Under the pieces are notes generated by a model. That model did not search any database, had not been told where the DNA came from, and saw nothing but the letters and a program-made list of their open reading frames with translations. Below, piece by piece: positions 1-64,000 of a stretch of DNA of 64,000 nucleotides. Numbering within the stretch: position 1 is the stretch's first letter; each line of letters begins with the position of its first letter. The DNA comes from an uncultured SAR86 cluster bacterium (GTDB lineage: Bacteria > Pseudomonadota > Gammaproteobacteria > Magnimaribacterales > D2472). The position numbers were made by a program, and so were the translations under genes. The stretch is taken from positions 248,001-312,000 of the forward strand of contig CACKRJ010000001.1 in the NCBI GenBank assembly GCA_902602595.1. The letters are read 5' to 3'.

Positions 1-468
1 AAAGATATGAGTACTAAAAGCCCAGAGGAGATATATAACATTATAAAGCCATGTGGTTTAGGGCCTCAAAAATCTAAGGCTATACACAAGCTATCCAATA
101 TCTTATGCGATTCTCATAACGGAGAAGTTCCTGATGATATAAAAGCCCTAGAGAAACTCCCAGGAGTTGGTCATAAAACAGCATCAGTGGTTATTAGTCA
201 GGGATTTGGACAACCAGCATTTCCTGTAGATACTCATATTCATAGACTTGCTCAAAGATGGGGTCTGACCAAAGGAAAAAATGTCCAACAAACTGAAAAG
301 GATCTAAAAAAAATCTTTCCGAAAGATTCCTGGAACAGGCTTCACTTACAAATCATATTTTGGGGAAGAGAGTTTTGCCAAGCTCAGCAATGCCATGGGA
401 TCACCTGTAAAATTTGTAAAGCAACTTTTCCTAAAAGATCTCGTCCTTTTTCCCACAAGAAGCCATAG
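1..468 (+). CDS. nth: Endonuclease III (DNA glycosylase/AP lyase), 5' end cut by window
   Basis: Base-excision repair enzyme that removes oxidised pyrimidines and nicks the abasic site. The frame is open to base 1, so the ATG at 7 is probably internal and about 50-60 N-terminal residues lie outside the window. The helix-hairpin-helix reads LPGVGHKTA and holds the catalytic Lys (K57 of the visible part). The catalytic Asp is in VDTHIHR (D75). The C-terminal iron-sulfur motif is unusual: the Cys spacing is C-X4-C-X4-C-X2-C and the canonical last Cys (of C-X6-C-X2-C-X5-C) is absent, so a normal 4Fe-4S cluster is doubtful. glyA follows after 61 nt. Confidence 0.9.
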   Translation, partial: KDMSTKSPEEIYNIIKPCGLGPQKSKAIHKLSNILCDSHNGEVPDDIKALEKLPGVGHKTASVVISQGFGQPAFPVDTHIHRLAQRWGLTKGKNVQQTEKDLKKIFPKDSWNRLHLQIIFWGREFCQAQQCHGITCKICKATFPKRSRPFSHKKP

Positions 469-529
469 ATAATTTAGAATAAGACTTTCAAGCTTTTAAC
501 AAAAATTATTAATACTTTTGGAGTAATCA

Positions 530-1804
530 ATGGAATCTCAGGCTGATTCAATCTTTGCTAATTCACAAACTATCGAAACATATGATGCTGAACTATGGTA
601 TGCCCTGGCTCGAGAGTCTACTCGTCAAGAAGAGCATATAGAACTGATAGCGTCGGAAAATTATGCTAGTAAAAGAGTAATGGAAGCTCAGGGCGGTCTG
701 CTTACAAACAAATATGCAGAGGGTTATCCCCACAAAAGATACTATGGTGGATGTGAGCATGTTGATATTGCAGAAGAATTAGCGATCGATAGAGCAAAAG
801 AACTCTTCAAGGCAGATTATGCAAATGTACAGCCTCATTCAGGATCCTCAGCAAATGCAGCGGCATTTTTAGCTATGCTCGAACCAAATGATACGATTCT
901 TGGAATGAGCCTTGATCAAGGAGGCCATTTAACTCACGGAGCAAAAGTAAATTTTTCAGGCAAAAACTACACAGCATTTCAATACGGCCTTCATCCAGAA
1001 ACACATGATATTGATTATGATCATGTAAGAGATTTAGCTAAAAAGCATAATCCCAAAATGATCATTGCTGGCTTTTCAGCTTTTTCTGGGACTATAGATT
1101 GGAAAATTTTCAGAGATATTGCAGATGAGATTGGTTCTTTTTTTCTAGTCGATATGGCTCATGTTTCAGGGCTAGTTGCTGCTGGACTATACCCCTCTCC
1201 AGTGCCCTATGCTGATGTCGTGACCTCTACAACTCATAAAACTTTAAGAGGGCCAAGATCAGGAATTATTATTGCAAAATCAAATGAAGCTTTAGAAAAA
1301 AAATTAAACTCAGCTGTATTCCCAGGGTCTCAAGGCGGACCACTAATGCACGTAATAGCAGCAAAAGCTGTATGTTTTAAGGAAGCTCTTGAACCAAATT
1401 TCAAAATATACATGCAACAAGTAATTGATAACGCAAAAATCATGTGCAAGGTTATTCAAGATCGTGGCATTGATGTTGTAACAGGTAGAACTGATAATCA
1501 TATTGTTTTAATGGATTTAAGAAGCAAAGGATTGACCGGTAAAGACTGTGAAATAGCTCTAGGTCAAGCAAATATAACTGTTAATAAAAATGCAGTTCCG
1601 GACGATCCACAGTCACCATTTGTAACCTCAGGAATAAGATTAGGCACGCCTGCTGTCACCACAAGAGGTTTTAGAAATGATGAAGTGGAACAATTAACTA
1701 ATTGGATCTGCGATATTGTTCTTGATCTTGGCAATGCTGATAAAATTAATCTCATTAAAGATCAAGTTGTCCAACTATGCAGCAAGTTTCCGGTATATAA
1801 ATAA
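530..1804 (+). CDS. glyA: Serine hydroxymethyltransferase
   Basis: Cytosolic PLP enzyme that interconverts serine and glycine while loading tetrahydrofolate with a one-carbon unit, feeding purine, thymidylate and methionine synthesis. The 424-aa length is normal for the family. The PLP lysine lies in TTHKTLRGP (about K237), and the N-terminal substrate region [10 protein letters not shown] and the glycine-rich HSGSSANAA segment are present. The start is supported by a GGAG Shine-Dalgarno about 8 nt upstream. nrdR begins 2 nt after the stop, so the two are probably co-transcribed, as in other gammaproteobacteria. Confidence 0.98.
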
Positions 1805-1806
1805 CA

Positions 1807-2286
1807 ATGTTTTGTCCTTTCTGCCAAGCCCAAGACACAAAAGTGATTGATTCAAGACTAGTTGGTGATGGCTCGCAAATCAGAAGAAGAAGGGAATGTG
1901 AAGTCTGTCATGCAAGATTTACAACCTTTGAAACTGCCGATCTTGCTCTACCTAGAATCGTTAAAAGTGATGGAGAAAGACAGCCATTCAACGGGGTTAA
2001 GTTAAAAGGTGGGATGCTCAGAGCCCTTGAAAAAAGGCCCTTATCTGCAGAGGAAGTTGATGGAGTGTTTGGAAGTATTTTGACTGAAATTCGTCAACTA
2101 GGTGAAAGAGAAATAGCTTCACGCCAACTTGGTGAAATTGTAATGCGCAATTTAAAAAGGGTTGATCAGGTTGCCTATGTGAGATTTGCATCTGTGTATC
2201 GTGACTTCCAGGATATCAAAGAGTTTGCCGATGAAATATCTTCTTTATCTAAAGAAAAACCAAAAAGAACAAAAAAGAAAAAATGA
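1807..2286 (+). CDS. nrdR: Transcriptional repressor NrdR
   Basis: Zinc-ribbon/ATP-cone repressor of ribonucleotide reductase genes that senses ATP/dATP. The zinc ribbon is complete (C3, C6, C31, C34), followed by the basic RRRREC stretch and an ATP-cone domain at about 46-136. The length (159 aa) is typical, with a Lys-rich tail after residue 145. Its stop overlaps the ribD start by 4 nt (ATGA), the classical nrdR-ribD arrangement. Its targets, the NrdR boxes upstream of nrd genes, are not in this window. Confidence 0.97.
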
Positions 2287-3395
2287 AAGACCTAGACTTT
2301 ATGGCTAGAGCCATTGAGCTTGCAAAAAAAGGTCAACTCAAAGTGCAGCCAAATCCTATGGTTGGTTGCGTGATCGTAAAGAATAATAAAATCATTGGGG
2401 AAGGATGGCATAAGGAATATGGTAAGGATCATGCTGAAGTAAATGCCATCAAAAACTGCAAGAAAAAATTTGGTGCTAAAAAAGCTATCAAACTTATCGC
2501 TGGATCAAGTGTCTACGTTAATCTTGAACCATGCTCAATTGAAAAAAACACCCCTCCATGCTCGAATACTTTGATTGAGCATCAAATTAAAAAGTTATTT
2601 TGCGGAACCCTTGATCCCAACCCAAAGATTAATGGGAGAGGAATCAAATTGCTCAAAAAAGCTGGAATTGAAACAAACGTTGGCCTGCTCAGAGACAAGT
2701 GCAAAGAATTGAATCGAGTTTTTTTTACCAATCAAAGCAAATCTCGTCCCTATATCATCCTTAAAAGCGCCCAGTCACTCGATGGAAAAATTGCCCTTAA
2801 AAGTGGAGAAAGTAACTGGATTACAAATTCTGAATCACGTAAAAATAGTCACTACATACGATCTAGAGTTAAGGGAATTCTGGTTGGAAGAAATACAGCT
2901 GAGCAAGATAACCCTTCACTTACAGTGCGATTGACTAGAGATGAACTAGGTTTAGGCAAGAATGCAGTAATTGAGCAGCCAGCAAAAATTGTCCTAGGCA
3001 ATCTAAAGAAATCAAAAAAAGTTAGTAAAATTTTCTCTGGAAATTCAAAGATCTTTATTGGATCTAGGCAATTAGCCAAAAAGTCTAAAAATGTAGAGTA
3101 TTTGCAATATAAGAAAAAAAATTTTCTAGAAGAATTCTTAAAAGATCTTTTAGATAGAAATATATCTAGTATTTTGGTTGAAGGTGGTCAGAAAACTTTA
3201 AATACTTTTATTGTTAATAATTTATTTGATGAATTGGTGCTATATACTGCACCCATATTTTTAGGCAAGGGAAGTAAAGATGCTTTGAATTTGAATTCTC
3301 CTGCTGCTATTAAAACGGCAATGAGATTAAAGATGATTAAACTTGAAAGATTCAAAGATGATACCAAGACAACCTACTACAATAATAATCTGTAA
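2283..3395 (+). CDS. ribD: Bifunctional diaminohydroxyphosphoribosylaminopyrimidine deaminase / 5-amino-6-(5-phosphoribosylamino)uracil reductase
   Basis: Catalyses the second and third steps of riboflavin synthesis. The N-terminal CMP/dCMP-deaminase-like domain (about 1-145) has the zinc and catalytic set HAE (H50, E52) with C84 and C93 in [11 protein letters not shown]. The C-terminal NADPH-dependent reductase domain (about 150-370) has [11 protein letters not shown] and [11 protein letters not shown]. Both halves look intact at 370 aa. The start overlaps the nrdR stop. The next gene is ribB after 43 nt. The riboflavin synthase gene (ribE) often found at this point is absent. Confidence 0.97.
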
Positions 3396-3438
3396 TTGTT
3401 TTTAAGTTTTTAATGCCTATATATAAGATATAAGATTA

Positions 3439-4515
3439 ATGGAATTTAATAAAACAGAAGAAATCATTAAGGATATTGCGGCCGGCAAGATGGTAATTTT
3501 GCTAGATGATGAAGATAGGGAAAATGAAGGTGATTTAGTTTGCGCTGCAGAGCTTGTTGATGATAAGAAAATCAATTTCATGATTAGCAAAGCAAAGGGT
3601 TTAGTATGTTTGCCCCTATCTCCTCAAAAATGTGATCAGCTGAATCTTCCTATGATGACCAATAATAATCGAGCTAAACATGGCACTGGGTTTACTGTTT
3701 CTATTGAAGCTGCTGAAGGAATCTCTACAGGCATTTCTGCTGAAGACAGAGCCAGAACTATAATTGCAGCAGCGAAAAAAAATGCCAAAGCTGAGGATAT
3801 AGTTCAGCCAGGTCATATTTTTCCATTAAGGGCTTTTGAAGGAGGAGTGCTAAGTCGTGCAGGTCATACAGAAGCTGCATGCGATTTAGCTAGACTGGCA
3901 GGCCTTGAAGAAGCTGGTGTTATATGCGAAATCATGAATGATGATGGAAGCATGGCTCGAAGAGATGATTTAATAAAATTTGCTTCAACTCATCAAATGA
4001 AAATTGGGACAATCGCTGACTTAATTCATTATCGTACCCTCAAGGAAAAATCTGTTCATTTGGAATACTCAAAATCTGTTGAGATTGATGGTCTTGAATT
4101 TGAGCTTTCTGCGTGGAGAGATAGCATTTTTAATAACCTACATTTAGCTTTTGTTAATGGTGATCTCAGTAAATCTGCTTCCCCACTTGTTCGGGTTCAT
4201 GTTCCCAATACATTGCATGATCTAATTGGTATTGAAGAATTTGGTAAAAGACTTAATTTAGAAAACGCTCTAAAAAGAATTGGAAAGGAGAAATGCGGTG
4301 TTTTGCTATTAATTGGTAATTATCAAAGCGCTGACGATGTCATGAATGATCTTATGGGAGCAAAATCATCTGTTAAACCAGAAACAAAAACTGTTGGCAT
4401 TGGGTCACAAATTCTTAAAGAGCTCGGGTTGAAACAAATTAGACTTCTTGGAACACCAGTTAAGTATCCATCCCTGTCTGGATTTGATCTTGAGGTCATG
4501 GGGTTTGAACAATGA
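3439..4515 (+). CDS. ribB: 3,4-dihydroxy-2-butanone-4-phosphate synthase with degenerate GTP cyclohydrolase II-like domain (RibBX type)
   Basis: Makes the four-carbon precursor of riboflavin from ribulose 5-phosphate. The N-terminal DHBP synthase domain (about 1-200) is well conserved, with DDEDRENEGDL at residues 23-33 and the RAGHTEA motif. The C-terminal half resembles GTP cyclohydrolase II, but the zinc Cys set of active enzymes (HSECLTGD, then a C-D-C pair) is replaced by a segment reading VRVHVPNTLHDLIG. GTP cyclohydrolase activity is therefore unlikely. Such RibBX proteins are known in gammaproteobacteria, with a separate ribA elsewhere. The stop overlaps ribH by 4 nt. Confidence 0.93.
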   Translation: MEFNKTEEIIKDIAAGKMVILLDDEDRENEGDLVCAAELVDDKKINFMISKAKGLVCLPLSPQKCDQLNLPMMTNNNRAKHGTGFTVSIEAAEGISTGISAEDRARTIIAAAKKNAKAEDIVQPGHIFPLRAFEGGVLSRAGHTEAACDLARLAGLEEAGVICEIMNDDGSMARRDDLIKFASTHQMKIGTIADLIHYRTLKEKSVHLEYSKSVEIDGLEFELSAWRDSIFNNLHLAFVNGDLSKSASPLVRVHVPNTLHDLIGIEEFGKRLNLENALKRIGKEKCGVLLLIGNYQSADDVMNDLMGAKSSVKPETKTVGIGSQILKELGLKQIRLLGTPVKYPSLSGFDLEVMGFEQ

Positions 4516-4958
4516 GTCAAGATGGGTTCTCGTTCTCATCAAAAAAAATTGATGTAAGTAAAAAAATTACTATAGTTGCTGCAAAATGGAATGCGGAGCT
4601 CGTTGATGAATTATTAGAGTCCGGAAAAGCTCATCTAGAGGAGCTCGGTTTCACTGACATAAAAATTGTAAATGTTCCTGGTGCTTGGGAGCTTGTCCAT
4701 GCAGCTCAAAAAGAATTGGCTGATGCAGATGGAGTCATTGCATATGGTGTTGTCATTAGAGGAGAAACAACACATTACGAACTTATATCTGAGTCAACAG
4801 CTCAAGGGTTAATGCACGTTAGTGTAAATGAAAAAAAGCCCATTGGTTTTGGTCTAATTGCTGCAGAAAATTTATCTCAAGCCAAAGAGCGAACAAGTGA
4901 ATTAAAATTAAACAAAGGCAAAGAAATTGCACAATCACTTGTTGAAATGCTCAATTAA
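4512..4958 (+). CDS. ribH: 6,7-dimethyl-8-ribityllumazine synthase
   Basis: Condenses the RibD pathway product (5-amino-6-ribitylaminouracil) with the RibB product to give lumazine, the penultimate riboflavin intermediate. The 148-aa length is normal. The family motif VIRGETTHYE is present with the catalytic His at about H88, and the substrate-binding VPGAWEL segment lies near residue 55. Translationally coupled to ribB through ATGA, with nusB starting 2 nt after the stop. Lumazine synthases normally assemble as pentamers or 60-mer capsids; nothing in the sequence argues against this. Confidence 0.97.
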   Translation: MSQDGFSFSSKKIDVSKKITIVAAKWNAELVDELLESGKAHLEELGFTDIKIVNVPGAWELVHAAQKELADADGVIAYGVVIRGETTHYELISESTAQGLMHVSVNEKKPIGFGLIAAENLSQAKERTSELKLNKGKEIAQSLVEMLN

Positions 4959-4960
4959 AG

Positions 4961-5377
4961 ATGCCTAAAAACTTAGCGAAATACAAACAAGAACTTCAAA
5001 CTCGAGAGTGTTTGGTTCAAGCAATCTATCAATACATATTTAATGAATCTAATCTTCACTCGTTGATAGATCAATTCTTAAAAGAAAATACACCAAAAAA
5101 GATAAGCTTTAATTACTTTAAACAAAGATTAGAAAATATTTTTGAGCAAGCAGATGACCTAAGAGAGATCACAGAAGATCTAAAGAATAATAAAGGTGAG
5201 AGTCTGGAGATTATAGATGAAGCTATTTTATGGCTTGGAATTATTGAGATTCGTGCCAATGAACTTGATCATCCAATTGTAATTGATGAATGTATCAGAT
5301 TAGCAAAGAAGTTTTCTAATCCAAATTCTTATAAATTTGTTAATGCGAAACTTGATGAATTGCTAAAAAAGCAATAA
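4961..5377 (+). CDS. nusB: Transcription antitermination factor NusB
   Basis: RNA-binding antitermination protein that works with NusE (S10) on boxA in rRNA operons. Recognised from the N-terminal RECLVQAIYQY helix, the central EIIDEAILWLGIIEIR segment, and the C-terminal IDECIRLAKKFSNPNSYKFVNAKLDEL, which fits the NusB signature for helices near the C-terminus. 138 aa is typical. The N-terminal half is divergent, so part of the identification rests on position: ribH-nusB is a conserved pair in proteobacteria. It converges on the DUF3604 gene with only 6 nt between. Confidence 0.9.
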   Translation: MPKNLAKYKQELQTRECLVQAIYQYIFNESNLHSLIDQFLKENTPKKISFNYFKQRLENIFEQADDLREITEDLKNNKGESLEIIDEAILWLGIIEIRANELDHPIVIDECIRLAKKFSNPNSYKFVNAKLDELLKKQ

Positions 5378-5383
5378 ATTAAT

Positions 5384-7615
5384 TTAGGACGAATAATTAA
5401 CATAAATTGGGCTAGACCAAGCTCTATTCTCAGCTGGTGCTAAACAATCTCCCCTATTTTTATGAATTCCTGTTCTGCAAATCTCAGTTTTAATACATTT
5501 TCCATTTTCATCAAATTCACATCCCAATGGATCAGCTGAAAGTTTTAGAGAGGGCTCTTCAATAGCCCTAACATAATAAACCGCATCTCTTTGACCAATT
5601 GAAAATTGCTCATCCTGAAATGAAACCTGACAACTTGTGCTATTGCAAGGAAATGTCTTCCAAACATCATCCACAAGTCCCTCAACTGGTTCATTTTCAT
5701 ATTGCTGAGGCAGAATTTTAATTACTTCAATTCTTGTTATGAGCCTTCTTTCATTGCTAGGATTATAGCATTCAGAATTACATATTTTCTCAAGACGTTC
5801 TTTTGTTAATCCATTATTGCTGTAGTCTGGACAGCCAGGTTTCTGCTTCAGTGAGCCTGCTGCTTTGACAGTAAAGACTGGTGATTGAGTGCTATCAACT
5901 TCAGAACCCATGGATAATGATTTAGATTGAGTTTCTGCATGAAACCATAAAAGAATCCTTGGTCCCGAGGTCGCATAAACCTCCTTTCTTTCTAAAGCAT
6001 CCCAAATTGATTCTCTCTTCCTAGATGTTGAATGAGCAGCGACTAAACCTCCTGACATAAAATATGCACTTTGCCTTTCAGCGTCTGTAGCTATATTTAA
6101 ATCCATGATGCTAGTCAAATTAGTATTACCTAAATCAACATATGATGGCTCTAATTCCCCTTTGGGCCGTCTTAAATTACTCATTTTTTCATACAAGGGA
6201 TCATTAAAACCATTGGCTTCAGTATTAAATAGACGGTCAATCTCTTTATATCCAGTACCTGGTCGAGCACCATGGTTATCACTTGAACCAATAAATCCAA
6301 ACTTAAAACGTTGAGGATTATCTTTATCAGTGAAATCGCTGAGTGCTAAGACATATTGAGCTGATCCAAGAGGCCGATAATTAAACGCAGGTAAAAAACA
6401 ATCATTGCATTGTCCGGCATTTATGTAATCATCCGGATGTGTCTCATTCACTGCAGCATACCCTGTAGAACCCATTTGAGCAGCAAATAGTTTTGTTTGA
6501 TCAATAAGATATTTGCAAGTTTGATCATCCATCCCTGAGATCTCACATCTTTCAGCCATAATATTCCCGGCTTGCTGACAGGTCGGTAAAAAATCTTTGG
6601 TCTCCTCAGGGCAAAAAAGCTCAACATTCAAATCTATATCTGCATCATTCCAGGTTCTATATTCTTCTGAGTTACCGTGACCAGAATATATCTCAAATAA
6701 AAATTGAGATTCATCATCTTTGAACTCTTTTAATTGTTTTTTCCAATCTGAAGTTGGAGGCGTATAAAATCCCCATGTAGTGCCATGAGGGATGACCATG
6801 TAGGGAGAATCCCATTGTTTCAATTTCTCAAACAAAATATTTGGATTAGTTGCCTCCTCATAACAATTTACAGGAAGATCCCTGGTATTAACTCCTTCTG
6901 GGCATATAGGCGTTGCTTGGATTTCGTCAAAAAATTTATCAAATGCAAAGAATCGATCTCTATTTTTAAAATCTAGAGTTGCAGGCAAAGCAGACATAGT
7001 CCATGGCAAACCAAGTCTCATTACCAATGGAGCAACTCCTCCCGAACCAATTGCTCTTGGTGGAACCAAAGCATCATCGGTTTCTAAAAAAATAACATTT
7101 TTATGCCCATAATGATTTTCTGGATTCGGATCAACTTGAGTCCATTCCCATCCTAGAAAGCTAACTAAATCATCTGTCCCTTCTGATAAATTATTGCATT
7201 GTTGGATGCTTTGTTTTGTATCCAACCATTTTCTTGGAGTGCTAGCTTCAGCATGATCGTTAATAGACCAAAAATCTAAAGCTGAACAAAATCTTGCGTA
7301 ATCACATGCGTCTGCTAATGGTGAAGCTCCTTTGCCATTCATAAAAGGCAAAGACCACATGAATGCGTCTGTTGAATATGTTGTATGAACATGCAGATCA
7401 CCAAAGAGAATTTGTTTTTCATCCAAAACCTCTAATTCTGATTTAACCAAATTAATCCTAGCGGCTCTATCTTGAAGTAAGTTTTCTGGAAGAACTCTTC
7501 CCTCAATAACTCCAGGCCCATCTAATGTTCCAAAGACTTTTAAAACTGCACCTCCAAAAAAAATAGCTACAGTAAAAATAAAAAGCAGAACAAGTGAAGT
7601 TAGAAGGTTTCTCAT
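5384..7615 (-). CDS. DUF3604 family membrane-anchored protein with PHP-like metal motif
   Basis: Large exported or inner-membrane-anchored protein of 743 aa. Residues 1-28 form one hydrophobic segment (signal anchor or uncleaved signal). A PHP-like metal motif, FGDLHVHTTYSTDAF, sits at about 71-85, with further His/Asp clusters (SINDHAEAS, SSDNHGARPGTGY) typical of DUF3604. Ten or more Cys in the mature part suggest disulfides and a periplasmic location. The family is common in marine gammaproteobacteria but its substrate is not established; hydrolysis of a phosphoester or similar is an inference from the metal motif. A GGAGA ribosome site precedes the ATG. It follows purA by 21 nt and may be the last gene of the miaA-purA unit. 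Confidence 0.88.
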   Translation of the reverse strand: MRNLLTSLVLLFIFTVAIFFGGAVLKVFGTLDGPGVIEGRVLPENLLQDRAARINLVKSELEVLDEKQILFGDLHVHTTYSTDAFMWSLPFMNGKGASPLADACDYARFCSALDFWSINDHAEASTPRKWLDTKQSIQQCNNLSEGTDDLVSFLGWEWTQVDPNPENHYGHKNVIFLETDDALVPPRAIGSGGVAPLVMRLGLPWTMSALPATLDFKNRDRFFAFDKFFDEIQATPICPEGVNTRDLPVNCYEEATNPNILFEKLKQWDSPYMVIPHGTTWGFYTPPTSDWKKQLKEFKDDESQFLFEIYSGHGNSEEYRTWNDADIDLNVELFCPEETKDFLPTCQQAGNIMAERCEISGMDDQTCKYLIDQTKLFAAQMGSTGYAAVNETHPDDYINAGQCNDCFLPAFNYRPLGSAQYVLALSDFTDKDNPQRFKFGFIGSSDNHGARPGTGYKEIDRLFNTEANGFNDPLYEKMSNLRRPKGELEPSYVDLGNTNLTSIMDLNIATDAERQSAYFMSGGLVAAHSTSRKRESIWDALERKEVYATSGPRILLWFHAETQSKSLSMGSEVDSTQSPVFTVKAAGSLKQKPGCPDYSNNGLTKERLEKICNSECYNPSNERRLITRIEVIKILPQQYENEPVEGLVDDVWKTFPCNSTSCQVSFQDEQFSIGQRDAVYYVRAIEEPSLKLSADPLGCEFDENGKCIKTEICRTGIHKNRGDCLAPAENRAWSSPIYVNYSS

Positions 7616-7636
7616 ATGTCTCCAGAATTGATAAAG

Positions 7637-8860
7637 CTAGGCTCTATAAATTGTTTGATCTCTTGATGGTCCTACCGAGACTATGCTCACAGGACAATCC
7701 AAAGTCTCTTCAATAAATAGTATATAGTCCTGAGCAGCGTTAGGTAAATCATCAAAAGACCTAGCATTGGATGTATCCTTCTTCCAACCAGAGAATGTGG
7801 TATAAATAGGTTGCTGATTTTGATCATAATCAATACACACTTGGATTTCTTCAAAGTCATCTAGAACGTCTAATTTTGTGATACAAAGATTAGTAACAGA
7901 GTTAATAAAAACAATTGTTTCTAATGCTTTCAAATCTAGCCATCCACACCTTCTTGGACGGCCGGTTGTTGCACCAAATTCATGCCCAACCTTTGCCAAT
8001 TGCTCTGCATTGGAATCAAATAACTCGGTAGCAAAAGGGCCTTCGCCAACACGAGTGGTATATGCCTTAGTAATTCCCAAAATAGAATCAATATGTCGCG
8101 GGCCCACGCCCAGCCCCGAAGATAGGCCACCCACAGTAGTACTGGAAGATGTTACATATGGATAAGTTCCATGATCAATGTCTAGCATAGAGCCTTGCGC
8201 ACCCTCAAAAAGAATGTTCTTGCCCTGTTTAACCCAAAGTTTTAAGAGATCCTGAGTTTTGCAATGATATTTATTGTAAAGATCTATATTGCTCGTCAAC
8301 TCTTCTAATACATCCTCATAGGCTATAGGTTGAGCATTGTATAAATTCTGTAAAATTTTATTGTGATAATTAACCAAGGTTAGTAACTTTATTTTGAGCT
8401 CTTCAAGATTTTTTAAGTCTCCAAAACGTACTGCACGTCTAGCAATCTTGTCCTCATAGGCTGGGCCAATCCCTCTTCCAGTTGTCCCAATACCCTCTTG
8501 TTTATCTCGCACCTTATCAATGGCTAAATGAGTAGGCAGAATTAATGAGCAATCTTCGCTGACATAAAAACGGTCTTTAAAATTTATATCACTGTCTTGT
8601 AATTCCTGAATTTCTTTGGCTAAAGCAGGAAGAGATAAAACCAGGCCATTCCCTAATACACAATGAACTGAAGGATGAAGAATGCCTGAAGGAACTAGAT
8701 GGAGAACTTTTTGCTCACCATCAACTTTGATTGTATGCCCTGCATTATGTCCTCCTTGAAAACGGCATACTGCTTCAGAACTTTCAGCCAAAGCATCTAC
8801 GATCTTTCCTTTGCCCTCATCACCCCATTGCAATCCCAATATAAGGGTATTATTGCTCAT
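7637..8860 (-). CDS. purA: Adenylosuccinate synthetase
   Basis: First committed step from IMP to AMP, using GTP and aspartate. The GTP-binding loop GDEGKGK is at residues 13-19, followed by GGHNAGHT with the catalytic His, and later TTGRGIGPAYEDK, LFEGAQGSMLDIDHGTYP and TTGRPRRCGWLD. 407 aa is slightly short against about 430 but contains all motifs. It lies downstream of hflK-hflC, the usual gammaproteobacterial position, with 6 nt to hflC. purH and purD, earlier in purine synthesis, are also in the window, about 50 kb away. Confidence 0.98.
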   Translation of the reverse strand: MSNNTLILGLQWGDEGKGKIVDALAESSEAVCRFQGGHNAGHTIKVDGEQKVLHLVPSGILHPSVHCVLGNGLVLSLPALAKEIQELQDSDINFKDRFYVSEDCSLILPTHLAIDKVRDKQEGIGTTGRGIGPAYEDKIARRAVRFGDLKNLEELKIKLLTLVNYHNKILQNLYNAQPIAYEDVLEELTSNIDLYNKYHCKTQDLLKLWVKQGKNILFEGAQGSMLDIDHGTYPYVTSSSTTVGGLSSGLGVGPRHIDSILGITKAYTTRVGEGPFATELFDSNAEQLAKVGHEFGATTGRPRRCGWLDLKALETIVFINSVTNLCITKLDVLDDFEEIQVCIDYDQNQQPIYTTFSGWKKDTSNARSFDDLPNAAQDYILFIEETLDCPVSIVSVGPSRDQTIYRA

Positions 8861-8866
8861 AGAATG

Positions 8867-9736
8867 TTAATTATCGCCTTTGGACTTATTCAAGTATTTA
8901 AAAAAATCAGACTTAGGATCGATAAGTAAAACATCTGATTTATTATTAAAAGTTGCGTCATAAGCTCTCATACTTCGAGTAAACTCATAAAATTCTGGAT
9001 CCTTAGAGAATGATTCAGCATAAATTGCTGCCGCTGTTGCATCACCATCTCCACGAATTTGTTCAGAAGTTTTATAGGCTTCTGCAAGAATAATAACTCT
9101 TTCTTTATCCGCAGTGGATCGGATTTCATTTGAAAGCTCATTTCCTTCAGCACGCAATTCCTCAGCTAATCTATTTCTCTCTGAGCGCATTCTTTCATAG
9201 ACAGAGTTACTGAGCTCGGGAGGTAAATCAATTCTTTTTACTCTAAAATCAATGATCTCTATACCTAAATCAGATACAGAGTTACCTAGATTTTCTCTCA
9301 TATCGCTCATTAGCTGATCTCTTTCGCCTGAAACTAATTCAGTTACTGTTCTTCTACCAAATTGATTTTTCAGTTCAAATGCAGTTCTTTGTCCAAGCAA
9401 ATTATTTAAATTAATAAAACTTCCGCTAGTAGCATCGTAAAAAGTTCTAACGTTAGTAATTCGATATTTTACGAACGAGTCAACAATAAGATATTTACTC
9501 TCTACTGTTAATATTCTGTTAGGCTCCTCATCGAGAGTTTGAAGTCTCGAATCATATTTTTTTACATTCTGAATAATTGGCAATTTAAAATTTAAACCAG
9601 TTGGAAGATCTGATCTTATGGCTTCACCAAATTGAAAAACTATTCCATCTTCTTTTTCATCAATAACAAATAAGCTATTAAGTATTAATGCAAGAATAAG
9701 TCCTGCAAGAACTAAGAGATTCATTCCTTTAGTCAT
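8867..9736 (-). CDS. hflC: HflC, membrane SPFH protein (modulator of FtsH protease)
   Basis: SPFH/prohibitin-type protein that forms a membrane complex with HflK around FtsH and influences its degradation of membrane proteins. One N-terminal membrane segment (about 5-25) is followed by the SPFH domain, with DEKEDGIVFQFGE at its start and FRVKRIDLPPELSNSVYERM near its end. A coiled-coil-rich Glu/Arg region follows. 289 aa is normal. The start codon overlaps the hflK stop (TAATG), showing tight coupling. Placed upstream of purA, as in E. coli. Confidence 0.96.
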   Translation of the reverse strand: MTKGMNLLVLAGLILALILNSLFVIDEKEDGIVFQFGEAIRSDLPTGLNFKLPIIQNVKKYDSRLQTLDEEPNRILTVESKYLIVDSFVKYRITNVRTFYDATSGSFINLNNLLGQRTAFELKNQFGRRTVTELVSGERDQLMSDMRENLGNSVSDLGIEIIDFRVKRIDLPPELSNSVYERMRSERNRLAEELRAEGNELSNEIRSTADKERVIILAEAYKTSEQIRGDGDATAAAIYAESFSKDPEFYEFTRSMRAYDATFNNKSDVLLIDPKSDFFKYLNKSKGDN

Positions 9737-10773
9737 TAGTCTTCCTCCTGTGGTCTGTTTTGCTCAAGAATTTTGTCTAATGGAAGGTACATCAGATTAT
9801 TACCTCCTTCGACATCCATCAAAACTTTTGTTGAGTTACTGTATAGGCCTTGCAAAGCATCTAGATAAAGTCTGTCTCGAGTAACTTTTGGCGCTTTTTG
9901 ATACTCCGCTAATAATTTATCGAAACGGACAGCCTCTCCTTCTGCATTAGCTACAACCTCTTCTCTATATGCTTCGGCGGCCTGAATTCTTGCAAATGCT
10001 TGTCCTCTGGCTTCTGGAACAATCGAAAGTCCATATCTATCAGCTTCATTTTGTAATTTTTCTTTATCCTCTCTCGCAGCAACAACATCATCAAAAGAAG
10101 CTTTCACGGCAGAAGGCGGATCAGTTTTTTCTATATTAACTTGCTGCACTACAAGCCCAGTTGCATATAAATCTAAATAGCTTTGAAGTCTTGAATTAAC
10201 ATCTTGCGCAATCATTTCACGACCAGTTGTAAGAGTTTCCTCAAGAGTATTATCACCAACAACATGTCGCAATGAACTCTCCGTGGCTTCTCTAAGGCTG
10301 CTTTCTGGATCGCGAACATTCAAAACAAAATCTTTTAGATTTTTGATTCTGTATTGAACAGAAATAGTAACATCAACTAAGTTTTCATCCTTGGTCAGCA
10401 TGTTTGCTGTCTGTGAGTAACGTCTAGTTAAGGCTACATTTTCGACATATCTTTCATCTATTCCAGCTAACATAAAGTTTAAACCTTCGCCGGTTTCTGC
10501 GTGATATTCACCAAACCTCAAAACGACTGCTCTTTCTGGAGAGTCTAATTGATAAATAGACATGCTTGCATAAATAACCAGCAGTCCAATAAATCCATAC
10601 AAAAAAGCTTTTTTTGTTGGAAAGTTAAATCCGTTTCCACCAGAAGATCCATTAGAGCCTGAGCCTTGTTTTCCGAACATGACAGAAAACTTTTTTATCA
10701 AATCATCAAACGAAACTTCGTCTTGATCTTTTCTGCCCCAGGGGTCTTGATTATTTTGATTATCCCAATTCAC
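9736..10773 (-). CDS. hflK: HflK, membrane SPFH protein (modulator of FtsH protease)
   Basis: Partner of HflC in the FtsH-regulating membrane complex. The N-terminus is the Asn/Gly/Ser-rich low-complexity tail typical of HflK (DPWGRKDQDE, then a GSGSNGSSGGNG stretch). A membrane segment (about 55-75) and an SPFH domain (YQLDSPERAVVLRFGEY onward) follow, then a long helical region. Translation begins at GTG, supported by a TAGG-type ribosome site about 8 nt upstream. The usual upstream genes hfq and hflX are missing: miaA is the direct neighbour, 60 nt away. Confidence 0.96.
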   Translation of the reverse strand: MNWDNQNNQDPWGRKDQDEVSFDDLIKKFSVMFGKQGSGSNGSSGGNGFNFPTKKAFLYGFIGLLVIYASMSIYQLDSPERAVVLRFGEYHAETGEGLNFMLAGIDERYVENVALTRRYSQTANMLTKDENLVDVTISVQYRIKNLKDFVLNVRDPESSLREATESSLRHVVGDNTLEETLTTGREMIAQDVNSRLQSYLDLYATGLVVQQVNIEKTDPPSAVKASFDDVVAAREDKEKLQNEADRYGLSIVPEARGQAFARIQAAEAYREEVVANAEGEAVRFDKLLAEYQKAPKVTRDRLYLDALQGLYSNSTKVLMDVEGGNNLMYLPLDKILEQNRPQEED

Positions 10774-10799
10774 TTAGATACCTATAGTTATAAAGTTTT

Positions 10800-10805
10800 A
10801 TTATA
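10800..10805 (-). promoter_or_regulatory. Possible -10 element upstream of hflK
   Basis: Read on the minus strand, the 60-nt gap between miaA and hflK contains a perfect TATAAT. Its distance to the hflK GTG start is suitable for a short leader. No good -35 hexamer is visible at 16-18 nt, so an independent hflK promoter is only a possibility. Confidence 0.35.
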
Positions 10806-10833
10806 AAATTAATTTGGGGGTAAATCCTTAGAA

Positions 10834-11787
10834 TTAAACTATTTCATGCAAATTAAGTTGCTTTTTTAGATGCTCAGCAGCTTCTTCTGTCTGACAAAGA
10901 TCAAAATAGATCAAATTTTCCCATCCTCTCATCCAAGTACATTGTCTTTTAGCAAATTGGCGTGTGGCAAAAAGAGACTTTTCAAATAATTGAGACTTTT
11001 CCAACTTGCCCTCAACTACTTGCAATCCCTGTCTATAATTAATTGCTTTCATTGCAGGATGTTCAGAAGAAATATCAAAAATATTTTGAATATTAACAAT
11101 TTCCTCAAGCAATCTATCTCCAACCAATGCCTCTTGTCTTAACTCTATTCTCTCATGCAGTCTTTCCCTTACTTTAGGGAAAATTCCAAATTCCATTAAT
11201 ATATATTTATCTTTTAATTCACTAGTTTGTTCAATCGAAAGGCTTTCACTTAAGCTCATTCCTGTTGAAGTAATGATCTCAATTGCTCTAATAATTCTTT
11301 GAGAGTCATTAGAATCAATATTTTTTGCTGCTTTAGGATCAAGGCTTTTTAGATCTGTGTGTAGGGCATCTACGCCATCTGTATGAATTTTTTTCTCTAA
11401 CTCATCACGCAGAATCCAGTTCGATGAAGGAAGAGCGCTCATTCCTCTCTTCAGGAGATTAAAGTACATCATGCTGCCACCAACCAACAATGGAATCTTA
11501 TCTCTAGCATGGATCTTATCAATTAAAATTAGAGCAGAATTATAAAAATCTGCAACAGAAAATATAGAATCTAAAGAAATATGGTTAACTAAATGATGAG
11601 GATGTTTTTTTAAAATTACGTTCGAAGGCTTAGCAGATCCAACATTGCATTCCTTATAGACCATGACAGAATCTACACTAATAATCTCCAGGGTTTCAAA
11701 TTGACTTTGCCAATTAATGGCCCAATCAGTTTTTCCCGATGCAGTTGGGCCAAGCAGAAATATTATGGGTTTTTTACTTAGTTTCAA
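10834..11787 (-). CDS. miaA: tRNA dimethylallyltransferase
   Basis: Adds the dimethylallyl group to A37 of tRNAs that read UNN codons. The P-loop GPTASGKT is at residues 13-20. The ISVDSVMVYKECNVGSAKP segment, the PLLVGGSMMYFNLLKRG motif and the C-terminal RQFAKRQCTWMRGW motif are all family hallmarks. 317 aa is normal. The only in-frame start near the P-loop is a TTG, with an in-frame stop just upstream, so a TTG start is inferred. It begins 6 nt after the P-II gene stop. Confidence 0.97.
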   Translation of the reverse strand: MKLSKKPIIFLLGPTASGKTDWAINWQSQFETLEIISVDSVMVYKECNVGSAKPSNVILKKHPHHLVNHISLDSIFSVADFYNSALILIDKIHARDKIPLLVGGSMMYFNLLKRGMSALPSSNWILRDELEKKIHTDGVDALHTDLKSLDPKAAKNIDSNDSQRIIRAIEIITSTGMSLSESLSIEQTSELKDKYILMEFGIFPKVRERLHERIELRQEALVGDRLLEEIVNIQNIFDISSEHPAMKAINYRQGLQVVEGKLEKSQLFEKSLFATRQFAKRQCTWMRGWENLIYFDLCQTEEAAEHLKKQLNLHEIV

Positions 11788-11793
11788 ATACTT

Positions 11794-13364
<1,571 letters not shown>

Positions 13365-13437
13365 ATCAAAGGTATATTTAAATTAATGTAATAATACATT
13401 CTTTAGTTTTTATTTATTCATAGTATTGATCAGATTA

Positions 13438-14280
13438 ATGATGACATTATGGCAAGGTCTTTGCCATCTACCAACTTCATGGCATCCAGCAATAGGAAGG
13501 TTCTTTGGCAAGCTCCTATTTATTATTGCTAAAAGTAGAAAAAAAATCGCTCAAGCAAACATTGGAGCATGTTTCCCCAATTTATCAAAAGCGGATCAAC
13601 AAATACTTTTACAGAATAATTTTACGCACTTGGGAAGATCGTTTATTGATACAGGGATAGCTTGGTTTTGGTCAGATAAAAAAATACAAAGCAAGCTTGA
13701 TTATGAGATTATTGGTATAGATCTTTTATTTGAGAGAAACTCTATGAATGGCAACTTAATAATTTTTAAGCACTCCCAACATCTAGAATTGGATGCACGT
13801 CTTTTAGCTATGAATGCTGAAATATATGGCGTGAGCAGAAAACATAATTCTGCTTCAATGAACAAAATGCAAGAAAAAGGAAGGCTTTCTAGCATTAAAG
13901 ATACTGCAGATAAAAATAATCCCCGCAAATTTATGAAATGGCTTAAAGCTGGCAAAAACGTGCTTTATGCAATAGATCAAGATTATGGCTGGGATCATTC
14001 CATGAAATTAAAATTTTTTAATCAAGAGGCCGCTACTATTGATACAACGAGAAAGATCATTGATGCTGCTAATGCAAATTTATTATTTTTAAATTCATAT
14101 TATAAAAATAAGAAACTGATTCTTGAGATAGAATCAATTAATCATCTTGGGTTAAATTCAATTGAGTTGGCTCAGAAAATTAATAGCTTAATGGAAGAAA
14201 AGATTCTTCAACATCCATCTGAGTATCTTTGGATGCATAGAAGATTTAAATCAACGCTAGGGAAAAACTTTTATAGGTAA
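13438..14280 (+). CDS. lpxL: Lipid A biosynthesis acyltransferase (LpxL/HtrB-like)
   Basis: Probable inner-membrane acyltransferase that adds a secondary acyl chain to Kdo-lipid A. The catalytic HX4E motif reads HSQHLE, the ARKKIAQANI-type region after an N-terminal hydrophobic segment fits the family, and YAIDQDYGWD corresponds to the conserved YxPDQDYG box. The ORF track begins at a TTG (13426); I prefer the ATG at 13438, giving 280 aa, because ATG ATG follow at once and no ribosome site favours the TTG. LpxL and LpxM/LpxP cannot be told apart here. Divergent from waaA, and directly followed by a methyltransferase gene. Confidence 0.9.
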   Translation: MMTLWQGLCHLPTSWHPAIGRFFGKLLFIIAKSRKKIAQANIGACFPNLSKADQQILLQNNFTHLGRSFIDTGIAWFWSDKKIQSKLDYEIIGIDLLFERNSMNGNLIIFKHSQHLELDARLLAMNAEIYGVSRKHNSASMNKMQEKGRLSSIKDTADKNNPRKFMKWLKAGKNVLYAIDQDYGWDHSMKLKFFNQEAATIDTTRKIIDAANANLLFLNSYYKNKKLILEIESINHLGLNSIELAQKINSLMEEKILQHPSEYLWMHRRFKSTLGKNFYR

Positions 14281-14281
14281 T

Positions 14282-14887
14282 ATGAACTTTGAAAAATTAA
14301 ATACTCTTAAAGGATTCATGCCTAAGCATGAGGGCTTAGCATTAACAAAATGGGCAGAAGAGTTTTCTCTTTATGGGCCTGCATTAGAAATTGGTACTTT
14401 TGGCGCAAAGTCAGCTCTATACATTGCAGCTGGGAGTTCTATTAATAATCAGCTTGTTTATACAATAGATCATCATTCTGGTTCTGAGGAACACCAGCTC
14501 GGCGAAGAGTATTTTGATCCAGATATTTATGATAAAAAATTAGGCCGAGTTAATACGGTTCCCTTAATGCAAGCAAACCTTCAGCAATTTGATGAAAGTA
14601 AATGGGTAATTCCAATTCTTGCAGATGCAAATTCTATTGCACCATCATGGGGAACAAAATTAGGTTTAGTATTTATTGATGGCAGTCATACTAAAATATC
14701 TGCAATTAATGATTATGATAATTGGAGATCCAAGCTCCATACTCATGGAGCATTGGTCATTCACGATATTTATGAAAACCCAGAGGATGGTGGGCAAGCT
14801 CCATATTTAATCTATCAAAAAGCTTTAGCAGAAGGTTTTCAACTGCACGAACGAGTTGATACGATTGTTTGCCTAACTAAGTCTTAA
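14282..14887 (+). CDS. Class I SAM-dependent methyltransferase (Methyltransf_24-like)
   Basis: Predicted O- or N-methyltransferase of 201 aa. The SAM-binding glycine motif is LEIGTFGAKSALYIA (about 36-50), followed by the DHHSGSEEHQ segment and by the VFIDGSHTKISAINDYDNW motif usual in Methyltransf_24 proteins. It starts 1 nt after the lpxL-like gene and its 3' end overlaps the convergent toroid gene by 11 nt. The substrate is unknown. Proximity to waaA/lpxL and to a GT4 enzyme suggests a sugar or lipid-linked glycan, which is inference. Confidence 0.85.
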   Translation: MNFEKLNTLKGFMPKHEGLALTKWAEEFSLYGPALEIGTFGAKSALYIAAGSSINNQLVYTIDHHSGSEEHQLGEEYFDPDIYDKKLGRVNTVPLMQANLQQFDESKWVIPILADANSIAPSWGTKLGLVFIDGSHTKISAINDYDNWRSKLHTHGALVIHDIYENPEDGGQAPYLIYQKALAEGFQLHERVDTIVCLTKS

Positions 14888-15920
14888 ATTGTTTTTTGAT
14901 AAATAGATCAGCTGCTGAAGTAAGTTGATTATTTGCATCAGCAGCAAGGATACATGCTGCTGAAGTCCATGACGGAGTTTCTTCTGGCCAATAAATATTT
15001 TCGTGAAATTGCCAACCCATATAAGGTATGCCCTTTTTGTTAACTATAGAAATAGCATTAAGTAGAAGCTCTGTTGCAATCTTATCTTCTCCAATTTTTT
15101 TATATGCAATAGAACACTCGCATGTCTCCGCAACAGTTACCCAGGGCTCCTCTTCAACACATTTAATTCCAAGACCTTTAATCCAAAAGGAGTCTTGGAT
15201 GCGTCCTGTCAAATCAGCAATTCGTTGCTTAGAATTAATTCCACCTATAATTGGGTAATACCAGTCCATCGAAAACCTACTGCGATCTTTTTGTAAATCA
15301 AAAATATTAGATGGATTTTCTAGTGCTTTTATTAATTTTGAATGTGCAGCCTTCCATTCTAACTCACAGTCCTGATACCCCAAAACTTGGCTAATTGCTA
15401 TTGCGCATTCAAGACTTTTTGCTATAGAACTGCATCCAGTTAAAAGATAATCTTCATCAATTTTAGCGAACTCATCTATATTCCATGCAATGGCTCCATT
15501 CTTATGCTGAAGAGAAAGTGAAAATAAAATGCCTTTTTTAACTGAATCCCAAAAGTTTTGAAGAAAATTAATATCATTATTGAGTAAATAAAAGTGCCAC
15601 ATAGCAACGGCAATGTATGATGCATAATTTGTCTGCTTATCAAACTTTAGTGGCATCTCGTCTTGATATAGGCTGAACCAACTGCCATCTTCATTTTGAT
15701 TAGCAACCATCCAATTCAAGCCATTTAAAGCTTGGTCTTTATAACCCAAGGTAGTCAGACCCATAACAGCCTCAAGATGATCCCAAGGATCATGCGACCC
15801 ATCTTGATTAGAGGGAATGGCGCCTGAAAGAAATTGAGTATCTTCTAAAAACATACCTAAATGACCCAGCCCATCAAGTGAACTAGGATCGATGGGGGAT
15901 GAATTCGGAAACTGTTTCAT
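14877..15920 (-). CDS. Alpha/alpha-toroid protein of unknown function (prenyltransferase / six-hairpin glycosidase-like fold)
   Basis: 347-aa soluble protein without signal peptide. Repeating helical-hairpin motifs with QNEDGSW, HKNGAIAWN and DPWDHLEAVMGL resemble the QW-type repeats of squalene-cyclase/prenyltransferase toroids and of glycoside hydrolase alpha/alpha barrels. Acidic residues in DPWDHLE and in WPEETPSWTSAA could be catalytic, but I cannot assign a reaction. It overlaps the next gene (methyltransferase) by 4 nt and is followed by it and a GT4 gene in reverse order on the same strand, so they form one unit with ilvE upstream. Confidence 0.75.
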   Translation of the reverse strand: MKQFPNSSPIDPSSLDGLGHLGMFLEDTQFLSGAIPSNQDGSHDPWDHLEAVMGLTTLGYKDQALNGLNWMVANQNEDGSWFSLYQDEMPLKFDKQTNYASYIAVAMWHFYLLNNDINFLQNFWDSVKKGILFSLSLQHKNGAIAWNIDEFAKIDEDYLLTGCSSIAKSLECAIAISQVLGYQDCELEWKAAHSKLIKALENPSNIFDLQKDRSRFSMDWYYPIIGGINSKQRIADLTGRIQDSFWIKGLGIKCVEEEPWVTVAETCECSIAYKKIGEDKIATELLLNAISIVNKKGIPYMGWQFHENIYWPEETPSWTSAACILAADANNQLTSAADLFIKKQFKT

Positions 15921-16621
15921 TTCTTTTCAAAATAAAATGCAATACTTTTTCCAAAAACAGGATTAAGAATTTTTTCAAAATTGTTCACCCAAGATGGGTT
16001 TTGAAGGATTTGATACTCAAGAAATTTTTTATAAATCTTCACAAAGTAATTTGAATCTTGGTTTTTCCAAAAAAGACATCTAAGCCACCAATAGGCGCTA
16101 TGAAGACCATGAAATCTTTCAGCATGATCAAATTTAAATCCACGATCTTCAATCTCATTTATCATTTGACGTTTTGTAAATATCCTCAAATGTCCACCAG
16201 GCATATTTTGATAACCGGATGAAAGAGACCAGCAAATTTTTTCAGGCCAAAATGAAGGAACACTAGGTAAAAATTTGCCTTCTGGTTTTAAAACTCTATA
16301 AATTTCATCAATCGCTGCATGGTAATCATCAAGATGCTCTAAAACCTCTGAGCAAATAACGAGATCAAAAGTATTATCATCAAATGGTAATCTGTATACA
16401 GAGCCTTGCATAAAAATGGTAGAGCCAGAATTTAGCTCTTTAAAAAACTCTAAACCTTCTTTGCATTTATTTAATGAAGGAATATCTTTATCTAATCCAA
16501 CACAATTGACATCTTCATATTCATGCAAAGATCCAAATATATGACGCCCCTCTCCACAACCCACATCTAAAACTTTTGACTGTGGTTGAAGGGCTATTTT
16601 ATGTAAGCTAAAAGTTAACAT
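15917..16621 (-). CDS. Class I SAM-dependent methyltransferase (Methyltransf_11-like)
   Basis: 234-aa methyltransferase. SAM-binding motif I is VLDVGCGEGRHIFGSL, and the motif IV region reads FDLVICSEVLEHLDDYHAAIDEIYRVLKPEGKFL, with the usual methyltransferase post-motif. The C-terminal part, with HGLHSAYWWLRCLFW, is aromatic and may bind a lipid or sugar-lipid acceptor (inference). It overlaps the upstream GT4 gene by 7 nt and the downstream toroid gene by 4 nt, so the three products are very likely co-expressed. Confidence 0.87.
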   Translation of the reverse strand: MLTFSLHKIALQPQSKVLDVGCGEGRHIFGSLHEYEDVNCVGLDKDIPSLNKCKEGLEFFKELNSGSTIFMQGSVYRLPFDDNTFDLVICSEVLEHLDDYHAAIDEIYRVLKPEGKFLPSVPSFWPEKICWSLSSGYQNMPGGHLRIFTKRQMINEIEDRGFKFDHAERFHGLHSAYWWLRCLFWKNQDSNYFVKIYKKFLEYQILQNPSWVNNFEKILNPVFGKSIAFYFEKK

Positions 16622-17859
16622 TGAAATTCATCAATCGTTTTATAAATTAAATCTTCGTACAGCTTTCCAATTTTTTGCCAATTAAAGTTTTCTATTATAT
16701 GCATTCTGCCAGCATCTGCTCTTGATTGGTTTTTTTTAGGGTTAGTAAAAATGTTTCTGATAGCCAGCTCTATTGCATCTGAGCTTTCAGCTGGAATAAG
16801 TTCAGCAAAAGACTGGGTAATTTCTGGGATAGATGCAACATTAGTTGCTACAAGAGGAATTGCGCAGGACATAGCTTCCCCAACCGGGAAACCAAAACCC
16901 TCATACAGAGAACTCACTATAGCAACATTGCTTTTAGCATATTCAACAGCTATCTCATGCCTAGTAAGGTTTGATCTGTATAAAATATTTTGATCGATCT
17001 GCAGTCTTTTAATTAGTCTCTCCGTGTGTCCACCGGGCCTGGGTGCGCCAATGATTACTAATTTCAATTCCGGATAATCGATTTTTAATCTAGAAATAGC
17101 ATGCAGAGTGAAATCAAGACCTTTTAACGGAACATCTGCACTAGCTGTTGTAATAATTTGTCCTGGAACTCTTTTGATATCTTGCATCGGAGTAAAACTT
17201 TTAAAATCTATACCATTAGGTATAACTGAAATATTTCTTTCAAGCACGCCAAAATCATTTGCAATATCTTTTTTTGAATTATGTGATGGTGAAGAAATAA
17301 CCTTTAACTTCAAAGATACCCTTTTTTGCATTTTTAAGAAAGAAAACCATCTCCATTTAGATATTTTTTGAATGATGCCCTTAGAAAATTGAATCTCATA
17401 ACGATAATCTTTTGTAATTGGGTGATGAATAATCTCAATTAAGGGTATTTTTTTTTGAACCTCTATCATTCCATAGCTAAGCGATTGATTATCGATTACG
17501 ACATCATATGAAGATTCTTTGAGAATGATTTGCGCCCTGTTACCAAATGTCTTCAATTCAGGAAACCCTCCAAAAAGTGCAGATATGAATTCATACCAAT
17601 CATCTGCAGATTTGTTCTTTTTTTCTAAAAAAATTTTTAGCCTTTCTTGAAAGTTAAAAGTACTAAATAAATTTAAACCTGGAGATTTTATTAACTTTAT
17701 ACTGTTATTCAGATTGGGATATGGTGGCCCAGAAATGACATCTACATTATGACCTAAATTATTTAAGGCCTTGGATAATTCAAAAACAAATATACCTTGG
17801 CCACCCCCAAATGGTGCGCTTCGATAGCTACAAATAGCAATGTTTAATTTTTGATTCAA
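16615..17859 (-). CDS. Glycosyltransferase family 4 protein
   Basis: GT-B glycosyltransferase of 414 aa. The N-terminal acceptor domain begins with IAICSYRSAPFGGGQGIFVFELSK-type sequence. The C-terminal donor domain carries VIPNGIDFKSF, KLVIIGAPRPGG and the E-X7-E box SLYEGFGFPVGEAMSC, typical of retaining GT4 enzymes. The start is a TTG close to an in-frame stop upstream. It follows ilvE by 12 nt. The acceptor is unknown; a surface or lipid-linked glycan is likely given waaA, lpxL and algC nearby. Confidence 0.9.
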   Translation of the reverse strand: MNQKLNIAICSYRSAPFGGGQGIFVFELSKALNNLGHNVDVISGPPYPNLNNSIKLIKSPGLNLFSTFNFQERLKIFLEKKNKSADDWYEFISALFGGFPELKTFGNRAQIILKESSYDVVIDNQSLSYGMIEVQKKIPLIEIIHHPITKDYRYEIQFSKGIIQKISKWRWFSFLKMQKRVSLKLKVISSPSHNSKKDIANDFGVLERNISVIPNGIDFKSFTPMQDIKRVPGQIITTASADVPLKGLDFTLHAISRLKIDYPELKLVIIGAPRPGGHTERLIKRLQIDQNILYRSNLTRHEIAVEYAKSNVAIVSSLYEGFGFPVGEAMSCAIPLVATNVASIPEITQSFAELIPAESSDAIELAIRNIFTNPKKNQSRADAGRMHIIENFNWQKIGKLYEDLIYKTIDEFQC

Positions 17860-17871
17860 TGTTTAATAAGG

Positions 17872-18792
17872 CTAAATTGAAGTTAGCCAATGTGAATAGC
17901 TTTTATCGCGCCCATAAACAATATCAGAATAATTGCCTTGGAGTTGATCAGTGATTGGCCCAATGGAACCACTACCTATTTTTGATCCATCAACGGTTGT
18001 GATGGGAGTAATCTCAACTGCTGTGCCTGAATAAAAAGCTTCATCTGCAGATAACAAATCTTCAAAAGTTAAATTCTTCTCCTCTACTGTTAATTTAAGA
18101 TTTTGAGCAATAGTTATAACGCTCTGCCTGGTTATCCCATTTAAACAATAATCTGTAGTGGGCGTCATTAGCTTTGAATTTTTAACTATAAATAAGTTTT
18201 CTCCACTGCCCTCTGATATAAAACCATTTTTATCAAGCAATATCGCCTCTTCTGCACCTCTAGAAATTGCATCATTAACGGCCATAATTGAATTAACATA
18301 GGTACCAATAATTTTATTGTTTGAATATATGGGATTGTCATATTGCTGAAATGGCGATTTAACAACTGAAATACCATTCCTCTTAGCCTCTGGATCCATA
18401 TATGATGGCCATTCCCAACATGCAATTGCAACATTTACCGAAAGCGATTCTTGAGATCTTAAGCCCATTGATTCATTGCCTAAAAATACAATCGGGCGAA
18501 TATACCCCTCATGCAGTTTATTTTTAATCATTGATTCTTTCTGCGCTTGATATAAATCATCGATCGAATATGGAATTGAAATATTAATTTTTGATGCAGC
18601 ATCAAATAGTCTTTTGGTATGATCTTCTAATCTGAAGATTGCACCACCATCTGGTGTTTGATAGGCACGAACACCCTCAAAAACCCCCATTCCATAATGA
18701 AGCGTGTTAGATAAAAGATGAATATTTGTTTCATTAAATGGCTGAAAACTTCCATTAAGCCAGATAAATTTTGAGTCAGTATTAAGAAACAT
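17872..18792 (-). CDS. ilvE: Branched-chain amino acid aminotransferase
   Basis: Fold-type IV PLP aminotransferase for the last step of leucine, isoleucine and valine synthesis. Typical elements are the N-terminal WLNGSFQPFNETNIHLLSNTLHYG and GVFEGVRAY, the PLP-lysine region SNNKIIGTYVNS, and SEGSGENLFIV. 306 aa is normal. It is divergent from algC across a 66-nt gap and heads the unit containing the GT4, methyltransferase and toroid genes. Whether that linkage is functional or just compaction cannot be told from sequence. Confidence 0.95.
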   Translation of the reverse strand: MFLNTDSKFIWLNGSFQPFNETNIHLLSNTLHYGMGVFEGVRAYQTPDGGAIFRLEDHTKRLFDAASKINISIPYSIDDLYQAQKESMIKNKLHEGYIRPIVFLGNESMGLRSQESLSVNVAIACWEWPSYMDPEAKRNGISVVKSPFQQYDNPIYSNNKIIGTYVNSIMAVNDAISRGAEEAILLDKNGFISEGSGENLFIVKNSKLMTPTTDYCLNGITRQSVITIAQNLKLTVEEKNLTFEDLLSADEAFYSGTAVEITPITTVDGSKIGSGSIGPITDQLQGNYSDIVYGRDKSYSHWLTSI

Positions 18793-18858
18793 GTTGTGTA
18801 TGGTTTTAAGTCTCAGTTATTATGACAAAACAACCCCAATAATGAAATTAAAATTCCT

Positions 18859-20232
18859 ATGATTGACGAATCCATCTTCAGAGAATATGACATTAGGGGA
18901 ATTGTTCCCTCTCAAATAAATGAAGCTTCGATAAAATCCATTTCCCATGCAATTGCAAGGAAATGCAATGAGGAAAATGTTAATGAGCTGGCTCTTGGTA
19001 GAGACGGAAGGCTGTCTGGAGAAAAAATATTAAATCTTCTTTCTATAGAGCTGCAATCTATTGGAATAAACGTTGTGAATATTGGGATAGTGACCAGCCC
19101 CCTTCTATATTACGCGGCCAAACAACTGCCTTCAGAATCTGGAATTATGATTACTGGGAGCCATAATCCAAAAAATTATAATGGTTTTAAAATAGTAATT
19201 AATGGCTTGCCTATTTCCGGTCTTGAGATCTTGAATTTGCTATCAGATGAACCAATTAGGACAAATAATACTGGCAGGGAAAGCTTTAAGAAAAATTTGA
19301 TGGATGAATATATTAAAGAAGTGCTATCACAAAGCACGGAGAAGCCAAAAAAAATTAAAGTTGTTCTAGATTGTGGCAATGGTTCTGCCGGTGAAATTGC
19401 ACCCAAACTAATGCGATCGTTAGGCTATGAGGTTATCGAACTATATTGTGAAATTGATGGGAACTTTCCTAACCACCACCCCGACCCGGGAAAAATAGAG
19501 AACCTACAAGATTTAATCCATGCAGTAAAAGAAAATTCTGCTGATGCAGGAATAGCATTTGATGGAGATGGAGATAGACTTGGAGTTGTAACTGAAGAAG
19601 GAGATATTATTTTTCCTGATCAACTTTTGATGATCTTTGCAAAAGATGTCTTAAAAAATCATCCTGGAAGAGAAATAGTTTTTGATGTGAAATGTTCAAA
19701 TTTACTCAGTGATATTATTAAGGATGCTGGGGGTATTCCACTAATGTCTCCAACAGGTCATTTTCATATAAAAAATACTCTTCAAAAAACTAATGCTCCT
19801 CTTGCGGGAGAAATGAGTGGTCATATTTTTTTTAATGATCAATGGCATGGTTTTGATGATGGTCATTATTCTGCTTATAGGTTATTAGAAATTATGCGAA
19901 ATTTAGAAGTGTCGCTCTCTTCTATGTTAAGTCAACTTCCCAAAGCCCACTCAACACCTGAATTAAATATCAATGTTAAAGAAGAAAATAAATTTAAAAT
20001 AGTTAAGGATTTTGTGAATAAAGCTCAATTTGAGGGAGGCTCAAAAATTACTATTGATGGTCTTAGAGTTGATTTTGACGATGGGTGGGGTTTATTAAGA
20101 GCATCGAATACAACCCCAAAACTTGTTCTAAGGTTTGAAGCTAAAACACCTTCTAGATTGAAAGAAATAAAAAATTTATTCCTTAAACAACTAAAATTAA
20201 TTGATGAAACAATTCAGATTGATATAAGCTAA
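18859..20232 (+). CDS. algC: Phosphomannomutase/phosphoglucomutase
   Basis: Alpha-D-phosphohexomutase that interconverts hexose 1- and 6-phosphates, supplying sugar nucleotides for LPS and exopolysaccharide. All four signature loops are present: the phosphoserine loop TGSHNPKNYNG, the metal loop DGDGDRLGVV, the sugar loop GEMSGHIFFN, and the C-terminal phosphate loop RASNTTPKLVLRFE. 457 aa matches bacterial PMM/PGM. In Pseudomonas algC sits near dut and coaBC; here it precedes slmA, which fits the E. coli coaBC-dut-slmA neighbourhood. Confidence 0.95.
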   Translation: MIDESIFREYDIRGIVPSQINEASIKSISHAIARKCNEENVNELALGRDGRLSGEKILNLLSIELQSIGINVVNIGIVTSPLLYYAAKQLPSESGIMITGSHNPKNYNGFKIVINGLPISGLEILNLLSDEPIRTNNTGRESFKKNLMDEYIKEVLSQSTEKPKKIKVVLDCGNGSAGEIAPKLMRSLGYEVIELYCEIDGNFPNHHPDPGKIENLQDLIHAVKENSADAGIAFDGDGDRLGVVTEEGDIIFPDQLLMIFAKDVLKNHPGREIVFDVKCSNLLSDIIKDAGGIPLMSPTGHFHIKNTLQKTNAPLAGEMSGHIFFNDQWHGFDDGHYSAYRLLEIMRNLEVSLSSMLSQLPKAHSTPELNINVKEENKFKIVKDFVNKAQFEGGSKITIDGLRVDFDDGWGLLRASNTTPKLVLRFEAKTPSRLKEIKNLFLKQLKLIDETIQIDIS

Positions 20233-20236
20233 AGTT

Positions 20237-20809
20237 ATGTCAAAAGACAGAAAACAAATTATTCTGCAAAGCTTAGCAAAACTTTTAGAAGAGAGAGATG
20301 CCACCAAGGTTACAACAGCAGTTCTTGCATCAGAAAGTGGAATCACTGAAGCTGCTCTTTATAGACATTTTCCTAGTAAAAGATCTATTTTTTTAGAACT
20401 ATTCACATTCTGCGATCAAACAGTTTTTCAAAAAGTTGGGGAAATCAAAAAAGACAACAATATTGAAGCTAAAGAAAAAGTTAGATTAATATTCTTTTTC
20501 TATGCAATATTTTTAGAAAAAAATAAAGGTTTCGCTCGCATCCTTTCTCGTGAAGCATTAGGGCCAGGCGAGCAAAATGTAATAGACTCTGTGAATCAAT
20601 TCTATGAGAGATTAGAGCTTGCAATTAAACAATTGCTATCCTCAAAAAAAGATTCTTTGCAACTAACTGCAGGAAAAAGCGCCCATCTTATTACCTCAAT
20701 AATGGAAGGTATGATTTCTAGGTTTATTAGAAATAAATTTAAGGAAATACCCAGCAGTTATATTGAAAATTATTGGTCACTTATTTCTAGCAGTATTTTT
20801 AAAAGCTAA
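20237..20809 (+). CDS. slmA: Nucleoid occlusion factor SlmA (TetR family)
   Basis: TetR-type DNA-binding protein that blocks FtsZ assembly over the nucleoid. The N-terminal helix-turn-helix reads ILQSLAKLLEERDATKVTTAVLA, then GITEAALYRHFPSKRSIFLEL, which matches SlmA better than general TetR repressors. 190 aa is normal. It starts 4 nt after algC and its 3' end overlaps mrcA by 4 nt. An unrelated TetR regulator is the alternative, but the position next to algC (dut/coaBC region) supports SlmA. Confidence 0.88.
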   Translation: MSKDRKQIILQSLAKLLEERDATKVTTAVLASESGITEAALYRHFPSKRSIFLELFTFCDQTVFQKVGEIKKDNNIEAKEKVRLIFFFYAIFLEKNKGFARILSREALGPGEQNVIDSVNQFYERLELAIKQLLSSKKDSLQLTAGKSAHLITSIMEGMISRFIRNKFKEIPSSYIENYWSLISSSIFKS

Positions 20810-23241
20810 ATCTCTTCATCTAAAAAAAGTTCAAAGTAGGAATTTTTGCTACTTTCATTAACTGGTAGGCCTGTTTCGCGATCAACCCTTACATAAGATA
20901 GACCTTTTGGAATTTTCCAATCTTCTTTAGGCAAATTAGGAAGTGCAGTTTTCATAAAATCAACCCAAGCAGGCAAAGCAATACTAGATCCAAATTCATT
21001 GTCTCCCAAAGAAGAAAAATCATCAGTTCCAACCCAAACAGTTGTTACCAAATCATTATGAAAGCCTGAAAACCAAGTGCTTATTGCATCGTTAGTTGTT
21101 CCAGTTTTTCCAGCAATATCATTCCTGTTCAAAACTTGAGTTTTCTTTCTGTTGCTGCCTCTTGAAAGAGTTTCTCGTAAAATATCTTTTGTAATAAAAG
21201 TTACTCTCGGATCAATCGGTTCCAGCGACTTCTCTATGATGGGGGGCAATAAATAAAAAGGCTTAATTTCCTTTGATAGCTGGGTTTGAAACCATGGAAA
21301 AGCATCAATATTTTTTTTCTTATTTTCTGCTTGTAGGTTTTGAAAAATAGTCTTTCCATTTCTATCTTCTATCCGCTCGATGAAAAATAAATCTTTAGGA
21401 TCTTCAGAGTTAACTAGGATACTGAATGCTCGGACCATTTCAGCTGGAGAAAAACTTGATGATCCAAGTGCTAATGATAAATCTGGAGCTAGCCTCGATG
21501 AAGAAAAACCAAACCTTGATAAATAGTTTTGCGTCAATGGAATTCCCATTTCTCTTAATAACTTAATAGAAACCAAATTCACTGATTGAACTAATGCTTC
21601 TCTAAGCCTAATAGGTCCATAAAATTTGCCTGTATAATTTTCAGGTCTCCAGCTGCTTTCTAAATTAGAGTCCTCAAATATGATGGGTGCATCATTTATT
21701 TTATCTGATGCTTTATAACCATTAGCAAAAGCAGAGGCATAAATAAAAGGCTTAAAGCTTGAACCTGCCTGAGGATATGATTGCTTGACTCTATCAAAAT
21801 TACTTTTTGAGAAATTTAATCCACCAATATATGTCTTAATTGCGCCATTGGATGGATCTGTGGAAATAAATGCAACTTCAGCATCAGGGACTTGGTCAAG
21901 ATAGTAATTTCCATTTTGCTCGGATAGGTAGATTAAATCACCCATGCGAAGAATATCATAAAAATTTTGAGGTCTTGGGCCCAGTTTATTAATATCTATT
22001 TTTCGTCTAGCCCATTTATATGAATCATCCCAAAATAAACTCTCTAATTGAAAGGAGCTATTTAGATACATAACTCTCTCAGGTTTGACATCAATAACAA
22101 TTCCGCCTGAATGCTTATCTAGATTCACAAGATCTTCAAAAAAATCTCTAATTACTGAAACATTAAGTTGCTTCATGCCCAGCTCATCTAAAGTGCTGGA
22201 CTCTTCATACAAAATGTCTAAATTGCCAGTTTGTAATTCCTCAAATACTGATTCAGAAATTTTAGATTGAAGATTTACAGGCTCTCTCCAACCGTGACGC
22301 TTATCATAGTCATATAAGTTTTTTGCAACGCTTTCAAGGGCGGCCTGCTGAAGTGAAGAATCTATTGTGGTGATAACTGATAAGCCATCCTTATAGACTG
22401 ATAAGCCATATCTATCAATCATTGCTTGTCTTGTGATTTCAGCAATATATCGTCCATCCAATGAGAAGTTTGAATCTAATTGAGTTAAATTGATTGGCTC
22501 AGATTTCGCAAGTAAAAATTGTGCCCTACCAATATATCCAAGCTTATGCATTCTTCCTAAAATCCAGTTACGCCTTAAAATAGATCTGTCAGGAGAGCGA
22601 ATAGGATTTATCCTTGAGGGAAGCTGAGCCGAAGATGCGATTAATGCAGATTCGGCAAGTGTTAACTCATCAATAGATTTAGAAAAATATTTATTTGCTG
22701 CAGCTTCAACACCATACGATCGATTGCCTAAAAAAATAGTATTTAAATATAAAGAAAAAATTTCTTCTTTGGTTGCAGAGCTTTCTAACGCAAAAGCTAG
22801 ATAGATTTCTTTAATCTTTCGAATAATTTTTTGCTCTCGAGATAATAAATATCCCCTAACAACCTGCATTGTAATTGTTCCACCGCCGCTGACAATTTCT
22901 CCAGATTGAATCATCTGGTAAAAAGCTCTAATCAATGATGGAATCCTTATGCCATCATGCTGAAAAAATTGGTCATCTTCTGCTGCTAAAAATGCATTTT
23001 TGAGATTTTGAGGAATTTGCTCATACTCAATCGTCCTTCTTTTTTGATCGCCAAACTCCCCGATTAATACTCCATCAGACGTAAAGACTTTTAAAGGTAT
23101 TTGTAATACATCTTTATCAACTAAATTAATTTCAGGAAGACTGGGTTTAATAAGAACGTATCCCATGCCAATGATCAATATTGATGCCAGGGTACCAATA
23201 AGTGCAGCTACTAATGCCCAATTTATTAATCTTATAAACAT
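20806..23241 (-). CDS. mrcA: Penicillin-binding protein 1A (bifunctional transglycosylase/transpeptidase)
   Basis: Inner-membrane peptidoglycan synthase of 811 aa. One N-terminal membrane anchor (about 8-31) precedes the GT51 transglycosylase domain, with EDDQFFQHDGI at about 88-98 (catalytic Glu88) and GGTITMQ. The OB-like linker region typical of PBP1A follows. The transpeptidase domain has the SXXK box SSFKPF, an SVN motif and KTGTT. It ends with an acidic tail. Its divergent partner is aroK; in many relatives pilMNOPQ lies between the two. Confidence 0.97.
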   Translation of the reverse strand: MFIRLINWALVAALIGTLASILIIGMGYVLIKPSLPEINLVDKDVLQIPLKVFTSDGVLIGEFGDQKRRTIEYEQIPQNLKNAFLAAEDDQFFQHDGIRIPSLIRAFYQMIQSGEIVSGGGTITMQVVRGYLLSREQKIIRKIKEIYLAFALESSATKEEIFSLYLNTIFLGNRSYGVEAAANKYFSKSIDELTLAESALIASSAQLPSRINPIRSPDRSILRRNWILGRMHKLGYIGRAQFLLAKSEPINLTQLDSNFSLDGRYIAEITRQAMIDRYGLSVYKDGLSVITTIDSSLQQAALESVAKNLYDYDKRHGWREPVNLQSKISESVFEELQTGNLDILYEESSTLDELGMKQLNVSVIRDFFEDLVNLDKHSGGIVIDVKPERVMYLNSSFQLESLFWDDSYKWARRKIDINKLGPRPQNFYDILRMGDLIYLSEQNGNYYLDQVPDAEVAFISTDPSNGAIKTYIGGLNFSKSNFDRVKQSYPQAGSSFKPFIYASAFANGYKASDKINDAPIIFEDSNLESSWRPENYTGKFYGPIRLREALVQSVNLVSIKLLREMGIPLTQNYLSRFGFSSSRLAPDLSLALGSSSFSPAEMVRAFSILVNSEDPKDLFFIERIEDRNGKTIFQNLQAENKKKNIDAFPWFQTQLSKEIKPFYLLPPIIEKSLEPIDPRVTFITKDILRETLSRGSNRKKTQVLNRNDIAGKTGTTNDAISTWFSGFHNDLVTTVWVGTDDFSSLGDNEFGSSIALPAWVDFMKTALPNLPKEDWKIPKGLSYVRVDRETGLPVNESSKNSYFELFLDEEI

Positions 23242-23349
23242 ACAAATAAAGTAATTATGTTTTTATTCTTAACTCCAAAATATTTTGATTCATGAATAAG
23301 AATTATTTTACCCCTATAAATGATAGAATCAGCAACTTAAAAACTAAGT

Positions 23350-23859
23350 ATGAATATTTTTATTGTTGGTCCTATGGGTTCTGGAAAAACCACTGTCGGA
23401 AAGATTGTGGCTGGCGAGCTATTCCTAGATTTTCATGATACAGATGCAAAGATTGAAGATAGCACGGGTGTCACAATAGATTGGATTTTTGATATTGAGG
23501 GTGAAGAAGGTTTTAGGAAAAGAGAAACGGCTACGCTAAAGCAAATGGTTGCATTAAATTCTATTGTCCTTGCTACCGGTGGTGGAATTGTTATTGAAGA
23601 AGAAAATAGAGAACTATTAGCATCAAGAGGTACGGTTTTCTATCTACATACTCCACTAAGCACTCAAGTCGAAAGAACAGCCAAAGATAAAGATAGACCA
23701 TTATTAAAAGATAAAGATCCAGAAAAAGTCCTAGCAGATCTCCAAAAATCAAGACAATCTCTTTATGAAGCGGTCTCAGATCATATAATTAATACTGAAA
23801 ATAAGAGCGGTCCAGAGGTTGCAAATGAAATTGTAAAACTAGTCAAAAATTATGTCTAA
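23350..23859 (+). CDS. aroK: Shikimate kinase
   Basis: Phosphorylates shikimate in the common aromatic amino acid pathway. The P-loop GPMGSGKTTVGK is at residues 7-18, the shikimate-binding DTDAKIED follows, then GEEGFRKRE and ATGGGIV, all conserved. 169 aa is normal. It overlaps aroB by 8 nt. The 108-nt upstream gap shared with mrcA contains AT-rich -10-like hexamers but no convincing -35 partner. Confidence 0.97.
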   Translation: MNIFIVGPMGSGKTTVGKIVAGELFLDFHDTDAKIEDSTGVTIDWIFDIEGEEGFRKRETATLKQMVALNSIVLATGGGIVIEEENRELLASRGTVFYLHTPLSTQVERTAKDKDRPLLKDKDPEKVLADLQKSRQSLYEAVSDHIINTENKSGPEVANEIVKLVKNYV

Positions 23860-24925
23860 AGAGCTATATGCAGGTCAAAGAAAAAATAAATACAGGATTG
23901 TGATTGGTAAAGATGCTATAGCTAAAAAAAATCTTATCCCTTTGCTGAAATGCCACAATAAAACTCTTATCATTTCAGATGATGGAGTGCCATTTAAGAT
24001 ACTCAAGCAAGTCACTGCTGTTTGCAAACCATCAACGAAACTTTTTAAGATTATTCTCCAGCACGGAGAAAAAGCTAAGTCTGTTCAAAGTTTTAAAAAT
24101 ATATTAAATTTTTTGGCAGTTAATAATTTTGATAGAACAGATTTAATAGTGGCTGTTGGCGGCGGAGTTGTGGGAGATATCTCGGGTTATGTTGCTAGCT
24201 CATATCTTAGAGGTATTAAATTCATACAAATACCGACAACGCTTCTTGCGCAGGTAGATTCTTCTGTGGGCGGCAAGACAGCGATTAATATTTCAGCAGG
24301 CAAGAATCTTGTTGGTGCATTTTATAATCCAAAAGGCGTCATTATCGATACATCTGTACTTCAAACCCTCCCAAATAAAGAATTTAAATCTGGATTAGCA
24401 GAAGTAATTAAATACGCCTTAATTGAAAATAAATATCTTTTTTCATTGCTTAAAGTCCAGGTTAAAAAAATAATATCTATGGAGAGTAATGTTATAGAAG
24501 AAATAATCTATAGGTCAATCCAAACCAAAGCCAAGATCGTTACCAAAGATGAAAAGGAAAATGGCATTCGTGCAATTCTAAATTTTGGTCATACTTTTGG
24601 TCATGCAATTGAGGCACATGGTAAATACAAAAAAATCTTACATGGAGAAGCAATTGCAAAAGGAATGAAAATTGCTTCTAAAATCTCTTATTTAGAAAAT
24701 CTTATTACTGAAAAAGACCATAAGAAAATAATAGATTTATTAAAACTATATGAATTCGATTTGTCTCTTGATCAATACAAATATCAAGAATTAAAACCAT
24801 ACATATTTAGAGATAAAAAAATAAAAGCAGGTAAACTAAATCTTGTGTTACTCAGGGAAGTATCAAAAGCAATTGTTACAAGTTCATTTGATCCAAGAAA
24901 TCTCCAAAAAGGACTAGGAACATAG
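23852..24925 (+). CDS. aroB: 3-dehydroquinate synthase
   Basis: NAD- and metal-dependent second step of the shikimate pathway. The nucleotide-binding VGGGVVGDISGYVASSYLRG region, the QIPTTLLAQVDSSVGGKTAIN motif and the metal ligands in LNFGHTFGHAIE and LHGEAIA are present. 357 aa is normal. aroK-aroB is a universal gammaproteobacterial pair. It converges on gltB with a single base between the stops, an unusual head-on arrangement because gltB is normally co-oriented here. Confidence 0.97.
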   Translation: MSKELYAGQRKNKYRIVIGKDAIAKKNLIPLLKCHNKTLIISDDGVPFKILKQVTAVCKPSTKLFKIILQHGEKAKSVQSFKNILNFLAVNNFDRTDLIVAVGGGVVGDISGYVASSYLRGIKFIQIPTTLLAQVDSSVGGKTAINISAGKNLVGAFYNPKGVIIDTSVLQTLPNKEFKSGLAEVIKYALIENKYLFSLLKVQVKKIISMESNVIEEIIYRSIQTKAKIVTKDEKENGIRAILNFGHTFGHAIEAHGKYKKILHGEAIAKGMKIASKISYLENLITEKDHKKIIDLLKLYEFDLSLDQYKYQELKPYIFRDKKIKAGKLNLVLLREVSKAIVTSSFDPRNLQKGLGT

Positions 24926-24926
24926 G

Positions 24927-31112
<6,186 letters not shown>

Positions 31113-32150
31113 ATGAAAAATTCAAAATTTTTAAGAGCTTTAAACTTAAAAACAAACACTATTCCTCCAGTTTGGTTTATGCGCCAAGCAGGTAGATATC
31201 TTCCTGAGTATCAAAAAGTTAGAAAAAATTATTCAAATTTTCTAGACATGTGCAAAGAACCTAAGACATGTGCAGAGCTTGCATTGCAACCTATTGAACG
31301 ATTCAATCTCGATGCATCAATTTTATTTTCAGATATTTTAACGATACCTGATGCATTGAATCTTGGTCTTGCTTTCCATGAAGGTGAAGGCCCGAAATTC
31401 AGTAATCCTATTTCATCTACTGATGATATTAATAATTTATATGCTTTTGATGTGAATTCTCTTGATTATGTATTTAGAGCAGTTGAAGAAACCAAAAACT
31501 TAATTCCTGCAAATCTTCCATTAATTGGATTTTGCGGAAGCCCTTGGACATTGGCTGCATATTCTATAGAGGGAGGCGGATCTAAAGATTTTAAAAAAAC
31601 AAAAACTTTCATGGCCGAGAATCCAAATGCGCTTCACGATTTTCTTGAAATTCTAAGCGATGCTTGTTATCAGTATCTTAAACAACAAGTTTTAAGTGGG
31701 GTAAATGCACTACAAATTTTTGATTCTTGGGCTGACTTACTAAGCGAAAATGAATTAGAGTTATTTTCCTTGCGTTATACAAAAAAAATTACACAAAAGT
31801 TAAAAGATGATCCAATCACTAATCACATCCCAATTATATTGTTTGAAAAAAATCCAAATAAAGATATAACGGACCTTATATTTAAAGACCTTTCTTGCAT
31901 AAGTTTGTATTGGACTAGTGATATTAGAATTCTTTCAGAAAGCCTTAAAAATGAAGTAGCAATTCAAGGAAATTTAGATCCCAAAGTGCTAAGTGAATCT
32001 GATGAAATAATTCAGAAAGAGGTTCAAAAAATATGCTCCTTAATGAAAGATTACCCAGGATTTATATTTAACCTTGGTCATGGGATAACGCCAGAAATTA
32101 AACCTGCAAAAGTAGAGGTAATGATTAAAGCGATCCGAGAAGATACGTAA
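31113..32150 (+). CDS. hemE: Uroporphyrinogen decarboxylase
   Basis: Decarboxylates the four acetate side chains of uroporphyrinogen III to give coproporphyrinogen in heme synthesis. The N-terminal signature PPVWFMRQAGRYLPEY is intact, the FSDILTIPDALNLG segment holds the catalytic Asp, and GFCGSPWTLAAYSIEGGGS matches the second signature. 345 aa is normal. It starts directly after the gltD stop with no gap, preserving the Pseudomonas gltD-hemE order. Confidence 0.97.
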   Translation: MKNSKFLRALNLKTNTIPPVWFMRQAGRYLPEYQKVRKNYSNFLDMCKEPKTCAELALQPIERFNLDASILFSDILTIPDALNLGLAFHEGEGPKFSNPISSTDDINNLYAFDVNSLDYVFRAVEETKNLIPANLPLIGFCGSPWTLAAYSIEGGGSKDFKKTKTFMAENPNALHDFLEILSDACYQYLKQQVLSGVNALQIFDSWADLLSENELELFSLRYTKKITQKLKDDPITNHIPIILFEKNPNKDITDLIFKDLSCISLYWTSDIRILSESLKNEVAIQGNLDPKVLSESDEIIQKEVQKICSLMKDYPGFIFNLGHGITPEIKPAKVEVMIKAIREDT

Positions 32151-32160
32151 TCTTTTTTTT
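32138..32160 (+). terminator. Weak intrinsic terminator at the end of hemE
   Basis: AGAAGAT and ATCTTTT can pair (7 bp with one G-U) around an ACGTA loop that includes part of the hemE stop, followed by a run of T. The stem is AT-rich and overlaps the coding end, so termination is plausible but not certain. Confidence 0.4.
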
Positions 32161-32233
32161 CTTCAATTAAAACTAAAAATGGTCAATTTAACTCTTAATG
32201 AGTTATTATAGTGTGAAATTCAAATGTATTTAC

Positions 32234-32247
32234 AGGGGATAAATATG
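32234..32247 (+). promoter_or_regulatory. Ribosome binding site that sets the TonB-receptor start
   Basis: AGGGGA at 32234-32239 is 5 nt before the ATG at 32245. It supports this start rather than the ATG at 32224 used by the ORF track. The chosen start also places the signal peptide at residue 1. Confidence 0.7.
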
Positions 32248-34533
32248 TCTATAAAAAATTCAATTCATACGATAGTTTTTGCATCAATAGTTCTATTAAC
32301 AGCAGACTCATATGCTCAAACACTTGAAGAAGTTGTGGTGACAGCCCAAATTAGGGAACAAAGTCTTCAAGATGTTCCAATCTCAGTATCAGCAGTAGAT
32401 GGAGAAGTCATTGAAGATAGAAGTGTTGATAATCTTCAGTCACTTTCAGCATCGGTTCCAAACTTCTATGTTGCAGAAACTCAAATCGATACAACCATCT
32501 CTATTAGAGGTGTTAGATCTGGAGCTAATAAGGGTTTTGAGCAATCTGTACCGCTAAATTTTGACGGCATAACATACCCAAGAAGTCAGTTAGCCAGAAC
32601 TCCCCTTGTAGATCTTGAGAGAATTGAAGTTTTGAGAGGACCTCAACCAACTCTTTTTGGTAAAAATGCTATCGGTGGTGTGGTCAGTGTTACATCTGCA
32701 AAACCCACAGAAGAATTTGAAGGTAAATTTTCTACTTCTCATGAGTCAGAGCATGATGAATCACAATCGCTATTAGTATTATCAGGACCTCTTTCAGATA
32801 ATCTACTTGGAAGATTGACTGTCTCAACAAGAGAAATGGATGGTTGGATTACGAATGAGAGAATGAAAAGACTTGAGCCTCAAAGAGATGAAACATACAT
32901 CAGAGGACAATTAGCTTGGACATCTGGAGATGTTGACTGGAATCTCAAGGTTGAAAGTGCGGACTTTGACTCTGTAGGTTATGCAATGGAAGCATTGGCA
33001 CCTCAAGATGGTTATAGTCTTGTATTTGCCGGCCCTATTGGTGTAGAAACAACTGAAAACTGGGTTAGATCAAGTGGAGAAACTTTTAGTCAAAATACAA
33101 TGGATAACTTTGTATTAACATCAAACTATCCAATGGATAATGGCGGCACACTTACAACCATTCTTGGCCATGTTGAGTATGACTCATATGAAGTCTTGGA
33201 TGTAGATTATGTAGGCTTAGAAATTCTTGATGGAACTAATCAAACAGAAAAATATGAGCAAGATTCATTAGAAATTCGTTATACCTCTCCCGGTGGAGAA
33301 AATATTGATTACATTGTCGGGGCATACTATCAGACTGCTGACGTTGACGTGACTGATTATGTTCCACTCGGATCATTTTTAGCTCTTGCTGGTCCCCCAG
33401 TTTCACTTTTGGTAGGTACAAATTGGGACAGGCTTTATGCTCAATCTTCCGACTTGTATTCAGTTTTTGGTCAAGCCGATATTAAATTACAAGATAATTG
33501 GATGCTTACCTTAGGTGCAAGATACTCAAATGAAGATAAAGATGGAAGTAGAGCTTTAACTCTTGATGGAACCGGAACTGCTCTTGCAGGATCCCCGTTG
33601 TTAAATGCTCTGTGGGCTGGAGTATTAAATGTTGGTCCTCATAATATTGCCAGCAGCAGAAGCGAAAGTTCATTCGATCCTGTGGTTAGATTAAGTTATG
33701 ACTTATCTGACAACTCTCAAATGTATGTGTCTTACACAGAGGGCTCAAAAGCCGGTGGCTTTGACATAAGGGGTAACTCTATACCTGGAACACCTCTTGT
33801 TTCTAGTGCTGGTGGATGGGAATTTGAAGAAGAAAAAGCTGAGAATATCGAATGGGGCTACAAAATGAAGTCAGACAGAGCTCAGTTTGATTTCACATAC
33901 TTTTCAACGGAATATGACGATCTTCAAACCAGTGTTTTTGATGGCGTTTTAGGTTTTAAAGTTGGAAATGCTTCAGCAGCAGAACTTGATGGTTTTGAAA
34001 TGCAAGGAAGATACTTGCTTGCTGATGGCCTAGAGTTTTATGCATCTCTTGCTAGCTTAGACTATAAATTTACTGATTGGAAAAATAGTCAGTGTGCTTA
34101 TGGAGAAGCTCCTACTAATGGTATCTATTGTGATAGATCTGGAGCCAGCGTAATCTTTGCACCTGAAGAAACTGGTAATTTAGGTCTTGATTTCGAAACT
34201 GTTCTTTCAAATAACATGGTATTTGATGCAAACTTAAATGTTGATTATTCATCTGAATACTATGTAACTACAAATCTTGATAAAAATATTGAGGAAGGTG
34301 GTTATTCTAAAGTTGGGTTAATTCTTGGTTTGGAAAGCTCAGATGGAAAATGGAGACTTTCACTTATTGGAGACAACTTAACTGATGAGCGCATCAAAGT
34401 TGTTGGCGGAACAATTCCATTAGCAAGAACTTTTGTAAGACTTGCTTCTGGGGGAGCTCTTGATGGAATTGCTTATGATGCAATTTATGATCGTCCAAGA
34501 AATGTTACTTTAAAGTTAGACTATAAGTTTTAA
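32245..34533 (+). CDS. TonB-dependent outer-membrane receptor
   Basis: 762-aa outer-membrane receptor. A signal peptide of 24 residues ends at SYA-Q, followed by the TonB box region LEEVVVTAQ, which is typical of SAR86 and sphingomonad-type receptors. The plug domain runs to about 150, with ISIRGVRSG, DLERIEVLRGPQPTLFGKNAIGGVV. The remaining beta-barrel ends in the expected aromatic (KLDYKF). The ligand is not evident; the adjacent degradation genes suggest a hydrophobic organic compound, but this is inference. TonB itself is encoded at 56296-56913. A strong hairpin follows the stop. Confidence 0.95.
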   Translation: MSIKNSIHTIVFASIVLLTADSYAQTLEEVVVTAQIREQSLQDVPISVSAVDGEVIEDRSVDNLQSLSASVPNFYVAETQIDTTISIRGVRSGANKGFEQSVPLNFDGITYPRSQLARTPLVDLERIEVLRGPQPTLFGKNAIGGVVSVTSAKPTEEFEGKFSTSHESEHDESQSLLVLSGPLSDNLLGRLTVSTREMDGWITNERMKRLEPQRDETYIRGQLAWTSGDVDWNLKVESADFDSVGYAMEALAPQDGYSLVFAGPIGVETTENWVRSSGETFSQNTMDNFVLTSNYPMDNGGTLTTILGHVEYDSYEVLDVDYVGLEILDGTNQTEKYEQDSLEIRYTSPGGENIDYIVGAYYQTADVDVTDYVPLGSFLALAGPPVSLLVGTNWDRLYAQSSDLYSVFGQADIKLQDNWMLTLGARYSNEDKDGSRALTLDGTGTALAGSPLLNALWAGVLNVGPHNIASSRSESSFDPVVRLSYDLSDNSQMYVSYTEGSKAGGFDIRGNSIPGTPLVSSAGGWEFEEEKAENIEWGYKMKSDRAQFDFTYFSTEYDDLQTSVFDGVLGFKVGNASAAELDGFEMQGRYLLADGLEFYASLASLDYKFTDWKNSQCAYGEAPTNGIYCDRSGASVIFAPEETGNLGLDFETVLSNNMVFDANLNVDYSSEYYVTTNLDKNIEEGGYSKVGLILGLESSDGKWRLSLIGDNLTDERIKVVGGTIPLARTFVRLASGGALDGIAYDAIYDRPRNVTLKLDYKF

Positions 34534-34539
34534 TTTTTA

Positions 34540-34573
34540 ATATCAGTCCTGCGATTAATTGCAGGACTGATAT
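34540..34573. terminator. Perfect 13-bp hairpin downstream of the TonB receptor
   Basis: ATATCAGTCCTGC is followed by an 8-nt loop and then GCAGGACTGATAT, a perfect 13-bp stem between the receptor and the convergent thiolase gene. There is no T-run on either side, so it is not a textbook intrinsic terminator. It may be a bidirectional terminator or an mRNA-stabilising structure. Confidence 0.6.
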
Positions 34574-34622
34574 CCGCCTAATTACTTGTATGAAAGTCTT
34601 TATGGCAGAGTATTTAATTCAT

Positions 34623-35822
34623 CTATACTCTCTCAATTAATATGGCAGTTCCAGCTCCGGCTGCTCCACTAGTTGCAACTATCCCCATTCTTAAATCTTG
34701 TCGTTCTAATTCATCAATCAATGTTGACATCATAATTGAGCCAGTTGCTCCCATGGGGTGGCCGAGGGCAATGCATCCACCATTAACATTGAGTTTCGCC
34801 TTGTCTATATTTAATTCTCTCTGACAATGAATCAATGTTGAAGCAAAAGCTTCATGTATTTCAAATATATCTACATCAGATACTTTTAAATTATTTTGGG
34901 TAAGTATTTTTTGTGTAGCTAGCATACAACCAGATAAGACTAGCAAAGGATCATCGTTAACAGTAACAACGGAAATAATTTTTGCCCGCGCTTTTTTTCC
35001 ATTTTCTTGAAGTTCCTTATTTGAAAGCAATGTCATAGAAGCTGCATCTGCCATCGCGGGAGAATTACCTGCAGTATGAACATGTGCAATAGCTTCTAAA
35101 TTAGGAAAATAATTTAACTGAGCTTGATCTACAACCTCCTCTCCTAATTTTTGAAAACTTGGATCTAATGAAGATAAACTCTCAATGGTTGTTTCTGGTC
35201 TTATACATTCATCCAGAATACATTTAATTGAATGCTGTTCATCTATAACTGGGATAATAGATTTAAAGTGGTTGTTTTTTTGAGCATTTAGTGCTCTTTT
35301 TTGTGATTCCAGTGCTTGTAAATCAACTTCTTTTCTTGAAATATTATAAAGGCTAGCTATTAAATCAGCGCCACTACCCATCAGAAATATTCTTGCTTGA
35401 GAAGCTAAAGCTACATCATTCCAGATTGCGGCTTCATCAGATAGCATTGGAACCCTTGACATCATTTCAATACCGCCAGCAATGATATTTTCAGCTTGCT
35501 GAGATTGAATTTTTAAATATCCCAAATTAATTGCATCTAAACTTGAGGAACAAAACCTATTAACTGTAAGACCTGAAATTGAATCAGGGAAACCAGAAAA
35601 CATAGCTGAACTTTTAGCGATATTACCTGCTTGCTCTCCGAACTGAGTCACGCAACCCAAAATAACTTCGTTAATTTTTTCTAAGTTAAAAAATTTTTTA
35701 TGCTCAATGTCTTTGTATAAAACATCTAACAAATCGTATGGACGTAATTTACTAAGACTACCTTTTTTGTTTCCACGAGCTCTTGGTGTTCTTATCGAAT
35801 CAACAATAAATACAGGGTTCAT
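34623..35822 (-). CDS. Thiolase family acetyl-CoA C-acyltransferase
   Basis: Probable beta-ketothiolase of 399 aa. The nucleophilic Cys is in VNRFCSSSLDAI (C91), the HEAFAST motif is present, and the catalytic His is in ALGHPMGATG. The second conserved Cys near the C-terminus (C-X-G in most degradative thiolases) is replaced: the tail reads VATSGAAGAGTAILIE, with Ser at about 385, while a Cys appears in GGCIALGHP. Activity is still plausible but may be unusual. It lies 4 nt from the carotenoid oxygenase gene, suggesting shared transcription. Confidence 0.9.
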   Translation of the reverse strand: MNPVFIVDSIRTPRARGNKKGSLSKLRPYDLLDVLYKDIEHKKFFNLEKINEVILGCVTQFGEQAGNIAKSSAMFSGFPDSISGLTVNRFCSSSLDAINLGYLKIQSQQAENIIAGGIEMMSRVPMLSDEAAIWNDVALASQARIFLMGSGADLIASLYNISRKEVDLQALESQKRALNAQKNNHFKSIIPVIDEQHSIKCILDECIRPETTIESLSSLDPSFQKLGEEVVDQAQLNYFPNLEAIAHVHTAGNSPAMADAASMTLLSNKELQENGKKARAKIISVVTVNDDPLLVLSGCMLATQKILTQNNLKVSDVDIFEIHEAFASTLIHCQRELNIDKAKLNVNGGCIALGHPMGATGSIMMSTLIDELERQDLRMGIVATSGAAGAGTAILIERV

Positions 35823-35826
35823 CTAA

Positions 35827-37290
35827 TTATGTTTTTAGATTACTTTTTTGAGCCCATGTTGCATGAGTGCCTGAACAAACTTGATGGGGTAATGGAATTT
35901 CACAAATAGGTCCAATTTCTATATTTTTTGCATCAAACATTAAGCATGAAGAAGTTTTTTCTTTTACATCATTGCTAATAGTTATTAAGTAGCCATCATC
36001 TTCATTATTAGAATTAGAAGCTGTGCTCTGAGCAAAGCTGACTTCACTAATAAATATATGCTCTGGAAAGGCATATTTACTAATAGAGTTCTTTTTATGA
36101 TCATGCTTAGTAATACCGTCAAAAGTAAAATGGCCTTTTGTTGGAATCATACTGTAGGTATATCGATGTTCAATTCCGGCAATCTCTTGATTAATTACTC
36201 CAAACTCTATAGTTTCGTCACAAATATCTTCCTCTGAAGTTACTCCTGTTTTTAAATTAAATTTCCATCTATGCAATCTAGGTTTTATCAATGAAAAATC
36301 CAAAAATGCCATCATTCTCTCTAAACCAGGAGGAGCATCAACATAATTATCAGGCCATGGATGCTCTTGATAATATCCTTCTAAAATTAAGTCATCTCCA
36401 ACTTCATAAGCATTATTAAAATGCAAGACATATGTTGGGTCTGCCTCAAACCATTTAATATCCTCTGGGTTACCATGCCTCGGTATTACTGCAAATCTAG
36501 ATGGCAAGTCATGCAATCTGGTTGCATGGACTCCTTTTTTAAGCATCTCCTGATCCCAAAAAAGTGGTAAATCATTGAAGATTGAATAATTTTTACTAAA
36601 AGCCATGTCATGAGGAAGTCTAGGGCCTGGAAGTTCAATTGGAACAAAATGTTTTAAGTTTTGGTTTTTATCAACAACACCATAATTTAAAAATGGTGCC
36701 TGTTTTGAATAATTGAAAAAAAGCAATTCACCAGTTAAAAGATCAACTTTTGGATGTGCAGATACTCCTCCAACTGGAACCCAAGATGCTTTTTTTTCAG
36801 TTTCTAATGTAAATGGATTAAGTTGATAGCCCTCACCACATTGATAGAAAGTTGTTAGAGGTTCCCCAGCATGAACAATAATATCAGTTGAGGAAGAATC
36901 TTTAATGCCCCCTTGAGCACCCCAGCCCGGTAATAATGAAGAGCCTGTCCTCTCCATTAATCCAGCCCACATTGACTTTCCCATCTCTTGCTCAACCAGA
37001 AAACCCTCGGTTTTTACAAATTTATTTACGTAGTTTGCTTTTCCATGATCAAAATTAATTGAATGGATCATTGCGTCTCCATCAAAGGGATGAAAACGTC
37101 CTATAGGTTCATGTACTTGATTTTCTGTATTTCTGAAGTAAGCTCCGGCGATATCCTCAGGGATATCACCAATTGATTGTAAATCTGTTACCTCATATTC
37201 ATCATAATTTGGAACCCAGGCATCTTTCATGTATGGATGATCCGTGGTTTTAATTGAAGAATTAATAGTATTTGTTTTTTTAATTTCCAT
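35827..37290 (-). CDS. Carotenoid oxygenase (RPE65/CCD family)
   Basis: Non-heme iron dioxygenase of 487 aa that cleaves a conjugated C=C bond in apocarotenoids, carotenoids or stilbenes. The four iron-binding His can be placed in VSAHPKVD, LPHDMAFSKNY, VLHFNNAYEVGD and the C-terminal SGTHATWAQ. The N-terminal WVPNYDE and YFRNTENQ regions are typical. The sequence cannot show the substrate. Neighbouring thiolase, nitronate monooxygenase-like and CoA ligase genes favour a catabolic role over retinal production for rhodopsin. Confidence 0.93.
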   Translation of the reverse strand: MEIKKTNTINSSIKTTDHPYMKDAWVPNYDEYEVTDLQSIGDIPEDIAGAYFRNTENQVHEPIGRFHPFDGDAMIHSINFDHGKANYVNKFVKTEGFLVEQEMGKSMWAGLMERTGSSLLPGWGAQGGIKDSSSTDIIVHAGEPLTTFYQCGEGYQLNPFTLETEKKASWVPVGGVSAHPKVDLLTGELLFFNYSKQAPFLNYGVVDKNQNLKHFVPIELPGPRLPHDMAFSKNYSIFNDLPLFWDQEMLKKGVHATRLHDLPSRFAVIPRHGNPEDIKWFEADPTYVLHFNNAYEVGDDLILEGYYQEHPWPDNYVDAPPGLERMMAFLDFSLIKPRLHRWKFNLKTGVTSEEDICDETIEFGVINQEIAGIEHRYTYSMIPTKGHFTFDGITKHDHKKNSISKYAFPEHIFISEVSFAQSTASNSNNEDDGYLITISNDVKEKTSSCLMFDAKNIEIGPICEIPLPHQVCSGTHATWAQKSNLKT

Positions 37291-37293
37291 GTA

Positions 37294-38196
37294 TTATCCG
37301 TCCAGAAACTCAGTTTCAAGTTCCTCAACTATCGATTCTACGCTTTCTATCCTTTTAATTAAACCAACTCCTTGCCCAGCTGACCATATATTTTTCCAAG
37401 CTTTTATCTTTTCCTGGGAACCGGAGACATTGAAACCTTCATGATTTGATTCTAAATTATCAGGATCTAAGTTGTTTTTTATGATGCTATCTTTTAAGTA
37501 ATATGCATCTGCTCCAGTAAAAAGATTTGTTAATCTTAGGTCCTCATAATTTGAATTAATGAGCATAGATTTATACTCATCAACTGCGTTGCTTTCTTTG
37601 GCAGAAATAAATCTTGTGCCCATATAGCAAAGATCAGCATTTAATAATTTAGCTGCTTTAATATGATTTCCAGTAGAAATTGATCCAGCTAATACAATTA
37701 AGCCATCAAAAAACTCTCTAACATATGCTGTAAATGAAAAAGGTGAAAGATGGCCGGTGTGTCCTCCTGCTCCATGACAGATAAGCGCCATACCATCTAC
37801 ATTCATCTCTGCGCAACGGCGCGCAAAATTAATATTATTAACATCTGCTATGACCTTGCCTCCATAACTATGAACGATTCCAATTACTCTTTCAGGGCTA
37901 CCCAAAGCGGTAATTACAATTTCAGGTTGAAACTTCTTAATTAACTCTAACTCATCTTCAAATCGATCGTATGTTCTGTGGGTAATCATATTAAATGCCC
38001 ATGGATTAGATGTGGAGTCATTGATTTGCTGCATCCATTTTTCAAGCTCTTCAGTTGTTCTTGCATTAGGTCCTGGAAAGGAACCAATTAAACCTGCATT
38101 ACTGCTGGCTATTACTAAATCTGGATTAGAGACAAGGAACATTGGAGCAACAATTACTGGTAATCGTAATTTATCAATGAACTTATAGTTTTTCAT
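37294..38196 (-). CDS. Nitronate monooxygenase-like FMN protein (2-nitropropane dioxygenase family)
   Basis: TIM-barrel flavoprotein of 300 aa. The N-terminal LPVIVAPMFLVSNPDLVIASSNAG, the central HGAGGHTGHLSPF loop and the AGSISTG phosphate-binding segment define the family. True nitronate monooxygenases use a His in this loop, and the family also includes FMN enoyl reductases and other oxidoreductases, so the reaction is uncertain. It is 3 nt upstream of the carotenoid oxygenase gene on the same strand and begins the three-gene unit ending in the thiolase. Confidence 0.88.
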   Translation of the reverse strand: MKNYKFIDKLRLPVIVAPMFLVSNPDLVIASSNAGLIGSFPGPNARTTEELEKWMQQINDSTSNPWAFNMITHRTYDRFEDELELIKKFQPEIVITALGSPERVIGIVHSYGGKVIADVNNINFARRCAEMNVDGMALICHGAGGHTGHLSPFSFTAYVREFFDGLIVLAGSISTGNHIKAAKLLNADLCYMGTRFISAKESNAVDEYKSMLINSNYEDLRLTNLFTGADAYYLKDSIIKNNLDPDNLESNHEGFNVSGSQEKIKAWKNIWSAGQGVGLIKRIESVESIVEELETEFLDG

Positions 38197-38299
38197 TTGG
38201 TTAGTATCAAATTAATGAATTAGTTTAGTATAACTTTCCTATCTTTACTTGCTTGGGGATTTCTTTTCAATGTTACCCAATCGTGCATATAATTAGGGC

Positions 38300-39535
38300 A
38301 TGCAAAAAAGAGTTTACATATTAGGGGGCTATCAATCTGACTTTGCCCAAAATTGGCATAGAAATGAATTTGATCTTTTGGATGTCTTCCAAGACACGAT
38401 CCATCAAGGGTTAACGTCTGTTGATTTAGAGCCAAAAGACATTGATGTTGCACATGTTGGTAACTTCACTGCTGAATTATTTTGTAATCAAGGGCATTTA
38501 GGTGGTTTTTTTGTTTCTTCCCATCCAGATTTTTTTGGACTACCTTCGTCTAGACATGAAGCAGCCTGTGCTTCAGGCAGTATTGCGACTTTGGCAGCAT
38601 GTGCAGAGATTGAGTCGGGTAGATACGAGCTAGCTGCAGTTTTGGGAATTGAGCAAATGAGGAACGTTCCGGGAGAGCAAGCTGCCCAGAATATTGGAGG
38701 TCCCGCAATGCGATCTGGGTTTGAATGCCAAGATGTTCAATATCCATGGCCTCATATGTTCAGCGAACTAACCAGTGAATACGATAAAAGATATGGCATC
38801 AATGAAGATCATCTCTCAAAAATTTCAGAAATAAACTTTAGCAATGCTAAAAAAAACCCTAACTCTCAAACCAGAGGGTGGACCTTTGAATCAGATACTT
38901 TTACCAGACTAGATCATGCAAACCCTGTAATTGAGGGTCGAACTAGAAAAATGGATTGTGGTCAGGTAACCGATGGTGCAGCTATTATTTTCCTAGCAAG
39001 CGAAAACAAGGCTAAAGAATATGCAAATGCTAGATCATTAGATATTAATTCAATCCCATATATTAAAGGTTGGGGTCATCAAACGGGTCCTATTACATAT
39101 CAAGAAAAAATTGATTTTAGTCAACATAAGGATTATGTCTTCCCACATGTCAAAAAAGCAATCGATGATGCTTTTTTAAGAGCAGGAATGGAAGGAGTGT
39201 CTGAGATAGATGGTATCGAAACCCATGACTGTTTTACATCCACTGAATACATGGCAATTGATCATTTTGGTATTACAAAGCCAGGAGAGAGTTGGAAAGC
39301 TATTGAATCAGGTGAAATAGAGATTGGTGGAAAAATTCCAATCAATGCAAGCGGCGGTCTGATTGGTCTGGGCCATCCTGTGGGCGCAACTGGAGTTAGA
39401 ATGCTGCTTGATTGCTATAAACAATGCACTGATAGCGCTGGTGACTACCAAATCGATAATGCTAAAAATATATCAACCTTAAATATTGGTGGCAGCGCTA
39501 CAACAATTGTTAGCTTTGTAGTTGGGACAGCTTAA
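38300..39535 (+). CDS. SCP-x-type thiolase / acetyl-CoA acetyltransferase family protein
   Basis: Thiolase-fold enzyme of 411 aa. The nucleophilic Cys is in HEAACASGS (C90). The HDCF motif (THDCFTSTE) and GLIGLGHPVGATG are typical of the SCP-x/SCP2 thiolase class, in which the second Cys sits in HDCF rather than near the C-terminus. These enzymes often act on branched or sterol-like acyl-CoAs, which is known for the class and only suggestive here. It is divergent from the nitronate monooxygenase gene and overlaps the convergent CoA ligase gene by 4 nt. Confidence 0.9.
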   Translation: MQKRVYILGGYQSDFAQNWHRNEFDLLDVFQDTIHQGLTSVDLEPKDIDVAHVGNFTAELFCNQGHLGGFFVSSHPDFFGLPSSRHEAACASGSIATLAACAEIESGRYELAAVLGIEQMRNVPGEQAAQNIGGPAMRSGFECQDVQYPWPHMFSELTSEYDKRYGINEDHLSKISEINFSNAKKNPNSQTRGWTFESDTFTRLDHANPVIEGRTRKMDCGQVTDGAAIIFLASENKAKEYANARSLDINSIPYIKGWGHQTGPITYQEKIDFSQHKDYVFPHVKKAIDDAFLRAGMEGVSEIDGIETHDCFTSTEYMAIDHFGITKPGESWKAIESGEIEIGGKIPINASGGLIGLGHPVGATGVRMLLDCYKQCTDSAGDYQIDNAKNISTLNIGGSATTIVSFVVGTA

Positions 39536-41217
39536 TTAAATAAATCTTTTAATTCGCGTCTTAATACTTTTCCCACAGGGTTTTTTGGCAATACGTCAAT
39601 CACTCTCAAGTCCTCTGGCATTTTATATTTTGCAATTTGCTTATCTTTTAAAAAATCATTCACTTCATCCAAAGTTAATGTTTCACCTTCAGCAACCACT
39701 GCAACGACTCCTACTTTTTCTCCTAAGATCTCATCATCATAACCGGTTACAGCAACCTCAAGCATCTTAGGGTGAGAGCTCAGAAGATTGTCTAGCTCCT
39801 CTGGAGAAATATTCATACCACCTCTAATAATAAGATCTTTGCATCTACCACAGAATTTATAATATTTTTTTTGGGTGTCGTCTGGAGAAATCTCAAATAA
39901 ATCTCCGGTCCTAAAATACCCATCTTCATCAAAAACCTCTTCGTTTGCATCGGGAGCATTCCAATAACCATCAAAAACAGTTGCTCCTGAAATTAGTAGC
40001 TCTCCAGGCTTTTCTGGCTCAAATATTTCTTCATTAGTTTCAACACTGACTAATTTTGTTTTTACCAACTTTGATACTGGATTGCTCCAATCTAACCCAT
40101 CAACTCCAAAACGTGGGAAATATTTAGCTCTAAGACTGGGATCTTCAATTTCATTACGAGCACTCAGCAAAGATGCGCCTTCATTAGATCCAAAAATATT
40201 TTGAACCGTTAAATCATATTTCTTTTGAAAAGTTTCAACCATCCATTCTGATAATGGCGCTCCTCCACAACCTATGCATCTCAAGCTGCTTAAGTCTTGT
40301 TGGTCGAGAATAGCGGGGTTATTTAAAAGCATATTCATAATTGCAGGAGGTGCAATTGTGTATTTAACACTCTCAGTAGAAATTTGTGTTAGAAAAACAT
40401 TAAGATCAAACGGATGATGTTGAACAAGCTTTCCTTTGCATAGAAGCCAGTTAAACAAGAATCCTCCGATACTTGCCATATTAATCATTGGAAATGGATT
40501 AAGTAATGTATCGCCCTCTTCAGTTTCTGATACAAATGCAGCCGCTTTAGCCATTGGCAGCCAAAGGTTGTGACTTCGTGGAACACCTTTTGGAGTTCCA
40601 GTAGTTCCTGAGGTCCAGCAAATTGTAAAAATATCGTCTGCTGTGATTGGGTTATCTTTTGCATGTAATTGCTGAGCTTCCATTATTCCAATTTCTGACT
40701 TTGATGCATTCAAATCAATGAACCCATCGACTTCACCCAATGAAAATTTAAGCTCACTATTATTAAACACAGAGGAAAATTGTTTAGCATGATCTGTGCC
40801 GCTGAATGTTGCAATACTTATAAATGCCTTTGGATTAGTTTCATGGATAATGTTGGTAATTTCGTATGCCCCATATTGCATTGGAATTGGAGAGCAAATT
40901 ATTCCAAGTTTTGATAAAGCTAAATAAACTATAGGCAACTCTACAACATTGGGTAATTGAATAATGGCAATGTCATCCTTTCGAAGACCTTGTTCATAGA
41001 AAGTGGTTGCATAGCTTTCAACAAGGCCATTTATTTCATTAAAAGACAATCTCTTAGGATCATCGCCTGTAATTACAAAACGATTTTCTGGATCAACTAA
41101 AGCTTCTTGATCGCCGCATGCGGATAGAGCCTCCTGAAATAGAGAGTACAATGTATCTTCTCCCCACCACCCTTTCTTAATGAAGTCTTCAATTCTTTTT
41201 TTATTTGTAAGTATCAT
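39532..41217 (-). CDS. AMP-dependent acyl-CoA synthetase / ligase
   Basis: Adenylate-forming enzyme of 561 aa that activates a carboxylic acid with ATP and CoA. Core motifs are the P-loop-like TSGTTGTPKGVPRSH, the aryl/acyl pocket QNIFGSNEGA, GYFRTGDLFE and RGGMNISPEELD, and the catalytic lysine in NPVGKVLRREL near the C-terminus. No signal or membrane segment is evident. The substrate is unknown; the neighbourhood suggests an acid released by oxidative cleavage, to be shortened by the nearby thiolases. Confidence 0.93.
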   Translation of the reverse strand: MILTNKKRIEDFIKKGWWGEDTLYSLFQEALSACGDQEALVDPENRFVITGDDPKRLSFNEINGLVESYATTFYEQGLRKDDIAIIQLPNVVELPIVYLALSKLGIICSPIPMQYGAYEITNIIHETNPKAFISIATFSGTDHAKQFSSVFNNSELKFSLGEVDGFIDLNASKSEIGIMEAQQLHAKDNPITADDIFTICWTSGTTGTPKGVPRSHNLWLPMAKAAAFVSETEEGDTLLNPFPMINMASIGGFLFNWLLCKGKLVQHHPFDLNVFLTQISTESVKYTIAPPAIMNMLLNNPAILDQQDLSSLRCIGCGGAPLSEWMVETFQKKYDLTVQNIFGSNEGASLLSARNEIEDPSLRAKYFPRFGVDGLDWSNPVSKLVKTKLVSVETNEEIFEPEKPGELLISGATVFDGYWNAPDANEEVFDEDGYFRTGDLFEISPDDTQKKYYKFCGRCKDLIIRGGMNISPEELDNLLSSHPKMLEVAVTGYDDEILGEKVGVVAVVAEGETLTLDEVNDFLKDKQIAKYKMPEDLRVIDVLPKNPVGKVLRRELKDLFN

Positions 41218-41314
41218 GTTGATGTCTTTTTCATATTAAATATTAACTCTACAGAATTTTAAGTTTTCAGTAAAAAAAATATTTCATTCAATATTCATTT
41301 GATATGATTATTCA

Positions 41315-41740
41315 ATGAATAAACAATCTAAATTTACAAAAAGTTTGCATTGGACAACCATTGCAAGTGAAAAGTTACTTCTAGCTATTATTGGCATTGC
41401 TACATGCATAGCTTCCGCTATGTATATTTTTGATATGGTATTAGCTCAGGAAATTACACTACCTGATCTGTTCATGTTATTTATATATGTTGAAATAATC
41501 GGGATGGTTGGAGCTTTTTACAGCACTAATAGAATTCCAGTTACTTTGCCAATCATTATTGCTATTACAGCACTTTGTAGACTGATCGTTATGCAAAGCA
41601 AAGAAATGGATGCGCTTGTTGTGCTTGGAGAAGCAGGAGCAATATTAGTTTTATCAATTGCTGCTTTTGTTATGAGCTTAAAAGATAAGGTTAGCCTAGA
41701 AAAGATAAAAGATTTAAGGGATTCAGCATCCTCCAAATAG
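41315..41740 (+). CDS. PsiE-like phosphate-starvation-inducible membrane protein
   Basis: Small inner-membrane protein of 141 aa with four predicted membrane segments (about 20-42, 52-70, 76-93 and 104-123). The segment DLFMLFIYVEIIGMV followed by IPVTLPIIIAITALCRLIVM matches the PsiE family. PsiE is phosphate- and cAMP-regulated in E. coli and its function is unknown. No Pho box could be recognised upstream. The gene stands alone between the CoA ligase and two small unknown genes. Confidence 0.75.
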   Translation: MNKQSKFTKSLHWTTIASEKLLLAIIGIATCIASAMYIFDMVLAQEITLPDLFMLFIYVEIIGMVGAFYSTNRIPVTLPIIIAITALCRLIVMQSKEMDALVVLGEAGAILVLSIAAFVMSLKDKVSLEKIKDLRDSASSK

Positions 41741-41781
41741 CTTACTTCCCCTAGTTGAACAAAAGATAAGACATATAATAA

Positions 41782-42072
41782 ATGAAGCCCTTTAGCTTTA
41801 ATCAAAGAGTTGAAAACCTTTATAAATCTTATTTTTCATCTTACTCAAACATAAACATTGAGCTGAATGAAAAAAAAATTTCTATTCATATTATCGACGC
41901 CAACAATTTTGACTCTGCATCAATAGAACTTGTTAAATTTGAAGATTTTTATCAGATAACTTTTTGGGATGGTTACTCGCAATCTGAAATAATAGAGGCT
42001 TTTAATGACAAAGATTCTGCAAAAACATTGAAGCGTTTTATGAAAAAACTAAGAAAGATTCTTGAAAGATGA
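41782..42072 (+). CDS. Small protein of unknown function
   Basis: 96-aa soluble protein that I do not recognise. It is rich in Phe, Ile and Lys, with alternating beta-like segments (IELNEKKISIHII, FYQITFWDGYSQ) and a basic C-terminal helix (KTLKRFMKKLRKILER). The ATG of the next small gene overlaps its stop (ATGA), which argues that both are translated. No Cys, signal peptide or membrane segment is seen. Confidence 0.6.
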   Translation: MKPFSFNQRVENLYKSYFSSYSNINIELNEKKISIHIIDANNFDSASIELVKFEDFYQITFWDGYSQSEIIEAFNDKDSAKTLKRFMKKLRKILER

Positions 42073-42245
42073 GAAATTTAATTCGAAAAACATTTAAAAA
42101 GCTTTTCAAAGAGAGTCCTAGCAAATTATCTACTAAGGCACTTGAGCGAGCCAGCAATATGCAGAGGCCTAGAGCTGGAACGCCTCATGACTGGGAAGAT
42201 TACGAAAAATATTTAAAAGAATTTGAAAAAGAGCTTGATCAATAA
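42069..42245 (+). CDS. Small basic protein of unknown function (58 aa, below the ORF-track cutoff)
   Basis: An ATG overlapping the preceding stop opens a 58-codon frame ending 1 nt before the convergent CIA30 gene. The N-terminal half is basic (MRNLIRKTFKKLFKE) and the C-terminal half is acidic (DWEDYEKYLKEFEKELDQ). The amphipathic composition, coupled start and tight packing suggest a real gene. The function is unknown. Confidence 0.55.
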   Translation: MRNLIRKTFKKLFKESPSKLSTKALERASNMQRPRAGTPHDWEDYEKYLKEFEKELDQ

Positions 42246-42246
42246 A

Positions 42247-42759
42247 TCAAGATGAAATCAAGTTAATCTCTTTGATCTCTAGGTCAACTTCAAAGTCTCT
42301 TCCATACCCAGCAATACTTATATCTCTGATATTTTTTGCTTTCATCGATGCAGCAGAAAATCCAGAGCTTCTTTTAAGGTCTTGAAATAATATTTCGAAC
42401 TCTTGCCATTCATTTGTCACATCAAATGACTTGCTAAAATATGACCAAGGAGGAACTTTTAATCCTTTAAGAGTAACGTGAATTTCATAAGTCTCGTTGT
42501 TTCCTTTGGCTTTAAATCTTATTCCTTGAAAATTATTGCTGTTTAGATCAATTCTATTAGAGAGCCTTACAAATCCTCCATTATTATCAGTAGAAACATT
42601 TCCTTTCATCATAAAAACACCATCTTTGTGCTTGATAATTAGCTCGGACACTCCACCCATTACTTGGTCAGTAATCCCTCTCCAGTCACCAGGATCATTA
42701 AGTGGCTTAGAAAATGAATTCATAGATAAAAATATAAAGAAAACGATATATGGTTTCAT
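42247..42759 (-). CDS. CIA30 family protein with signal peptide
   Basis: 170-aa exported protein. An N-terminal signal sequence (MKPYIVFFIFLSMNSFS) is followed by a CIA30 (complex I intermediate-associated protein 30) galactose-binding-like beta domain with DPGDWRGITDQVMGGVS, NNGGFVRLSNRIDL and FQGIRFKAKGN. Bacterial members are periplasmic and their role is not settled; a direct link to complex I assembly here is not supported by neighbours. Confidence 0.85.
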   Translation of the reverse strand: MKPYIVFFIFLSMNSFSKPLNDPGDWRGITDQVMGGVSELIIKHKDGVFMMKGNVSTDNNGGFVRLSNRIDLNSNNFQGIRFKAKGNNETYEIHVTLKGLKVPPWSYFSKSFDVTNEWQEFEILFQDLKRSSGFSAASMKAKNIRDISIAGYGRDFEVDLEIKEINLISS

Positions 42760-42813
42760 AGTTTATTCGAGAATACTTTAATGGTTTTTAGATTAATTTA
42801 TTTAAGAAAAAAA

Positions 42814-44001
42814 TTAAAGCGGGCCCTCGAAATTTATACCAACTTTGCTTAACCTCAAAATTAATTGGTCACCTAAGCCTGATGCACTCGTAAGAACTCC
42901 TCCATATTCTTTTCCACCCGGAAGTGAATCTTCATTTTCAATTAAACAAAGTGCGCATTCAGAAACTAATTTTGAGGTCACTTTATAACCCGGATCTCCT
43001 TTTCCATTCATATTAAATACTGACTTAGTGCCATCATGTGTTTCAACTATATACTTGCAATCAAACCATCCATTCTCTTGCACACTCTCAGATGGACCTT
43101 CTCCTGGCTTTGGTAAAAAAGGTTTCACTAACCTTTTTAAGGGTGAAAGAAGAACTAAAACAGATAGGCCAGTTAAGAGGAGTGATTTAACGGCGCTAAA
43201 CCAGCTCTTATGGAAGGCATGCTCTTGATAAGTAAAATCAGCGCCATAAGATTTTTGCCGTAATGCAAGCAAAGCCTCTGTTCTTCTTACAACTCTAGTA
43301 TTTGCAGTGGCCATAATAAATGGTCCTGACCATGCATTAATTTCTGGTTTTTTTGCAATGCCAACTCTGTCACTACTAAGTTGCTTTTGTTCGTCCGAAT
43401 AAGAGTCTGCAGGATTGAGTAAAAATGGATCTGTGAGGTCATCACCAAGATCTAATTCTCCCATAGAGAACATTGTCTCAAGGGTTCCTCCTGATGCCCC
43501 TCCCTCGTATGAATGAAACGATTCAATTCTTTTGATAGGTTTTCCAATAGCTTGAGCTGAAAAAAAAGTTCCTAAATCAGAGGGTATTGAATCAAATCCA
43601 CACGACGGAATGATCCTGATACCTTTAGCAGATGCCTCTGCATGGTGTTTCTCAATAAGACCCTTAACCCAAAAATTTTCACCAGTAATATCTACATAAT
43701 GAGCATGATTCTTGATGCAAGATGCTACCAACTTAGATCCATATCTATGAAAAGGCCCAGTTGTAGACAAAATAACTTTTGCTCTTGAGGTTAAATGATC
43801 TAGAGCACTTTCATCATCCGAATCAGCAATTAAAATTTCTACTTTTGTTTGATTATCTTCAGCAACTTCTTTCAGTTTTGTTAAGTTTCTTCCTGCAATT
43901 GCCCAGGTCACCGTTGTATCTAATGATTGAAAATATTTAACACAAAGTTTTCCAGTAAAACCAGTGGCTCCATAAATAATAATGTCTATATCTTTTTGCA
44001 T
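42814..44001 (-). CDS. Saccharopine dehydrogenase-like oxidoreductase (trans-acting enoyl reductase type)
   Basis: 395-aa NAD(P)-binding protein. The Rossmann motif reads IIYGATGFTGKLCVKYF. The catalytic-domain pattern THYVDITGENFWV followed by GFDSIPSDLGTFF matches the family that includes mycobacterial trans-acting enoyl reductase. A hydrophobic segment at about 265-285 could attach it to membrane, as in lipid-metabolising members. True saccharopine dehydrogenase activity is unlikely. It is divergent from a second saccharopine dehydrogenase-like gene. Confidence 0.88.
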   Translation of the reverse strand: MQKDIDIIIYGATGFTGKLCVKYFQSLDTTVTWAIAGRNLTKLKEVAEDNQTKVEILIADSDDESALDHLTSRAKVILSTTGPFHRYGSKLVASCIKNHAHYVDITGENFWVKGLIEKHHAEASAKGIRIIPSCGFDSIPSDLGTFFSAQAIGKPIKRIESFHSYEGGASGGTLETMFSMGELDLGDDLTDPFLLNPADSYSDEQKQLSSDRVGIAKKPEINAWSGPFIMATANTRVVRRTEALLALRQKSYGADFTYQEHAFHKSWFSAVKSLLLTGLSVLVLLSPLKRLVKPFLPKPGEGPSESVQENGWFDCKYIVETHDGTKSVFNMNGKGDPGYKVTSKLVSECALCLIENEDSLPGGKEYGGVLTSASGLGDQLILRLSKVGINFEGPL

Positions 44002-44063
44002 ATTAGAAAATTGTTGAGTTATTTTATATCAGATAATAAAGTGAATAAGGTTTGGAGTAAATT

Positions 44064-45263
44064 ATGAAAATACTTGCAATAGGTGGTTGTGGAAGCATGG
44101 GTCGTTATGCCATTAGAGCTGCACAAAACTATAGCGCTATTAAAGAAATTATTATTGCCGATATTAACAAGGAGAGTGCTGAGACTTTTGCAGCAAGCTT
44201 AAATCAAAAAGTTTCTGCTATCCAGCTTGATGCCAATGATACCAGCGCGCTAAAGCAAGCCATGGAAAATATTGATATTGTTGTAAATACTTGCGGTCCT
44301 TATTTTAAGTTTGGAGCTCCAATCCTTTCAGCCGCAATATCTTCAGGTTGTAACTACATAGATATTTGTGATGATTGGGAGCCTACAATCGATATGATGA
44401 AGCTTGATGCTGAAGCGAAATCAGCCGGTGTCTCTGCCACTATTGGATTGGGTGCTAGCCCTGGGCTAACAAATTTGATGGCGCTCATTGCTATTCGGGA
44501 ATTAGATGAAGTAACTACAGTCTATACAGGGTGGGATATTGGTGGAACCTCACTGGATGAGAATGCAATGCAACAATCTGAAAATGCAGCCATTATGCAT
44601 GGGATTGAGCAGATGACAGGAGAAGTTAAAGTTTTCCAAAATGGAATCTTTAAAATGATCAAGCCTCTTCAGAAAGTCAAGGTCAACTATCCAGGATTAT
44701 CTAATTTTAATGGAAATATATTTGGCCACCCTGAGGCAATTACTTTCCCGCATTATTTTCCTAAACTCAACGACTCAATTAACCTTGCTCATGGGGGCCA
44801 AGCAAACTTTCTTATCTTGAAATCTATAATGGGGCTAGTAAATCTGAAATTGCTTAGCAAGGTGAATGCAGCAAATTTATTATCATTGTTAAAGAGCAAG
44901 CAATCTACTCAAAAAAAACGCAAAGATATTGACTATCCTCCAGTTATGTATGGTTTTGCTCATGGCATCAAAAATGGAATGCCTGCAAGTGTTGGAGTTT
45001 GCATACCAAGCGAAACAGAAGAGTCAGATTTGAATCAACAAATTAAAAATATAGGCATGGGAGAAATTACTGGAATTCCTTTGGCTTGCGGCATTAAATT
45101 GCTGGCTGAGGGACGGATAAATCAGTTTGGAGTAATGGCGCCTGAGGCTGGTCACATAGAGCCAAATGAATTTATAAGTGATGTTTTCCAAGAAATATCA
45201 AAGGTATTAGGATTGCCAAGTGGCAGTCTTAACGATTCCATAAAGATTACACGTTCTTGGTAA
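44064..45263 (+). CDS. Saccharopine dehydrogenase family NAD(P)-binding protein
   Basis: 399-aa oxidoreductase with an N-terminal Rossmann fold (ILAIGGCGSMGRYAIRAA), the family segment CNYIDICDDWEPT and a SPGLTNLMA motif. It shares fold but not close sequence with the gene on its other side. Its ATG follows a GGAG-type ribosome site (TTTGGAGTAAATT). It may reduce or dehydrogenate an intermediate of the local catabolic region, with the aldehyde dehydrogenase 86 nt downstream; this is inference. Confidence 0.85.
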   Translation: MKILAIGGCGSMGRYAIRAAQNYSAIKEIIIADINKESAETFAASLNQKVSAIQLDANDTSALKQAMENIDIVVNTCGPYFKFGAPILSAAISSGCNYIDICDDWEPTIDMMKLDAEAKSAGVSATIGLGASPGLTNLMALIAIRELDEVTTVYTGWDIGGTSLDENAMQQSENAAIMHGIEQMTGEVKVFQNGIFKMIKPLQKVKVNYPGLSNFNGNIFGHPEAITFPHYFPKLNDSINLAHGGQANFLILKSIMGLVNLKLLSKVNAANLLSLLKSKQSTQKKRKDIDYPPVMYGFAHGIKNGMPASVGVCIPSETEESDLNQQIKNIGMGEITGIPLACGIKLLAEGRINQFGVMAPEAGHIEPNEFISDVFQEISKVLGLPSGSLNDSIKITRSW

Positions 45264-45348
45264 TTATTTGAGCTACTTTGAGTTAAGTATTCCACCAACT
45301 TAAACCAAAAATTTGTTAGGATTGCTATTAAATAAATAGGGCTTGAAC

Positions 45349-46767
45349 ATGAAAGATAAATTACATTTCTATATAAATGGTAAATGGGTTGAATCAGAAT
45401 CAAATGAGAGAATTGAGATTATCAATCCTGCAAATGAAAAACTCATAGGGCGTGTTACTTCTGGAACAAAAGAAGATATAAATCGAGCAGTATCAGCAGC
45501 AGCTGATGCCTTTAAAACTTATCAATTTACAACTAAAGAAGATCGAATTGAGATCTTAAATAATATTATTGCTGAATATGAAAATAGGTACGATGATTTA
45601 GTCAAGGTTATAACCGAAGAAATGGGCGCTCCCACCTGGCTATCACAGAAAGCTCAAGCATCAACAGGAATCAAAAATTTACATGAAACTTTGGATGCAC
45701 TAAAAGAATATGAATTTGAAAAAAAGGAAGGCGATTACACATTGATAAGAGAGCCCATTGGTGTAATAGGAATGATCACCCCATGGAATTGGCCTATGAA
45801 TCAAATTACTACCAAGGCATCAGCTGCACTTGCAGCAGGCTGTTCAATGGTTTTAAAGCCCAGTGAAATTTCTCCATATTGTGCACTCCTGCTTGCCGAG
45901 ATATTTGATAAAGCTGGAGTGCCAGCAGGTGTCTTTAATGTTGTTAATGGATATGGTCCAATTGTAGGAGCTGCTTTATCAGATCATCCAGATGTTGCCA
46001 TGATGTCTTTTACTGGATCAACTGAAGCCGGAATTGCAGTCGCTCAAGCATCTGCTGTTTCTGTTAAAAGAGTGCACCAAGAACTTGGGGGCAAGTCTTC
46101 AAATATTATTCTGGATGATGTAGCTGATCTTGAGAAATCTGTGAAAGGCGGAGCTGGGCATTGCTTCTTAAACTCAGGACAGTCATGTAATGCACCAACA
46201 AAAATGTTGGTTTCTAACAAAAATTATGAGAAAGCAGTTGAAGTTGCTGCTCAAACTGCAAATAGTACAACTGTTGGTGATCCGCAGGGAGAATTTAGAA
46301 TTGGGCCTATTGCGAATAAACCTCAGTATGAAAAGATCCTAAGAATGATCAAAATAGGCATTGAGGAAGGTGCGACCTTGGTTGCTGGCGGAGTTGAAAA
46401 GCCAGAGGGTTATGAAAAAGGGTACTATGTAAAACCAACTGTGTTTGCAAATGTTACCAATGACATGACCATTGCAAGAGAAGAAATTTTTGGTCCAGTC
46501 TTATCAATTCTAAAATATGATTCAGAGGAGCAAGCGATAGAGATGGCCAATGATACTGAATATGGGTTGGCTGGCTACGTTCAGGGTGAGCCTGTTCATG
46601 CTAATCAAGTTGCAAGAAAAATTAGAGCTGGACAAGTTATTATTAACGGAGGCGCGAGAGGAACAGGAGCGCCTTTTGGAGGTTATAAATCTTCTGGAAA
46701 TGGAAGAGAGCACGGCCTTCACGGCTTAGAGGAATGCCTAGAAACTAAAGCAGTCATTATGCCATGA
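45349..46767 (+). CDS. NAD(P)-dependent aldehyde dehydrogenase
   Basis: Aldehyde dehydrogenase of 472 aa. The catalytic Glu is in QELGGKS and the catalytic Cys in SGQSCNAPT. The nucleotide-binding FTGSTEAG, GMITPWNWPMNQ and C-terminal FGGYKSSGNGRE are conserved. The ATG at 45349 follows AGGG at a good distance, so the TTG used by the ORF track (45343) is rejected. The substrate is unknown. A carotenoid or stilbene cleavage product would be an aldehyde, which fits a role with the nearby oxygenase. Confidence 0.94.
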   Translation: MKDKLHFYINGKWVESESNERIEIINPANEKLIGRVTSGTKEDINRAVSAAADAFKTYQFTTKEDRIEILNNIIAEYENRYDDLVKVITEEMGAPTWLSQKAQASTGIKNLHETLDALKEYEFEKKEGDYTLIREPIGVIGMITPWNWPMNQITTKASAALAAGCSMVLKPSEISPYCALLLAEIFDKAGVPAGVFNVVNGYGPIVGAALSDHPDVAMMSFTGSTEAGIAVAQASAVSVKRVHQELGGKSSNIILDDVADLEKSVKGGAGHCFLNSGQSCNAPTKMLVSNKNYEKAVEVAAQTANSTTVGDPQGEFRIGPIANKPQYEKILRMIKIGIEEGATLVAGGVEKPEGYEKGYYVKPTVFANVTNDMTIAREEIFGPVLSILKYDSEEQAIEMANDTEYGLAGYVQGEPVHANQVARKIRAGQVIINGGARGTGAPFGGYKSSGNGREHGLHGLEECLETKAVIMP

Positions 46768-46821
46768 ACGCAAACTTTTTAGATCCAGATGCGCAAACCA
46801 AATTCTTGATATCAAAGAACA

Positions 46822-47295
46822 ATGAATATTAAATTTTTTAGCCAAATATTTTTTATATTTTCAATTACATTCAACGTTTTTGAAATTCACAGCCAAGAAA
46901 TTAGTGAAAAATTTTCACTTTTAGTTCACAAAACCCCAACTTGTGGGTGCTGCAAGAAATGGATAAAGCATCTTGAAAGCAAAGGTTTTTCTTCCACCAC
47001 AAAAGACCATAAAAGTCTTCAAGAGGTCAAAGAAAAATATAATATCAAACCAGAATATAGATCATGTCACACTGCAGTATCAGAAGATGGCTATATTTTT
47101 GAAGGTCATATCCCAAGCAAATATATTGCCCAATTTCTTTCTGAGAAAAATCCTAATGCCATTGGATTATCAGTTCCTGGGATGCCACTAGGCTCACCAG
47201 GTATGGAAGTTGGCAATCGTTTTGCGCCCTATGAAGTTCTTATTCTTTTTAAAGACGGAACAAGCAATGTCTATGCTGAGATAAAGCAAAAATAA
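46822..47295 (+). CDS. DUF411 family exported metal-binding protein
   Basis: 157-aa protein with a signal peptide (about 1-24) and the DUF411 pattern: CGCCKKWIKHLES after residue 40, then YRSCHTAVSEDGY, EGHIPSKYI, and GLSVPGMPLGSPGMEVG. The family is predicted to be periplasmic and to bind copper or another soft metal through its Cys/His/Met. It lies 54 nt after the aldehyde dehydrogenase and 109 nt before the VCBS gene. The 109 nt hold only a small AAGGA/TCCTT hairpin. Confidence 0.88.
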   Translation: MNIKFFSQIFFIFSITFNVFEIHSQEISEKFSLLVHKTPTCGCCKKWIKHLESKGFSSTTKDHKSLQEVKEKYNIKPEYRSCHTAVSEDGYIFEGHIPSKYIAQFLSEKNPNAIGLSVPGMPLGSPGMEVGNRFAPYEVLILFKDGTSNVYAEIKQK

Positions 47296-47404
47296 TTTTA
47301 CTATGTTTAAGGATCCTGTATCTCCTTATGGTTAAAGTATTTCTTATTTTGCTGGCAAGAAGGAAAACTATCCTTTTGGGCATAAAGAAAAATAATTAGA
47401 ATAA

Positions 47405-49855
47405 ATGAATAATACAGAATTTTCAGATCACCTTATTCTTATATGCCAAATATTTATTATCTTGATAATTAATTCATCGTGTTCAAGTACAGGAGGTTCT
47501 GGCCCTCAACCAATTAATGAGTTCATAAATCCCACTCAAACAATAGTTGATCAAAGATATGAATTTCAACTATTTGAAAATAAAATGCAGTCTCCTTGGG
47601 GAGACGTCACTTATTCCTATGGCACTAGTGCATTTAGGTCTTCTGATGAATTTCCTTCTAACGAAAAATATAAAATAGAGGATTATGGTTTCTTGCAAGT
47701 TACGTCAAAAGGATCGCATCCAGGTGATAGCTCTAATCAGGATGAAATTACAACATCTGGTCCATGGGTCAATAATGGGCAATGGTTTGAGGCAAATTTA
47801 AATGGAGATGAATTTTCTGACTTGATCTATGTAGGCAATTCAATAGGAACAAGAGAATATGTTCCAGAAGATCTCATGATCACCTTTCTAAACGATGGTA
47901 GCGGTCATTTTCAAATATCTCCAGAAATATTCCTTAATAACACTTTTCCATGTGTTCACGGGGGAACTAATTGGCTTAATACAGATACAAATGATCCAAA
48001 GAAAGAATGCGGAAATCAACAAGACTACTCTAACGGAAAAATCGTAGCTGACTTTAATGGGGATGGGATCAGTGATTATTATGATACAAGCATATTATAT
48101 CTAAGTAATAATGGAAAATTAGAAAATAAGAGTCTCTCAAACTTACCAAGTTTATTTTTTGAAGAAGGTCATGGGCAGATCTTTGCGCATGATGCTTCCC
48201 ATGGCGATTTAGATAATGATGGTGATTTAGACATATTTGTTCCAATCTTTGATAACACAAAACTCGGATACTCGTTTGGTGGAGAAATAGATGAATGCTC
48301 AGGATGCACTCAAAATATACCTTTTACAGCACTAATCAATGATGGTTCAGGGAATTTTAAAGCAAATCATAATTTTCCAGAATTTGAATGGTTAACAGTA
48401 GATTACGATAACCATGGAGCAAATATAGACAAGTTATGGCCAACAACTGCAGTAATTGCTGACTTTAATAATGATGGCTATGGAGATATAGCATTTGGCT
48501 GGTTTAACCCTCGTATCTCAGCTTTATATGGTTTTAGTGAAAACAGTGCTGGAGCAGTTTACCTAAACAATGGATCAAATGATTGGAATCAACTTGGTTT
48601 TATTGAATTGCCTGCAAATTTCTTTGGCTCAAATGGAAATGCTAATGACATGGAGGCATTTGACTTTGATGATGATGGTTTTGTAGATATTGTTATGGCT
48701 TCAACTATTCATGAGCCTTATTATGAATCGAGAGTAATTCAATTTTTTAGAAATATGAATGGGGAGAACTTTGAAGATGTAACTAATGAAAAATATCCTG
48801 ATTATTCTATTTATGCAGATGGAAATCCGTTCTCTAGTTATTGGATTGGTCAAGGAAAAATACGAATAGTAGATTATGACCATGATGGTGATTTGGATAT
48901 TATTGATTCAAATACTAGAACCTATGTACTGTTAAATGAAGACAATACCTATAGATTCTATGATGATTTTGTTGATGAAGATGAGGATAGAATATTATGG
49001 CCAGTAGAGATAGACGGCAAGTACCACTATGATTTTATTGGTTCAAATGTAAAATGTTCTGGAGATTCTTGTACAACAAATTTCTTTCAAGTTTTAGATC
49101 CATTAAATGAAGACTTATTAAAAAATTTTCTATCCAAGGGAAATATTTATTCAAATAGTATTTTGACATCCGTTGCCCAATACAATCATGTAAGAAGGGT
49201 TTCAAGAAACAGCAGATTTATCTATAAAGATACAAGAGAATCTTTTCTTTTAGGTTATAACTCAATTCTAAATGACAAAATAAAATTATTTACCGGTTCA
49301 TCTGAGGGAAAATTGCACGGAAATTTTATTGGCATATCTAAAAACATATTTTCAGTAAGAACTGGTTTAATTTTTTCAGATAATTATTCAAAAAATATTA
49401 GCAATGTAGATTTTTTAGGAAGCTCATTTGCAAGATTAGAATTTAAAACATCTTCAGTATTTGTTGAAAAATCGACAGTTTTGAAGAACTTGATTTTAAA
49501 TTTTGGGATTGCGCATGAGAAAATTTTTGTAGACTCATTTAAAGACATTGGCAGTTTTCAGAATATAGATTTTAAAAAATTAAACCTGAAAAGTCATAGT
49601 TACTTTATTGATCTGGATTACCCATTCACCCTCCTAGGCTTTACTGGGAATATAGGAATTAGCTCCTCAAAAAGAAATTTCACTTCTGCTCTTTACTTTG
49701 AATCTATAAATAATCTCATGTTCCCTTTAAAACCAAAAATGAACTACTTTGATGGAGAGCTAAGTCTTAATAGGGGTCCATTTTTTCTTTCAATCAAACA
49801 TCTCGAAGACAGGCCTCCGATAATTAATGTGGGTTTTAATATAAACATTAGATAA
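47405..49855 (+). CDS. Large FG-GAP/VCBS-repeat lipoprotein with a beta-rich C-terminal domain
   Basis: 816-aa exported protein. A hydrophobic N-terminus ends in a possible lipobox before C26 (INSSC). Residues about 110-510 carry at least five calcium-loop repeats of the FG-GAP/VCBS type: DFNGDGISDYY, DLDNDGDLDIF, DFNNDGYGDIA, DFDDDGFVDIV and DYDHDGDLDII, suggesting a beta-propeller. Eight Cys may form disulfides. From about 600 the sequence alternates polar and aromatic residues and ends in NVGFNINIR, which could be a small outer-membrane barrel or adhesion domain. The binding partner is unknown. Confidence 0.82.
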   Translation: MNNTEFSDHLILICQIFIILIINSSCSSTGGSGPQPINEFINPTQTIVDQRYEFQLFENKMQSPWGDVTYSYGTSAFRSSDEFPSNEKYKIEDYGFLQVTSKGSHPGDSSNQDEITTSGPWVNNGQWFEANLNGDEFSDLIYVGNSIGTREYVPEDLMITFLNDGSGHFQISPEIFLNNTFPCVHGGTNWLNTDTNDPKKECGNQQDYSNGKIVADFNGDGISDYYDTSILYLSNNGKLENKSLSNLPSLFFEEGHGQIFAHDASHGDLDNDGDLDIFVPIFDNTKLGYSFGGEIDECSGCTQNIPFTALINDGSGNFKANHNFPEFEWLTVDYDNHGANIDKLWPTTAVIADFNNDGYGDIAFGWFNPRISALYGFSENSAGAVYLNNGSNDWNQLGFIELPANFFGSNGNANDMEAFDFDDDGFVDIVMASTIHEPYYESRVIQFFRNMNGENFEDVTNEKYPDYSIYADGNPFSSYWIGQGKIRIVDYDHDGDLDIIDSNTRTYVLLNEDNTYRFYDDFVDEDEDRILWPVEIDGKYHYDFIGSNVKCSGDSCTTNFFQVLDPLNEDLLKNFLSKGNIYSNSILTSVAQYNHVRRVSRNSRFIYKDTRESFLLGYNSILNDKIKLFTGSSEGKLHGNFIGISKNIFSVRTGLIFSDNYSKNISNVDFLGSSFARLEFKTSSVFVEKSTVLKNLILNFGIAHEKIFVDSFKDIGSFQNIDFKKLNLKSHSYFIDLDYPFTLLGFTGNIGISSSKRNFTSALYFESINNLMFPLKPKMNYFDGELSLNRGPFFLSIKHLEDRPPIINVGFNINIR

Positions 49856-49875
49856 GTTTTAATAGTTTTTAATAA

Positions 49876-49934
49876 TGGTGGGCCCGGGAGGACTCGAACC
49901 TCCGACCAATGGATTATGAGTCCACTGCTCTAAC
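49876..49934 (-). repeat. tRNA-CAT 3' fragment (attL-like copy)
   Basis: Identical to the last 59 nt (including CCA) of the tRNA gene at 51464-51540: anticodon arm, variable loop, T arm and acceptor 3' strand. Homology ends in the D-arm side (GCTCTAAC, then unrelated sequence), so it cannot be a functional tRNA. It lies just after the VCBS gene. Confidence 0.92.
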
Positions 49935-49976
49935 TTAAAAATGCTTTTAGAATGGGGGCTAGAAACCTATATTTAA

Positions 49977-50057
49977 TGGTTACCAACTGGTTACCAAAAT
50001 TTTGCCAATTTTGAGAGAAATTTTATAACTCACTTTGTGGTTACCATATGGTTACCA
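49977..50057. repeat. Two pairs of TGGTTACCA repeats (possible integrase arm-type sites)
   Basis: Perfect TGGTTACCA copies start at 49977, 49988, 50038 and 50049. Within each pair the spacing is 11 bp, and the pairs are 61 bp apart. Each 9-mer is a near-palindrome (TGGT-T-ACCA). Located about 40-120 bp inside the element from the tRNA fragment, they fit arm-type binding sites or an operator array. The surrounding 298-nt gap contains no ORF. Confidence 0.7.
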
Positions 50058-50102
50058 AGATTTTTCATTATTTTCAGCTACAGTGTTCTGCAAAAATAAA
50101 AG

Positions 50103-50115
50103 TACTTGACAAGTA
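50103..50115 (+). promoter_or_regulatory. Possible operator overlapping a -35 box upstream of the COG0523 gene
   Basis: TACTTG-A-CAAGTA is a perfect 6-bp inverted repeat around one base, and its centre contains TTGACA, a consensus -35. A convincing -10 at the right distance is not seen (TGATTA or TTAACT at best). COG0523 genes are often Zur-controlled, but this sequence does not match the usual Zur box well. Confidence 0.4.
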
Positions 50116-50153
50116 TGCTACTCTGAATGATTAACTTTTCTTAGGATTCCAAA

Positions 50154-51368
50154 ATGCAAAATAATGTATCTAACAGATTACCTGTTACTGTGCTCTCTGG
50201 CTTTCTAGGGGCTGGGAAAACAACTGTTCTAAGTCACATACTTAATAATCGTGAAGGCAAAAAAGTAGCCGTTATTGTTAATGATATGAGTGAAATTAAT
50301 ATCGATGCAGCCATGATCAAAAGCGATGTATCGCTTAATCATAGCGAGGAAAAATTAGTTGAAATGAGTAATGGTTGCATTTGCTGCACACTGCGTGAAG
50401 ATCTGCTCCTAGAGGTTAATAAGCTAGCAAAAGATAATAAATTTGATTATTTAGTGATTGAATCAACAGGAATTTCAGAGCCATTGCCCGTTGCTGAAAC
50501 TTTTACTTTCGCAGATGAAGAAGGTATTTCTCTATCAGATGTAGCAAAGCTAGATACCATGGTAACCGTCGTCGATGCTGTTAACTTCTTAAAAGATTAC
50601 GAGGAAGCAAAGTACCTTCAAGATACTGGAGAATCATTGGGCGAGGATGATGAACGCAGTGTAGCTGATCTGTTAGTTGATCAGATAGAATTTGCTGATG
50701 TTCTTTTAGTTAGCAAAATAGATTTAGTAGATGCAGAAGATATTGAAAAACTTAATGCCATTCTTAAAAGTCTCAATACGCACGCTAAAATCATTCCAAT
50801 AACTCAAGGCCAGGTCTCTACTGATGATGTCCTTAATACCGGCCTCTTTGATTTTGAAAATGCAAGACAAGCTCCAGGATGGTTAAAAGAAATGCGTGGT
50901 GATCATATTCCTGAAACAGAGGAATACGGCATCAGTAGTTTTAGCTATGTTGCACGTCGCCCTTTTTATCCACAAAAGTTTTATGAGTTCCTTCACGGAA
51001 CTGAGCAATATGGAAAATTAATTCGATCAAAAGGCTTTTTTTGGTTAGGGTCTCGCCTTGAATATGCTGGTCAATGGAGTCAAGCAGGCGGGATTGCAAG
51101 ATATGGTTTTGCAGGAAGATTTTGGAAATCTGTTCCGAAACAGGATTGGCCTACAGACAGAGAGTATCTTGAATCAATTGAAGAATCATGGGTTGAGCCT
51201 TTTGGTGATATGCGTCAGGAATTAGTTTTTATTGGTCAAAACCTTAATAAAACTGCGATGATTGATGCTTTAAATGATTGCTTGGTATCTGAAGAGGATC
51301 TTGATAGAGGAGAAGATTTTTGGGAATCTTTGAGCGATCCTTTTCCACCATGGTCAGAAATTCAATAA
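50154..51368 (+). CDS. CobW/COG0523 family GTPase, putative zinc metallochaperone
   Basis: 404-aa G3E-type GTPase. It has the P-loop GFLGAGKTT (about 16-24), the metal-binding CXCC motif [11 protein letters not shown] (C75, C77, C78), the IESTGISEP switch and SKIDLVD as guanine-specificity motif. The CobW C-terminal domain follows and the protein ends in [11 protein letters not shown], as in complete homologues. These proteins move zinc (or cobalt in other subgroups) to target enzymes under metal limitation. It is the only intact gene between the two tRNA repeats, and its local base composition looks somewhat less AT-rich than its neighbours by eye. Confidence 0.93.
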
Positions 51369-51376
51369 AAAAATAA

Positions 51377-51463
51377 TGGAAAACACTAAAGCCGTATGCT
51401 GCTAAGTCACTTCGTAAAGAGTTAAGCAAACGAATAGAGCAAATGACTCGATTGGGTTATTAG
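51377..51463 (+). other. Orphan 28-codon reading frame ending at the att-like junction
   Basis: Between the GTPase gene and the tRNA a frame runs from just after an in-frame TAA (51374-51376) to a TAG that touches the tRNA repeat. It reads WKTLKPYAAKSLRKELSKRI, then EQMTRLGY. It has no start codon near its beginning, so it looks like the tail of a lost gene or chance. No family was recognised. Confidence 0.3.
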
Positions 51464-51522
51464 TGGTGGGCCCGGGAGGACTCGAACCTCCGACCAATGG
51501 ATTATGAGTCCACTGCTCTAAC
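51464..51522 (-). repeat. 59-bp direct repeat inside the tRNA gene (attR-like)
   Basis: The 3' part of the tRNA gene, perfectly matching the fragment at 49876-49934. In a tRNA-integrated element this would be the junction that restores the tRNA. Confidence 0.85.
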
Positions 51523-51540
51523 CAACTGAGCTACAGGCCC
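51464..51540 (-). tRNA. tRNA with CAT anticodon (Ile2 or elongator Met)
   Basis: A complete 77-nt cloverleaf with encoded CCA: acceptor GGGCCTG/CGGGCCC, D arm GCTC...GAGC, anticodon loop CTCATAA, variable loop and T loop GGTTCGAGTCC. The CAT anticodon fits elongator Met or lysidine-modified tRNA-Ile2. The GACTCATAATC and TTGGTCG context resembles E. coli ileX, so I lean to Ile2, but this is not certain. Its 3' 59 nt are duplicated at 49876-49934. Confidence 0.95.
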
Positions 51541-51560
51541 AAAAACATATATGTTTTAGA

Positions 51561-51573
51561 GCGGGTCATTATA
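51561..51573 (-). promoter_or_regulatory. Promoter -10 and GC-rich discriminator of the tRNA gene
   Basis: On the minus strand a perfect TATAAT (51568-51573) is followed by GACCCGC, a GC-rich discriminator typical of stable-RNA promoters under stringent control. The tRNA 5' end is about 20 nt further on. A clear -35 is not visible. The leader holds the palindrome AAAACATATATGTTTT. Confidence 0.6.
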
Positions 51574-51621
51574 TAAGAATAAATCTCTTAGGGAAGTGTT
51601 AGTGATGTTTCAAGTTTTATC

Positions 51622-52278
51622 ATGGGTTATTATTCTTATATGATTAATTTAGATGGAGTCCAATCTTTTGCAGAGGGTGGTAACAGGAAATGTTACATCA
51701 ATCCAACAAATCCAAAAAGGTGCCTCAAAGTACTTCATGAGAATATCTTGCAGAATCTCCAGAAAAATTCAGCTTGGTATAAGCATCTAGGAAATAGTGA
51801 TGGTCTTGATGATAATTTACGTGAAGAAAAGGCATATAAACAAAAAGCCATTAAATATCCAATAAATTCATCTATTTGGGATCATTTAGCTAAGTGGTAT
51901 GGAATGGTTGAAACAAACTTAGGGCCTGCATCAGAAACTGAGCTTATTACAAATGATGGAGAAATCGCGGAGACTTTAGAAGCGTATCTTTTTAGAGAAG
52001 GGTTAACCCCAGAGATAAAAACAGCATTAAGCACCTTTGAATCTTGGCTTAGAACTCATCAGGTATTGACTAAAAATATCATCCCTCATAATGTTGTTAT
52101 TAAAAAAGAAAATGGACCTTTAACCCTGAAGATAATTGACGGACTAGGAAGCAAATCATTCATACCGCTTCCTAAATATAGTAAATTTTTTGCAAGAATC
52201 TATGTCGATAGACGCATAGATCTAATGTGGAGCAGAATTCATTGGGACCTAAGCGGCAGAATTGGAAATTGGAAATAA
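51622..52278 (+). CDS. YrbL-like protein (PhoP regulatory network family)
   Basis: 218-aa protein of the YrbL family. Typical features are FAEGGNRKCYINPTNPKRCLKV near the start, resembling a kinase-like glycine and lysine region, then YGMVETNLGPA in the middle and a C-terminal KIIDGLGSKSFIPL segment that aligns with the metal-binding D-G of kinase-like folds. In enterobacteria yrbL is PhoP-regulated, but its role is unknown. An internal Met at residue 7 is an alternative start. It converges on rpoD with 5 nt between. Confidence 0.8.
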   Translation: MGYYSYMINLDGVQSFAEGGNRKCYINPTNPKRCLKVLHENILQNLQKNSAWYKHLGNSDGLDDNLREEKAYKQKAIKYPINSSIWDHLAKWYGMVETNLGPASETELITNDGEIAETLEAYLFREGLTPEIKTALSTFESWLRTHQVLTKNIIPHNVVIKKENGPLTLKIIDGLGSKSFIPLPKYSKFFARIYVDRRIDLMWSRIHWDLSGRIGNWK

Positions 52279-52283
52279 ACCCC

Positions 52284-54089
52284 TTACTCGTCTAAAAAAT
52301 TCTTTAAATGGCTTGAGCGACTGGGATGTCTCAATTTTCGTAAAGCCTTGGCTTCTATTTGACGAATTCTTTCTCTAGTAACATCAAATTGTTTACCAAC
52401 TTCTTCCAGGGTGTGATCTGTATTCATACCAATACCAAATCTCATTCTTAAGACCTTAGCTTCTCTAGCAGTTAATGATGAAAGAACGTCATCAGTAGCA
52501 AAATGAAGGCTGCCTTCAGTGGCATTATCCAATGGAGAATGAATCACCGTATCTTCTATAAAATCACCTAAGTTTGAATCTTCATCATCACCAATAGGTG
52601 TTTCCATTGAAATTGGTTCTTTAGCAATTTTTAGAACTTTTCTGACTTTATCCTCAGGCATATCTAGCTCTTTGCTTAGCTCTTCTGGAGTAGGTTCTCT
52701 ACCCATATCTTGCATCATCTGGCGAGATACTCGATTTAATTTATTGATAGTTTCAATCATATGAACAGGTATTCTTATCGTCCTAGCCTGATCGGCAATA
52801 GATCTTGTAATAGCTTGCCTAATCCACCAAGTTGCATAAGTAGAAAATTTGTAGCCTCTTCTGTACTCAAACTTATCAACTGCTTTCATCAGCCCAATGT
52901 TGCCTTCTTGAATTAAATCTAAAAACTGTAAACCTCTATTTGTATATTTTTTAGCAATTGAAATAACCAGCCTAAGGTTAGCTTCAACCATATCTTTTTT
53001 AGCACGCCTCATTTTTGTTTCGCCCATAGACATGGCACGATTGATTTCTTTAATATCTTTTAAATTTAATCCAACTCTCTCCTCAACAGCTTTAATTGCT
53101 TTCTGTGCTATCACTACATCAGGTTTAATATGCTCTAAAGATTTTTTGGAGTACTTTTTATTGCTCATCAAAGAATCTACCCACTTTACCTTAGTAATAT
53201 TTTCTTTGTACATTGCAATAAAGTCTTTTCTAGGAATTCGAGCTGATTTTACAAATAGAAATTGAATTCTTTTCTCATGTAGACGAATTTCAGCCAAATC
53301 ACTACGTGCAAAGAAGGACAAATCTTCAAACATTTTTGGTGAAAATTTAAGAAACTGAAAAATTAAGCCTAGTTTCGTAAATTCAGCTCTAGCTTCTTTG
53401 GAGTGTCTCCCTTTTGATTCTAGAACTTTATTTGTCTTATTAAATTGACGTTTTAAATTCGTCATACGCCTTTGAACTTCAACTAGATCTGGACCGTTAT
53501 CAATTTCTTCATCGCTTTCTTCTAGTTGTTTGGCTTTTTCACTCCCTGGACCTGCTGAAGGAACTTCTTCCATCTCTTCAAGAAATCCTGTAAGAAGCTC
53601 GCTAAGTTTTTTTTCTTCGGTTTTTACCTGCTCATAAAAATTAATAATATGCTCAACAATTCCTGGATAATGGACACTTGCATCAAGCAAATCACGCATC
53701 CCTTCTTCAATACGTTTAGCAATTTCAATTTCGCCTTCTCGAGTTAGCAAATCTACTGTGCCCATTTCACGCATGTACATTCTTACTGGATCAGTTGTTC
53801 GACCAGTTTCATTTTCAACAGCGGCTAAAGCTTCAGCGGCTTGCTCAAGAGCAATATCATCTTGATCATCAGATGATTCAGAAAGCATAAGAGTGTCTGC
53901 ATCAGGCGCAGTCTCATGCACTTGCAGACCCAAATCATTGATCATGCCAATAATTTCATCAACCTGATCAGGATCAGAAATATCTTCTGGTAAATGATCG
54001 TTTACGTCTGCATAAGTTAAATAGCCTTGCTCGCGGCCCTTCTCAATTAACTCTGCAATTCTTGAACCTTGTTTTTTTAACTTATCCAC
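52284..54089 (-). CDS. rpoD: RNA polymerase primary sigma factor RpoD (sigma-70)
   Basis: Housekeeping sigma factor of 601 aa. Region 1.1 is at the N-terminus, region 1.2 reads [21 protein letters not shown], and a non-conserved acidic insert follows. Regions 2.1-2.4 contain [34 protein letters not shown] and [13 protein letters not shown]. Regions 3 and 4 end with the helix-turn-helix [20 protein letters not shown]. Translation starts at GTG with a GAGG ribosome site about 7 nt upstream. It follows dnaG as in the macromolecular-synthesis operon, but rpsU is not present upstream of dnaG. Confidence 0.98.
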
Positions 54090-54141
54090 TCAATGCCTCT
54101 TTCTAAATCCTTAACTTTATGTGATGCCAAATTTGATTTTT

Positions 54142-55902
54142 TCAATCTTGTTTTGAACTTAATTTTTTTAACCAATTTCGATCATCGTCAGTGATTTCTT
54201 GCTTTTTTAAGATGATTTGCTGTAAATCTCTTCTTTCTGCTGGCGTAATCGATCTGACATTATACTTGTCTTTGAGTGTTTGCTCTCTATCTTTTTGATT
54301 TTTTAATAAAATATCCATGCAGTCATTTACAAGCTTAAATGCGTTCTTTTCAGACAATTCAAGTCCTGCGACTACAGCTTCTGAGAAATATCCCTTGATT
54401 TGATCTGATTCAAGACTTTCAATAACTCTGGACGGTTTGATATCTGGTGTTTGTCTATATAAATCAAGAATTACAAATAAAAAGTTAAATTTGGGATCAT
54501 CTTTCAATTCATCGAATATAGATTCTTGAGCAATTGCAGGAAAAGCTAGCAAAGAGCTAAAAATGTTAATGACAGCTTTTACTCTGACTGGAATATTTGC
54601 ATTTGATCTCATTGCATTTTCTGATTTAGCTTTTCTAATTTCCGGACTTTTAGGTGCATCCATAGTCTTAATGTCCATGCCGCATAATTTAGATATCTCG
54701 TTGGCATACACCTCTTTAATGACAGAATTATTTATCTTATTTACTATGGGAATGGCGAAAGCAGCTGCCTGAGCTCTGCCCTCCAATGTTTCTAAGTTAA
54801 ATTCTTTGATCTTCGATAAAAAGTATGACGAAAGCGAAATTGACTCATCTAAAAGTTTTTGAAAAGCTTTTAATCCATGCTCATTAATATATGAATCTGG
54901 GTCATGGCCTTGATCAAAAAAAAGAAAATGGATATTAATATCTTCTCTAATAATTGGAAAAGTATTTTCGACTGCTTTCCAAGCTGCTTTTGCCCCAGCC
55001 AGATCACCATCAAATGCAAAAAATATTTTATTTGTGTAACGCATGATTTTAGAAACATGATTGGGAGTTACAGCAGTGCCTAGTGTTGCAACTGCGTTTT
55101 TGATGCCATGTTCATAAAGACCTATTACATCCATGTATCCCTCGACCACGATCAAAGAAGAAATATTTTTCTCTCGCTCTTTAACCTCATACAAACCAAA
55201 TAACTCATTTGATTTGTTAAAAAAAGAAGTTTCTGGAGAATTAAGATACTTAGGCTCCCCCTCATCTATGATTCTTCCTCCCATGGCAATAAAATCACCT
55301 TTTATATTTCTAATGGGAAAAATAATCCTGCCTCTAAATCGATCATAAAATCTATCATCCTTCTTGCTAAATAGCCCTGATTCATCCAGTTCTTTGTGAG
55401 GCATATCAGAACCGAAATGATTTAAAAGACCGTCCCACTTATCTTGAGCATAGCCGATGTTAAATTTCTTAGCAGTCGCTCCAGTAATCTTTCTATCTTT
55501 AAGATATTCCACAGCTTTGGGTGCAGTTTTTTCATTCAAATTGCCTTGGTAAAATTTAACAGCCTTTTCTACCAAGCCACTAGGTTTTGATTTTTCTAAT
55601 CTATTGTTTTCATAAGGTACCGTCATACCTGCTGCGCTTGCAAGCGTTTCGATAGCATCAACAAATTCTAAGTTTTCATAACGCCGAATAAAATGAATTG
55701 CATTACCAGATTCTTGGCAAACGAAACAATAAAAAAACTGTTTATCCTGATTAACAGCCATGGAGGGGTTTGAATCATCATGAAATGGACATTGGCACCA
55801 AAAATTTGATCCCTTTTTGTTTAAAGGTATGCGCCTACCCACTACATCAACGATATCTGTTTGATCTAATAGCTGATCAATAAAACTAGTTGGAATTGAC
55901 AT
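54142..55902 (-). CDS. dnaG: DNA primase
   Basis: Makes RNA primers for DNA replication. The N-terminal zinc-binding domain (CPFHDD..., then FYCFVCQESG) is complete. The TOPRIM-containing polymerase core has LIVVEGYMDVIGLYEHGI and FAFDGDLAGAKAAW. The C-terminal DnaB-interaction domain is short. 586 aa is normal for gammaproteobacteria. The start overlaps the ruvX end by 17 nt, and rpoD follows 52 nt downstream. Confidence 0.98.
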   Translation of the reverse strand: MSIPTSFIDQLLDQTDIVDVVGRRIPLNKKGSNFWCQCPFHDDSNPSMAVNQDKQFFYCFVCQESGNAIHFIRRYENLEFVDAIETLASAAGMTVPYENNRLEKSKPSGLVEKAVKFYQGNLNEKTAPKAVEYLKDRKITGATAKKFNIGYAQDKWDGLLNHFGSDMPHKELDESGLFSKKDDRFYDRFRGRIIFPIRNIKGDFIAMGGRIIDEGEPKYLNSPETSFFNKSNELFGLYEVKEREKNISSLIVVEGYMDVIGLYEHGIKNAVATLGTAVTPNHVSKIMRYTNKIFFAFDGDLAGAKAAWKAVENTFPIIREDINIHFLFFDQGHDPDSYINEHGLKAFQKLLDESISLSSYFLSKIKEFNLETLEGRAQAAAFAIPIVNKINNSVIKEVYANEISKLCGMDIKTMDAPKSPEIRKAKSENAMRSNANIPVRVKAVINIFSSLLAFPAIAQESIFDELKDDPKFNFLFVILDLYRQTPDIKPSRVIESLESDQIKGYFSEAVVAGLELSEKNAFKLVNDCMDILLKNQKDREQTLKDKYNVRSITPAERRDLQQIILKKQEITDDDRNWLKKLSSKQD

Positions 55903-56293
55903 GACGTTCGATCCAGTTGTCTAAAAATATTTTGGCTGCTAAATCATCGATGCGCTCATCTTTTGAATCTACTTGCATCAACTGCTTTGCCTCAAACGAG
56001 GTTAATCTCTCATCAACTAATTCACAAGGGATATTGCTAATCTTTTGAAGTTTCTTGAAAAATGGATCAACTTTTTTCATCATCTCGCTAGGAGTCCCAT
56101 CCATATTTAAGGGCTTGCCAACTAGTAATTGGTCAGGTTTCCATTCATTAATGAGCCTAGAAATTGTATTCCAAATTTCTTTGCCTTCACGAGCAACATT
56201 AAGCACTACTAAGGGAGAAGATGTCTTCGTAATAGTTTGCCCAACAGCCACGCCAATATGATGAGTGCCAAAATCAAAAGCTAAGATCTGCAT
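55886..56293 (-). CDS. ruvX: Putative Holliday junction resolvase RuvX (YqgF)
   Basis: RNase H-fold nuclease of 135 aa, also implicated in 16S rRNA 5'-end maturation. It has ILAFDFGTHHIGVAVGQ with the first catalytic Asp, VDERLTSFEAKQLM with the Glu region, and a DDLAAKIFLDNW C-terminal motif. It sits between tonB and dnaG; in many relatives yqgE precedes ruvX, and here it is missing. Confidence 0.95.
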   Translation of the reverse strand: MQILAFDFGTHHIGVAVGQTITKTSSPLVVLNVAREGKEIWNTISRLINEWKPDQLLVGKPLNMDGTPSEMMKKVDPFFKKLQKISNIPCELVDERLTSFEAKQLMQVDSKDERIDDLAAKIFLDNWIERHVNSN

Positions 56294-56295
56294 TA

Positions 56296-56913
56296 CTAAG
56301 AATTTGTGAAATTCCAGTCTCGAACAATTTCAAGCTGTTGATAGTTTGCAACCATATCCTCTGGAAAAGGTTCAAATGGAGCTGATTGATATAAAATCCT
56401 CAATGCCAAAGCATCTAACATCGAATTCCCTGAAGACTGAAGAATATCTGCGTCTATTAAATTTCCCATATGGTCAATTATTGACTTAATTTGAACTCTA
56501 AAATTACCTTGAATAATATCTGAGCGAGAAATTTCATAGTATCCTGCTGTCTCAACCTGTCTTTGCCATGCATTTAAATAAATGGTTTCGAAACTTTGCA
56601 AGGATGAGTTAGATTCTAAACGTCTCACGCTAAACTGAGATTTATCTTGAAGATTAACATCTTGAGAAACCATTGCAGCTTGTTTAGTGGTTTGCTGAAT
56701 AAATTCCTTTCCATCCAGAGAACTGCCCTGCATATCAAACTCTCCATCAGCAAATTTAATATTCACAATTGCTTCTTTATTAAATTCCCATGGTTGCTGA
56801 ATAACAACAAAACTGATTCCAAAAATAACCACTCCATGGAACATTAAAGATGCAAGCATGGATTTTCTAAATCCCCATCTTTGAATTCTTTGTTTGTATA
56901 TCAGTGGCTGCAT
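56296..56913 (-). CDS. tonB: TonB family energy-transducing protein
   Basis: 205-aa inner-membrane-anchored periplasmic protein. It has a short cytosolic start, a membrane segment (about 20-42) and a C-terminal TonB domain with YLNAWQRQVETAGYYEI and LIDADILQSSGNSMLDALALRILYQSAPFEPFP. It lacks the usual long Pro-rich spacer, so it is compact. It lies between gshB and ruvX, as in Pseudomonas. It could energise the receptor encoded at 32245-34533, but ExbB and ExbD are not in the window. Confidence 0.9.
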   Translation of the reverse strand: MQPLIYKQRIQRWGFRKSMLASLMFHGVVIFGISFVVIQQPWEFNKEAIVNIKFADGEFDMQGSSLDGKEFIQQTTKQAAMVSQDVNLQDKSQFSVRRLESNSSLQSFETIYLNAWQRQVETAGYYEISRSDIIQGNFRVQIKSIIDHMGNLIDADILQSSGNSMLDALALRILYQSAPFEPFPEDMVANYQQLEIVRDWNFTNS

Positions 56914-56914
56914 T

Positions 56915-57847
56915 TTATATCGATTGAAGCAATGTCTTGATCGGATTTTTGCCGGTTTGAGCGAGAATCTCTCTTGCTCCTGTAGGGCTTGTGATATTAA
57001 TTTCAGTCAAATAATTACCAATCATATCAATTCCTGCAAACATAATGCCCTCTTCCATCAGCACCTTACCAATCTCTAGACTGACTTTCAGTTGATCATC
57101 GGATAATTCACGAGCCTCACCTATGCCACCAGCTGCAAGATTACCTTTAAAACTTCCTCCTTGGGGAATCCTTGCTAATGCAATAGGAAAAGGTTTACCG
57201 TGAATGATAAGTATTCGGTAATCTCCAGCATATATTTCAGGTAAGAAATTTTGAACCATAACCATGGTTTGATAATGATTAGTGAGTGATTTAAAAATTT
57301 CTAAATGATCTGTTGAGCTTTCATCAAATTTATAAATTGAATCTCCCCCCATGCCATCAAGAGGTTTTAAAATAATAGTCGAGTATTGATTTTTAAATAA
57401 TTTAAAGTCTTCTTCTTTGCAAATCACACTTGTATCAGGCATCCAATCAGAAAATTGGAGAGCAAAAACCTTTTCATTAAATTTTTTTAAAGCTTCGGGT
57501 CGATTGATAACATTGGCACCCTCAGATTCAGCCTGAGACAGCAAATGCAATGCATTCATGTAGTCTTCATCTACGGGTGGGTCCTTTCTCATAAAAATAT
57601 AATCAATGTCCTTCAGTTGTTTAATATCATCAACCTTCTTGCTGATTTGCGGTTGATGGGTAGGATCTTGAATTTCAACGCAGTTGGCAAAAGTTTGTTG
57701 GTCTTTATAAATTAAATCTTTCATCTCGCATTGAAGAATTTGACCGCCCATTTCATAGACCTCTTGCATCCATACAATAGTTGTATCTTTTTTTGGATTT
57801 AATGAATTTAAAGGATCAGTAATAAATAGCGAGGAAGTCTCTTGCAT
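56915..57847 (-). CDS. gshB: Glutathione synthetase
   Basis: ATP-grasp enzyme of 310 aa for the last glutathione step. The N-terminal LFITDPLNSLNPKKDTTIVWMQ, the ATP-binding IILKPLDGMGGDSIYKF loop, and the C-terminal EINITSPTGARE are well conserved. The start overlaps the rsmE stop by 1 nt. The rsmE-gshB order is standard in this class. Confidence 0.97.
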   Translation of the reverse strand: MQETSSLFITDPLNSLNPKKDTTIVWMQEVYEMGGQILQCEMKDLIYKDQQTFANCVEIQDPTHQPQISKKVDDIKQLKDIDYIFMRKDPPVDEDYMNALHLLSQAESEGANVINRPEALKKFNEKVFALQFSDWMPDTSVICKEEDFKLFKNQYSTIILKPLDGMGGDSIYKFDESSTDHLEIFKSLTNHYQTMVMVQNFLPEIYAGDYRILIIHGKPFPIALARIPQGGSFKGNLAAGGIGEARELSDDQLKVSLEIGKVLMEEGIMFAGIDMIGNYLTEINITSPTGAREILAQTGKNPIKTLLQSI

Positions 57848-58590
57848 TAGTATTCTCCAAATAAGCTATGGAACTTAGACAATCCGATAACAGGAGCTGT
57901 TTCAGCACGAAGTACATAATGCCCTATCTTAAGGGACTGCAGGCCTAATTCACTCATGGTCTTACGCTCAGCTGGTGAGTAACCCGATTCAGGCCCTGTG
58001 ATAATACTAATGCTTTCTAAACTCAAAATTTCATGATCTTTTATAAATTGATTAGCAATTGTATCAAGAACAAATAATCCTTCGAAATCTGAATGTATGT
58101 TTGGACTTTGCAGGCATTCTTTAAGCCCATCAAAATAATCAATACTGGGCAAATGATTGCAGCCAGATTGCTCACAAGCCCTAATCATGGCTTCTTCCAA
58201 CCGAAGATTTAATTTAGATAAGTCTTTTTTTGCTAAAGATTGATCAAAATAATCTGGTTTGTATATAAGAATTGAGTTAATGCCTAATTCAATAAGCTTT
58301 TGCAATGAGTAGATTAAATTCTCCTTTTTAATGTATGGGATTATTGCTTGATACGACTTTTGATAAGGATTTTGAACTAATACAATATCACCAACATGAA
58401 AAGATATATAAGCTTTATCAATCTCTCCAATAGTTCCTTGTGCGATCAAGCCAAAACCATCGAATAACTCCACAGGATCATTTGGTTTTAGCCTCAAAAC
58501 CTTGGCAAGGTGATGTATTTGTTTTATGTTGGTGCTCTTATAACTTGGTGCAGATAATTTAGAACAATAAATTCTTGGCTTTCTCATCAA
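57847..58590 (-). CDS. rsmE: 16S rRNA (uracil1498-N3)-methyltransferase
   Basis: SPOUT methyltransferase of 247 aa that modifies U1498 of 16S rRNA. An N-terminal PUA-like domain is followed by the SPOUT core with IITGPESGYSPAERKTM and the knot segment IGHYVLRAETAPVIGL. The GPEGG box reads GPESG here, a common variation. It heads the rsmE-gshB-tonB-ruvX-dnaG-rpoD run and is divergent from the histidine phosphatase gene. Confidence 0.96.
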   Translation of the reverse strand: MMRKPRIYCSKLSAPSYKSTNIKQIHHLAKVLRLKPNDPVELFDGFGLIAQGTIGEIDKAYISFHVGDIVLVQNPYQKSYQAIIPYIKKENLIYSLQKLIELGINSILIYKPDYFDQSLAKKDLSKLNLRLEEAMIRACEQSGCNHLPSIDYFDGLKECLQSPNIHSDFEGLFVLDTIANQFIKDHEILSLESISIITGPESGYSPAERKTMSELGLQSLKIGHYVLRAETAPVIGLSKFHSLFGEY

Positions 58591-58615
58591 ATAATTATAA
58601 TTGGTATTTTTTATA

Positions 58616-59176
58616 ATGAGTCAAAGTCACATTATTCTTGTTAGACATGGAGAGGCATCCACAGGATGGTCTGAGCATCCTGATCCCGGGTTAAGCGCAC
58701 AGGGTTGTAGACAAGCTAAAAATTCTGGTAAGAGTTTAATTAATGAACTGTCTTCCTATCAACTGTTTTCTAGTCCAAAGAAAAGAGCTATTGAGACTAT
58801 GGAAATCATGAACCAAGGAGATAAAAAATCTTTTGAATTAGATCCTAGATTTATTGAAATACCTTCAGGCAATATTGATGCTGATAAAAAAAAAGAATGG
58901 TTGGTAAGTATTTTCACAACTCCAATTGAAGAGCTGCCTGAAGCAGTAAAAGAATGGCGTAATCAATTAATAAAATGGCTTAAAGAGGCTGAGGGTAATT
59001 TTATTGTGACTACACACTTCATGGTGATCAATGCATTGGTTTCACATATCACAAGCAATGATGCAATTTCATATTTTCATCCTGATTATGCATCTAGAAC
59101 GGAAATATTTATAAAAAATGGAGAATTAACTCAATTAATTCTGGGCGATGATAAAAAAACTGTAATTAATCTCTAA
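58616..59176 (+). CDS. SixA-like histidine phosphatase
   Basis: 186-aa phosphohistidine phosphatase-like protein. The RHG motif sits in ILVRHGEAST (R10-G12), and a second His in VTTHFMVINALV completes the active-site pattern. The ATG at 58616 is chosen over the TTG used by the ORF track because it lies directly before the conserved start. In E. coli SixA acts on phosphohistidines of the nitrogen PTS and ArcB; the substrate here is unknown. Confidence 0.85.
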   Translation: MSQSHIILVRHGEASTGWSEHPDPGLSAQGCRQAKNSGKSLINELSSYQLFSSPKKRAIETMEIMNQGDKKSFELDPRFIEIPSGNIDADKKKEWLVSIFTTPIEELPEAVKEWRNQLIKWLKEAEGNFIVTTHFMVINALVSHITSNDAISYFHPDYASRTEIFIKNGELTQLILGDDKKTVINL

Positions 59177-59239
59177 AATCAGTTGAGCAATTTTTAATCA
59201 GCTGTAGAATTTATATTTTGCAGAAAAAATCTCTACTTA

Positions 59240-59506
59240 ATGACTAAAACAGTCTCACAAAAACCTAAAAATAAACCTCTTAGTGAGCAAGTAAGAAAGG
59301 CTATGAAGAAATACTTTGCAACTCTTGGTGATGCCAACCCAGCAAATGTTCATGAAATGGTTATGGCTGAGGTTGAGCCTGAACTATTGAAGGCGGTCAT
59401 GAAGTATACAAACAACAACCAATCAAAGGCTGCAAATGTTCTAGGATTAAACAGAGCCACCCTTAGGAGAAAGTTACATCGATATAACATTATAGAAAAA
59501 TCATGA
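59240..59506 (+). CDS. fis: DNA-binding protein Fis
   Basis: 88-aa nucleoid-associated protein with the C-terminal Fis helix-turn-helix (NQSKAANVLGLNRATLRRKLHRY). Length and motif match the Fis family. It precedes purH with a 4-nt overlap (ATGA); in Pseudomonas the order is dusB-fis-purH-purD, and dusB is missing here. Fis would bind near rRNA, tRNA and replication-related promoters. Confidence 0.95.
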   Translation: MTKTVSQKPKNKPLSEQVRKAMKKYFATLGDANPANVHEMVMAEVEPELLKAVMKYTNNNQSKAANVLGLNRATLRRKLHRYNIIEKS

Positions 59507-61041
59507 GCCTTATTACCCCAAAAACTGCCCTTATTAGCCTTTCAGATAAATCTAATTTAGATGAATTAATAAAGTTTCTGCTTGTCCAGAAAGTAAAAAT
59601 TATTTCAACTGGAGGGACTTATAATGCCATCAAAAAAATTACAGATAAGGTCATAGAGGTCTCAGAATTTACGGGGTTTGAAGAAATGATGGATGGTCGC
59701 GTCAAAACTTTACATCCAAAAATTCATGCTGGTATTTTGGCCAGAAGAGAAACAGATTTAGAGGTTTTGACTGAGCGAGGGTATGAGGTCATTGACATGG
59801 TCATTGTTAATCTCTATCCATTCCAAGAAACAGTCGCCTCAGGATGTGAATTTGATGAGGCTATAGAAAAAATTGATATAGGCGGACCCACCATGATTAG
59901 GTCAGCAGCAAAAAACTTCAAAGACGTTGCAGTTATTGCTGACCCAGCTGACTACGGTCGCCTAATAAATGAATGGGAAAATCAAGGAGGCATCAGTTAC
60001 GAATTTAGAAAAGAGCTTTCGCAAAAAGTTTTTCAGCTCATGGCTGAATACAATTCAGCTATTGGAAATTATCTTAAAGACATCTCGTCCAACGCGCATC
60101 TATATAACTTCAGCAAGAGTGAATCTCTAAGATATGGAGAAAACCCTCATCAAACTGCAGATTTATTAACTTTTTCTAATTTAGAGCATAAAAATATTGC
60201 CAATGCAGATGTTCTTCAAGGCAAAGAACTTTCATATAATAATATTGTAGATGCTGATGCTGCCTGGGAATGTGTCAGAGCATTTGACGAGCCAGCTTGT
60301 GTGATTGTAAAGCATGCAAACCCCTGCGGAGTTGCTGAAGCTAACTCTATTTTTGAGGCATATGACTTAGCATTCAAAACTGATCCAACGTCTGCCTTTG
60401 GAGGCATTATCGCGTTTAACAGAGAACTGGATAAAAAAACTGCTGAAGAAATTAATGCTCGTCAATTTGTTGAGGTTGTCCTAGCTACCAGTTTTGAAGA
60501 AGCGGCTTTGGCGGAGCTGGCTAAAAAGAAAAATGTACGAGTATTATGCGTCGATTTAGAACAAGATAACCCATATCCAGGCGTCATTAAAAAAGTTTCT
60601 GGAGGGATATTAGTTCAAAGCGATGACACTTTTATTGTTCCCAAAGCAGACCTTCAGTGCGTTACCAAAAGACAGCCGACCGCTGAAGAAATAAATGATC
60701 TTATGTTTGCATGGAAGGTTGCTAAATTTGTTAAATCAAATGCTATTGTTTATGTCAAAAACAGACAGACCATTGGCATTGGCGCTGGCCAAATGAGTAG
60801 AGTAATTAGTGCTGAAATAGCTAACCTGAAAGCTAAGGAGGAAGGTTTAGAGGTCAAAGGTGCGGCAATGGCCTCAGATGCATTTTTTCCATTTAGGGAC
60901 GGTATAGATAAGGCTGCTTCGAGCGGAATAGCAACAATTATTCAGCCTGGTGGATCGATTAGAGATGAGGAAGTGATTGCAGCTGCTGATGAAAATAACA
61001 TTGCTATGGTATTTACTTCAACGCGTCACTTTAGACATTAA
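59503..61041 (+). CDS. purH: Bifunctional AICAR transformylase / IMP cyclohydrolase
   Basis: Performs the last two steps of IMP synthesis. The N-terminal IMP cyclohydrolase domain has ALISLSDKSNL and STGGTYNAI. The C-terminal AICAR transformylase domain has the catalytic Lys-His in CVIVKHANPCGVA and the ISAEIANLKAKEE region. 512 aa is typical. Its start overlaps fis, and purD begins 2 nt after the stop. Confidence 0.98.
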   Translation: MSLITPKTALISLSDKSNLDELIKFLLVQKVKIISTGGTYNAIKKITDKVIEVSEFTGFEEMMDGRVKTLHPKIHAGILARRETDLEVLTERGYEVIDMVIVNLYPFQETVASGCEFDEAIEKIDIGGPTMIRSAAKNFKDVAVIADPADYGRLINEWENQGGISYEFRKELSQKVFQLMAEYNSAIGNYLKDISSNAHLYNFSKSESLRYGENPHQTADLLTFSNLEHKNIANADVLQGKELSYNNIVDADAAWECVRAFDEPACVIVKHANPCGVAEANSIFEAYDLAFKTDPTSAFGGIIAFNRELDKKTAEEINARQFVEVVLATSFEEAALAELAKKKNVRVLCVDLEQDNPYPGVIKKVSGGILVQSDDTFIVPKADLQCVTKRQPTAEEINDLMFAWKVAKFVKSNAIVYVKNRQTIGIGAGQMSRVISAEIANLKAKEEGLEVKGAAMASDAFFPFRDGIDKAASSGIATIIQPGGSIRDEEVIAAADENNIAMVFTSTRHFRH

Positions 61042-61043
61042 AT

Positions 61044-62312
61044 ATGTATATTTTGATTGTAGGGTCTGGCGGCAGAGAACATGCTTTAGCTTGGAAATGT
61101 GCGCAAGATGAATCTGTATCAGGGGTTTTTGTATGTCCAGGAAACGCAGGAACTGCTTTAGAAAATAAAGTATCTAATGTCTCTATTAATGTTGATGATT
61201 TTGCAGCAGTTAAAGATTTTTGTATTGAAAAAAATATTGCTCTTGTAATCGTAGGTCCAGAACAACCACTTGTTGACGGGCTAGTAGATTACTTGGATTC
61301 TAATGATATCAAAACCTTTGGGCCTTCTAGTACTGCTGCTCAGTTAGAGGGCTCTAAAACATTCTCAAAAGACTTTTTTATTAAATATGGTATTCCTACT
61401 GCAACTTATGCGGCCTTCGATAATTTTGATAGCGCAAAAGATCACTTAAAAAATATTTCATACCCAACAGTAGTAAAGGCAGATGGTTTAGCAGCAGGCA
61501 AAGGGGTAATTATTTGCCAAGCTGAAAATGAAGCTTTGGAAGCTTTGGTCAGTATTTTTAAAGATCAAGCATTTGGGGATGCTGGGACAAGTGTGGTTAT
61601 TGAAGATTTTTTAATTGGAGAAGAGGTAAGTTTTATAGCAGTGGTCAGTAAAGACAAAATTATCCCACTTGCAACCAGTCAAGATCATAAAGCCGTGGGT
61701 GATGGTGATGTTGGATTAAATACAGGTGGCATGGGAGCATATTCACCTGCACCCATAGTTGATGAAAAACTTCACCAAAAAATTATTGAGCAGGTTATGA
61801 AACCAACCATGCAAGGTTTAATTGCTGAAGGCTCGCCCTATCTTGGATTTTTATACGCTGGACTCATGATCAATAATGGAGAATTGAAAGTTCTTGAATT
61901 TAATTGCAGATTTGGAGACCCTGAAACTCAACCTATTTTGCTGAGATTAAAATCAAGCCTTGTTGAACTTTGTCTTTCAGCAATTGATGATCAGTTAAAC
62001 AATTATCAAATTCAGTGGACTGATGAGCATGCTTGCGGGGTGGTGATTGCAAGTAACGGGTATCCTCAAAACTATACAAAAAATAAGGAAGTAAAGATTA
62101 AATCCTCTGATGCAATTGGAATGAAGCTATTTCATGCAGGCACAAAACTTCAAGGTGATAAAGTTTTAACATCAGGAGGAAGAGTATTTTGCGCAACTGC
62201 TTTGGGCAAAGATCTGCAAGAAGCTCAATCAAAAGCGTATAATTTGGTAGAATCTGTATCTTTCGATGGAGCTTTTTATCGAAAAGATATCGGCAACAAA
62301 GGACTGAAATGA
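61044..62312 (+). CDS. purD: Phosphoribosylamine-glycine ligase
   Basis: ATP-grasp enzyme that adds glycine to phosphoribosylamine in purine synthesis. It has the N-terminal VGSGGREHALAWK, the ATP-grasp VVKADGLAAGKGVII, the TGGMGAYSPAP segment and LEFNCRFGDPETQPIL. 422 aa is normal. The start is 2 nt after purH and the stop overlaps coq7 by 4 nt. Confidence 0.98.
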   Translation: MYILIVGSGGREHALAWKCAQDESVSGVFVCPGNAGTALENKVSNVSINVDDFAAVKDFCIEKNIALVIVGPEQPLVDGLVDYLDSNDIKTFGPSSTAAQLEGSKTFSKDFFIKYGIPTATYAAFDNFDSAKDHLKNISYPTVVKADGLAAGKGVIICQAENEALEALVSIFKDQAFGDAGTSVVIEDFLIGEEVSFIAVVSKDKIIPLATSQDHKAVGDGDVGLNTGGMGAYSPAPIVDEKLHQKIIEQVMKPTMQGLIAEGSPYLGFLYAGLMINNGELKVLEFNCRFGDPETQPILLRLKSSLVELCLSAIDDQLNNYQIQWTDEHACGVVIASNGYPQNYTKNKEVKIKSSDAIGMKLFHAGTKLQGDKVLTSGGRVFCATALGKDLQEAQSKAYNLVESVSFDGAFYRKDIGNKGLK

Positions 62313-62935
62313 ATCTATTAGATAATTTTATAAACGAGTGCGATATTGCTTTGAAAACATTATCATTCAAAAAAAGTGGGACTGGAAGATCATATCCAGC
62401 CAATGAAACCTCTTCTTTCCTTTCAAAAGAAGAGAAAGATCTATCAGTGCAACTCATGCGAGTAAATTTAGCTGGCGAAGTAGCAGCTCAGGCACTTTAC
62501 AGAGGTCAAGCAATGGTTTGCAAAGATGCTGAGATAAAAAATCATCTCGTGCAAGCTGGAGAAGAAGAAACAGATCATTTAATTTGGTGTAAAAAACGTC
62601 TTGAAGAGTTAAACGGCAAACCATCAATACTCAACCCTGTCTGGTATGCAGGATCATTTGCCATTGGCGCAATATTTGGAAGCTTTGGAGAAAAAACTAG
62701 CTTAGGGTTTGTCGAAGAGACTGAAAAACAGGTTGTGAAACACCTTGAAAAACATTTGGATAAAGTTTCTAAGAATGATACTGAGACAATTGAAATTTTA
62801 AAGACTATGCGTGCTGATGAAGATGAGCATGCTCAAGAGGCGATAGAAAATGGAAGTGAATCACTGTCCGAGCCAACGAAAAAAGTTATGAGCTTCACTG
62901 CAAAAGTGATGACTGGATCAAGCGCTTATATTTAA
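62309..62935 (+). CDS. coq7: 2-nonaprenyl-3-methyl-6-methoxy-1,4-benzoquinol hydroxylase (Coq7)
   Basis: Di-iron ubiquinone-synthesis hydroxylase of 208 aa. The iron ligands can be placed in MRVNLAGEVAAQALY (Glu), GEEETDHLIWC (E-X2-H), VEETEKQVVKHLEKHL and DEDEHAQEA. It overlaps purD by 4 nt and converges on trpC with a 4-nt overlap. In Pseudomonas the neighbouring order includes trpC-crp-speD-coq7; crp and speD are absent here. Confidence 0.95.
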   Translation: MNLLDNFINECDIALKTLSFKKSGTGRSYPANETSSFLSKEEKDLSVQLMRVNLAGEVAAQALYRGQAMVCKDAEIKNHLVQAGEEETDHLIWCKKRLEELNGKPSILNPVWYAGSFAIGAIFGSFGEKTSLGFVEETEKQVVKHLEKHLDKVSKNDTETIEILKTMRADEDEHAQEAIENGSESLSEPTKKVMSFTAKVMTGSSAYI

Positions 62936-63678
62936 AAAGAACCTCTCATTAAGCTTTCTCCTATTAAAAAGACTTTAATTTTATTAAGTTTTAAATAATT
63001 CATATCTTCTCTAGATTTGATGCCTGACTCTGCAATAAAGATATTTTTTTGTTTGAATAAGTTTCTTAAGCGAACAGAATTATTTAGGTCAACTTCAAAT
63101 GTTTTTAAATCTCTGTTGTTTACACCTATTAAAGCGTCTTCAAAATGCTCAACTCTACGAAGTTCATTTTTATTATGCACCTCAATTAAATAATCCAGCT
63201 CTAACTTTTTAGCAATATTAACGAAATCCTCGATTTGCTCATCAGAAAGAATGGATGCAATCAATAAAATACAATCTGCACCAATCAATTTAGATTCATA
63301 AATTTGATATTTATCAATCATGAAATCTTTTCTTAAAATTGGTAAGGCAGTAATCTTCTTAATCTCTTTTATATACTCAACGCTACCCATAAAAAAATCT
63401 TCTTCCGTTAAAATTGATAATGCAGATGCTCCAAAAGCCTCATATTCAATTGCCTTTTTCACTGGATCAAATTCTTCTGCAATGACTCCTGCGCTTGGTG
63501 AAGCTTTTTTGATTTCTGCAATAATGGCTTCATCTTTGTTGGAAATATTATCTTTAAATCTTCCTCTGGGAAGATCGAGATTCTCTAAAGATCTTTTTAT
63601 TTGCTCTATAGGTAATTCTGCCTTCTTCGCAATAAGACCTGCTTTTGTATTTGCGACAATTGTTTCTAGAATACTCAT
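62932..63678 (-). CDS. trpC: Indole-3-glycerol phosphate synthase
   Basis: TIM-barrel enzyme of tryptophan synthesis, 248 aa. Key motifs are EIKKASPSAGVI near the start, LPILRKDFMIDKYQIYES with the catalytic Lys, ADCILLIASIL, LIGVNNRDLKTFEVDL and the C-terminal AESGIKSRED and FLIGESLMR. The stop overlaps coq7, and the start overlaps the trpD stop (TGATG), so trpD and trpC are translationally coupled. Confidence 0.97.
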   Translation of the reverse strand: MSILETIVANTKAGLIAKKAELPIEQIKRSLENLDLPRGRFKDNISNKDEAIIAEIKKASPSAGVIAEEFDPVKKAIEYEAFGASALSILTEEDFFMGSVEYIKEIKKITALPILRKDFMIDKYQIYESKLIGADCILLIASILSDEQIEDFVNIAKKLELDYLIEVHNKNELRRVEHFEDALIGVNNRDLKTFEVDLNNSVRLRNLFKQKNIFIAESGIKSREDMNYLKLNKIKVFLIGESLMRGSF

Positions 63679-64000
63679 CAGCTGTTGGATACTCGAACAT
63701 ATGAAGCTAATTTATCTGCAGCCATACCGTTATTCATTAGTTCAAATGAAAGTTCAACGCCATTTGCAATTGAATCTACCTTTCCAGCTAGATATAAAGC
63801 TGCGCCAGCATTAAGAGCAATCATATCTTGAACAGCTGATTTATCACCTGAGAACGCTTCTCTAATTAATTGCAAACTATCATCCGGTGAAGTGGCTGAG
63901 ATTTCAGACAGCGCTCCAAGAGATAAACCAAAATCTTTTGGAGAAATTTCATACTCAGAAATAGTATTATCCTTTAGCTCCGCAACATATGTGGAGTCGG
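63678..64000 (-). CDS. trpD: Anthranilate phosphoribosyltransferase, C-terminal part (cut by window end)
   Basis: Only about 107 codons are in the window; the frame continues past base 64000. Read on the minus strand the visible part begins with DSTYVAELKDNTISEYEISP, then KDFGLSLGALSEI, matching the C-terminal domain of TrpD, and ends with a helical region rich in Ala. The ORF track start at 63875 is an internal TTG. It is directly upstream of trpC, the usual trpG-trpD-trpC order. Confidence 0.92.
   Translation of the reverse strand, partial: DSTYVAELKDNTISEYEISPKDFGLSLGALSEISATSPDDSLQLIREAFSGDKSAVQDMIALNAGAALYLAGKVDSIANGVELSFELMNNGMAADKLASYVRVSNS

Follow-up and report, generated by a model that had tools for sequence, protein, structure and literature searches.

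A zigA-bearing segment bounded by tRNA(CAT) sequence in a SAR86 genome is a probable integrase-less cassette

How does a single zinc metallochaperone gene come to lie between an intact tRNA gene and a displaced copy of the 3′ end of that tRNA, with no integrase detectable in between? This arrangement occurs in a 64,000-nucleotide stretch of the genome of an uncultured SAR86 bacterium (the window), which was compared with other SAR86 genomes and with viral contigs. SAR86, a streamlined lineage abundant in the surface ocean, is largely uncultured, and its gene gain and loss are hard to explain because few mobile elements are recognisable in its genomes. The segment is probably a non-autonomous, site-specifically integrated cassette, with arms taken from an integrase element and the integrase acting in trans. 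Its features are collected in Table 1.

Table 1 Features of the tRNA(CAT) locus in the window
Feature	Position	Strand	Remarks
FG-GAP repeat protein, left host flank	47405..49855	+	homologue in G014 abuts the intact tRNA (empty site)
Displaced tRNA 3′ part, 59 bp, far end of the element	49876..49934	-	would be the original host half; same flank with intact tRNA in G014
Anticodon loop TTATGAG, inferred crossover region	49914..49920	.	counterpart in the intact tRNA at 51502-51508
Arm pair 1, TGGTTACCA-N2-TGGTTACCA	49977..49996	+	+56 and +67 from the anticodon loop
47-bp block around arm pair 2	50019..50065	+	96% shared with the tRNA(CAT) locus of G032; ORFs after the block differ
Arm pair 2, TGGTTACCA-N2-TGGTTACCA	50038..50057	+	+117 and +128 from the anticodon loop
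zigA, zinc metallochaperone GTPase, sole intact gene of the element	50154..51368	+	NF038288; PF02492 and PF07683
Intact tRNA(CAT) (Met or Ile2)	51464..51540	-	ARAGORN; integration target; 3′ half inferred to be the element's copy

The 59-bp perfect copy of the tRNA 3′ end lies in direct orientation 1,588 bp from the intact tRNA, as measured from anticodon loop to anticodon loop, and the whole repeat, perfect stretch included, can be followed over 66 bp at 97% identity. The tRNA itself is identical at 77/77 positions at most of the SAR86 loci examined. The crossover is placed in the anticodon loop because in nearly all inserts, including those with unrelated cargo, tRNA identity stops at the loop sequence TTATGAG or no more than a few bases away; a crossover at this position is the behaviour of a site-specific integrase at a tRNA gene. 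Unlike nearly all other inserts, the copy in the window continues for 14 bp past the loop. A second variable gene at this locus, of the YrbL family (51622-52278), separates the tRNA on its 5′ side from rpoD; some relatives have it, and others such as G014 do not.

An exact empty site is present in a genome of the same genus, G014, which is 63% complete; the genomes compared are mostly drafts. Positions 9752-12276 of G014 align with 47404-49934 of the window at 95.2% identity over 2,531 bp, and the aligned stretch runs collinearly through the FG-GAP gene, the spacer and the tRNA 3′ half. The same G014 tRNA, at 12218, also aligns with the intact tRNA of the window, and no insert intervenes. The initial annotation, made from the sequence of the window, had described the perfect tRNA copy about 1.6 kb from the intact gene, had likened its orientation to that of integrase-made tRNA insertions, and had proposed a search for a site with one tRNA and no 59-bp fragment. 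The copy and its spacing were confirmed, the sought site is that of G014, and the direct orientation, the empty site and the anticodon-loop breakpoints together agree with the likeness.

A search for other cargo between like repeats, also proposed at that stage, was positive in about a dozen SAR86 genomes. Among the 96 loci scanned, tRNA halves were found in G008, G024, G054, G001, G020, G136, G137 (a weaker match, 38/45), G153, G157, G182 (likewise weaker, 41/45) and G171, and on a separate contig in G034. Where fragment and tRNA are on one contig, they lie 1,200, 1,301, 1,703, 1,862, 1,716, 5,227, 1,607, 905 and 1,703 bp apart, compared with 1,588 bp in the window. G001 and G020 have the same left flank as the window, followed by the tRNA half and then by other genes; their insert sizes are lower bounds because fragment and tRNA are on different contigs. 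G015 and G019 have DUF411 directly before tRNA(CAT). The inserts carry zigA, either by itself or with DUF411; a glutathione transferase-like gene; a polytopic membrane protein, in some cases accompanied by a MarR-type regulator; a purple acid phosphatase; PssA with Psd; or PhoD together with a metallophosphoesterase, a GT4 glycosyltransferase and a gene of the aquaporin family.

In locus L140 zigA is separated from the tRNA by the purple acid phosphatase insert, and a tRNA half abuts zigA, an arrangement that shows accretion at tRNA(CAT). In L119 the tRNA half is located beyond DUF411-zigA, and decaying traces of tRNA-bounded inserts are present in relatives (L055, L050 and L068). That relatives have either an empty site or other small inserts, mostly of one or two genes, suggests that tRNA(CAT) serves as a docking point for gene swapping that has no resident integrase. 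The PhoD-containing insert (L144, G153, 3738-8965) is bounded by tRNA halves over 5.2 kb, and its metallophosphoesterase and adjacent glycosyltransferase are a possible lipid-remodelling pair for phosphate limitation. Three full tRNAs in L109 (G112, 9132-13414) were considered as a tandem array and rejected; given the runs of N and the repeated flanks (pieces of DUF411 and YrbL), strains that differ in their inserts have probably been mixed in the assembly of this locus.

Inside the segment, zigA is the only open reading frame of at least 70 amino acids. Its product scores 688 bits, above the 600-bit cut-off of the NCBIfam ZigA equivalog, which sharpens the earlier assignment of one COG0523 GTPase gene as the only intact cargo. 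The earlier statement that the segment has no integrase also stands: no integrase or integrase remnant was detectable in the 1,588 bp, and no ICE or IME remnant is left there. The 96 tRNA loci and the window together gave 1,524 open frames, and in none of them was a tyrosine recombinase detected with a profile based on 12 Arm-type integrases and on two recombinases of the window's own genome; the same profile recovered integrases from a control set. The two PF00589 proteins of that genome look like XerC/XerD and are not close to the tRNA(CAT) site. Among the matches listed for the segment against phage and plasmid records, only tRNA or distant cobW/zigA-type sequences appear.

The initial annotation had also noted integrase arm-like repeats. 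Four copies of TGGTTACCA are present in the 64-kb window (at 49977, 49988, 50038 and 50049), all between the two tRNA copies, compared with 0.28 expected by shuffling; no shuffle reached four. They form two pairs with an 11-bp period, and none was seen on the tRNA-proximal side of the segment. The paired motif has three sites in 203 SAR86 genomes, all at most 1.6 kb from tRNA(CAT). The exact pattern TGGTTACCANNTGGTTACCA occurs at 32 loci of the GTDB genome collection, and 8/32 sites have an ARAGORN tRNA no more than 300 bp away, compared with a background of 0.5% in the same loci; other pair sites lie just upstream of integrases (L215, L230 and L221) or at tRNA pieces (L212 and L216). L077, an IMG/VR contig, has two pairs around a tRNA-Lys core, one of them just before an integrase with domains PF13356, PF22022 and PF00589. 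Because the pairs cluster at tRNAs, occur just upstream of integrases and have this layout in L077, they are integrase arm-type sites, as the earlier description implied.

Pairs of the motif are likewise seen beside tRNA 3′ ends in L205, L207, L209, L210, L213, L217, L218, L225 and others, from groups as unrelated as Firmicutes, Armatimonadetes and Neisseria, suggesting a widespread arm motif that can be used to locate tRNA-integrated elements. A function of TGGTTACCA as a zigA operator was set aside, as the regions upstream of zigA in G021, G050 and G059 do not contain it and elsewhere the motif adjoins integrases and tRNAs.

In SAR86, a tRNA half and arm repeats directly precede the integrases with PF13356; 12 of these integrases were found in the 203 genomes, and none was seen at tRNA(CAT). 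In L103, arms at +45, +57 and +86 from the loop are followed by the integrase frame, and L105, L097 and L099 have a similar layout with other arm sequences. The arms of the window are followed by zigA at the corresponding place, and in L051 arms of another sequence, TGATAACTT, at +55, +66, +130 and +141 precede a GST-like gene. The same layout with changed letters has the appearance of co-evolving arm sites, and zigA occupies the slot that the integrase holds in autonomous SAR86 elements.

A search for an integrase recognising these arms near the same tRNA, which the initial annotation had recommended, yielded none for tRNA(CAT) in the 203 SAR86 genomes or in IMG/VR. In IMG/VR the arm pattern was found in six contigs, with L077, at tRNA-Lys, the only one linked to an integrase; queries of 42 bp and 25 bp taken from the tRNA 3′ half matched only two T4-like phage contigs, in both cases within a complete identical tRNA; zigA had a single relative, at 39% identity on a 379-kb contig; and another arm pattern, TGTTCACA, had one chance match within a phage repeat. 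The phage contigs L082 (1874-1950) and L083 (7551-7627) each carry a complete tRNA(CAT), 100% identical to that of SAR86, beside a tRNA-Arg.

Evidence for movement of such units comes from siblings of the window element. Over 1,073 bp the inserts of G008 (family f1) and G054 (family f2) are 92% identical, and over the last 150 bp, tRNA included, 90.7%; neither their 2-kb left flanks nor their 750-bp right flanks showed any similarity. The rpoD gene of G054 is 63% identical to that of the window, and that of G008 97.5%. An integrase-less unit of 1.2-1.7 kb thus moved between families at tRNA(CAT), judging from 92% identity despite unrelated flanks. L148 has both ends in common with the G008 and G054 inserts and carries different cargo.

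A second type of end is found in L039 (10910-12186), L061 (10951-12730) and L157 (6085-7864), which have TGTTCACA/TGTTCTCA arm pairs on the tRNA side, a conserved sequence on the fragment side and a membrane protein without a Pfam match, and which are common to two SAR86 families. Transfer between lineages is seen in the sibling unit L039/L061; for the window unit, only the 47-bp block is common to another genus, that of G032, a member of the same family.

The mechanism that we propose starts from a circle on which zigA is joined to a tRNA 3′ half and two integrase arm pairs; at the anticodon loop, this circle would recombine with the tRNA(CAT) gene. The half brought by the element would restore the tRNA, and the host's own 3′ half would be displaced to the far end, as the 59-bp fragment. 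The unit would have originated from a tyrosine-integrase element of the Arm-DNA-bind_3 type, keeping the integrase-proximal attachment arm and holding zigA in the integrase slot, and for its movement an incoming phage or other element would have to provide the integrase in trans. After insertion, it might spread also by homologous recombination or join a tandem accretion. The attP junction of the circle is predicted to run from the element end GATTGGGTTATTAG through the tRNA 3′ half to TCCACTGCTCTAACTTAAAAATGC and the arms.

Several other histories could account for parts of this picture, one being that zigA has always stood beside tRNA(CAT) and that the 59-bp repeat is an unrelated partial duplication. 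The gene is present in 33/203 SAR86 genomes, at least 20 of the 33 copies lie within 8 kb 3′ of the tRNA, some abutting it, and the zigA tree mainly follows genera, with G000 and G021 as sisters. Because zigA adjoining the tRNA without a fragment is common, some of its placement is vertical. Ancestral order is nevertheless very unlikely for the window, where zigA lies inside a fragment-bounded segment behind integrase arms and where the flank in G014 is joined directly to the tRNA. Moreover, a single zigA clade for family f1 was rejected (p-AU 0.0048, in a test picked after the tree had been seen), with G050 and G059 of family f4 falling inside it. From this tree, zigA seems to have crossed families, and at the tRNA(CAT) site it is a long-standing resident as well as a mobile cargo. 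The initial annotation had supposed a cassette spreading metal-limitation genes, which the crossing between families favours and the long residence of zigA beside the tRNA in several SAR86 genera tempers. It had also asked whether gene and fragment are fixed in all relatives, with vertical descent and no empty site; descent is mostly along genera, and an empty site exists in G014. In G003, an internal deletion has removed zigA and left its start and end regions joined, and comparison of L046 (G003) with L047 (G021) places the lost gene in a znu-like/COG0523/WD40 cluster beside the tRNA.

Exchange without any integrase, in which zigA and the tRNA half were acquired by a RecA crossover in the tRNA or whole flanks were exchanged between relatives, could use the 45-77 bp of tRNA homology at both ends. 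It would also explain fragment-free zigA-tRNA junctions such as that of G050, in which the neighbour's terminator has been replaced. We regard it as unlikely for the window segment, given that inserts with unrelated cargo share anticodon-loop breakpoints and that the arm sites have a spacing known from real integrase attachment sites. A fossil is quite possible, though short of probable: a larger autonomous element with its own integrase would have decayed to one attachment arm, the tRNA fragment and a selected zigA, and would now be immobile. Arms on the fragment side only, and the decaying traces in relatives, fit such a history, and since no TGGTTACCA arm is seen on the tRNA-proximal side, the window copy may indeed be crippled or a fossil. 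Against it, minimal integrase-less units recur at 0.9-1.9 kb, the 92% identity of one of them between families indicates movement at the present small size, and zigA abuts the tRNA side as the cargo of other units does.

Returning to the trans-mobilised cassette, a wider system may be sketched tentatively, and we hold it to be somewhat doubtful as a whole. SAR86 may possess a tRNA-based cassette system, integron-like and without a resident integrase, in which units of mostly one or two genes, each with a tRNA 3′ half and arms, are docked into tRNA(CAT) by integrases of phages or other elements, with the newest unit nearest the tRNA, and are exchanged among families to serve as niche genes under zinc, phosphate and lipid limitation. 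If true, a tRNA that accepts such integrase-less units would let these lineages gain zinc, phosphate or lipid genes at low cost. Island finders based on integrases would miss these units, and the signature of tRNA half and arm sites is directly searchable in single-cell genomes and viromes.

In terms of published classes, the best reading is a CIME-like or additive-island tRNA cassette, or a remnant of such an element. The nearest kind, as far as the cited passages go, is the cassette of additive flexible genomic islands, described at tRNAs of Ca. Actinomarinales with transfer between genera (PMC7771536) and in Ca. Methylopumilus fGI-2, where the inserts at tRNA-Lys range from 330 bp to 42 kb (PMC10872708). 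The SAR86 locus likewise has variable cassettes at the same tRNA in relatives; the published cassettes, according to those passages, are in other lineages and mostly at other tRNAs. Arm sites, cargo in the integrase slot and anticodon-loop crossover are not described for them in the cited parts of these two reports. In the passages cited here, no earlier account was found of arm sites read in this way or of an integrase-less unit with such identity across families.

CIMEs are outlined in the cited passage as cis-mobilizable, decayed derivatives of ICEs or IMEs (PMC5704250), and Dehalococcoides ssrA islands without an integration module are mentioned in another (PMC3146451). The window element resembles a CIME in having no integration or transfer genes and in keeping att-type repeats, and relatives have tandem accretion; as to attL and attR, it has a tRNA half on both sides and arms on the fragment side, with none seen on the tRNA side. 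The SAR86 units differ from CIMEs in being far smaller, in that one moved between families, and in being known here without an ICE or IME remnant.

Tycheposons, to which the initial annotation had compared the segment while noting its much smaller size, measure 4-200 kb and contain a tyrosine recombinase (as cited in PMC10872708), and in the portion cited their targets include tRNA-Met(cat). The likeness holds for the tRNA border and the nutrient-related cargo, zigA here and phosphate-type genes in sibling inserts, and fails for the size, 1.6 kb, and for the recombinase, of which the element has none. Integron gene cassettes offer a functional analogy only, the attachment sequence here being a tRNA half. 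Elements with Arm-DNA-bind_3 (P4-type) integrases, namely SAR86 L097, L099, L103 and L105 and the viral L077, differ from the window in having the integrase right behind the arms and in using other tRNAs; they share its order of tRNA half, arm pair and arm pair, and L077 carries the same arm sequence.
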